The translations under genes and the position numbers were made by a program. Source: Elusimicrobia bacterium GWB2_63_22 (GTDB lineage Bacteria; Elusimicrobiota; Elusimicrobia; Elusimicrobiales; UBA9959). From it: a DNA stretch of 35,204 bases. The notes below the pieces were generated by a model. It worked only from the letters and a program-made list of their open reading frames with translations. It did not search any database and was not told where the DNA came from. Location: positions 1 to 35,204 of the forward strand of contig MGUA01000038.1 in the NCBI GenBank assembly GCA_001799735.1, given 5' to 3'. Shown here piece after piece: positions 1 to 35,204 of this stretch; positions within the stretch are counted from its first letter, which is position 1, and each line of letters starts with the position of its first letter.

Positions 1-601
1 GACGCAGCTGCGCGCCATCTACAAGGCCAACACCGAGGGCAACATCAAGATCATGATCCCCATGCTCTCCTCGGTAGACGAGCTGCTGACGGTCAAAAAG
101 ATCGCCTCCGACGTCAAGACCGAGCTGGCCGAGGAGGGCTTCCCGGTCAAGAAGGACCCCGAGTTCGGCGTGATGATAGAGATCCCCGCGGCCGCCATCA
201 TCCTGGACTCCCTGCTGGGCGAGATAGATTTCGTCTCCATCGGCACCAACGACCTGGTGCAGTACACCCTGGCGGTGGACCGCATTAACCAGTACGTCTC
301 CGAGCTCTACGAGCCGTTCCACCCCGCGGTGCTGCGCCTCATCAACCTGGTGGTGCAGACCGCCCACAAGAAGGGCAAGCCCGTCTCGGTCTGCGGCGAA
401 ATGGCCTCCGACCCGTACGCCATCCCGCTGCTGGTCGGGCTGGGCGTGGACATCCTGTCCGTGCCGGCCAAGATGTACCTGCGCTCCAAGCATTCGGTCC
501 GGACCATGAACTTCGAGAAGTTCACCGGCATCGCCCAGCGGGCGCTCAGCATGCCCACCGCCGACGAGATCCGCCGCCTGGTGGAGGAAGAAGTAAAGTG
601 A
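1..601 (+). CDS. ptsI: PTS enzyme I, 3' end (partial)
   Basis: This is the C-terminal part of phosphoenolpyruvate-protein phosphotransferase; the reading frame enters from the left edge with its first full codon at base 2. The enzyme takes phosphate from PEP and passes it to HPr, the first step of PTS sugar uptake, in the cytoplasm. About 199 residues of the PEP-binding TIM barrel are visible. They include the motif FVSIGTNDLVQYTLAVDR and the active-site loop VCGEMASDP, whose Cys is the proton donor in characterised enzymes. The related family members PEP synthase and PPDK share this barrel, but the spacing and ending fit PtsI better. The TGA stop lies 16 bases before lepA on the same strand, so it probably heads or belongs to the same operon. 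Confidence 0.9.
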   Translation, partial: TQLRAIYKANTEGNIKIMIPMLSSVDELLTVKKIASDVKTELAEEGFPVKKDPEFGVMIEIPAAAIILDSLLGEIDFVSIGTNDLVQYTLAVDRINQYVSELYEPFHPAVLRLINLVVQTAHKKGKPVSVCGEMASDPYAIPLLVGLGVDILSVPAKMYLRSKHSVRTMNFEKFTGIAQRALSMPTADEIRRLVEEEVK

Positions 602-617
602 AAAAGCACTAACAACA

Positions 618-2426
618 ATGAACATACGCAACTTTTCCATCATCGCGCATATCGACCACGGCAAATCCACGCTGGCGGACCGGTTTATCAACATCACCAA
701 CACGGTCCCCGACCGGCAGATGCACGAGCAGTTCCTCGACGGCATGGAGCTGGAGCGCGAGCGCGGCATCACCATCAAGGCCAAGGCCGTGCGCATGCTC
801 TATAAATCCGAGGACGGCCAGGATTACATCCTCAACCTCATCGACACGCCCGGCCACGTGGACTTCTCCTACGAGGTGTCCCGCGCCATGGCCGCCTGCG
901 AGGGCGCCATCCTGCTGGTGGACGCGTCGCAGGGCGTGGAGGCGCAGACGCTGGCGCACGCCCACCTGGCGCAGTCGCTCGGCCTCACCATCATCCCCGT
1001 CATCAACAAGATAGACCTCGAGCACGCCAACCCCGACGCCACCGAGGAGCAGATCTGGGAGGTGCTCAAGAACCCGGTGGACTCCTCGCGCATCAGCGCC
1101 AAGGACGGCCGCGGCGCCCGCGAGGTGCTCGAGCGCGTCATCAAGGAGATCCCGCCCCCGGCAGGATCCCCCGACAAGCCGCTCAAGGCGCTGGTCTTCG
1201 ACTCTTTCTACGACATCTACAAGGGCGTCATCATCTACACCCGCATCGTGGACGGCGAGCTGAAACCCGGCAAGTACATCACCTTCAATTCCAGCGGCGC
1301 CAGTTATAAAGTGGAAGAGGTGGGCTACCTCAACCCCAAGCTGCTCAAATCCGGCTCCATCAAGACCGGCGAGGTGGGCTACCTGGTGGCCGGCATCAGG
1401 GACATCCACGAGATCAGGATGGGCGACACCATCTTCGAAAAGGGCGTGCCGATAGACGCCCCGCTGCCGGGCTACAAGGACGTCAACCCGGTGGTGTTCG
1501 CGGGTTTCTACCCGGTCAACACCACGGATTACACCGCCCTCAAGACCGCCATCGAGAAGCTCAACCTCTCCGACTCCTCGTTCAACTTCCAGGGCGAGAC
1601 CTCCAAGGCCCTGGGCTTCGGCTTCCGCCTGGGCTTCATGGGCCTGCTGCACCTCGACATCATCCGCGAGCGCATCGAGCGCGAGTTCGACATCCCGCTC
1701 ATCGCCACCAACCCCAACGTCATCTACAAGGTGCAGGCCAAGGACAAGCAGGGCCTGAAGGGGAAATACGTGGAGGTTACCAACCCGGCCGACTTCCCGC
1801 ATTACGGCGACGTGATAGACATCATGGAGCCGTACGTGCACGCAACCATTATCGCCCCCCTGCCGTATATGGAGGGGATCATGAACCTGCTCAAGGAGAA
1901 GCGCGGCGAGCATATAAAGATAGAGTACATCTCGACGACCCGCGTCATCGTGGAGTACTACCTGCCGCTCTCCGAGATCATCATCGACTTCTACGACAAG
2001 CTCAAGTCGGTGTCCCGCGGGTACGCCTCTTTCGACTACGAGCCGTACCAGTACAAGTCCTCGGACATGGTGAAGATAGAGATCCTGCTGCACGCGGAAT
2101 CGGTGGACGCGCTGTCGTTTATCACGCACCGCTCCCGGTCGCTGGCCAACTCGCGCAACATCTGCGAGAAGCTCAAGGACCTGATCCCGAAGCACATGTT
2201 CGAGATCGCCGTGCAGGCGCAGGTGAACGGCAAGATCATCGCGCGCGAGACCATAGGCGCGCAGCGCAAGGACGTGCTGGCCAAGTGCTACGGCGGCGAC
2301 ATCACCCGCAAGCGCAAGCTCCTGGAAGCGCAGAAGGAAGGCAAGCGCAAGATGAAGCTGATGGGCTCCGTGGAGATCCCGCAGGAAGCCTTCATGTCGC
2401 TCTTGAAGATCAGCCAGGATAAATAA
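618..2426 (+). CDS. lepA: Elongation factor 4 (LepA), ribosome-associated GTPase
   Basis: The 602-residue product has the normal length and domain order of LepA. The GTPase domain carries the P-loop AHIDHGKST (about residues 10-18), the switch motif DTPGH and the NKID specificity motif. EF-G-like beta barrel and alpha/beta domains follow, including GFRLGFMGLLHLDII, and the protein ends in the Lys-rich LepA-specific C-terminal domain. LepA binds the ribosome and is thought to assist stalled or early-assembling ribosomes. The start gives the canonical MNIRNFSIIAHIDHGKST N-terminus. The region upstream (AAAAAGCACTAACAACA) has no clear Shine-Dalgarno, so translation may depend on coupling with ptsI. 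lepB follows 13 bases after the stop. Confidence 0.97.
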   Translation: MNIRNFSIIAHIDHGKSTLADRFINITNTVPDRQMHEQFLDGMELERERGITIKAKAVRMLYKSEDGQDYILNLIDTPGHVDFSYEVSRAMAACEGAILLVDASQGVEAQTLAHAHLAQSLGLTIIPVINKIDLEHANPDATEEQIWEVLKNPVDSSRISAKDGRGAREVLERVIKEIPPPAGSPDKPLKALVFDSFYDIYKGVIIYTRIVDGELKPGKYITFNSSGASYKVEEVGYLNPKLLKSGSIKTGEVGYLVAGIRDIHEIRMGDTIFEKGVPIDAPLPGYKDVNPVVFAGFYPVNTTDYTALKTAIEKLNLSDSSFNFQGETSKALGFGFRLGFMGLLHLDIIRERIEREFDIPLIATNPNVIYKVQAKDKQGLKGKYVEVTNPADFPHYGDVIDIMEPYVHATIIAPLPYMEGIMNLLKEKRGEHIKIEYISTTRVIVEYYLPLSEIIIDFYDKLKSVSRGYASFDYEPYQYKSSDMVKIEILLHAESVDALSFITHRSRSLANSRNICEKLKDLIPKHMFEIAVQAQVNGKIIARETIGAQRKDVLAKCYGGDITRKRKLLEAQKEGKRKMKLMGSVEIPQEAFMSLLKISQDK

Positions 2427-2439
2427 GGAACCTTGAACA

Positions 2440-3438
2440 ATGGAAGAGAAACTTTTCTGGATCGGCATCTTGATGGGCGTGCACCTGTTCCTGTCCCATC
2501 ATTTCAAGGAGAAGGGCAGGTTCAAGACCGACACCGCCTTCACCCGGGCCTGGCACGCCGTCTTCGCGGCGCTCATAGCCTTCGTGCTGGCCGTGCTGGC
2601 CTCCGTCAGCCTGGACAACAGCCGCGGCGACGTGGTGACCTCCATGCTCTTCAGCTGGCGCCAGCTGGGCTACGGCGTGCTGGCGGCCTTCGCCGGCGCG
2701 GGCTACGCCCTCTGGAAGAACAAGCCCGGCAAAACCCCCGTCAAGGACGGCCTGAACCAGGCCATGAAGGGCGACATGGAGTGGTCCGAGACCGTCTTCT
2801 CCGCCGTGCTGCTGGCCAGCGTGGTGATGTACCTGTTCATCCAGGCCTTCAAGATCCCGTCCGGCTCCATGGAGCGCACTTTCCTGATCGGCGACCACCT
2901 GTTCGTCAATAAGTTCATCTACGGCTTCCGCGTGCCCTATACCAGCAAGAAGTTTCTGCGGTTCCGCAAGGTGCAGCGCGGCGACATCATAGTGTTCCAG
3001 TTCCCGTCCACCGACCCCCGCGAGTTCCAGTGCGGCGGCAGCCAGTACGGCAAGGATTTCATCAAGCGCGTGGTCGGCATGCCCGGCGACACGGTGGAGG
3101 TGCGCAACGGCGACCTGCTGGTCAACGGCCGCAGGCCGGAGAACGAGGCCTACGCGCAGCACCTGGACCCGAGCCGCTACCCGCCGGCCGCCGAGAAGGT
3201 GGCCCCGGCCGACTACCAGATCTTCTGGGAGAACCGCCTGCTGGCCAAGATGTTCTCGGAATACATCCGGGATAATTTCGGGCCCGTGGTCGTGCCGCCC
3301 GGGCAGTACCTGGTGATGGGCGACAACCGCGACCGCTCCTGCGACTCGCGCTACTGGGGCGCCGTGCCGGAAAGCAATATCAAGGGCAAGGCCTGGTTCA
3401 CCTACTGGCCCGTCAGCCGCGCGGGGTTCCCCAGATAA
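2440..3438 (+). CDS. lepB: Signal peptidase I
   Basis: This is a 332-residue membrane-bound Ser/Lys protease that cleaves Sec and Tat signal peptides outside the cytoplasmic membrane. An N-terminal extension carries hydrophobic segments (about residues 4-19, 40-57 and 76-91), and a further membrane segment (about 118-136) precedes the catalytic domain. The nucleophile is the second Ser of IPSGSMERTFLIGD (Ser143), the general base is Lys209 in KDFIKRVVGMPGD, and the box GDNRDRSCDSRYWG follows. The protein is longer than the minimal Gram-positive type and resembles E. coli-like enzymes with extra transmembrane helices and an insert. The stop TAA shares one base with the metF start. The several secreted proteins in this window are plausible substrates. 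Confidence 0.95.
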   Translation: MEEKLFWIGILMGVHLFLSHHFKEKGRFKTDTAFTRAWHAVFAALIAFVLAVLASVSLDNSRGDVVTSMLFSWRQLGYGVLAAFAGAGYALWKNKPGKTPVKDGLNQAMKGDMEWSETVFSAVLLASVVMYLFIQAFKIPSGSMERTFLIGDHLFVNKFIYGFRVPYTSKKFLRFRKVQRGDIIVFQFPSTDPREFQCGGSQYGKDFIKRVVGMPGDTVEVRNGDLLVNGRRPENEAYAQHLDPSRYPPAAEKVAPADYQIFWENRLLAKMFSEYIRDNFGPVVVPPGQYLVMGDNRDRSCDSRYWGAVPESNIKGKAWFTYWPVSRAGFPR

Positions 3439-4301
3439 TGAAGCTTTCAGACCGCCTCAAGTCCGGGACCAAGGTCTACTCCTTCGAGTTCTATCCGCCC
3501 AAGACGGCGGAGGATACGGCCAAGTTGTTCAACACGGCCCTCGAGCTGAAGGCCCTGTCGCCGGACTTCGTGTCGGTCACTAATTCCTCCAGCGGCGTCA
3601 CGCCCTACCGCACCGTGGCGCTGTGCGGCGTGCTTAAGGCCCAGTTCGGCCTGGAGATAGTGGCGCACCTCACCTGCCTGGCGCATACCAGGACGGAAAT
3701 AGCCGAGATCTGCTCGGGCCTCAAGAAGATGGACATCAACAACGTGCTGGCCCTGCGCGGGGACCCGCACAACGTGGAAGCCGGCGCGCGCCGCAGCGAG
3801 TACAGCTACGCCGCCCAGCTGGTAGCCGACCTGAAGCGGGACGGCGGCTTCTCCATAGGCGGCGCCTGCTACCCGGAAAAACACCCGGAGGCGCCCAGCC
3901 TGGAGGCCGACATCGTCCGCCTGAAGGAAAAAGTGGACGCGGGGGCGGAGTACCTGATCACCCAGCTTTTCTTCGACAACGCCTGCTACTTTAAATTCCT
4001 GGACAAGGCCGCCGCCGCCGGCGTGCGGGTGCCGGTGCTGCCCGGGCTGATGCCCATCACCGGCTACAAGCAGATGCAGAATTTCACCAAGATGATGCAG
4101 GTGGGCGTCCCCGACGAGCTGCGCCGCGGGATAGAGCGCTGGGACGGGGACAAGGACGGCATGTTCAAGTTCAGCGTGGAGTACGCGTCGCGCCAGGCGC
4201 GGGCGCTGCTGGCCGGAGGCGCGCCGGGGCTGCACCTCTACACGCTCAACCGCAGCAAGGCCGCCATGGCGATACTGAAGAACGTCAAGACAGCTATATA
4301 A
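3438..4301 (+). CDS. metF: Methylenetetrahydrofolate reductase
   Basis: The 287-residue protein is a compact bacterial MetF that reduces 5,10-methylene-THF to 5-methyl-THF, supplying the methyl group for methionine. Family signatures are FEFYPPKT at the N-terminus, a conserved Thr/Ser stretch (SVTNSSSGVTPYRT), AHLTCLAHTRTEI, NVLALRGDPHN in the FAD/folate site, and ITQLFFDNACYFKFLDKAAAAGV. These fit the TIM-barrel flavoenzyme without the regulatory domain of eukaryotic forms. The start overlaps the lepB stop (TAATG), so translation is coupled. No other methionine gene lies nearby. The placement in a mixed housekeeping operon is unremarkable. Confidence 0.95.
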   Translation: MKLSDRLKSGTKVYSFEFYPPKTAEDTAKLFNTALELKALSPDFVSVTNSSSGVTPYRTVALCGVLKAQFGLEIVAHLTCLAHTRTEIAEICSGLKKMDINNVLALRGDPHNVEAGARRSEYSYAAQLVADLKRDGGFSIGGACYPEKHPEAPSLEADIVRLKEKVDAGAEYLITQLFFDNACYFKFLDKAAAAGVRVPVLPGLMPITGYKQMQNFTKMMQVGVPDELRRGIERWDGDKDGMFKFSVEYASRQARALLAGGAPGLHLYTLNRSKAAMAILKNVKTAI

Positions 4302-4318
4302 CGGGGCCGGGGTAAAAG

Positions 4319-5068
4319 ATGGAAACAATTCACACGTCGGACGCCAGGGCGCTGGCCCTGCTGCAGAAGCGGGACACCGCCATAGACGCCATGGCCGCGC
4401 GCGCCGCGGCGGTGCCGAAAAAAATAGCCGAGCTGAACGCCGCCTTCGAGGCCAAGAAGGCCTCCATGAGCGCCGCGCGGGAAGCCCTGCTGGCGCTGCA
4501 GTCCAAAAAGAAAGACTCCGAGCTGCGCATAGCCGAGGCCGAGGAAGGCATCCGCAAGCACCAGCGGGAGCTGAACCTGGTGAAGGACAATAACGCCTTC
4601 AAGGCCCTGCTCGCCGAGATAGAGCACGACAAGGCCGCCAAGGACGAGCTGGAGACCGGCGTGCTGGAACTGCTGGAAATGATAGACAAGGCCTCCGTGG
4701 CCGACCGGACCGTGCAGGCCGAGGTTAAAAGCATAGAGACCATCATGAAGGGGGAGACCGCCTCGCTGGAGGCTTCGGCCGCGGCGCTGGCCGCCGAGCT
4801 GGCCGAGGCCCGCGCCAACAGGGCGACGGCCGCCGCCGCCATCGCCCCGGACCTGCTGGAGCGCTACGAAGCCATCCGCTCCAGCCGCTCCGGCCTGGCC
4901 CTGGCCGCCGTGCACGAGGAGCCGGTTTCCGGCAAGTTCTCCTGCGGCGGCTGCCATATGGGCCTGCCCCCGCAGAAGATGGTGGACGTCAAGAAGGCCG
5001 ACACCCTGACCTTCTGCCCCGACTGCCGCCGGCTGATCTACCTGGAGAAAACCCTTTTCGGCGCATGA
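4319..5068 (+). CDS. Coiled-coil protein with C4 zinc ribbon (zf-RING_7 / CT398-like)
   Basis: The 249-residue product has a long Ala/Glu/Lys-rich N-terminal coiled coil (about residues 1-185) followed by a C-terminal zinc ribbon. The ribbon is formed by CGGC (near residue 202) and CPDC (near residue 236). This architecture matches the C4-type zinc-ribbon family (PF02591) typified by Chlamydia CT398, a cytoplasmic hairpin-shaped protein proposed to act as an adaptor; its exact role is not established. It lies 17 bases after metF and overlaps rnhA by 4 bases (ATGA), so the two are translationally coupled. In many bacteria this family sits beside RNase H or the RNase P RNA, as here. GGGGTAAAAG upstream of the ATG gives a modest ribosome-binding site. 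Confidence 0.85.
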   Translation: METIHTSDARALALLQKRDTAIDAMAARAAAVPKKIAELNAAFEAKKASMSAAREALLALQSKKKDSELRIAEAEEGIRKHQRELNLVKDNNAFKALLAEIEHDKAAKDELETGVLELLEMIDKASVADRTVQAEVKSIETIMKGETASLEASAAALAAELAEARANRATAAAAIAPDLLERYEAIRSSRSGLALAAVHEEPVSGKFSCGGCHMGLPPQKMVDVKKADTLTFCPDCRRLIYLEKTLFGA

Positions 5069-5544
5069 AAAAGGAAAAGCGGCTGAAGATCTTCATAGAC
5101 GGCGGCTCGCGCGGCAACCCGGGCCACGGCGCCTGCGCGGCCGTTTTTCTGGGCGCCGACGGGGCCGTGCTGCGCGAGGAAGGGCGCTACCTGGGGCGCT
5201 GCACCAATAATTTCGCGGAATACAACGGCCTGCGCCTGGCGCTGGCCGCGGCCGGCCGGCTGGGCGCGGAGGAGCTGGAGATCTTTTCCGACTCCGAACT
5301 GCTGGTCAAGCAGTACGCCGGGGAGTACCGGGTAAAGGACGCCGCGCTGGCAAGCCTGATGGCCGGCATAAAGCGGGCCGCCGCCGGGTTTAAAAAGGTA
5401 ACGCTGGCGCATGTGCGCCGGGAAAAGAATAAAGAGGCGGACCGGCTGGTCAACCGGATCCTGGACGACGCGCGCAACGCGCCGCCGGCGCTGGACAAGG
5501 CGCTGGCAAAAGAGAACGGGCTGGGGTCAGGTCTTGAATCTTGA
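5065..5544 (+). CDS. rnhA: Ribonuclease HI family protein
   Basis: The 159-residue protein cuts RNA in RNA-DNA hybrids or is a close relative. The metal-binding acidic residues are visible in order: Asp12 in FIDGGSRGNPG, Glu52 in NNFAEYNGL, Asp76 in FSDSELLVKQ and Asp126 in HVRREKNKEADRLVN. This is the RNHL-1 type without an N-terminal hybrid-binding domain, like archaeal and Bacillus YpdQ-type enzymes. The last six residues (GSGLES) and the stop codon lie inside a long perfect palindrome (5523-5575). The original C-terminus has therefore probably been replaced or extended by insertion of a repeat, and none of the catalytic residues is affected. Confidence 0.93.
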   Translation: MKKEKRLKIFIDGGSRGNPGHGACAAVFLGADGAVLREEGRYLGRCTNNFAEYNGLRLALAAAGRLGAEELEIFSDSELLVKQYAGEYRVKDAALASLMAGIKRAAAGFKKVTLAHVRREKNKEADRLVNRILDDARNAPPALDKALAKENGLGSGLES

Positions 5545-5575
5545 CAAAAAATGTCAAGATTCAAGACCTGACCCC
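5523..5575. repeat. REP-like perfect palindrome, 24-bp arms
   Basis: The arms (5523-5546 and 5552-5575) are perfectly complementary around an AAAAA loop. The outer end reads GGGGTCAGG. The left arm contains the rnhA stop codon (5542-5544). No T-run follows, although such a stem could still stop transcription between rnhA and rnpB. It belongs to a set of similar palindromes in this window (17715, 23559, 28830) and resembles elements mobilised by REP-associated tyrosine transposases. No transposase is present here. Confidence 0.8.
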
Positions 5576-5584
5576 TTGATAAAT

Positions 5585-5973
5585 TTCAGACCGCGGATGG
5601 AGGGCCGCTCTTCCCGCAAGGGAGGGGAGGAACTTCCGAACTTCACAGGGCAGGGTGCCGGTTCAAACTTCGCAGCATTATATGAGCGGAGCATAGGCCG
5701 GGAGGCGGGGGCAACATCCCCCGTCGACGGACAGCGCCACAGAGAACATACCGCCCGCAAGGGTAAGGGTGAAAAGGTGCGGTAAGAGCGCACCGCGCGC
5801 CGGGCGACCGGCGCGGCAGGGCAAGCCCCCGCCTGGAGCAAGGCCAAAGTTGCGCGATGGATAGCCCGTCCGCCCCCTCCGGGGGGCAGCGCAGAGTGGG
5901 CCGCAATAGATAAATGGTCCTCCAAGCCCCGCAAGGGGCCGGACAGAATTCGGGGTACAGTCCGCGGTCTGAA
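5585..5973 (+). ncRNA. rnpB: RNase P RNA (bacterial type A)
   Basis: The catalytic RNA of RNase P matures tRNA 5' ends. The ends pair through a 13-bp P1 helix (5585-5597 with 5961-5973). Canonical conserved blocks appear in order: GAGGAA followed by CACAGGGCAGGGTGCC (about 5627-5660), GGGTAAGGGTGAAA then GGTGCGGTAAGAGCGCACCG (about 5760-5797), GGAGCAAGGCCAAA (5837-5850), GATAAATGGTCCTCC, and GACAGAATTCGGGGTAC (5942-5958). The length of about 389 nt and these blocks fit type A. The P4 helix (5632-5640 with 5949-5956) departs from the usual sequence on both strands but stays paired; see the findings. Expression probably comes from read-through or from a promoter hidden in the preceding palindrome region, since I see no clear promoter. 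Confidence 0.95.
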
Positions 5974-5995
5974 TAGTTTTAACAAGGAGCTACTT

Positions 5996-6268
5996 ATGGA
6001 TTCATTGGCTGCTAAGATACCGGAGCTGAAGTTTTCTTCGGACGCTAACGAGATCCCCTGGGACAAGGCGGTGGTGTGGACCATCATGCCGCGGGTGGGG
6101 CCGCGGGTGTACGAGTGGATAGACGCGGAGCATATCCGCTACGTGTCCTGGAGCAACGGCATCGTGAGCATCATGCCGGAGAACAGCTCTATCCTGAGCT
6201 CCCACTGCCAGTGCATCGTGCTGCCCTCGGGCTTCGTCTGGGTGGGCAGCGAAGTGAAGGTCGGCTAG
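5996..6268 (+). CDS. Small protein of unknown function
   Basis: This is a 90-residue ORF with a good ribosome-binding site (AAGGAG, 8 bases before ATG) directly after rnpB. The protein is soluble-looking with no signal peptide. It has a Trp-rich middle (IPWDKAVVWTIMPRVGPRVYEWID) and a C-terminal half with a CQC dipeptide pattern and the ending VWVGSEVKVG, suggestive of a small beta-rich fold. I recognise no family. Coding bias (G/C at third positions) matches the neighbours, which supports a real gene. The gene downstream has its own promoter, so this one may be monocistronic or cotranscribed with rnpB. Confidence 0.7.
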   Translation: MDSLAAKIPELKFSSDANEIPWDKAVVWTIMPRVGPRVYEWIDAEHIRYVSWSNGIVSIMPENSSILSSHCQCIVLPSGFVWVGSEVKVG

Positions 6269-6295
6269 GCCCGGAACAAATATCTTACCGGGCGG

Positions 6296-6301
6296 TATAA
6301 T
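6296..6301 (+). promoter_or_regulatory. Candidate -10 element for the secreted protein gene
   Basis: TATAAT matches the consensus perfectly, in an AT-rich patch between two GC-rich genes and 64 bases before the ATG at 6366. No convincing -35 hexamer lies 16-18 bases upstream. The start codon has a strong Shine-Dalgarno (GGAGG at 6353-6357). Confidence 0.5.
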
Positions 6302-6365
6302 TTGGTAAAATAAAGGTATATCCCTTTAAGTAACTCATGGGGGGGAATATACGGAGGAATAGTCA

Positions 6366-7322
6366 ATGAAGAAAGCAATATTCGCGGCGCTCGTTTTTAC
6401 GGGCTTCATAGCCGCGGCCAACGCCCAGGTGGACTTTAACCGGGGCTTCGAAGTAAAAGACGTTATTTCCCAGGCCGTCAGCGCGGACCTGGCCATCCCG
6501 GCGGCTCCCGCCGCCAAGATAGGCCACTACTCCCGCGACTGCGCCCGCTTCTCGTTCGGCCCCAGCGGCGAGGCCATCACCAGCGAGAAGGTGTATCTGC
6601 GCAGCACCGAGTACGAGACCGTCTGCCACACTCAGTACGTGCAGCAGTGCCACACCGTCATGGTGCCCGGCCCTAACGGCACGCAGGTGCCCAGCCAGAG
6701 CTGCCACATGGTGCCCGTGCAGAACTGCTACGAGCGCCCCGGCATGACCTGGAGCCAGTACGGCCAGATCAAGGTTGAGGTCCGCAAGCTGCTCCCCTGG
6801 GAGCGCGAGAACTTCGAAGTCTGCCTGCAGGGTCCCTGGATGGACCTGTACGTCAACGCCGCGGCCTACAAGTACTCCGCCAAGCGCGAAGGCAACTACG
6901 ACACGCTCTTCGTCCTGACCCCCCAGTACAAGGTCGCGATGAAGGCCGACGAGAACGGCATCAACTACGGCAATTTCGCCTACGCCGACGGCAAGTTCGT
7001 GTTCCAGGTCAACGACAAGTGGGCCAAGGAATACGCCGGAGAGAAGGTAGCGATAAAGGTGGACCTTTATAGCGAGGGCTGGTGGGTTTTCGACGGCTAC
7101 AAGGGCTCCAAGGAATTCACGTTCGACGTGGCCGAGGGCTACACGATGACCTTCAACGAGAAGGACCTCGAGAAGCCGGCCGCCGAGGACAACACCTACC
7201 GCGACGGCGACGACGACCGCGCCGCCAAGAAGTACTTCCTTAAATGGGGCTTCAAGCGCGTGGGCGCCATCTCCAAGGACAACTTCGTAAAGAAGGACAA
7301 GACCCCCGTTATCACCAAATAA
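6366..7322 (+). CDS. Secreted Cys-containing protein of unknown function
   Basis: The 318-residue protein begins with a clear Sec signal peptide (MKKAIFAALVFTGFIAAANA, cleavage likely before Gln21). The mature region contains a short stretch rich in Cys and His (about residues 78-120: VCHTQYVQQCHTV, SQSCHMVPVQNCYERPGM) that may form disulfides or bind metal. It is followed by beta-rich sequence and an acidic/basic C-terminus (DGDDDRAAKKYFLKWGF). The tandem C-H and Q-C patterns recall short extracellular repeats, but I know no named family. It has its own -10 box, a strong ribosome-binding site and an intrinsic terminator, so it is a single-gene transcription unit. Confidence 0.8.
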   Translation: MKKAIFAALVFTGFIAAANAQVDFNRGFEVKDVISQAVSADLAIPAAPAAKIGHYSRDCARFSFGPSGEAITSEKVYLRSTEYETVCHTQYVQQCHTVMVPGPNGTQVPSQSCHMVPVQNCYERPGMTWSQYGQIKVEVRKLLPWERENFEVCLQGPWMDLYVNAAAYKYSAKREGNYDTLFVLTPQYKVAMKADENGINYGNFAYADGKFVFQVNDKWAKEYAGEKVAIKVDLYSEGWWVFDGYKGSKEFTFDVAEGYTMTFNEKDLEKPAAEDNTYRDGDDDRAAKKYFLKWGFKRVGAISKDNFVKKDKTPVITK

Positions 7323-7338
7323 CAGGCCTTCTCCCGAC

Positions 7339-7374
7339 AAAAATACCCGCCCCTCAAAAGGCGGGTATTTTTTT
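7339..7374 (+). terminator. Intrinsic terminator after the secreted protein gene
   Basis: A 13-bp perfect stem (7339-7351 with 7360-7372) with an 8-nt loop and a run of T to 7374 lies 17 bases after the stop codon. The A-run on the left makes it potentially bidirectional. Confidence 0.92.
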
Positions 7375-7386
7375 GTGTCGCGCGTG

Positions 7387-7420
7387 GGGGGGCGGCGGGG
7401 GCTTGCTCCCGCCGCCCCCC
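7387..7420. other. GC-only hairpin upstream of the PLP enzyme promoter
   Basis: A stem of about 12 bp with GGGGGCGGCGGG on the left and its complement on the right surrounds a short loop. It has no T-run, so it is not a classical terminator. It sits between a terminator and the next promoter. Confidence 0.5.
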
Positions 7421-7457
7421 GGGCAACCCTAATCTATACCCCTTGTTAGGATATTTG

Positions 7458-7463
7458 TATAAT
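7458..7463 (+). promoter_or_regulatory. Candidate -10 element for the PLP enzyme gene
   Basis: TATAAT lies 42 bases before the ATG at 7506 in the only AT-rich patch of this interval. TTGTTA at 7443 is too close (9 bp) to be its -35, so the -35 is weak or absent. Confidence 0.5.
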
Positions 7464-7505
7464 TAAAATAAGATTTTCGCGAAGATTCTATTGGAGGAAC
7501 TACTA

Positions 7506-8954
7506 ATGGCCAAGCTTAAGGTTAATTCCGCTATCGTCAAGAAGAACGCCGCCCTGTGCAAGAAGCGCGGGATCGTGATGCCCACCTTCAAGCAGATGAA
7601 GGACCCCAACCTTATTCCCGAGAAGATCAAGAAGGCCCTCAAGCCCGTCGGGCTCTGGGACGTCAACCCCATCAACCTTTTCCGCATCACCTGGAAGAAC
7701 GACCATAAGACCGGCGGCTTCGGCCCCGTCAACATGCTCGAGATTCCCAAAGAGATCACCGGCATAGACGCCCGCGTTATCGGCATCGTCGGCAAGTACT
7801 TCCCCACCGGCGCGCATAAAGTGGGCGCGGCCTACGGCTGCCTGGCCCCCCGCATGGTCACCGGCGAGTTCGACGCCCAGAGCCAGAAAGCCGTGTGGCC
7901 CTCCACCGGCAACTACTGCCGCGGCGGCGCCTTCGACAGCAAGCTGCTCGGCACCACCCCCGTGGCCATCCTGCCCGAGGGCATGAGCAAAGAGCGCTTC
8001 GACTGGCTCAAGGAGATCGGCTCCGAGGTCATCGCCACCCCCGGTACCGAGAGCAACGTTAAAGAAATTTACGACAAGTGCTGGGAGATCAAGAAGACCC
8101 GCAAAGACTGCGTCATCTTCAACCAGTTCGAAGAGATGGGCAACCCCACCTGGCATTACCACGTCACCGGCAGCGCGCTGGAAGAGGCCTTCAACGCCAT
8201 AAAAGGCCCCAAGAGCCGCCTCGCGGCCTTCACCTCCGCCACCGGCTCGGCCGGCACCATCGGCGCGGGCGACTACCTAAAGAAGAAGTTCCCCGGCATG
8301 AAGATCACCGCCTCCGAGGCGCTGCAGTGCCCCACCATCCTCAACAACGGTTTCGGCGAGCACCGCATAGAGGGCATCGGCGACAAGCACATCCCGTGGG
8401 TGCACAACGTCCGCAATACCGACGTGGTCACTGCCATCGACGACGAGGCCTGCGTGCGCATCGCCCGCCTGTTCAACGAGCCCGAGGGCAAGAAGGTCCT
8501 GGCCCAGTACGGCGTGAAGAAAGAGGTCATCGAGAAACTGAGCCTGCTCGGCTTCTCAGGCATCTCCAACCTGCTTTCCGCCATCAAGACCGCCAAGTAT
8601 TACGAGATGGGCAAGGACGACGTCATCGTCACCGTGTTCACCGACTCCATGGACCTCTACGGCTCCCGCCTCAAGGAGATGGAGAAGGAAATGGGCAAGT
8701 ACACCCGCGAGAACGCGCTGGTGGACTTCGAGCGCCGCCTGCTTGGCGAAAATACCTCCAGCATGAAAGAGCTCACCTACGCCGACCGCAAGGCCGTGCA
8801 CAACCTCAAGTACTTCACCTGGATAGAGCAGCAGGGCCGCACTTCCGACGAGCTGCGCCAGCTGTGGGACCCGGCTTTCTGGGACGAGACCTTCGGCATG
8901 GTGGAGGAGTACGACCGCCTGATAGAAGCTTTCAACCGGGAAGTCGGGCTGTAA
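7506..8954 (+). CDS. PLP-dependent fold-type II enzyme (cysteine synthase/TrpB-like)
   Basis: The start is ATG 7506, which has GGAGG 8 bases upstream; an in-frame ATG at 7491 lacks this. The 482-residue protein belongs to the tryptophan-synthase-beta/cysteine-synthase superfamily. Lys105 in FPTGAHKVGAAYG is the expected Schiff-base lysine, STGNYCRGGAF is the substrate loop, and SATGSAGTIGAG is a glycine-rich phosphate-binding loop. A long C-terminal extension (after about residue 390) distinguishes it from true CysK or TrpB. Similar proteins in anaerobes are annotated only as PLP-dependent lyase/thiolase, and I cannot name the substrate. It heads a likely three-gene operon, with the CpXC gene starting 1 base after its stop. 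Confidence 0.85.
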   Translation: MAKLKVNSAIVKKNAALCKKRGIVMPTFKQMKDPNLIPEKIKKALKPVGLWDVNPINLFRITWKNDHKTGGFGPVNMLEIPKEITGIDARVIGIVGKYFPTGAHKVGAAYGCLAPRMVTGEFDAQSQKAVWPSTGNYCRGGAFDSKLLGTTPVAILPEGMSKERFDWLKEIGSEVIATPGTESNVKEIYDKCWEIKKTRKDCVIFNQFEEMGNPTWHYHVTGSALEEAFNAIKGPKSRLAAFTSATGSAGTIGAGDYLKKKFPGMKITASEALQCPTILNNGFGEHRIEGIGDKHIPWVHNVRNTDVVTAIDDEACVRIARLFNEPEGKKVLAQYGVKKEVIEKLSLLGFSGISNLLSAIKTAKYYEMGKDDVIVTVFTDSMDLYGSRLKEMEKEMGKYTRENALVDFERRLLGENTSSMKELTYADRKAVHNLKYFTWIEQQGRTSDELRQLWDPAFWDETFGMVEEYDRLIEAFNREVGL

Positions 8955-8955
8955 A

Positions 8956-9600
8956 ATGGCTACAAAAGGCGTATTCCGGATCGAGTGTCCCCACTGCGGC
9001 GAGAGCTTCGACGCCGACTTCTGGACCGTGGTCCGCGGGGACCGCGACCACGACGTAAAAGAGCTTATCCTCAGCGGCGAGTTCGACCTGCTGGTCTGCC
9101 CCAAGTGCGAGGAGATGGTGCAGCACGAGGAGCCTTTCCTCTACATCGACCCGCACCGGGACCTGCTGGCTTTCGTGATGCCCGAGGGCTACGAGGCCGA
9201 GAAAGAGAAATGGATCACGCGCATGAACGCGGACTATGAGCCGGTGAAAGCTTCCCTTTTCGCCGGCCAGGGGCTCACCTCGGACCCGCTCTACCTGTTC
9301 GGCCTGGGCCAGCTGACCGCCAGGCTGACCGAAGACAGGGACCGCGAGGAAGAGACCGACGTGATGGAGTTCATGGCCCGCGAAGAGGGCCTGAAGCTGG
9401 TCCCCGTGAACCCGGTGGCCGCCCGCGAACTGGACCTCCCTTTTACGCTCCCTATCCCGACCGGCCTCTTCGGCCGCGCCGCGGCCCTGAAGGCCGCCGA
9501 GGGCCTGTACGCCAAGAACGACGCGCTGCCCCGGCTGAAGAAGCTGGTGGAAGTGCTGAAAGCCGGTAAAGACGACACCATCCCCTTCGTAAAGATCTGA
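8956..9600 (+). CDS. CpXC domain protein
   Basis: The 214-residue protein begins with a zinc-binding-type module: CPHCG near residue 11 and CPKC near residue 48, separated by a conserved-looking FDADFWTVVRGDRD segment. This matches the CpXC family (PF14353), whose function is unknown. The remainder is helical with an acidic middle and no membrane segment. It begins 1 base after the PLP enzyme stop, and its TGA overlaps the ATG of the next gene, so all three are translationally coupled. Confidence 0.75.
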   Translation: MATKGVFRIECPHCGESFDADFWTVVRGDRDHDVKELILSGEFDLLVCPKCEEMVQHEEPFLYIDPHRDLLAFVMPEGYEAEKEKWITRMNADYEPVKASLFAGQGLTSDPLYLFGLGQLTARLTEDRDREEETDVMEFMAREEGLKLVPVNPVAARELDLPFTLPIPTGLFGRAAALKAAEGLYAKNDALPRLKKLVEVLKAGKDDTIPFVKI

Positions 9601-10481
9601 TGCTCCTGCGCCCGCTCAACGACCTGCCGCTCCTGCAGAAGGCCGCGTCCCTGGCGGACGCCGCCGGGCTGGAGCTGTACGCCGTGGGCGGCTGCGCGCG
9701 CGACTGGGCGCTGGGCCGCCCCAGCGCCGACATAGACTTCCTCGTCGGCGGCGACGCCGACCCGCTGGTGGCAGGCCTGGAGCAGGCCTACGGCGGCAGC
9801 CACAAAAAATTCAAGCCCTTCCTTACCGTGCGTTTTTTCGACAGCGCCGGCCGCCGGCTGGATTTCGCCCGCTTCCGCAAAGAAACTTACGCCGCGCCGG
9901 CCGCCCTGCCCACTGTGGCCGAGGCGGACTCCGCCGCCGAGGACCTTAAGCGCCGCGACTTCGCCGCCAACGCCATGGCCGTGCGCCTTAACGGCGCGGA
10001 GCCGTACGCGCTGCTGGACCCGCATAAGGGAATGGAGGACGTGAAGGCCGGCCTGGTGCGCGTGCTGCATGAGAAAAGTTTTCAGGACGATCCCACCCGC
10101 CTCTACCGCGCGGCGCGCTTTGCCGGCCGCTTCGGCTGGCGGCTGGAGGCGGGCACGCTGGAACTGGCGCTGGCCGCCGTAAAGGCCGGCCTGCCCGGCC
10201 TGCTCAGCCGGGAACGCCTGCGCAACGAACTGGTGAAGATATTGTCGGAGGAAAACCCGCTGCCCGCGCTGGCACTGCTCGGGGAGCTCGGGGCGCTGGC
10301 CGTCATCCACCCCGCTTTCGCTTACGGCCCGTCCCTGCTGGCCCTGCCGCCCGGCCGCGGGCGCCTGGCCGCCGCCGCCGCCCTTATGGGCCCCGCCGGG
10401 GGGGAGTTCCTGGCCGGCCTGCGGCTCTCCAATAAAGAAACAGCCGACCTGAACGCTCAGGCCGGCTCTCTCCGGAAATAA
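9600..10481 (+). CDS. tRNA nucleotidyltransferase / poly(A) polymerase family protein
   Basis: The 293-residue class II nucleotidyltransferase has the motif GGCARD (residues 30-35), metal-binding Asp44 and Asp46 in SADIDF, the RRDFAANAMAVRL motif and the DDPTRLYRAARFAGRFGW neck motif. Enzymes of this family add CCA or A/C residues to tRNA 3' ends or polyadenylate RNA. The protein stops soon after the neck/body helices. It is shorter than full CCA-adding enzymes (about 400 residues) and lacks an HD domain. It could be a specialised A- or CC-adding enzyme or a compact CCA enzyme, and sequence alone does not decide. Its start overlaps the upstream stop by one base. Confidence 0.85.
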   Translation: MLLRPLNDLPLLQKAASLADAAGLELYAVGGCARDWALGRPSADIDFLVGGDADPLVAGLEQAYGGSHKKFKPFLTVRFFDSAGRRLDFARFRKETYAAPAALPTVAEADSAAEDLKRRDFAANAMAVRLNGAEPYALLDPHKGMEDVKAGLVRVLHEKSFQDDPTRLYRAARFAGRFGWRLEAGTLELALAAVKAGLPGLLSRERLRNELVKILSEENPLPALALLGELGALAVIHPAFAYGPSLLALPPGRGRLAAAAALMGPAGGEFLAGLRLSNKETADLNAQAGSLRK

Positions 10482-10487
10482 AAAATA

Positions 10488-11249
10488 TTATTTGTAGCGC
10501 GCCTTCTGCTGCACCAGGCGTGCCTTTATGGCCTCTTCCAGGGTCGCCAGGTTAAGCGGCTTCTGCGCGTAGTCGAAAGCCCCCAGCTTCAGGCAGGCCC
10601 TCGCCATCTCTTCGTCTTCGTTGCCGGTGATCATCAGTATCCCGATCTCCGGCATCGTTTCCGTCAGATTTTTCAGCACCGTCAGGCCGTCCCTCTCGGG
10701 CATGGCGATGTCGAGCAGTATGATGTCGGGCCTGGCCTCGCGGGCCAGCCGCTCCGTCTCCACCCCGTCCGCGGCGCTGATAACGCCGTAGCCGGCTTCG
10801 GCCAGCCAGCGGCTCAGCACGTAAATTATCGAGCTGTCGTCGTCCGCCACCATGATCAGGCCTTTGCCGCGCCGGGCGGCCGGCGGCTTGGGGGCGCCCG
10901 CCAGGCGGTCCACTTCGGCCAGCACCGCCGCCAGGCCTTCCGTTTCCGGGAAGACGCAGGAGGCGCCGGCGGCCAGGCAGGCCTCGGCGTCCGCCGGGTC
11001 CTCGCGGCGGGCCAGCATGATGACCGGCACCGTTTTGGAGAGCACCCGGATCTTGGCCAGCACCAGCGGCCCCGGCGCCGACGGCAGCTCGCGGGCCAGG
11101 ACCACCAGGTCCGGCTGGAAATCTTTGAAGGCCTGCACGCCGCCGTCGCCGTCCGCGGCGGCTCTCACCTCGTGCCCCTCTTTGACGAGGAAAACGCTCA
11201 GCGAGTCGCGCACCAGGGCTTCTTCGTTTATTATCAGGATCTTGGCCAC
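10488..11249 (-). CDS. Double-receiver response regulator, first receiver degenerate
   Basis: The 253-residue protein consists of two CheY-like receiver domains and no output domain. The second (about residues 128-250) is intact: acidic pocket Asp135-137, phosphoacceptor Asp179 in LLDIAMPERDG, Thr207 and Lys229 in AQKP. The first (1-115) has Ala52 where the phosphoacceptor Asp should be (LVVLARELPS), Glu9-Glu10 in the acidic pair and no conserved Lys (CVFPETE), so it cannot be phosphorylated in the normal way. The gene starts 4 bases after the sensor kinase stop on the same strand. It therefore probably exchanges phosphate or signals with that kinase, or acts as a phosphate sink. It converges with the nucleotidyltransferase gene; only 6 bases separate the stops. 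Confidence 0.9.
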   Translation of the reverse strand: MAKILIINEEALVRDSLSVFLVKEGHEVRAAADGDGGVQAFKDFQPDLVVLARELPSAPGPLVLAKIRVLSKTVPVIMLARREDPADAEACLAAGASCVFPETEGLAAVLAEVDRLAGAPKPPAARRGKGLIMVADDDSSIIYVLSRWLAEAGYGVISAADGVETERLAREARPDIILLDIAMPERDGLTVLKNLTETMPEIGILMITGNEDEEMARACLKLGAFDYAQKPLNLATLEEAIKARLVQQKARYK

Positions 11250-11253
11250 GATA

Positions 11254-13215
11254 TTATTTTTTATCCTTTTCTTCCTGCCGCTTTATGTCCGGGTTGCGCG
11301 CGAAGGCCTGGAACTTGCTCATCAGCTCCGCCGCGCGCTCCACCGCCTTTATGATCTGCGAGATCTCGCCTTTTATGGGATTGTCCCCGGCCAGGCCGTC
11401 GTCTATCAGCGTGGCGTAGCCGTTTATGGCGGCCAGCGCGTTGTTAAAGTCGTGCGCCATGGGGCGGGCCACCTTGCTCACCTCTTCGGCCGCCTTGGCC
11501 AGGGCCAGCTCGGCCTCCATCCGCTTGAGGTCCGTTATGTCGCGGGCTATGCCCAGCAGGCCTATGGTCTGCCCGTTCACGTTCTTCAGCGGGGTCTTTA
11601 TGATGTTGACGTGCCGGCTGCCGCCCGGGAAAGGGTGGTGGTTGTTCAGGGAGACTGTTTTGCCGCTGCGCACCACGTCGCTGTCGGTGCGGAACACCTC
11701 GGCGGCGGTCTGCGGGGGGAAATAGTCGGAATCGGTGCGCCCTATCATCTCTTCCGTCGTGGTGCCCATCAGGGCGGCGCAGGCCTTGTTGGCCTTCACG
11801 TACATGCCGTTCATGTCCTTGATAAAGATGGCGTCCGCGGCCGTGTCGAACATCATGCGCAGGGTGGTCTCGCTTTCTCTGAGCAGCAGCTCGGTCTTCT
11901 TCTGCTCTGTCACGTCGCGGATGACGCCGGTGATGTAGACCGGCTGGCCGTTGCGGAAGACCACGCCGCTTTTCTGTTCCACGTAGGCGTAGGTGCCGTC
12001 CTTCTTCTTGAGCCGGTACGGCAGGATGGGCAGCGTGCGGCCGGTCTTTACGGCGTTGGCCCAGGCCTTGGCGATGAAATCCCTGTCTTCGGGGTGCGAG
12101 AACTCTCCCACGCTGCGGCCCGTCAGCTCTTCCGCGGTATAGCCGTAGTCGTCCACCCGCGGGCTCACGTAGGTGAGGCGGCCCTGCAGGTCCGCCGTGT
12201 AGATGGTGTCCTTGGTCGCCGACACGATGGTCTTGAACCGGCTGTCCTCCTCGCGCTGCCGGTCCTCGGCGGCCTTGCGCTGGAGGATCATGGCGTAGAC
12301 GCGGGCCAGCTTCTGGGCCGTTTCCAGCGATTCGGCGCCGTACTCCCCGGCCGGGTTGGCCAGGGACAGCATGCCTAGCAGCTTCCGGCCCGACAGGGCC
12401 GGCACGCCCAAAAATTTTTCTATCCGGATATGGCCGTGCGGCAGCCCGGACGAGCGGCGGTCGGAGGGGGCCTTGTTGGTGAGCAGCGGCTTCTTGCGCT
12501 TGAGCACCCAGCCCCAGAGGCCTTTGAAGTCCTTGAACACTACCGGCCGCTCCGCCATGCGGCAGCTGTCCCAGGTCTCGCTGGTGAGCGAGGGGACCAG
12601 CATATAGCCGGTGAGCGGGTCTATATAGCCGGCGAAGCCGAAGGCGCTGCCGGTCATGCGCCGCGCCTCGTCCAGCACGGCGCGGGAGATCTCTTCGATG
12701 GAGATGCCGGGGTAGGAAAGGTAGAGCTCCTCTATGTGCTTGACCGAGGAGGACAGGTCGCGCTCGAAGGCCAGCTCCGCGTCGCGCTTCTCGTTGGCGG
12801 CGCGGGCGGCAATGATCTTGGCGGCCGTCTCTATCAGGCCGGCGGCCGCGTGGGGGTTCTTGGGGCGCTCCTGCAGGTGCGCCAGCAGCCTCCCGGCTCC
12901 GGCGCCGGCCGGCCGGATCTCCCCGCGCAGGGTAAGCCCGCGCGGGCCCGGGAAGGATTTTTTATGTCCGGCCAGCAACCCGCGGCGCTGCTCCGCCGGG
13001 GTGTTCCTGAAGGCGGCTATGGTCTTGCCCTGCCGGTCTTCCAGGATGATGGCCAGGGAACTTTTGCGCCCCAGGCCGCCGGGCCTGGAGAGGATCTCGA
13101 GTATTTTTTTAAGGAAGGGGGCCAGGTTGGCCTGCGTGAAAGCCGCCAGCAGCAGCGCCTGCATGGTCTTGCCGAGTACGGCGGTGTCCTGGTGTGTAAC
13201 GCCGGAATTGTTCAT
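11254..13215 (-). CDS. GAF/PAS sensor histidine kinase lacking the ATPase domain
   Basis: The 653-residue protein has no membrane segment. Domains in order are a GAF-like region (about 15-165), a second GAF (about 175-335), PAS-PAC (about 345-460), a second PAS-PAC (about 465-580) and a HisKA dimerisation helix with the phospho-acceptor motif MAHDFNNALAAINGY (His588). The protein then ends after 65 more residues in a charged tail. The expected HATPase_c domain with its N, G1 and G2 boxes is missing, and only 4 bases separate its stop from the next gene. It therefore cannot autophosphorylate alone. It may be phosphorylated by a partner kinase or act as a phosphotransfer or phosphatase module. 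Its start overlaps the regulator stop (ATGA, 13212-13215). Confidence 0.9.
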   Translation of the reverse strand: MNNSGVTHQDTAVLGKTMQALLLAAFTQANLAPFLKKILEILSRPGGLGRKSSLAIILEDRQGKTIAAFRNTPAEQRRGLLAGHKKSFPGPRGLTLRGEIRPAGAGAGRLLAHLQERPKNPHAAAGLIETAAKIIAARAANEKRDAELAFERDLSSSVKHIEELYLSYPGISIEEISRAVLDEARRMTGSAFGFAGYIDPLTGYMLVPSLTSETWDSCRMAERPVVFKDFKGLWGWVLKRKKPLLTNKAPSDRRSSGLPHGHIRIEKFLGVPALSGRKLLGMLSLANPAGEYGAESLETAQKLARVYAMILQRKAAEDRQREEDSRFKTIVSATKDTIYTADLQGRLTYVSPRVDDYGYTAEELTGRSVGEFSHPEDRDFIAKAWANAVKTGRTLPILPYRLKKKDGTYAYVEQKSGVVFRNGQPVYITGVIRDVTEQKKTELLLRESETTLRMMFDTAADAIFIKDMNGMYVKANKACAALMGTTTEEMIGRTDSDYFPPQTAAEVFRTDSDVVRSGKTVSLNNHHPFPGGSRHVNIIKTPLKNVNGQTIGLLGIARDITDLKRMEAELALAKAAEEVSKVARPMAHDFNNALAAINGYATLIDDGLAGDNPIKGEISQIIKAVERAAELMSKFQAFARNPDIKRQEEKDKK

Positions 13216-13895
13216 TCGAATTTATAGCCGTGGCCGGGCACGGCCTTGATGCGCTTGCCGAAAGAGCCTATCTTGCGGCGCAGGTTGGAGACGTGCACCT
13301 CCACGGTATGCGGGTCGTTATAGTCGGCGGTGTTGTAGCCCCACACGGCCTCCAGCAGGCTGTTGAGGCTGAGTACCTTGCCGGGCTTGGAGGTGAGGGT
13401 GTGCAGCAGGTCGAATTCTTTGGAGGTCAGCTTTACCGGCTTGTTCTTTATCTTTATGGTGCGGCCTTCCAGGTTGAGCTGCAGGTCGCCGGATTTCAGC
13501 ACGGCTTCCTTCTTTTTGCCGCGGGCGGCGCGCTTGATCATGGCCTTGGCCTTGGCCAGCAGCACCGGGTAGGAGAAGGGCTTTACCACGTAATCGTCGG
13601 CGCCGTAGCCGTAGCCGGCCACGTGGTCGGCCTCGGAGATCTTCTTGCCGGTCATGATGATGACGGGGATATCGGCGAGCACCTTGTTCTCTTTGATGCG
13701 GCGGCAGAGGGTGAAGCCGTCCATGCGGGGCATCTCTATGTCCGTTATTATAAGGTCGGGTTTGCCGGAGGCGGCGGCCAGGGCTTCGGCGCCGTTGGCG
13801 GCGGTGATGGTTTCCAGGCCGTGGTTCTCGAGATACCGCTTGAGGATGCCCAGCAGCTCCGGGTCGTCATCCACAATAAGTACGCGCTCTTTCAT
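13212..13895 (-). CDS. OmpR/PhoB-family response regulator
   Basis: The 227-residue protein has a receiver domain (phosphoacceptor Asp52 in ITDIEMPRMDG, acidic residues in VDDDPE, Thr82, Lys105 in VVKPF) and a C-terminal winged helix (about 130-227) ending in HTVEVHVSNLRRKIG and VPGHGYKFE. Regulators of this family bind tandem 7-bp half-sites spaced by 11 bp. Exactly such repeats occur at the twin-RNA promoters 1.4-1.7 kb upstream on the same strand. It is the first gene of the three-gene two-component operon. A TATAAT element (reverse strand, 13902-13907) lies 6 bases before its ATG, suggesting a leaderless mRNA. Confidence 0.95.
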   Translation of the reverse strand: MKERVLIVDDDPELLGILKRYLENHGLETITAANGAEALAAASGKPDLIITDIEMPRMDGFTLCRRIKENKVLADIPVIIMTGKKISEADHVAGYGYGADDYVVKPFSYPVLLAKAKAMIKRAARGKKKEAVLKSGDLQLNLEGRTIKIKNKPVKLTSKEFDLLHTLTSKPGKVLSLNSLLEAVWGYNTADYNDPHTVEVHVSNLRRKIGSFGKRIKAVPGHGYKFE

Positions 13896-13901
13896 AAGTT
13901 G

Positions 13902-13907
13902 ATTATA
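13902..13907 (-). promoter_or_regulatory. Candidate -10 element of the two-component operon (leaderless)
   Basis: A perfect TATAAT on the reverse strand is separated from the regulator ATG by only 6 bases, so transcription would start at or beside the start codon. No Shine-Dalgarno is present. GGGGACGCTGATTCC just upstream (13914-13928) resembles the outer end of the palindrome at 17715 and may be a remnant of such an element. Confidence 0.5.
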
Positions 13908-13939
13908 ATAAAAGGGGACGCTGATTCCTATAAGAGACG

Positions 13940-14926
13940 CTAGTTCTTGGGCGACGGCTTGCCGCCGGCCAGGGGAACAAAACTTGCGCGGCCGTTCAGG
14001 AAAAGCACCCCCAGCTCTTTCCCGTTGGCGGTAAAATTTATCGCGTGAGGGATCTTCTCGTAGTCCTTGGCGTAAACTGTTTCAAAGCCGGGCAGGCGGT
14101 AGACCTTCACCGTGCCGCTCCCGTAAAGCACGGCCATGTGGGCCGTGGAGAAATAGATGGAACGGACCGTGTGGCCGCGGTCCCGCAGCGTCTTTACCGG
14201 GGCCCAGCCTGGGACCGCCACCACCCGGGTTTCACCGCTGACGGACCCATACGCGAACAGTTTGCCGTCGGGAGAGAAAGCCAGGGCGGAGATTGGGGAG
14301 AGGGGGTCTTTCTTGAACTGGAACGAAACGGCGGACTTGCCGGTCTTCAGCTCCAGCATGTTGACAAAGCTGCCCGCCACCCTCCCCTCCTTGTTCAGCC
14401 TGCCGAAATAATAGGCGAGATACTTGTCGCCGGGAGAGAAGATCGCCCAGCCTTTTTCCGACTGGTCGGCCAAAACGTAGAGCGGGGAGAACTGCCCTCC
14501 GGAGAGGCGGTAGATCCTGTAAACATCCGAGCCGTTGGCGAGCAGTTCCGTGGTTGCGGCGTATCTGAAGCCTGGCGAAACGCTGGTAAGACCGCCCTGC
14601 GGCACAGCGGTGTTGCTTAGTATCTCCCCGCGCATTGAGAGCTTCAGCAGCTCCTGCCCGGTGCCATACGAGGCGGCCAGCGTTTTGCCGTCCGGGCTTA
14701 GGCCGAACAGGCACTGGCCCCGGGGCAGCGAGATGGATTTGTGGAATTTTTTGTCTTTGACCGTGCCGAAACTTATGGTCTGGGGGGTTTCGCCCCAGCC
14801 GGACACAAAATAGCCGCCGTCGGGAGAGAAGAACAGCCCGGCTGCGGTGCAGAGGTGGCCGGCGCAGGCCGGCGCGGGCGCTGAAAAAAAAGCGGCGCAG
14901 AATAAAGCAAGAACGGCGCGCATCAT
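13940..14926 (-). CDS. Secreted WD40-like beta-propeller protein
   Basis: The 328-residue protein has a signal peptide (MMRAVLALFCAAFFSAPAPACAG). Repeated propeller-blade motifs follow (LFFSPDGGYFVSG, LFGLSPDGKTLAAS, AIFSPGDKYLAYYF, ALAFSPDGKLFAYGS, FTANGKELGVLF), each an F-SPDG-type turn between strands. Such propellers usually bind proteins or ligands, and no catalytic residues can be assigned. The ATG has AAGGAG 3 bases upstream, and a reverse-strand TATAAT at 14972-14977 can serve as -10. The gene lies between the twin RNAs and the two-component operon on the same strand, so read-through of the second RNA terminator would enter it. Confidence 0.8.
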   Translation of the reverse strand: MMRAVLALFCAAFFSAPAPACAGHLCTAAGLFFSPDGGYFVSGWGETPQTISFGTVKDKKFHKSISLPRGQCLFGLSPDGKTLAASYGTGQELLKLSMRGEILSNTAVPQGGLTSVSPGFRYAATTELLANGSDVYRIYRLSGGQFSPLYVLADQSEKGWAIFSPGDKYLAYYFGRLNKEGRVAGSFVNMLELKTGKSAVSFQFKKDPLSPISALAFSPDGKLFAYGSVSGETRVVAVPGWAPVKTLRDRGHTVRSIYFSTAHMAVLYGSGTVKVYRLPGFETVYAKDYEKIPHAINFTANGKELGVLFLNGRASFVPLAGGKPSPKN

Positions 14927-15050
14927 TAACTCCTTTCCCTTCCGGCCTGGCCGGGTTGCTGGCTACTTCCAATTATAAGTAAAAAAAGCGGCGTTCGGTT
15001 GAAAATTTTCAAAGAAACGCGCCAAGGGAGGGGGAAAAGGCCGGGGGGAT

Positions 15051-15259
15051 AAAAAAGCGCCCCGCCGGAACGTTCATGAGGAGGTACAGTTGGACTTACG
15101 AAGGAGTCTTACCTGTTGTTGCCCGGCGGGGCTTTTAAAAAGCCAGCGCTGCAGGTGCATAGAGCACGGACCCGAAGGCCCGCGTCTTGGGGGTTTGGGT
15201 TAGGGGGGCGCACCGTACAACGCTGGGGATCTGTTTTGTAAAGAGCAGACTGCTATTAC
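15051..15259 (-). ncRNA. Candidate structured small RNA, copy B of a tandem pair
   Basis: The predicted transcript runs from about 15259 to the T-run complement at 15051-15056. Read on the - strand it has four parts. First is an outer stem (15221-15226 with 15143-15148). Second is an inner stem (15210-15214 with 15154-15158). Third is a UUCG tetraloop hairpin (15167-15182) preceded by a C-rich single strand (complement of 15186-15209). Last is a terminator stem CCGGCGGGG type (15060-15068 with 15123-15131) followed by six T. The terminator loop contains CCUCCUC. It is about 70-80% alike to copy A. No ORF with coding character lies in it. I recognise no Rfam family. Boundaries are inferred from promoter and terminator. 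Confidence 0.65.
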
Positions 15260-15265
15260 GTAAAA

Positions 15266-15297
15266 AGTATAACAAAGGCCGTTCAAGAATCGTTCAA
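15266..15297 (-). promoter_or_regulatory. Promoter of small RNA B with phased direct repeats
   Basis: Read on the - strand: two identical heptads TTGAACG (15297-15291 and 15286-15280) start 11 bp apart, then 8 bp, then TATACT (15271-15266) as -10. Heptads of 7 bp plus 4 bp placed just upstream of -10 and replacing a -35 are typical of sites for activating OmpR/PhoB-type regulators. Confidence 0.6.
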
Positions 15298-15310
15298 ATC
15301 TTACCGCTTC

Positions 15311-15513
15311 AAAATTGGCCCCGCCGGAGGTTGAGGGAGACTGACAAAAGCCTTAACATGGAGACTTATCTGTTGCCCGGCGGGGTTTAAATTAGACCAG
15401 CGCTGCAGGTACTAGAGCATCGGGCCCGAAGGCCCGCGTCTTTGGGGGGTTGGGTTAGGGGGGCGCACCGTACAGCGCTGGAGATCGTTAGTTTTTAAAG
15501 AGCGAACTTCTAT
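15311..15513 (-). ncRNA. Candidate structured small RNA, copy A of a tandem pair
   Basis: This is homologous to copy B, about 255 bp upstream in the same orientation. On the - strand it has the outer stem (15476-15481 with 15397-15402), the inner stem (15465-15469 with 15408-15412), a perfect UUCG hairpin (15421-15436), the same C-rich strand before it, and a terminator stem (15319-15327 with 15377-15385) followed by a weaker T-run. The terminator loop differs from copy B but keeps CU-rich motifs (CUCCCUC, CCUCC). Differences between the copies in two stems change G-C to G-U on the - strand, which supports both the fold and the strand. Confidence 0.65.
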
Positions 15514-15519
15514 ACTCAA

Positions 15520-15573
15520 AGTATAGGATAATCCGTTCAGGAAACGCTCAAATACGGCTCAAAACCCGCTCAA
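15520..15573 (-). promoter_or_regulatory. Promoter of small RNA A with four phased heptads
   Basis: Read on the - strand, heptads of the form TTGAGCG/TTGAGCC/TTGAGCG/CTGAACG (15573-15567, 15562-15556, 15551-15545, 15540-15534) recur exactly every 11 bp, followed by 8 bp and TATACT (15525-15520). The 8-bp gap and the -10 are the same as at copy B, while the number of half-sites is doubled. Confidence 0.62.
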
Positions 15574-15612
15574 GAATGCGCGGGGCTTTTCTACGACGGG
15601 CGCGGGAAATAA

Positions 15613-15618
15613 TATAAT
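15613..15618 (+). promoter_or_regulatory. Candidate -10 element of recG
   Basis: A perfect TATAAT lies 19 bases before the recG ATG (15638). Transcription would start near 15625, leaving a leader of about 13 nt without a Shine-Dalgarno. Confidence 0.5.
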
Positions 15619-15637
15619 AGCTTTGCGGTCAAAAACC

Positions 15638-17713
15638 ATGACTTCCATCCAGTTCTTAAAGGGCGTCGGCCCCAAAAAAGCGGAACTCTTCTCGCGCCTG
15701 GGCGTGGAGACCATGGACGACCTGCTGTTCTATTTCCCTCGCAGTTGGGAGGACCGCCGCCTGCCCGGCAAAAGGGAGCCGCTGCCCATCCTGGAGGACG
15801 CCCCTTTAATAAAAGGAAAGATAAAGAGCGTCAGGGACCTGCACACCTCCAGCGCCCTGCGCATCTTCAAGACCGTGGTGGAGACGCCTTTAGGCGAGGC
15901 CGAGGCCAGCTTCTTCAAACGCCACAGCCCCCGGTTCGACGTGTTCGCCCCGCTGCGCAAGGACCTTAAGGAAGGCCGCACGGTGTGGATCACCGGCACC
16001 CCGGAGGACCCGCTGTTCGTCAGCCGCCTGCGGGCCGACGAATACTACGCCGACGACGACGCCCGCGCGCTGAAGATGCATGTGGGCCGCATAGTGCCGG
16101 TGTACCCGCTCACCGAGGGCCTCACCGCGCGCTTCATGCGCGAGGCCGTGTACGAGGCCGTGCAGGCCGGCCACGAGGCCGTGTGGGATTTCCTGCCGCC
16201 CGAGCTGGCCGCCCGGCGCGGCCTGATTACGCGCCAGCTGGCCGCCCGGGCCATCCATTTTCCGGAGAACAATTATGAGCTGGTGGCCGCCCGCCGCCGC
16301 TTTATCTACGAGGAGCTGCTGCTGCTGGCCCTGGCCTGGGCCATAAAGAAGCGCCAGACCCGCTCGGTACAGAAGGGCTTCTCCTACGAGATCAAGAAGA
16401 CCCTGCTCACCCCTTTCCGTCAGAACCTGGGCTTTAATCTGACCAATGCCCAGGCCCACGCCATAAACGAGATCTTCACCGACATGCAGGCCCCCACACC
16501 CATGGCCCGCCTGCTGGAGGGCGACGTGGGCTCCGGCAAAACCGTGGTGGCGATCTCCGCCATGCTGCTGGCGGCCGAGAACGGCGGCCAGAGCGTGTTC
16601 GCCGCGCCTACCGAGATCCTGGCCGAGCAGCATTTTCTCACTTTCGAGCGCTTCCTCAAGGGGCTGGGCGTGCGCGCCGCCCTGCTGACCGGCCGCGTTA
16701 AAGCCGCCGAGAAGAAAAAGCTCCTGGCCGACCTGGCCGAGGGCAAAATAGATATCCTGCTCGGCACCCACGCCGTCATGGGCGAGGGCGTTAAGTTCAA
16801 GAACCTGCGGCTGGTGGTGATAGACGAGCAGCACCGCTTTGGCGTGCGCCAGCGCGCGGCCCTGCGCGCCAAGGGCGACCGCGCCGACATGCTTATCATG
16901 ACCGCCACCCCCATACCGCGCACCCTGTTCCTCGCCCTCTACGGCGACCTGGACCTGTCCGTCATTAAAGAAATGCCGCCCGGCCGCAAGCCCATTAAGA
17001 CCTCCGAGGCCACCGAGGACGTGGCCTTTATGGCCGCAAAGGACGAGGTGGCAAAAGGCCGGCAGGTGTATGTGGTCTATCCCGTCATAGAAGAGACCGC
17101 CGAGGCCGACATGAAGTCGGTGAAGGCCGAATTCGAGCGGCTCAAAATTCTTTTCCGCGGCAAACGGGTCGACATGCTGCACGGCCGCATGCCCGGCGAG
17201 CTTAAAAAACAGGTGATGGAAGACTTTGCCGCCGGCCGCACGGACATTTTGGTGGCCACGCAGGTGATAGAGGTGGGCATAGACGTGGCCAACGCCACCC
17301 TGATGATCATAAACAACGCCGAGCGCTACGGCCTGGCCAGCCTGCACCAGCTGCGCGGCCGCGTGGGCCGCGGTAAGCACGATTCCCGCTGCCTGCTGGT
17401 AGCCCACAGCCGCAACGGCGACGCCGCCGACCGCCTGCGCGCCATGGTGCAAACCGCCAACGGCTTCGAGCTGAGCGAAAAAGACATCTACATCCGCGGC
17501 GCCGGCGAAATACTGGGCGTGCGCCAGCACGGCGACATGGACTTCAAGCTGGCCGACATGTCCCGCGATAAAGATATTCTGGAACTCGCCATGGCTGACC
17601 GCGAAACCATCCTGGCCGAAGACCCTAACCTGGAGAAACGCTCCAACGCCGGCCTGCACAAGCGCCTGCACGACCTCTACGCCGCCCGCTGGAACCTGAT
17701 AGACCTGGCCTGA
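15638..17713 (+). CDS. recG: ATP-dependent DNA helicase RecG
   Basis: RecG remodels stalled replication forks and branch-migrates Holliday junctions. ATG 15638 gives MTSIQFLKGVGPKKAELF, the usual start of the family; the frame is also open to a TTG at 15623, for which I see no support. The 691-residue product has the N-terminal OB/wedge domain (about 1-250), helicase motif I LLEGDVGSGKTVVA, motif II DEQHRFG (the DEQH box), motif III MTATPIPRTL, and the C-terminal helicase lobe with ATQVIEVGIDVANA and QLRGRVGRG, ending in the usual RecG tail. It is transcribed alone; a large palindrome and a terminator follow. Confidence 0.97.
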   Translation: MTSIQFLKGVGPKKAELFSRLGVETMDDLLFYFPRSWEDRRLPGKREPLPILEDAPLIKGKIKSVRDLHTSSALRIFKTVVETPLGEAEASFFKRHSPRFDVFAPLRKDLKEGRTVWITGTPEDPLFVSRLRADEYYADDDARALKMHVGRIVPVYPLTEGLTARFMREAVYEAVQAGHEAVWDFLPPELAARRGLITRQLAARAIHFPENNYELVAARRRFIYEELLLLALAWAIKKRQTRSVQKGFSYEIKKTLLTPFRQNLGFNLTNAQAHAINEIFTDMQAPTPMARLLEGDVGSGKTVVAISAMLLAAENGGQSVFAAPTEILAEQHFLTFERFLKGLGVRAALLTGRVKAAEKKKLLADLAEGKIDILLGTHAVMGEGVKFKNLRLVVIDEQHRFGVRQRAALRAKGDRADMLIMTATPIPRTLFLALYGDLDLSVIKEMPPGRKPIKTSEATEDVAFMAAKDEVAKGRQVYVVYPVIEETAEADMKSVKAEFERLKILFRGKRVDMLHGRMPGELKKQVMEDFAAGRTDILVATQVIEVGIDVANATLMIINNAERYGLASLHQLRGRVGRGKHDSRCLLVAHSRNGDAADRLRAMVQTANGFELSEKDIYIRGAGEILGVRQHGDMDFKLADMSRDKDILELAMADRETILAEDPNLEKRSNAGLHKRLHDLYAARWNLIDLA

Positions 17714-17714
17714 G

Positions 17715-17825
17715 GGGGACGCTGCTGAGTTTTTGAGTTGTTTGGCCGTGAAATGGGTATAGTCTGACGTGGTTGAGATATCGTACCCATACTTCTAAAC
17801 AACTCAAAAACTCAGCAGCGTCCCC
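17715..17825. repeat. Long palindrome, 29-bp perfect arms with structured centre
   Basis: The arms 17715-17743 and 17797-17825 are perfectly complementary. The 53-base centre itself has ATGGGTA and TACCCAT able to pair. The outer ends read GGGGACGCTG. It begins one base after the recG stop codon, and the only thing between it and the pilin gene is a terminator. It is the largest of the palindromes in the window and resembles a REPIN-type double element (two inverted REP-like units). Confidence 0.85.
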
Positions 17826-17833
17826 TTAGACGG

Positions 17834-17871
17834 AAAAAAGACCCCGCGCCGTAAGCGCGGGGTCTTTTTTT
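17834..17871. terminator. Bidirectional intrinsic terminator between recG and the pilin gene
   Basis: A 16-bp perfect stem (17834-17849 with 17855-17870) with a 5-nt loop CGTAA is flanked by A-run and T-run. It can end recG transcripts (+) and pilin transcripts (-). Confidence 0.93.
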
Positions 17872-17887
17872 GTTCTCCTTTCCTTCG

Positions 17888-18403
17888 TCAGAAGGTAGTC
17901 CACGGGCCAAAGACAGCGTCGCTGCCCTGGCTCTTTATGTCCTCGTGGATGCAGTTCGCCATGAACGAGCCCCAGATGGACGACACCGAGGGGGAGTTGA
18001 AGTACGCCCAGCCCCCGCCGCCCGTCCCTACCGGCTCCTCCGGCGTGCCGCCGGCTGCCGTGGTGATGTCGAAGGCCCCCGCGGCCGTCATCGACGACAC
18101 CGTCACTACCACGCGGCTGTCGGAATGGCCGGTCGTGGGCAGCTTCGCCACGGGGATCTCGTTGATGTACTTGGCGTTCTGCACCAGTATCGCCAGACCA
18201 TCAGCCGGGAACCAGCCTTCGTTGTCTCCGTAATACACCTGCAGGGCGCTCCTGACCGAGGAAAGCGCGCCTTTGGTGGCGCCTTCCTTGGACTTGTTGA
18301 TGAGGTCGGCGAACTTGGGTATCGCTATCGCGGCCAGGATACCTATGATCGCCACCACTATCATCAGCTCTATCAGGGTGAACCCCTGTTTTACCTTTTT
18401 CAT
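17888..18403 (-). CDS. Type IV pilin-like / GspG-like pseudopilin
   Basis: The 171-residue protein starts with a short basic leader MKKVKQG, the prepilin peptidase site G^[22 protein letters not shown] with Glu at position 5 of the mature protein, and a long N-terminal hydrophobic helix. The periplasmic domain contains [17 protein letters not shown], typical of GspG/major pilin globular domains, then a Gly-rich loop ([11 protein letters not shown]) and one Cys near the C-terminus. It is either a type IV pilin or a type II secretion pseudopilin; no assembly genes are in the window. A strong AGGAGG lies 8 bases before the ATG but can fold into a hairpin (18412-18426). An AT-rich patch (18436-18446) can supply the -10. 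Confidence 0.9.
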
Positions 18404-18411
18404 ACTGCTAC

Positions 18412-18426
18412 CTCCTGTAACAGGAG
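18412..18426 (-). promoter_or_regulatory. Hairpin covering the pilin ribosome-binding site
   Basis: On the pilin mRNA, CTCCTG (18426-18421) pairs perfectly with CAGGAG (18417-18412) across a 3-nt loop. The right arm is most of the Shine-Dalgarno AGGAGG. The fold would hold back pilin translation unless opened by a protein, an RNA or the ribosome itself. Confidence 0.45.
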
Positions 18427-18672
18427 CCTTCCGGGGATAATATATAGATGATGCCCCGGGGCCTCGGCTACGGCTATATCTTAGCCCCGTTTTGGGGCTT
18501 TATCTACCCTCTTTTGGTCACATTTATCCAGAGTTACATGTAACTAATACGCCGGTTTGACAAGTCAACTGCGCGCGTCCAAAAAACAGTGTATTTAACC
18601 GTAATAAAAGAAACAGATAAATCCCGGATCTGTGTCAAATATTATTTTTCCCAATGAAAAAACAGAAAAAGA

Positions 18673-18702
18673 TTGCGCCAAAAACAGGACATAGTGTAAA
18701 AT
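18673..18702 (+). promoter_or_regulatory. Candidate promoter of the nrdR-nrdD operon
   Basis: TTGCGC (18673-18678), an 18-bp spacer and TAAAAT (18697-18702) fit a sigma-70-type promoter. The predicted start falls at the foot of the first leader hairpin. Confidence 0.5.
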
Positions 18703-18704
18703 AT

Positions 18705-18813
18705 CCTCGCTACTACTAATAGTGGTGAGGGAAGTTTAAAGCACAACGTATGGTAGGCTGGCGAGTGTCTAGTATAGTATAGCTAGACACAACGCCCGGG
18801 GGCTTTTCGCCCC
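18705..18813 (+). promoter_or_regulatory. Structured 5' leader of the nrdR operon
   Basis: Three stems fill the leader: 18705-18713 with 18722-18730 (9 pairs, two G-U), 18765-18772 with 18783-18790 (8 perfect pairs) and 18799-18803 with 18809-18813. An unpaired purine-rich stretch (18731-18764) lies between the first two. I could not match it to a cobalamin, guanidine or other known riboswitch, nor find NrdR boxes. It may be a new leader RNA or simple mRNA-stabilising hairpins. Confidence 0.4.
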
Positions 18814-18834
18814 TCAGGAACAGGGAACAGAAAG

Positions 18835-19284
18835 ATGAAATGTCCATTTTGCGGCGCCGAAGACACCAAAGTCACCGACAGCCGCGACTCGTCCGAAGCC
18901 TTTGAAATAAGGCGCCGGCGGGAGTGCGAAAAGTGCGAAAAAAGGTTCACCACCTACGAACGCATAGAAGCGCACCCGCTGGTGGTCATAAAGAAGGACG
19001 GCCGGCGCGAGAGCTTCCTGATGGAGAAGCTGATGAGCGGCATCACCAAGTCCTGCCAGAAGCGGGAAGTCAGCATGGAAAAAATGGAGGAGGCAGGCAG
19101 GGAAATAGAGAATTCTCTGAGAAGCGAGGACAAGAGCGAGATCCCCAGCGGTCTGATAGGGGAGCTGGTGGCCCGCAAACTCAAGAGGCTCGACAAGGTC
19201 GCTTATATAAGGTTCGCATCTATCTATAAAGACTTCGAGGATGTCACCGATTTTGAAAAAGAAATCAAATCGATAAAAAAATAA
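18835..19284 (+). CDS. nrdR: Transcriptional repressor NrdR
   Basis: The 149-residue protein is the ATP/dATP-sensing repressor of ribonucleotide reductase genes. The N-terminal zinc ribbon (MKCPFCG and CEKC, residues 3-35) and RRRRECEKCEKRFTTYER are signature motifs. The ATP-cone domain (about 48-138) contains VVIKKDGRRESF. It is the first gene of the nrd operon, 18 bases before nrdD, and probably represses its own operon. I could not see convincing paired NrdR boxes in the promoter. Confidence 0.96.
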   Translation: MKCPFCGAEDTKVTDSRDSSEAFEIRRRRECEKCEKRFTTYERIEAHPLVVIKKDGRRESFLMEKLMSGITKSCQKREVSMEKMEEAGREIENSLRSEDKSEIPSGLIGELVARKLKRLDKVAYIRFASIYKDFEDVTDFEKEIKSIKK

Positions 19285-19302
19285 GAGGGGACAAGAAACA
19301 AA

Positions 19303-22300
19303 ATGAACGAATTTTTTCCTAAAGTAATAAAGAAGCGTGACGGCAAAGTGGCGCCTTTCAACCTTGAGAAGGTCAAGGCCGCCATCTCCAAAGCCGCCCT
19401 TACGCTCGGCGGCCGCGACGAAGAGAAGGCCGTGGAAGTAGCCAACGAGGTGGCCCGCCGCCTCAACAACGAATTTACCCTTAAGAACCACATCCCCACC
19501 GTGGACGATAGCAACGCCATGTGCGTGGCCGTGCTGCGCGAGAAGAAATTCGACCGCACCGCCGACAAGTTCGAATTTTACGCCCTGGACCGCTCCCGCG
19601 TGCGCAAGAGCGGCCTGACCGTGAAGCGCAAGACCGGCAAGGCCGACATTACCGACCAGATGCTGCTCGTGCAGAGCATCACCAACGAGACCATCGAGCC
19701 CTTCGACCGCAAAAAGCTGGCCGAAGCCCTGGAAAAAGAATACGCGCTGACCCCGGACCTGGCCGCCATGATAGCCAAGGAGACCGAGAACAACGCCTAC
19801 GAGCTCTCCGAAAAGTACGGCACCAAGTCTTACGACACCCAGTTCCTGCGCCGCATCGCCGAGAGCCACCTGTCCATGATGGGCATCCCGCTCAAGAACT
19901 CCGCCTTGGCCATGCCCATCTCCACCGTGGAGAGCCTGGTTATCGGCAACAGCAAAGAGAACAGCAACATCACCTCCAACAACCCCGAAGCCGTCAACCT
20001 CGGCATCGCCGAATACGTGCTTAAGCAGTACAACCTGCGCAAGGTCTTCTCTGAAGAAGTGGCCGAGGCGCACAACAACGGCGCCGTGCACGTGCACGAC
20101 CTGGGCTATCCCCAGCGCGTGTACTGCTCCTCCCACTCCGTCGAGTACATCAAGAAGTACGGCCTCGACAAGATAGTGTCCAACCTGCAGAACAAGAGCC
20201 ACCCGGCCAAGTCCGCCATGGTGCTCAACGGCCACATCCAGACCTTCCTGGCCTCCATGCAGAGCCGCTACGCCGGCGCCCTGGGCTTCGGCTTCCTTAA
20301 TATACTGTACGCCCCCATGCTCAACTGCCCCGAAGTGCTGGTGGAAGGCGAGCTGGAAGGCAAGCCCGTGCGCCTGAAGAAGGACACGCTGGAAGCCATG
20401 ATCGAAGCCGGCACCGTTACCTGCGCCGACGGCACCGCCGTCCCGTACTTCAAGAAGACCGGTGAAGTGCGCCAGCTGGCCCGGCTCTCCCGCAAGGAGA
20501 TGCGCCAGATCGCCCAGAACCTGATCTTCTCGGCCAGCCAGAACGCGTTTTCCCGCGGCGGCCAGACGCTGTTCATAGACTTCAACATTCACACCGGCGT
20601 GCCGCAGTACATGCACAACGTGCCGGCCATGGGGCCCGGCGGCAAGTACATGATAGAGGACGCCCAGGGCAACGTGGAGCTGGTGGACGAGGCGCCCCGC
20701 TTTAAAGGCGTGGAAGGCGACTCCCGCAACGGCGACGTGGTGCATCCCTCCGACGGCCGCAAGTTCATCACCTACGGCGACCCCCGCATGGTAAAGACCT
20801 CGCAGGAATTCGCCATCGAGCTCATGAAGGTGTGGGAGGACGGCGACAAGAACGGCGTTCAGTTCGCCTTCCCCAAGTGCGACCTGCACGTGAGCAAGGA
20901 AGCGCTTGAGAACCCCGACGAGCGCGAGGTGTACGACTACGGCTGCCGCCTGGCCTCCAAGAACGGCTCCACCTACTTCATGTTCGACCGCGACGGCGCC
21001 GGCGCCACCCTGGCGCAGTGCTGCCGCCTCAAGGAAAAGGTCACCGACCCGTTCCTCCTTAAGCACCCGGAGTGCATCCGCTTCACCGGCTTCCAGAACG
21101 TCACCATCAACCTGCCGCAGGCCGCCTTCAAGGGCAAGACCCTGGAAGGGACGCTCAAAGAGATCAGCAAGGCCATGGACATCGCCATGAAGGCCCACCT
21201 CGAGAAGCGCGTCTACACGCAGACCCTGCTCGACACCGACGGCTCGCCGCTGCGCTCGCTGGGCCTGCCCTCCGACGACGGCACGCCCTACGTGGACCTG
21301 AAGAAGGCCACCTACATCATGGGCCTCATAGGCCTCAACGAAGTGGTGCAGTACCTCACCGGCAAAGAGCTGCACGAGGGCCAGGACGCCTACGAGACCG
21401 GCATGCAGGTCATCGACCACATGTACCAGAAGGTGGCCAGCCTGAAGGCGGAGCACGGCCTCAAGATCACCCTCGAGGAAACCCCGGCGGAATCGGCCAC
21501 GCAGAAGCTGGCCAAGGGCGACATGGCCCGCTACCCCGAGGCCAAGAAGGTCATAAAGGGCGACCTGAAGAAAGCGCCGTACTACACCAACTCCATCCAC
21601 CTCAACCCCGGAGCCAATGTCAGTATCCTCGACCGCATCGAGCTGCAGAGCAAGTTCCACGACATGATAGAGTCGGGCTCCATCATCCACGTGTACTGCG
21701 GCGAGTCTCAGATCCCGCCGGCCTCCATCGGCGCGCTGATCGAGAAGACCTACCGCAACACGCGGGCTTCCCAGGTTACCGTGTCGCCCGAGTTCACCCA
21801 CTGCAACAACTGCCACACCAACTACTTCGGCTTCAAGGACAAGTGCGGCAAGTGCGGCAGCGAGGACATGACCAAGCGCACCAAGATCGTCGGTTACTTC
21901 TCCAACCTCCCCGGCTGGAACGACTCGCAGCTGGAGATCAGCAAGGCGCGCGAGGCGGTGGCGCAGCATTACGCCAACTTTACGCCGGGCGCCAACTGGC
22001 TGCACGAGACCGACTCCTCCAAGCGGGTGATGGTATTCGGCAAGGCCGGCTGCTCTATGTGCGAGGAAGCCAAGACCTGGCTGACCAAGTCCCTGAAGGA
22101 AAAGGGCATGGAGATCCCGGTGGAGTTCTACGACCTCACCAACCAGGACGCGCGGCTGGTGGCCTCGCGCTGGAACGTGCCGCTGGACCCCATCCCCACC
22201 GTGCTCGTTAAGAACAACGGCACCGCGGTGCGCTATGAGCTGGAGTTCAAGCGCGGCAAGCCGGTGCACCGCAAAGAGCCGGAATATGTGAAGATGATAG

Positions 22301-22323
22301 AAGGCGCTTACGCGGTAAAGTAA
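19303..22323 (+). CDS. nrdD: Anaerobic (class III) ribonucleotide reductase with fused redoxin domain
   Basis: The 1006-residue enzyme reduces ribonucleoside triphosphates to deoxynucleotides without oxygen. In order it has an N-terminal ATP-cone (about 5-95), a second ATP-cone-like segment (about 125-205) and the catalytic barrel, with VHDLGYP, QNAFSRGGQTLFIDFN and the active-site pair Cys573-Cys574 in QCCRLKEK. A C-terminal zinc site (Cys834, Cys837, Cys848, Cys851) and the glycyl-radical loop KIVGYFS (Gly864 is the candidate radical glycine) follow. Beyond this is an extra domain of about 100 residues with GKAGCSMCEEAKTWL (Cys917, Cys920) and PIPTVLVKNNG, a glutaredoxin/thioredoxin fold. 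The fused redoxin suggests a thiol-reduced rather than formate-reduced enzyme. The start is set by a GAGGGGAC region 13 bases upstream. Confidence 0.95.
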   Translation: MNEFFPKVIKKRDGKVAPFNLEKVKAAISKAALTLGGRDEEKAVEVANEVARRLNNEFTLKNHIPTVDDSNAMCVAVLREKKFDRTADKFEFYALDRSRVRKSGLTVKRKTGKADITDQMLLVQSITNETIEPFDRKKLAEALEKEYALTPDLAAMIAKETENNAYELSEKYGTKSYDTQFLRRIAESHLSMMGIPLKNSALAMPISTVESLVIGNSKENSNITSNNPEAVNLGIAEYVLKQYNLRKVFSEEVAEAHNNGAVHVHDLGYPQRVYCSSHSVEYIKKYGLDKIVSNLQNKSHPAKSAMVLNGHIQTFLASMQSRYAGALGFGFLNILYAPMLNCPEVLVEGELEGKPVRLKKDTLEAMIEAGTVTCADGTAVPYFKKTGEVRQLARLSRKEMRQIAQNLIFSASQNAFSRGGQTLFIDFNIHTGVPQYMHNVPAMGPGGKYMIEDAQGNVELVDEAPRFKGVEGDSRNGDVVHPSDGRKFITYGDPRMVKTSQEFAIELMKVWEDGDKNGVQFAFPKCDLHVSKEALENPDEREVYDYGCRLASKNGSTYFMFDRDGAGATLAQCCRLKEKVTDPFLLKHPECIRFTGFQNVTINLPQAAFKGKTLEGTLKEISKAMDIAMKAHLEKRVYTQTLLDTDGSPLRSLGLPSDDGTPYVDLKKATYIMGLIGLNEVVQYLTGKELHEGQDAYETGMQVIDHMYQKVASLKAEHGLKITLEETPAESATQKLAKGDMARYPEAKKVIKGDLKKAPYYTNSIHLNPGANVSILDRIELQSKFHDMIESGSIIHVYCGESQIPPASIGALIEKTYRNTRASQVTVSPEFTHCNNCHTNYFGFKDKCGKCGSEDMTKRTKIVGYFSNLPGWNDSQLEISKAREAVAQHYANFTPGANWLHETDSSKRVMVFGKAGCSMCEEAKTWLTKSLKEKGMEIPVEFYDLTNQDARLVASRWNVPLDPIPTVLVKNNGTAVRYELEFKRGKPVHRKEPEYVKMIEGAYAVK

Positions 22324-22338
22324 GCGTCACCGGAACGG

Positions 22339-22360
22339 CGGCGCCCCGCGCGGGGCGCCG
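22339..22360. other. Perfect 22-bp GC palindrome between nrdD and nrdG
   Basis: The arms CGGCGCCCCGC and GCGGGGCGCCG pair perfectly. There is no T-run, so full termination is unlikely. It may protect the nrdD mRNA 3' end or lower expression of the activase, which is needed in smaller amounts than NrdD. Confidence 0.7.
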
Positions 22361-22374
22361 CTTCCATTTAAACA

Positions 22375-23100
22375 ATGAAAATAGGCGCGGCTTTAGAATT
22401 CAACCTGATGGACTTCCCCGGCAAAATTGCCGCGGTGGCTTTTACGCCCGGCTGCAATTACCGCTGCCCGCATTGCCATGCCGCTCCCCTGCTCAAGGAC
22501 GCCAAGGACCTGGGGTCCGAAGGTTTCCTGAATTACCTCGACACTGTGAAAGACTGGGTCAACGGCGTGGTGATCTGCGGCGGCGAACCCACCCTGCAGC
22601 CCAATTTGATCCCCTTCATAAAAAAACTGCGCGAGCGCAAGCTGGCGGTTAAGCTGGACACCAACGGCAGCAATCCTGAAGTGCTGGCGCAGCTGCTGGC
22701 CGAAGGGCTGGTGGACTACGTGGCCATGGATGTAAAAGGCCCGCGGTTCCTGTGGCCCGCCACCGCCGGCGTTGAGGGCCACTGCGACGCCATGACCGAA
22801 AGCCTTAAGCTGGTGGCCAGGTTCCCCGTCTACGAATTCCGCACCACCGTGGCCCCCGTGCTGCGCGGCAACGGCGAGATCACCTTCCTGACCGTGCAGG
22901 AGATGGCCGCCGCCGCCCGCTACGTGGCCCAGACCACCGGCACCGACGCCCACAAATATTACGTCCAGAAATTCGTGCCCCGCAAGGACGGCCTGCTGGA
23001 CGCGCGGCTGGAAAGTTTCCCCGAAACCCCCTTGCAGCTGCTGCAGGACATCCACAAAGAAGTTTTAAAACATCTCCCCAATACCCAGGTAAGAGGATAA
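22375..23100 (+). CDS. nrdG: Anaerobic ribonucleotide reductase activating protein (radical SAM)
   Basis: The 241-residue radical SAM enzyme has the cluster motif CNYRCPHC (CxxxCxxC) near residue 27, preceded by MDFPGKIAAVAFTPG as in NrdG/PflA-type activases, and the SAM-binding ICGGEPTLQ motif. It installs the glycyl radical on NrdD using SAM and an electron. It is longer than E. coli NrdG (154 residues) and resembles the NrdG2/YjjW-like long form, but its place 51 bases after nrdD makes the role clear. No strong ribosome-binding site is seen (TTTAAACA before ATG). Confidence 0.9.
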   Translation: MKIGAALEFNLMDFPGKIAAVAFTPGCNYRCPHCHAAPLLKDAKDLGSEGFLNYLDTVKDWVNGVVICGGEPTLQPNLIPFIKKLRERKLAVKLDTNGSNPEVLAQLLAEGLVDYVAMDVKGPRFLWPATAGVEGHCDAMTESLKLVARFPVYEFRTTVAPVLRGNGEITFLTVQEMAAAARYVAQTTGTDAHKYYVQKFVPRKDGLLDARLESFPETPLQLLQDIHKEVLKHLPNTQVRG

Positions 23101-23103
23101 ACC

Positions 23104-23547
23104 ATGTCAAAAGTAGAAATCCAGGTGCAGAAGCTGCAGCCCTACGTTAAAATGCCCGCCTACGCCCATCACGGCGACGCCGGCGTGGACCTGTTCTCCA
23201 CTATAGACCACACCCTGCAGCCCGGCGCGCGCGTGCTGGTGCCCACCGGCCTTAAGATGGCCATCCCCGAGGGCTACGAAGGCCAGGTGCGCCCCAAGAG
23301 CGGCCTCGCCCTCAAGCACGGCATCTCCGTGCTCAACACCCCCGGCACCGTGGACGCCCCCTACCGCGGCGAAGTCGGCGTCATCCTTATAAACCTCGAC
23401 ACCAAGACCCCCTACGAAATAAAGAAGGGGGAGAAAGTGGCGCAGATGGTGTTCGCCCGCGTCAAACACGCCGAGTTTGTGGAAACCCCCGAGCTCGCCG
23501 CCACCACCCGCGGCGAAGGCGGCTTCGGCAGCACCGGCAAACATTAA
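23104..23547 (+). CDS. dut: dUTP diphosphatase
   Basis: The 147-residue trimeric dUTPase hydrolyses dUTP to dUMP and PPi, keeping uracil out of DNA and feeding dTMP synthesis. All five motifs are present: [15 protein letters not shown], the [14 protein letters not shown] substrate loop, GEKVAQMVF and the C-terminal [10 protein letters not shown] arm. It starts 3 bases after the nrdG stop and closes the nucleotide operon. This grouping couples deoxynucleotide production to dUTP clean-up. Confidence 0.97.
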
Positions 23548-23558
23548 AAGCGCTGCCC

Positions 23559-23612
23559 AATTCCGGGGACACAATACTTAATTGAGCAATTAAGTATTGT
23601 GTCCCCGGAATT
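23559..23612. repeat. REP-like perfect palindrome, 26-bp arms
   Basis: The arms 23559-23584 and 23587-23612 pair perfectly around AG. The outer half reads AATTCCGGGGACACAA. It lies between dut and the nucleotidase gene, and its right end abuts the nucleotidase promoter. The inner 20 bases are 17/20 identical to those of the palindrome at 28830. It could also act as a terminator for the nrd operon. Confidence 0.85.
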
Positions 23613-23629
23613 ATTTCTACAATATGCTT

Positions 23630-25177
23630 ATGAAACGCTTCACTGTCTTTTTTATTCTTTTACTGCTGGCCGGCCGGGCCGCCGCGGGCACCGTGGCCGT
23701 ATATCACACCTCGGACGTGCACGGCTGGTACTCCGCCCGGCCCGCCCTGTGGGATAAAGAAAATTCCAGCCGCACCATAGGCGGCTTTGCCGCCCTGGCC
23801 GCCCTGCTTAAGACCGAAACCACGCCCTACCTGATCCTGGACTCCGGCGACATGTTCCAGGGCACGCCCGAAGGCATACTCACCAAGGGCCTGGCCAGCG
23901 CCGTGCTGATGAACCAACTGGGCTACAGCGCCGCCGCGCCCGGCAACCACGACTTCGACTTTGGCGTAGGCGTGCTGCAGGCCTTTGTCTCCAGCGCCAC
24001 CTTCCCCGTCCTCGCGGCCAACATTTACCTTAAGGACGCTGAAGCCAACCCGGCCTACCTTAAGCCCTACACCCTGGTAGAACGGGGCGGCAAAAAGATA
24101 GCCGTGCTTGGCATAGCCGGTAAACATACCGCCACCAGCACGCTCCCCACCAACGTGCGTCACCTGGACTTCCGCGACGAGGCCGCCGAGACCGCAAAGT
24201 GGCTGCCGGAAATAAAAAAACTCAACCCCGACGCCGTCATTGTGCTGGCGCATTGGGCGCTGGACGAAGCCCTGAGCATTAAGCGCCTGGACATCTCCAC
24301 CTATACCTTCTCCACGGCTATCCCCGGCACCCTGCAGATAGCCCGCGCCGTGCCCGGCATAGACCTGCTGCTGGGCGGCCACAACCACAGCGCCTTCATT
24401 AAAGGCTACCGCGACCCCGTCTCTGGTACCTGGTTCGGCGAAAGCGGCTACGGCCTTTCTTACGTAACCCGCGCGGAAATAAATTTCGACGACGCCACCG
24501 GCCGGCTTACCGGCATAAAGGTGGCCAACCTCCCGCTCTGGACCGAGACCACCGGGGAGGACCCGGCCGTGCTGAAGACCGTGGCCGGCTTTAACGCCGA
24601 TGTGGAGCGCGAGATGGGCCGCGCCGTGGGCAACGCCGCCACCGACCTGGGTTTCAGCCCCACGGGGCTGGACTCCGGCATAGGCAACTGGTTCTGCGAC
24701 ATCACCCGCGCCGCGGCCGGCACGCAGCTGGCCTTCCACAACACCAAGGCCATCCGGGCCGAGCTGCGTAAGGGCCCCGTGCGCCTGCGCGACCTGTACC
24801 AGACCATGCCCTTCGACAATACCATGATCACCATGCGCCTTAACGGCGCGCAGATAATGCAGGTGATGCGGGACAACCTGAAGCCCCTCATGAGCTTTAT
24901 CCAGGTCTCCGGCCTTGAGGTTACATTCCGGCAGGCCGCCGACGGCGCCATTACGGACATAACCCTCAAGTATAAAGGCCGCCCCGTAAAACCCACGGAC
25001 CAATTTACCGTAGCCACCAACAACTACCTGGCCTTCGGCGGCAACGGCGGCGACGCCTTTGCCGGCGGCCAGGACATAAAAGACACCCTGCTGCCCGTGC
25101 GCGACATTATGGAGGCCGCCTTCCGCGCCGGCCCCGTAACCGCCCCGCCCCCCGGCCGCATAAAACGCCTTAAGTAA
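23630..25177 (+). CDS. Exported 5'-nucleotidase / cyclic phosphodiesterase (UshA family)
   Basis: The 515-residue periplasmic metallophosphatase removes phosphate from nucleotides, allowing salvage of nucleosides. The signal peptide is MKRFTVFFILLLLAGRAAA. The dinuclear metal site motifs are TSDVHG (Asp29, His31), DSGDMFQGT, GNHDFDFG, VLAHWALDE and GGHNHSAF; the C-terminal substrate-binding domain contains GNGGDAF. I choose ATG 23630 (an ATG at 23624 is also in frame) because TACAAT at 23618-23623 is a likely -10 exactly 6 bases upstream, which implies a leaderless mRNA. Longer starts would lie inside the palindrome. Its place after the dut operon may be functional or chance. Confidence 0.92.
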   Translation: MKRFTVFFILLLLAGRAAAGTVAVYHTSDVHGWYSARPALWDKENSSRTIGGFAALAALLKTETTPYLILDSGDMFQGTPEGILTKGLASAVLMNQLGYSAAAPGNHDFDFGVGVLQAFVSSATFPVLAANIYLKDAEANPAYLKPYTLVERGGKKIAVLGIAGKHTATSTLPTNVRHLDFRDEAAETAKWLPEIKKLNPDAVIVLAHWALDEALSIKRLDISTYTFSTAIPGTLQIARAVPGIDLLLGGHNHSAFIKGYRDPVSGTWFGESGYGLSYVTRAEINFDDATGRLTGIKVANLPLWTETTGEDPAVLKTVAGFNADVEREMGRAVGNAATDLGFSPTGLDSGIGNWFCDITRAAAGTQLAFHNTKAIRAELRKGPVRLRDLYQTMPFDNTMITMRLNGAQIMQVMRDNLKPLMSFIQVSGLEVTFRQAADGAITDITLKYKGRPVKPTDQFTVATNNYLAFGGNGGDAFAGGQDIKDTLLPVRDIMEAAFRAGPVTAPPPGRIKRLK

Positions 25178-25222
25178 ACCCATAGGGCCCAAACCGGCGC
25201 GGGCTAATGCCTGCCCCCGGGT

Positions 25223-25270
25223 GGGCCCTTCGCCTCAATCGGCGGCACCCCCATCCTTAATAGAATTATC
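25223..25270 (+). repeat. 48-bp repeated upstream element, copy 1
   Basis: This is 44/48 identical to 29546-29593. It reads GGGCCCTTCGCCTCAATCGG, then a variable hexamer, then CCCCATCCTTAATAGAATTA. It includes TAGAAT (25261-25266), a plausible -10, and its first bases close a hairpin with 25185-25191 (GGGCCCA with TGGGCCC). It precedes a secreted protein gene, as does copy 2. Confidence 0.8.
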
Positions 25271-25292
25271 CTTGCAGCCAAACAAGGATAAC

Positions 25293-26549
25293 ATGAAAAA
25301 ACTTTTCTTCCTCGCGGTCATAGCGGCCATCGCCGCCCCCGCCCAGGCCCAGATAGATTTTGACAGCCTCGGCATTACCGCCGCCGAATTAAAACAGGCC
25401 GCCGCCGCCGACGTAACCCCCATAAAGCCCGAGAAGGTAAAACTTAAGCTGGGCCTGGTTTCAAAGCCCCAGCGGGACGAATACGTAACCCGCGCCGCCA
25501 TGTTCCGCCCCGAGGGCGAACTGCGCGCTGCCGCCATAAATTTCAAGGCCGGCCCCTACGAGAAGATGAAGTACCAGCCCGAGCAGCTGGTAACCTGCAA
25601 TTATGTGCCCATGAAAGAAGCCTACGAAGGCGGCAAGCCCAACGGCATGACCCGCAAGTTCAAGTGCCGCGGCGCCGACGGCAAGGACTTCAAGGTTAAA
25701 TACGGCGAGGACAACGGCGAGCTGATGACCGAAACCGCCGCCAGCTGGATCTTTACCGGCATAGGCGTGTACGCCGACCGCATGTACCCGGTGCGCGTTA
25801 ACTGCCCCGACTGCCCCTCCGACCCTTTTAAGAGCGAGCGCGACCCCGGCGCCTGGAAGCAGGGCCAGATTGCCGTCATAGAGGACAAGCTGGGCGAGCG
25901 CATTGAATACGAGGCCAACTCCGGCATCGGCTTCGACGATTTCCACCTGATACAGAACCGCGTAGAGGCCGAGGCGCTGACCGGCCTGGCCATGTTCTTC
26001 GGCAATTCCGACAACAAGGCCGAAAACCAGGCCGTAGGCTGTGAGAAGAAAGACCTGGCGCTGGCCGGAGACCAGACCGTTTGTCGGAAACCCGTGGTGT
26101 ACCTGCAGGACATGGGCATAGCTTTCGGCGGGCGCGGCATCTACCACAACAAGCGCATGCATTACGACAAGTGGCGCAAAGAAAAAGTGTGGGACAACGC
26201 CGAGGCCTGCATTATGCGCCTCAACCGCACGCATACCAGCTCTCTGCGCGACGTAGATAAATCCGGCCGCGACATGCACCAGATAGGCGAGGCCGCCCGC
26301 CAGCTGATGCTGAGCCGCCTGTCGCTGCTTTCGCGCGAACAGCTGGTAGACATCTTTAACGCCGCCCGCTCGCCCCTGCGCGAGCCGCAGCATAGCGCCA
26401 GCGACTGGGCCGACCTGTTCCTCGCCCGGGTAGACAAACTGCGCCGCCCCCTGGGCGACCGGACACCGGCGGGCTTTAAATGCCCGTTCGAAGTGGTGCC
26501 GGCCAATTCCTACGTGGCCCCGCCCGACCCCTTTAACCAGTACAACTAA
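25293..26549 (+). CDS. Secreted protein with protein-kinase-like motifs
   Basis: The start at ATG 25293 has AAGGA upstream and gives a signal peptide (MKKLFFLAVIAAIAAPAQAQ). The 418-residue protein matches no family I can name with certainty. Several motifs appear in the order of a kinase-like fold as in HipA or FAM20: FKVKYG (Lys136, strand-3-like lysine), ELMTETAAS (Glu147, helix-C-like), FGNSDNKAENQ (Asp240 with Lys242 and Asn245, catalytic-loop-like) and YLQDMGIAFGG (Asp273, metal-site-like). Paired cysteines (CPDC near 171, Cys250 and Cys264) fit an extracytoplasmic location. The kinase idea is inference; an inactive or binding-only relative is equally possible. Confidence 0.7.
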   Translation: MKKLFFLAVIAAIAAPAQAQIDFDSLGITAAELKQAAAADVTPIKPEKVKLKLGLVSKPQRDEYVTRAAMFRPEGELRAAAINFKAGPYEKMKYQPEQLVTCNYVPMKEAYEGGKPNGMTRKFKCRGADGKDFKVKYGEDNGELMTETAASWIFTGIGVYADRMYPVRVNCPDCPSDPFKSERDPGAWKQGQIAVIEDKLGERIEYEANSGIGFDDFHLIQNRVEAEALTGLAMFFGNSDNKAENQAVGCEKKDLALAGDQTVCRKPVVYLQDMGIAFGGRGIYHNKRMHYDKWRKEKVWDNAEACIMRLNRTHTSSLRDVDKSGRDMHQIGEAARQLMLSRLSLLSREQLVDIFNAARSPLREPQHSASDWADLFLARVDKLRRPLGDRTPAGFKCPFEVVPANSYVAPPDPFNQYN

Positions 26550-26570
26550 AAAAGGCGCCAGCCGCCTTTT

Positions 26571-26600
26571 AAAAGCCCCGGCACAGCCCGGGGCTTTTTT
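26571..26600 (+). terminator. Intrinsic terminator
   Basis: An 11-bp stem (26571-26581 with 26588-26598) is followed by six T. A second small hairpin (AAAAGGCG with CGCCTTTT, about 26551-26571) lies just before it, so the two act in tandem. Confidence 0.9.
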
Positions 26601-26612
26601 GTTAATATTAAC
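26601..26612 (+). promoter_or_regulatory. Palindromic -10 region of the pxp operon
   Basis: GTTAATATTAAC is a perfect 12-bp palindrome. It contains TAATAT (26603-26608), which is 7 bases before the pxpB ATG, so the mRNA would be leaderless. The palindrome could also be an operator. Confidence 0.4.
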
Positions 26613-26615
26613 CCA

Positions 26616-27266
26616 ATGCCGCCGGTCAAAAATATTGAAACCTTCTTTCTCGGGGACGCCTGCCTGGCCTGGACGCTGGGGGAGAAAATAGACCGCCTCA
26701 CCTCGCTGCAGGTGCTCTACGTTTACCGCCGGCTCAGAAAGAACCCCGAGCTGGCGCGGCTGGGCGTGCACGACCTGGTGCCCTCCTATACCGCCCTGGC
26801 CGCCCACGCGCACCCGCAGTGCGACTGGGACGCCGTGCGGCGCATAATTGACAATTGCCTGGCGGACATCCCCGCCGACGAAGCCGCGCTTAAAGAACGC
26901 TCCGCGCGCCACGTGCTGCCCGTAATTTACCGCGGCGAAGACCTGCAGCGCGTGGCCGACCACGCCAAGATAACCACGGAAGAAGTGATCCGCCGCCACA
27001 CCGCCCCAGAATACCTGGTGGCCCTTATCGGCTTCCGCCCGCATTTTCCTTACCTGCTGGGCCTGGACCGCAGCCTGGTAACGCCGCGGCTGGACGCGCC
27101 CCGCACCCTGGTGCCGGCCGGGGCCGTGGCCATAGGCGGCGAGCAGACCGGCATCTACCCGGAAAACTCCCCCGGCGGTTGGAATATCCTGGGCATGACC
27201 CAGCCCGAACTTCTCTACGACATAGAACCCGGCGACACCGTGGTCTTTAAAAGGACCGAGGCATGA
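26616..27266 (+). CDS. pxpB: 5-oxoprolinase subunit PxpB
   Basis: The 216-residue protein is the KipI/AHS1-type subunit of ATP-dependent 5-oxoprolinase, which opens 5-oxoproline to glutamate. The family signature is at the C-terminal half: YLLGLDRSLVTPRLDAPRTLVPAGAVAIGGEQTGIYP followed by SPGGWNILG and the PGDTVVF ending. The N-terminus carries GDACLAWTLGEKID, typical of the family. It overlaps the next gene by 4 bases (ATGA). There is no Shine-Dalgarno, and the -10-like element 7 bases upstream suggests a leaderless start. Confidence 0.93.
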   Translation: MPPVKNIETFFLGDACLAWTLGEKIDRLTSLQVLYVYRRLRKNPELARLGVHDLVPSYTALAAHAHPQCDWDAVRRIIDNCLADIPADEAALKERSARHVLPVIYRGEDLQRVADHAKITTEEVIRRHTAPEYLVALIGFRPHFPYLLGLDRSLVTPRLDAPRTLVPAGAVAIGGEQTGIYPENSPGGWNILGMTQPELLYDIEPGDTVVFKRTEA

Positions 27267-28831
27267 TCCAGGTAAACTGCGACATCGGCGAGAAAGGCCA
27301 CCTGCACGCGGGCGACCGCGCGCTGATGGACTACATACAGATAGCCAACCTGGCCTGCGACGGCCACGCCGGCGACAAAGAAACCGTGGCGGCCTTCCTG
27401 GCCCTGGCTGTAGAGCGCGGGGTGGCCATCTCCGCGCACCTGTCCTACCCGGACAAACCCAATTTCGGCCGCGCCAGCCTGGCCCTGCCCGAGGCCGAAC
27501 TGCTGGCCGCCCTGGACGCGCAGCTGGCCCTGCTGCCCGAAGTTAAGCTGGTAAAATTTCACGGCGCGCTTTATAACGACGCCTGCCGCGACGCCAGCCT
27601 GGCCGACCTGCTGGCCGGCTGGCTGATGCGCAACAATATAAACGGCCTGCTGGCCCCCGCCGATTCCGCCCTGGCCGCCTCCGCGCGCCGGCTGAACATA
27701 ACCGTGCTGCGCGAGGCCTTTATAGACCGCCGCTACGCCTGGGACGCCACCACCGGCCACCTGCGCCTGGCCGACCGCAAGACCGGCGGCGTAATAACAG
27801 ACGTGGCCGAAGCGCTGGCCCAGGCCGAGGACATAGTGCTGCGCGGCCGCGTTAACGTAAGCGGCAACCCGGCCCACCCCGACTGGCGCGACATCAAGGC
27901 CGACACCGTCTGCATTCATTCGGATTCTGCCATAGCGCTGGAACTTGCCATGAAACTGCACGCCGCCCTGGCCGCCGCGGAAAAAGCCGCCGCCGCCGCC
28001 GGCGTTAAAGGCAATATCCGTTTGGTGAAACCCGGCTACTGCGGCACCGCCGGCCTGCCGGTGTACGGCCGGCAGCATATAGGCGTGTCGCCCGGCGGGG
28101 CCATGGACTGTTTTTCGCTGCGGCGGGGCAACCTTATGCTGGGCAACCCGGAAAACAGCCCGGTACTTGAGATAGTGGGCCCGCCCGAGATAGAAATGCT
28201 GACCCCGGGGCGCTTTGTGCTTACCGGCGCCCGCTACGACGCTTTTTTGCAGCGCGGCACCGGCGAACCCATAGCCGTGGAGCACAGCCGCGTCTGCGAG
28301 GTGCAGGCCGGCGACCAGCTTACCTTTGGCACCCGGCGCTACGGCATGTATACTTATTTTTGTTTCAGGGGCGGCGAGGGCGGCCCCGTGCCGGCCGAGG
28401 CCGTGCCTTTTTCCGCCGTTAACAGCTGGGCGGACCCGTCCGGCCGCATCCGCGTGCTGCCCGGCCCCGAGTACAGCTGCCTGCAGAACGTGGGGGACTT
28501 CTTTCTCACCCAGTGGCGCACCACCTTCAAAATGGACAAGATGGGCATCCGCCTTACCGGCGAGCCCGGGCTGACCTGCGGCATGGGCAACATGATCTCC
28601 GGCGCCGTGGCCGACGGCACCATACAGCTTACGCCCGACGGCCCCATTATCCTGCTGCGCCACCGCCAGACCACCGGCGGCTACCCGCGCATCTTTAACG
28701 TTATCAGCGCCGACATAGACCTGCTGGGCCAGTTCGCCCCCAACCAGGCCATCCACTTCTTACAAGTCACCCTTGAAGAAGCCCGCGCCTTCGCCGCCCA
28801 GAAAGAAGAAGTCCTCACCAAACTGAAATAA
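27263..28831 (+). CDS. 5-oxoprolinase PxpA-PxpC fusion protein
   Basis: This 522-residue protein joins two subunits that are normally separate. Residues 1 to about 245 are PxpA (LamB/YcsF family): VNCDIGE, NLACDGHAGD, SAHLSYPDKPNFGR, VKFHGALYN, REAFIDRRYA and VCIHSDS. After an Ala-rich linker (about 233-248), residues 252-522 are PxpC (AHS2/KipA family): HIGVSPGGAMD, FVLTGARYDA, RVLPGPEY, DRMGIRL-like DKMGIRLTG and RHRQTTGGYPRI. With PxpB upstream this makes a complete 5-oxoprolinase in two genes, hydrolysing 5-oxoproline with ATP. The frame runs through the join with no stop and normal codon use, so the fusion looks real. Confidence 0.93.
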   Translation: MIQVNCDIGEKGHLHAGDRALMDYIQIANLACDGHAGDKETVAAFLALAVERGVAISAHLSYPDKPNFGRASLALPEAELLAALDAQLALLPEVKLVKFHGALYNDACRDASLADLLAGWLMRNNINGLLAPADSALAASARRLNITVLREAFIDRRYAWDATTGHLRLADRKTGGVITDVAEALAQAEDIVLRGRVNVSGNPAHPDWRDIKADTVCIHSDSAIALELAMKLHAALAAAEKAAAAAGVKGNIRLVKPGYCGTAGLPVYGRQHIGVSPGGAMDCFSLRRGNLMLGNPENSPVLEIVGPPEIEMLTPGRFVLTGARYDAFLQRGTGEPIAVEHSRVCEVQAGDQLTFGTRRYGMYTYFCFRGGEGGPVPAEAVPFSAVNSWADPSGRIRVLPGPEYSCLQNVGDFFLTQWRTTFKMDKMGIRLTGEPGLTCGMGNMISGAVADGTIQLTPDGPIILLRHRQTTGGYPRIFNVISADIDLLGQFAPNQAIHFLQVTLEEARAFAAQKEEVLTKLK

Positions 28832-28884
28832 ATAAGGTGACACAGAACTTAATTGCCGCAATTAAGTTCTGTGTCACCTTATTT
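28830..28884. repeat. REP-like perfect palindrome, 26-bp arms
   Basis: The arms 28830-28855 and 28859-28884 pair perfectly around CCG. The outer part reads AAATAAGGTGACACAG. It begins inside the pxpAC stop codon and ends 5 bases before the stop of the convergent phosphatase gene, filling the whole intergenic space. A second CACCTTATTT follows at 28885-28894. It can serve as a bidirectional terminator. Confidence 0.85.
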
Positions 28885-28888
28885 CACC

Positions 28889-29440
28889 TTATTTCTGCTG
28901 GATGTTTTTGAAGGAGACTACCTGGCCCTTGTTGAGGTCCAGTATCCAGACGCGGTCGTAAACTTCGTCCGGCCAGAGCTGCGGTATGGTGACGCGGGGG
29001 GAATTGTTGTATTCCGCCAGATTCTGCGCTATCTCCACTAAATTCGTATGCTGCCAGCAGATCAGCACCATGCGGCCCTCGTAGGCCGGGTTCTCCATCA
29101 GGTCGCGCACAATCTTGTTGGTCTGGCCACGGGTAAACCTGGTGTCTATATCTATCTTCAGCGCGCGCGCCAGCGGCGTAACCGTCTGTATAGAGCGCAC
29201 CGAACTATCCTCGTGCTTGGGGGCGGTGGCGTAGATGGCCACCGGGTTGCCGTAGCGCGTAACTGCCGCCTCCGTCTTAAAAAAATTAACCAGCGTTTCG
29301 GCGCGCTTAAAGCCCTGAGCGCTCAGCCCCGTGCCCTCGGCGGGCTTTTCCGCGTGGCGTATAAGTATAACCTGCGCCGGCGCGGCAAAAGCCGTACCAG
29401 CCCCTATCGCCAAAATAAAAATAGCGTGCAGTATCCGCAT
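28889..29440 (-). CDS. Secreted histidine phosphatase superfamily protein
   Basis: The 183-residue protein has a signal peptide (MRILHAIFILAIGAGTAFA). The branch-1 catalytic motif follows: LIRHAEKP (Arg28, His29), then GLSAQGFKRAETL, a conserved ATAPKHEDSSVRSIQTVTPLA region and the second histidine in LICWQHTNLVEIA. Such enzymes remove phosphate from small molecules or proteins through phosphohistidine; the substrate is unknown. Its ATG has no Shine-Dalgarno, and a weak TACTAT lies 7 bases upstream. It is divergent from the PLD-like gene and convergent with pxpAC. Confidence 0.88.
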   Translation of the reverse strand: MRILHAIFILAIGAGTAFAAPAQVILIRHAEKPAEGTGLSAQGFKRAETLVNFFKTEAAVTRYGNPVAIYATAPKHEDSSVRSIQTVTPLARALKIDIDTRFTRGQTNKIVRDLMENPAYEGRMVLICWQHTNLVEIAQNLAEYNNSPRVTIPQLWPDEVYDRVWILDLNKGQVVSFKNIQQK

Positions 29441-29521
29441 TGTCTAAATAGTAACAGTTAAAGCGCGCCTGCACATCCGGCTAATGGCCCAGGCCCGCAG
29501 ACCTTAAGGCCCAGCCGCCCC

Positions 29522-29542
29522 GGCGGCAAATGCCGCCCTTTT
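29522..29542 (+). terminator. Terminator-like hairpin in the divergent spacer
   Basis: GGCGGCA and TGCCGCC pair around AA, followed by TTTT. It stands upstream of, not after, the PLD-like gene on the + strand. It therefore could insulate that gene from read-through or attenuate an upstream start. Confidence 0.5.
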
Positions 29543-29545
29543 ATT

Positions 29546-29593
29546 GGGCCCTTCGCCTCAATCGGGCCCGCCCCCATCCTTAATAGAATTATC
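29546..29593 (+). repeat. 48-bp repeated upstream element, copy 2
   Basis: This is 44/48 identical to 25223-25270. Here the TAGAAT (29584-29589) is 7 bases before the ATG at 29597, so the element would contain the promoter and yield a leaderless mRNA. The hexamer GGGCCC occurs twice (29546 and 29564) and can pair with itself as a small hairpin. Confidence 0.8.
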
Positions 29594-29596
29594 AGG

Positions 29597-31276
29597 ATGA
29601 CTAAAATAATTTTCTCCCTCATACTTTTAGCCGCCGGCCCCGCCGCCGCGCAGGTAGCACAGATAAACGCCTTCCGCGTTAACAGCGGCATGCAGGCGCT
29701 AAGCGCGGAACAAGCCGCAGCATCCCTCTCCGCCATCCCCGAGCCCGCCCTGGAAGACCTGGAAGAAAAAGGCATAGCCGACCCCAAAAAGATAGGCGAC
29801 AAGATAATCCACCTTATCACCAGGCATCCCAAGGCCATGCACCTGGTGGAATACCCCATCTTCAAACTGATGGGCTTCGCCCACAAGCACGGCAAACTGC
29901 AGCCCACCATAGAATACGTGCTGCGCAGCCCGCTGATGGCCAAGTTCCTGCCGCCGCTGCCGCCCGCCAAGCGCGAAGACTACATAAGGAAATTTCCCCG
30001 CATGATAGCCGCCCAGCTGGAAGGCGGCGGTTACGTGCGCGGCACCGAAGGCTTTGAAGACTGGGACAAGATGAGCGCCCGCCACATAGACATAATGAAG
30101 GCCTCCCGCTACAAGGCCGTGGCCAAAGGCCCGTCGTTGTTCGAAAATTCCGGCTACCTGGCCGAGATGGAAGCCGTTACCGGCGTGCCTTTTAAGGCCG
30201 GCCACTCGGTGACGCCGCTTATAAACGGCCCCGCCTCTTTCGCCGCCCGCGAGCGCCTTATGCGCAGCGCCACCAAAAGCATTTACCTGGCCACCTGGGG
30301 CTACTACGACGACCTTACCGGCCAGCTCACCCGCGACCTGCTGATAGCCAAGAAGAAAGAAGGCCTGGACGTGCGCGTGCTGGTAGACGGCAACATCTCC
30401 AATTTCATCGGCATGGAGTCGCTTAAGCTGCTGGCCGACAACGGCGTGCAGGTGGGCCGCTTTTGGGACCCCGCCCGCCAGTACGACGGCATGCACGCCA
30501 AGGTGCTGGTGATAGACGGCGAGTCCGCCATTACCGGCGGCATGAATATAGGCGACAAGTATTCCCACCTTAACCCCGACGCCCACAAATGGCGCGACAC
30601 CGACGCGCTGTTTGCCGGCCCGGCCGTGGCCGAAGCGCACAAGATCTTCTCCGAAACCTGGAACGGCGTGGCCGCCAGCCAGGGCCTGACGCCCATGGAG
30701 ACCTCCGTGGCCGCTCCCTCCGCCGGTGGCGTTAAGGCCGCCCTGGTATACCAGCGCGCCGACCGCGAGCCCGCCATTTACCTCAGCCTGCTCAAGGCCA
30801 TCTACGGCGCCACCAGCAGCATAAATATTGAGAACGCCTACTTTGTCACCATCCCCTCGCTCAAGACCGCCCTGACCGAGGCCATAGAGCGCGGCGTAAA
30901 GGTGACCATCCTCACCAACTCCGCCCAGAGCAACAACGAGCCCATCCTCACCTCTTTCATCCTGGAAAGCCTTGCCGAAATGAACCAGGCCGGCGCCGAA
31001 GTATACGCAAAGACCGGCGAGACCCTGCACAGCAAGTTCATGACCGTGGACGGCGTGTTCGCCACGGTGGGCTCCTACAACTTTCACCCCAAGAGCATCC
31101 GCCACGAGCGCGAAGTAACCCTGCACGTGCTGGACCGCCAGTTCGCCGGCCAGATGGAGGCCGCCTTCGCCGCCGACATCGCCCAGGCCGCCAGGATCAC
31201 CGACCCCGCCGAACTGGGCCTCACCGACAACCCCCTCAACTACCTCGCCCGCCGCTACATGTTCGACCAGCTGTGA
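29597..31276 (+). CDS. Secreted phospholipase D-family protein
   Basis: The 559-residue protein has a signal peptide (MTKIIFSLILLAAGPAAAQ). Two HKD catalytic motifs are present: GMHAKVLVIDGESAITGG (His300) and TLHSKFMTVDGVFATVGS (His478), each followed by an N-type turn (GGMNIG, GSYNFHP). This is the cardiolipin-synthase/PLD fold, which transfers or hydrolyses phosphatidyl groups. The first 200 residues are helical and unassigned. Export suggests a role in the periplasm or outside the cell, in lipid remodelling or as a toxin-like lipase. The ATG lacks a Shine-Dalgarno, and the repeated element places a -10 exactly 7 bases upstream. Confidence 0.9.
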   Translation: MTKIIFSLILLAAGPAAAQVAQINAFRVNSGMQALSAEQAAASLSAIPEPALEDLEEKGIADPKKIGDKIIHLITRHPKAMHLVEYPIFKLMGFAHKHGKLQPTIEYVLRSPLMAKFLPPLPPAKREDYIRKFPRMIAAQLEGGGYVRGTEGFEDWDKMSARHIDIMKASRYKAVAKGPSLFENSGYLAEMEAVTGVPFKAGHSVTPLINGPASFAARERLMRSATKSIYLATWGYYDDLTGQLTRDLLIAKKKEGLDVRVLVDGNISNFIGMESLKLLADNGVQVGRFWDPARQYDGMHAKVLVIDGESAITGGMNIGDKYSHLNPDAHKWRDTDALFAGPAVAEAHKIFSETWNGVAASQGLTPMETSVAAPSAGGVKAALVYQRADREPAIYLSLLKAIYGATSSINIENAYFVTIPSLKTALTEAIERGVKVTILTNSAQSNNEPILTSFILESLAEMNQAGAEVYAKTGETLHSKFMTVDGVFATVGSYNFHPKSIRHEREVTLHVLDRQFAGQMEAAFAADIAQAARITDPAELGLTDNPLNYLARRYMFDQL

Positions 31277-31299
31277 ATTGAGGCACTCGTTAATTACCG

Positions 31300-31338
31300 G
31301 GCCCGGTTCCGCGCTAATGCGGCCGGGCCTTGCCTTTT
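31300..31338. terminator. Terminator between convergent genes
   Basis: GGCCCGG (31300-31306) pairs with CCGGGCC (31323-31329), and CCGC with GCGG inside, with a TT bulge and the loop GCTAAT. TTGCCTTTT follows. It can end the PLD-like transcript; on the - strand the A/T-run is weak. Confidence 0.7.
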
Positions 31339-32701
31339 ATAGCACCTCCCAGTGGCCGCCCTTGTCAGGGCCCACGCGGCGCAGCCGCCCCGCCTTGCGC
31401 AATTCCAGGATGTTCCACTCCACACCTTTTGAGGTCAGTTCCAGTTTTTTCGCCAGTATTCTCGTTGTAATATCAGGGAAAAGGCGCAGCAGTGTTAATA
31501 TTTTCTCCCTAGTTTTCTCCCTAGTTTTCTCCCTAGTTTTCTCCCTAGTTTTCTCCCTCGTCTGTTTCTCGGCCGTGTTGCCGGCCAGGCCTCTGTAAAA
31601 GATCGCCCGGAAGAACGCCGTACTCTCAAAAACCGGCGCTTTCAGCCCCGCTTCCTCCATAAGGCCGCGCATGCGGCCTATGCCGGAGCCGAGCCGTTCA
31701 ACCTTGCCCATGCGGTGAAAGAGATCCGCCAATATAAGGTTCCTGCGCACCGAGGCTCGCCCGAAGTCTTGCGGAGCCAGCCCGGAAGGCAGGCCGCCCG
31801 GATTTTCTATCTCCACGCGGTCGTCAAAAACGCTTACGTACAGGCTGGTGCCGCGCAGACTATAGTCGCGGTGCACAACAGCGTTAACCACGGCCTCGCG
31901 CAGTGCGGCCAGCGGCAGTTCGTAAATGTCGCGGCGGTCCAGTTCCAATATTTCGCTGCGAAGGTTTAGGTGCTTTTTAAGGAATTCCATGGCTTCTGCC
32001 GCTTGGGAGGGCAGGTCCCCGCGCACGTCGTGCCGGTCGTAAATGTGCGTCTTGTCCAGGCCCTTGAACGCGCAGAACACGGCTTCGCAATGGGGGATAA
32101 AGGTCCCCGGACTTTCCGCGAACATCATAATCCCGGCGTTGTTCATCTGCCCCTCGCGGCAAACACCAAGGCTGGACAGCACCATTGCAAGGTTTGCACT
32201 GGAGGGGATTATGGAGGCCCCCGCTGCGTTGAGAAACGCTTTTACCTTGGCCGGGGAAATGGCGCCGGCCGCGGCCCCAGGGCAGGGCAGGCTTTCAAAC
32301 AGCAGGTCCGTGGTTTCGCGGAAAATGGCCCGCACTTCCTGCTGTGACATTTTCTGGGTGACCGCGTCCAGCCTGCGAAAATAGCCGGAGGAGCAGCTGT
32401 AGGGTTTTTGCGCGCCCTCCGGTATTTCCAGGGCCACCACGCCGCAGGCCGCGGAGATGCGGCTCACCGGTATGTGCGGGTCGCAATTGCGCGCCAGCGA
32501 CAAGATCTCCGCCTTAAGCTGGTTGCAGAGCTCCGCCCCCCGCAGGCGGCCGTCGTCGGCCACGCCCAGCAGTATTACGCCGCCGCGCGCGTTGGCAAAG
32601 GCCACCATATCACGGTCTATCTTGGGAGAATATTTCTCCTTGAATTCCACGGTAAGCCCCTCGCCTTCCGCTATAAGGAGTTTGAGCGTCTCGTCGTCCA
32701 T
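31337..32701 (-). CDS. AlbA/Schlafen-domain ATP-binding regulator with TREK repeats
   Basis: I choose ATG 32701 (454 residues; MDDETLKLLIAEGEGLTVEFKEK) with a GGGGGA stretch upstream; the frame extends to a GTG at 32743. The N-terminal AlbA_2/Schlafen-type domain (about 10-130) has VEFKEKYS, FANARGGVILLGVADDG. A GHKL-like ATPase segment (HATPase_c_4 type, about 250-390) has LREAVVNAVVHRDY, VEIENPGGLPSG and GSGIGRM. Then come five TREK repeats and a C-terminal winged helix (ILTLLRLFPDITTRILAKKLELTSKGVEWNI). Family members are annotated as putative transcriptional regulators, and their function is uncertain. It is convergent with the PLD-like gene and follows the TPR gene on the same strand. 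Confidence 0.88.
   Translation of the reverse strand: MDDETLKLLIAEGEGLTVEFKEKYSPKIDRDMVAFANARGGVILLGVADDGRLRGAELCNQLKAEILSLARNCDPHIPVSRISAACGVVALEIPEGAQKPYSCSSGYFRRLDAVTQKMSQQEVRAIFRETTDLLFESLPCPGAAAGAISPAKVKAFLNAAGASIIPSSANLAMVLSSLGVCREGQMNNAGIMMFAESPGTFIPHCEAVFCAFKGLDKTHIYDRHDVRGDLPSQAAEAMEFLKKHLNLRSEILELDRRDIYELPLAALREAVVNAVVHRDYSLRGTSLYVSVFDDRVEIENPGGLPSGLAPQDFGRASVRRNLILADLFHRMGKVERLGSGIGRMRGLMEEAGLKAPVFESTAFFRAIFYRGLAGNTAEKQTREKTREKTREKTREKTREKILTLLRLFPDITTRILAKKLELTSKGVEWNILELRKAGRLRRVGPDKGGHWEVL
31501..31560. repeat. Five tandem 12-bp repeats inside the regulator gene
   Basis: The unit TTTTCTCCCTAG occurs four times, and a fifth copy ends in TCG. On the coding strand each unit encodes Thr-Arg-Glu-Lys. 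As 12 is a multiple of 3, gain or loss of units changes only the length of the linker between the ATPase and winged-helix domains. Confidence 0.95.
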
Positions 32702-32740
32702 AGGTCCCCCGGCCGTCCCCGTGCCAATAGCATAGCAGGC

Positions 32741-32766
32741 CACCCCGACAGCGTGTTGTCGGGGTG
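32741..32766. other. 10-bp hairpin between the TPR and AlbA genes
   Basis: CACCCCGACA (32741-32750) pairs with TGTCGGGGTG (32757-32766). No T-run follows in the direction of the two - strand genes, so it may be a weak terminator or a processing site. Confidence 0.6.
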
Positions 32767-32811
32767 CTGAAGGATGCTGTTTTTTTTATTCGAATGGGGC
32801 GACTAGCTTTT

Positions 32812-33852
32812 TTACCGGCGCCGGGGCTTTGCGGCGGGTGCGCGCCTGCGCGCGGGGCGGGCGTTGGCCGCGGCCAGCGCCTTGCGGGCTTTTTCCAGCC
32901 CGGCGAGCGCCGCGGCGTATTTGGGGTGCTCGGCCAGTACCGCGGTATAGGCCTCCACCGCCTTGGCGGGGGACCTGGCCATGAGTTTATTGGCTTCGGC
33001 AACCCTGGCCTTTACGGCCCTTATCTGCGCCACCCGGTCCGCCGCCCGGGTGGCGTAGTCCGAAGCCTGAATGGCCGCGTTCTGGAACAGGTATTCCGCG
33101 TCCGCCAGCAGGTCCTCTTTAAGTTCCAGCTCGGCCACCTTGAACCTGGCGGAAGCCAGCTTCTCATCCTTGTCCGGCGCCGCCACCATGTAGCGCTCGT
33201 ATTGCTCTATGGCCTCAAGCGGATTGCCCTGCAGGGCCTTTATGTCGCCTATGGCGTAATGGCTGTAAGCGGCTTCTATACTACCGGGATGCTGCGCAAT
33301 TATTCTGGAGTAGGCGCTTATGGCTTCTGTATTGCGCGCCTTAAGCACCAGCTGGCCGGCCCGGGCGTAGCGGCTCTTGGGGCTGTTAAGAATTAACTGG
33401 TACGCGATCCCCGCCACAGCCAGGCCAGCGCAGACAATGATAACGGCGGTTTTGTTAAGGACGAAAGGCTTTTTTGCCGGCTTTGCGGCCGGCGCGGGGG
33501 CTAAAACGGGTGCCGGTTTGGGTTCCGGCGCTTTTACTACGGGTACCGGCGCTTTGGGCGGCGGCTCGGCGGCTTTAGGCGCGGGAACCGGCGCTATAAC
33601 GGGAATTTCAACAGGTGCGGGAGCAGGCGGCGCAACAGGCGCCGGAGGCGGCGCCATTACCGGCGGCGCCGCAGGCGGGGGGACGAACTTGGGCTGCGGG
33701 AAACTCTCGGTTATGGCTTCTTTTATCCGGCTGGGCGCGTCCGCCGGGGCATGCTCTTTCACCCAGGCAGCGTTCTTCACCCGGTCTTCCAACCGGTACA
33801 ATACCTCTTCGAGATTGCGTATCCCGTTTTCCAGATCTGCGTCGTAAGCCAC
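32812..33852 (-). CDS. Membrane-anchored TPR protein with Pro/Ala-rich linker
   Basis: The 346-residue protein starts with GTG. Residues 1-50 are acidic and helical (coiled-coil-like), and about 55-130 are an extended Pro/Ala/Val-rich linker. One membrane segment spans about 136-157 (TAVIIVCAGLAVAGIAYQLIL). The C-terminal part contains tetratricopeptide-like repeats (YARAGQLVLKARNTEAISAYSRI, AIGDIKALQGNPLEAIEQYERYM, FKVAELELKEDLLADAEYLF) and a strongly basic tail (RPARRRAPAAKPRRR). The layout recalls cell-envelope scaffold proteins of the YfgM/YbgF kind, but I cannot assign it to a family. A TAAGAT 6 bases before the GTG and the lack of a ribosome-binding site point to a leaderless transcript. 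Confidence 0.8.
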   Translation of the reverse strand: MAYDADLENGIRNLEEVLYRLEDRVKNAAWVKEHAPADAPSRIKEAITESFPQPKFVPPPAAPPVMAPPPAPVAPPAPAPVEIPVIAPVPAPKAAEPPPKAPVPVVKAPEPKPAPVLAPAPAAKPAKKPFVLNKTAVIIVCAGLAVAGIAYQLILNSPKSRYARAGQLVLKARNTEAISAYSRIIAQHPGSIEAAYSHYAIGDIKALQGNPLEAIEQYERYMVAAPDKDEKLASARFKVAELELKEDLLADAEYLFQNAAIQASDYATRAADRVAQIRAVKARVAEANKLMARSPAKAVEAYTAVLAEHPKYAAALAGLEKARKALAAANARPARRRAPAAKPRRR

Positions 33853-33886
33853 ACATCAATCTTATCACTTTTGCCCAACAATTTAA

Positions 33887-33915
33887 TTGCCAGCCCGGAC
33901 TTGAAGAGTTAGAAT
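33887..33915 (+). promoter_or_regulatory. Promoter of the MazG-like gene
   Basis: TTGCCA (33887-33892), a 17-bp spacer and TAGAAT (33910-33915) form the best -35/-10 pair in the window. Transcription would start near 33922, about 35 bases before the ATG. Confidence 0.65.
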
Positions 33916-33956
33916 AAAAGAAGGTTAGGCGGGAAAAATTCACCAGGGAAACCACA

Positions 33957-34307
33957 ATGCCGACTATCAAAACCTTAACAAGGGATATTCTTCATTTCCG
34001 CGACGCCCGCAACTGGGCCCAGTTCCACAACCCCAAAGACGTAGCCATCTCCCTCACCCTGGAAGCCGCCGAACTGCTGGAACACTTTCAGTGGAAGACC
34101 CCTGCCGAAGTAAAGGCCCACATAAAAGCCCGTAAAGAAGAGATCTCCGACGAACTGGCCGATGTGCTGTACTGGGTGCTGCTGCTGGGCCATGACCTTA
34201 AAATAGACATCCCCGCCGCCCTGGCCGCCAAACTAAAGAAGAACGCCCAGAAATACCCCGTCGCCAAATCCAAAGGCCGCATCACCAAATATACGGAACT
34301 GAAGTGA
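33957..34307 (+). CDS. MazG-like nucleotide pyrophosphohydrolase
   Basis: The 116-residue all-alpha NTP pyrophosphatase is of the RS21-C6/dCTPase type. Metal-binding acidic residues appear in SLTLEAAELLEHFQW (the ExxE pair) and EISDELADVLYWVLLLG (the ExxxD box). Enzymes of this type hydrolyse dCTP and modified or non-canonical nucleotides to monophosphates. RDARNWAQFHNPKDVAISL at the N-terminus is typical of the family. The ATG is preceded by CAGGGA. Together with dut this adds to nucleotide pool clean-up. The downstream methyltransferase starts 31 bases after its stop and is probably cotranscribed. Confidence 0.92.
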   Translation: MPTIKTLTRDILHFRDARNWAQFHNPKDVAISLTLEAAELLEHFQWKTPAEVKAHIKARKEEISDELADVLYWVLLLGHDLKIDIPAALAAKLKKNAQKYPVAKSKGRITKYTELK

Positions 34308-34338
34308 AAGTAATTCCCAAAGATGCCGTAGACATAAA

Positions 34339-35088
34339 ATGACCGAAGCAAAGAATGTTCCCATTTCGATGCCCGCCCCCGACGAAAACGGCTTATTCCG
34401 CACACTAAACAGCATGGGGACCATGACGCTCCGCCCCGACATCTTTTCCAGCGCTTTCATAGAGTTCGCGCCAAAAGCCCCCGGCCGCTGCCTGGATATC
34501 GGCGCCGCCTACGGCGTATCCACTATTCCCGCCCTCGCGAAAGGGGCCCATGTTGTAGCTAACGACATAGATGAAAGGCACCTGCAGATACTTGCCTCGC
34601 GGATCACTGCGGAACACCGCGCCCGCCTTGAACTGGCGCCGGGAAACTTCCCCGACGAAATGGCTTTCCAGCCCGGCAGTTTTGGCGCGGTGCTTATCTG
34701 CCGCGTTATGCATTTCTTCGATGGTCCGCGGATAAACCGGGCTGCGGCCAAGGTTTGGGAATGGCTGGCACCCGGAGGCAAGGTATTCGTAGTAGCAGAG
34801 ACGCCTTTCATCGGCACGGCCCGCGCCTTCTTCCCCACCTATGAGGCCAGACTGAAGGCAGATAGCCAGTGGCCCGGCGTGGTTGAGAACGTCTCCGCTC
34901 ACGACCCGAAGCGTGCGGGGTCGCTCCCTGGCCTTTTCCACCTGCTTGACGACCGCGTATTAAGCCGGGTCTTCGCCTCCGCCGGTTTCACCATAGAGCG
35001 CCTGGAGTATTTCTCGCGTCCGGATTACCCTGCCGACATCCGTTTGGATGGAAGGGAAAGCATCGGGATGATAGCAGTAAAAAAATGA
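34339..35088 (+). CDS. Class I SAM-dependent methyltransferase
   Basis: The 249-residue protein has a Rossmann methyltransferase fold: motif I CLDIGAAYGVSTIPAL (SAM binding), acidic motif II VVANDIDERHL, a FGAVLICRVMHFFDG motif IV and the LAPGGKVFVVAETP motif of UbiE/Methyltransf_11 proteins. The substrate cannot be told. The N-terminus has no signal peptide. No clear ribosome-binding site precedes the ATG. The sequence is somewhat less GC-rich than its neighbours. Confidence 0.85.
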   Translation: MTEAKNVPISMPAPDENGLFRTLNSMGTMTLRPDIFSSAFIEFAPKAPGRCLDIGAAYGVSTIPALAKGAHVVANDIDERHLQILASRITAEHRARLELAPGNFPDEMAFQPGSFGAVLICRVMHFFDGPRINRAAAKVWEWLAPGGKVFVVAETPFIGTARAFFPTYEARLKADSQWPGVVENVSAHDPKRAGSLPGLFHLLDDRVLSRVFASAGFTIERLEYFSRPDYPADIRLDGRESIGMIAVKK

Positions 35089-35204
35089 GGCTTTTCCATG
35101 CGGTGCGTTCACTTGGCTGGGTTTTGTTTGTCCCGTCTAGTATAATTGAAACATATTCTGAAACGTAATTCTGTTGACACTTCAGCCTCCTAATAATATC
35201 AAAC
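35089..35204 (+). other. AT-richer spacer at the right edge with possible promoters
   Basis: No ORF is seen. TATAAT at 35141-35146 is a perfect -10 without a clear -35. TTGACA at 35174-35179 is a perfect -35, with TATCAA 17 bp downstream (35197-35202). A gene probably starts just beyond the window. Confidence 0.35.

Follow-up and report, generated by a model that had tools for sequence, protein, structure and literature searches.

RoxS/RsaE of Bacillus and Staphylococcus make their contacts through C-rich regions, which are neutralised by the G-rich sponge RNA RosA, in bacteria for which no RNA hub protein like Hfq is known (PMC8216469). The multicopy C-rich sRNAs LhrC1-5 of Listeria depend strictly on the two-component system LisRK and aim UCCC motifs at Shine-Dalgarno (SD) sequences; an 11-bp repeat box for LisR is not reported in that study (PMC4132741). 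The csRNAs of Streptococcus form a set of similar small RNAs, each with its own terminator and with anti-SD/anti-AUG stretches, and they are activated by the response regulator CiaR through a direct repeat in 11-bp register, TTTAAG-N5-TTTAAG (PMC3091779). The Nus-factor element boxA (consensus GYTCTTTAANA), in turn, lies early in the untranslated leaders of rrn and suhB (PMC5725501).

Here we describe a twin RNA of the Elusimicrobiota that, on our best reading, would work like RoxS/RsaE, LhrC and the csRNAs, yet is a member of none of these families. It resembles the RoxS/RosA pair in its predicted C-rich contact region, its candidate G-rich partner (here a 3' UTR) and an Hfq-less setting, but has no sequence or structural homology to RoxS/RsaE by Rfam at the locus, and instead forms one long stem with a C-rich bulge and carries a boxA and an 11-bp box. 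With the csRNAs it shares its multiplicity, its terminators and the register of its repeat, but not the repeat sequence, the structure, the phylum or any visible anti-SD/anti-AUG stretch, and its sequence is unrelated to LhrC. Like the rrn and suhB leaders it has boxA early in untranslated RNA, but on a stand-alone small RNA of ~200 nt. We know of no described sRNA family that carries boxA, and our search of the open-access literature found no regulatory sRNA described for Elusimicrobiota.

The window, which is the whole 35,204-nt stretch of DNA analysed here (contig C38 of a 3.06-Mb genome), holds two homologous units on the - strand at 15051-15573, between recG and a beta-propeller gene. Units A and B are 82% identical over aligned columns and have the same order of parts: a -10 element TATACT, an rRNA-like boxA, a stem (P1), an apical UUCG hairpin, a spacer and a second GC-rich hairpin with a ~50-nt loop, which ends in a U-run in copy A and is poor in U in the upstream copy B (15311-15385). 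P1 has 16 bp (11 + 5 bp; some units have a bulged C) and bears on its 5' side a 23-nt C-rich bulge, facing one or two A/U on the 3' side. The C-rich strands, at 15187-15209 (A) and 15442-15464 (B), are 255 bp apart. The outer stem is formed by 15216-15226/15143-15153 in A and 15471-15481/15397-15407 in B, and the inner stem by 15210-15214/15154-15158 and 15465-15469/15408-15412, respectively. All parts described in an earlier sequence-only reading were found at their positions, and the distance from -10 to terminator predicts an RNA of ~205 nt per unit. The candidate activator box in 11-bp register, boxA, the linked two-component system and the terminator-loop repeats are additions to that reading. 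No ORF of at least 80 aa overlaps either unit, and no further copies were found in the window's own genome at that search level. The features are as follows.

15623..17713, + strand: recG, the conserved upstream neighbour
15535..15573, - strand: candidate activator box of unit B, four TTGA(G/A)C-type repeats every 11 bp (TTGAGC TTGAGC TTGAGC CTGAAC), the sole four-repeat box in the 3.06-Mb genome
15520..15525, - strand: -10 element TATACT of unit B; the last repeat starts 15 bp away
15491..15503, - strand: boxA of unit B, GCUCUUUAAAAAC, which matches the boxA in rrn leaders from the genus
15397..15481, - strand: core of unit B (alignment and covariation), with 16-bp P1, C-rich bulge 15442-15464 and UUCG hairpin 15421-15437
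15311..15385, - strand: terminator-like hairpin of unit B, with UMAGDC-repeat loop and weak U-tract
15281..15297, - strand: candidate activator box of unit A, two repeats in 11-bp register
15266..15271, - strand: -10 element TATACT of unit A
15233..15246, - strand: boxA of unit A, GCUCUUUACAAAAC
15143..15226, - strand: core of unit A (alignment and covariation), with P1, C-rich bulge 15187-15209 and UUCG hairpin 15167-15183
15050..15131, - strand: intrinsic terminator of unit A, with ~50-nt UMAGDC-repeat loop and U-run
13212..13895, - strand: OmpR/PhoB-type response regulator (receiver and Trans_reg_C), by linkage the likely activator
11254..13215, - strand: sensor protein (GAF-PAS-PAS and a weak HisKA match), no ATPase domain detected

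The fold is borne out by covariation in homologues. In an alignment of 50 distinct cores from relatives, P1 has standard pairs in 99.1% of cells and double compensatory changes in 11 of its 16 pairs; the double-change cells number 58, against 11.7 in shuffles, a level matched by none of 500 shuffles, and slid controls fail. One-sided changes in P1 give G-U wobbles on the - strand that would be A-C on the + strand. The apical hairpins have strongly diverged in sequence, yet refold across units, and the C-rich strand is extremely conserved. Between the two copies we count three stem differences (A/B: outer stem U.G/C-G, inner stem G-C/G.U, UUCG stem G.U/G-C) where the sequence-only reading had two; its statement that pairing is kept solely on the - strand holds for all three. 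From the covariation and the - strand wobbles we therefore conclude that both the observation and the strand call are correct.

At the DNA level, 46 of the 101 relatives searched carry the element, whole or in part. The covariance-model search proposed in the earlier reading, run on 341 genomes of the phylum, detected the RNA in 51 of the 59 genomes of the window's family, and gave a single marginal match (E = 0.09), treated as chance, in the 282 other Elusimicrobiota genomes. Twenty loci have two units within one stretch; others have a single unit, some of these at contig ends. As that reading had suspected, the RNA belongs to no recognised family: in Rfam 15 nothing at the locus exceeds the gathering threshold (best match E = 5.6). 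Covariation, Rfam and covariance-model searches agree on a twin, structured, - strand non-coding RNA of no described family, and we are virtually certain that it represents a new conserved sRNA family. When 84,980 species genomes were scanned for a fixed pattern, 51 stretches matched, eight of them outside the lineage (Omnitrophota, Halomonas and others); these eight lack the flanking stem and were rejected as chance matches.

As would be looked for in a two-component-controlled multicopy sRNA, each copy combines a candidate response-regulator box at -35 with a conserved independent structure that has its own promoter and terminator. TTGARC-type repeats stand upstream of -10 in strict 11-bp register, and 15 bp separate the start of the last one from the -10; this is a geometry typical of PhoB/OmpR-family activators. 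Of 63 units in which a -10 is present, four TTGA repeats occur in 44 and two or three in 19, always in exact 11-bp register. At every tandem locus the upstream copy has four; in half of these loci the downstream copy has two or three. Two repeats plus a -10 occur in the window's genome only at the two sRNA promoters. A scan for box plus -10 across 59 genomes gave four control matches, and the other matches of the family-wide scan were mostly the same sRNA promoters.

In every genus tested the RNA adjoins the same OmpR/PhoB-type regulator and PAS/GAF sensor gene, in the order recG-sRNA-RR-HK in the window's genus and genera g3, g8 and g11, and RR-HK-sRNA in genera g2, g12 and g13. The regulator scores highest to PhoB and its relatives, though under their cut-offs. 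Linkage and spacing point to it as the protein that would bind the box, and control of the twin RNAs by this two-component system seems to us probable. The sensor protein has no ATPase domain at E < 0.001 and so may not be a self-sufficient kinase; its orthologues align across almost the same length. Downstream of the sensor gene, 10488-11249 encodes two receiver domains and no output domain. The beta-propeller gene (13940-14926), which lies between the sRNA pair and the regulator gene, is missing there in most relatives.

A GYUCUYU boxA is present in 63 of 64 units, 19-41 nt past the -10. It resembles the rrn leader sequence GCTCTCTAAAAAATT of genus members, which were compared since the window's own 16S locus is outside the assembly; in four of these members the rrn leader contains GCTCTCTAAAAAATTA. 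Such sites are rare, with only 12 boxA-like matches in 722 kb of the window's genome. We infer that NusB-S10 may bind the boxA of the sRNA.

We looked for partners of the C-rich strand, CCCCCCUAACCC, which is not anti-SD-like. Weak model matches led to a G-rich stretch on contig C2, directly past the stop codon of a gene for an HTH-receiver regulator of 196 aa. No other conserved perfect complement was detected. The predicted duplex of this element with the sRNA has -48.9 kcal/mol, the next best among 528 of the genome's own 3' ends being -31.1. Duplex energies are -37 to -54 kcal/mol in 18 of 19 genus members with the G-rich element, and the element scores likewise in two further members (L160 and L174). 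Two genus members (L178, L179) keep the sRNA and lack the element; one genome (G001) has the element and no detected sRNA in an incomplete (83%) assembly. In many genomes the match runs on into a flanking GGCG(C/U)AC, complementary to the P1 strand GU(G/A)CGCC.

The G-rich element is about equally complementary to the loop UCCCUCACCCUACCCCCC of a second RNA; its partner is thus not necessarily the twin RNA, and it may serve both. This class III hairpin RNA of ~50 nt lies just downstream of the element, behind the element's own terminator, and has a strong sigma-70-like promoter (TTGACA-N17-TAGAAT). Its sequence is the same almost to the letter in three genera, with diverged flanks, and Rfam has no match to it; in genus g8 (L180) GGGTGAGGGAGGC matches class III exactly. 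On contig C2 it reads GUCAGGGCUGCCUCCCUCACCCUACCCCCCAAAAGGCAGCCCUGCC followed by a U-run (L134:2841-2893, - strand), with neighbours in L156-L185. Class II hairpins (L135, L136, L137, L138, L143, L144) have a distinct long stem (GGGGCCGCGUA...) and the loop CCUCCCUAACCCAAACCCC. The twin RNA and classes II and III have the C-rich strand in common, but not their stems.

The second hairpin of the unit has a feature of its own: its loop contains 1.9 UMAGDC motifs per terminator, compared with 0.08 in shuffles, at a spacing of 10-17 nt (mostly 11-13). The motif may bind a protein. Cores of genera g2, g12 and g13 have no repeat-loop terminator and different unit ends, so we regard the module as accessory. 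In one g2 locus (L049, - strand) a GUAAGAC-repeat hairpin lies directly upstream of the C-rich core and not after it, with the modules permuted.

Taken together, we lean towards an undescribed, two-component-controlled, trans-acting C-rich sRNA, predicted from sequence to work as follows. The adjacent GAF/PAS sensor protein would signal to the OmpR/PhoB-type regulator, which would bind the TTGARC repeats standing in for -35 and switch on transcription of both copies; with four repeats on copy B and two on copy A, the copies may respond at different signal levels. Through its rRNA-type boxA the nascent RNA would attract NusB-S10 and so assist RNA polymerase in transcribing this untranslated, C-rich sequence. 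In the folded RNA, a rigid stem would expose the 23-nt C-rich strand for pairing with G-rich RNA, with no need of Hfq. The best-supported partner of the sRNA is the element in the HTH-receiver mRNA; this would be either a target of regulation by the sRNA or a sponge for it.

The sequence-only reading had proposed that the C-rich strand masks SD sequences, and C-rich sRNAs such as LhrC and RsaE do act in this way (PMC4132741). One start region of the window's genome, that of a WrbA-like flavodoxin on contig C29, also has a 12-base match, GGGTTAGGGAGG, over its SD. However, at start regions the real loop (-12.3 kcal/mol in the final gene set, filtered on GC3) pairs no better than shuffled loops (-13.2 +/- 0.9), SD-masking enrichment over shuffled loops is seen in neither of two gene sets, and, the 3' UTR site aside, 12-mer complements across the genome are no more frequent than the reversed-pattern control gives by chance. 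General blocking of many ribosome-binding sites is therefore a claim we give up as improbable. We rate similarly low the idea of a cis-acting leader, in which boxA and the structured RNA would govern read-through into the downstream regulator gene: the units do lie directly upstream of that gene in the window's genus, g3, g8 and g11, and boxA is an antitermination element (PMC5725501), but the RNA is downstream of the kinase in g2, g12 and g13, the beta-propeller gene intervenes in the window and most units end in their own terminators.

A protein-binding or sequestering RNA deserves more weight, though we still think it rather unlikely. CsrB and RsmZ, which bind CsrA, are the model for this possibility; here the stem and invariant C-rich bulge, perhaps with the UMAGDC repeats, would hold an RNA-binding protein and pair with no mRNA. 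The C-rich strand is conserved far beyond a typical seed, and this extreme conservation could equally mean protein binding. The abundance of the repeats, the general lack of enrichment at translation starts and the absence of Hfq (found in none of 41 relatives, with controls working) fit as well. Against it, the conserved complement in trans spans 20-25 nt and reaches past the C-rich bulge into the stem strand, and the repeat-loop terminator is missing from the g2, g12 and g13 cores. On balance, RNA pairing appears to us the better candidate for the main mode of the twin RNA. The long stem with its one-sided internal loop also recalls 6S RNA, and a lineage-specific polymerase-binding RNA would suit a lineage where RF00013 has no match, at the locus or in 61 relatives, despite detected controls. 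The C-rich bulge differs from a promoter bubble, however, and linkage to one two-component system, presence in two copies and lack of any Rfam similarity make this explanation scarcely credible.

The result is an RNA family backed by covariance, for which a regulator, an operator, an antitermination element and an RNA partner can be predicted. If the trans-acting sRNA reading is right, two-component-driven C-rich sRNAs with G-rich sponges extend to a phylum where Hfq was not found, and boxA occurs on a small RNA. We further speculate, with considerable reservation, that one Elusimicrobiota family has an Hfq-less C-rich/G-rich RNA network of its own, in which three hairpin RNAs that are not related (twin, class II and class III) but have near-identical C-rich strands would face a G-rich 3'-UTR sponge on a regulator mRNA, the twin being a boxA-protected sRNA and perhaps the main output of its own two-component system.

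Two minor observations concern the surroundings. In six genus members a TTGARC-N5-TTGARC box with TATAAT at the same spacing precedes a NifU-like gene (L272-L277); the window's own genome has no such box plus -10 before that gene. The sole Rfam match in the window is a class A RNase P RNA at 5589-5973 on the + strand.
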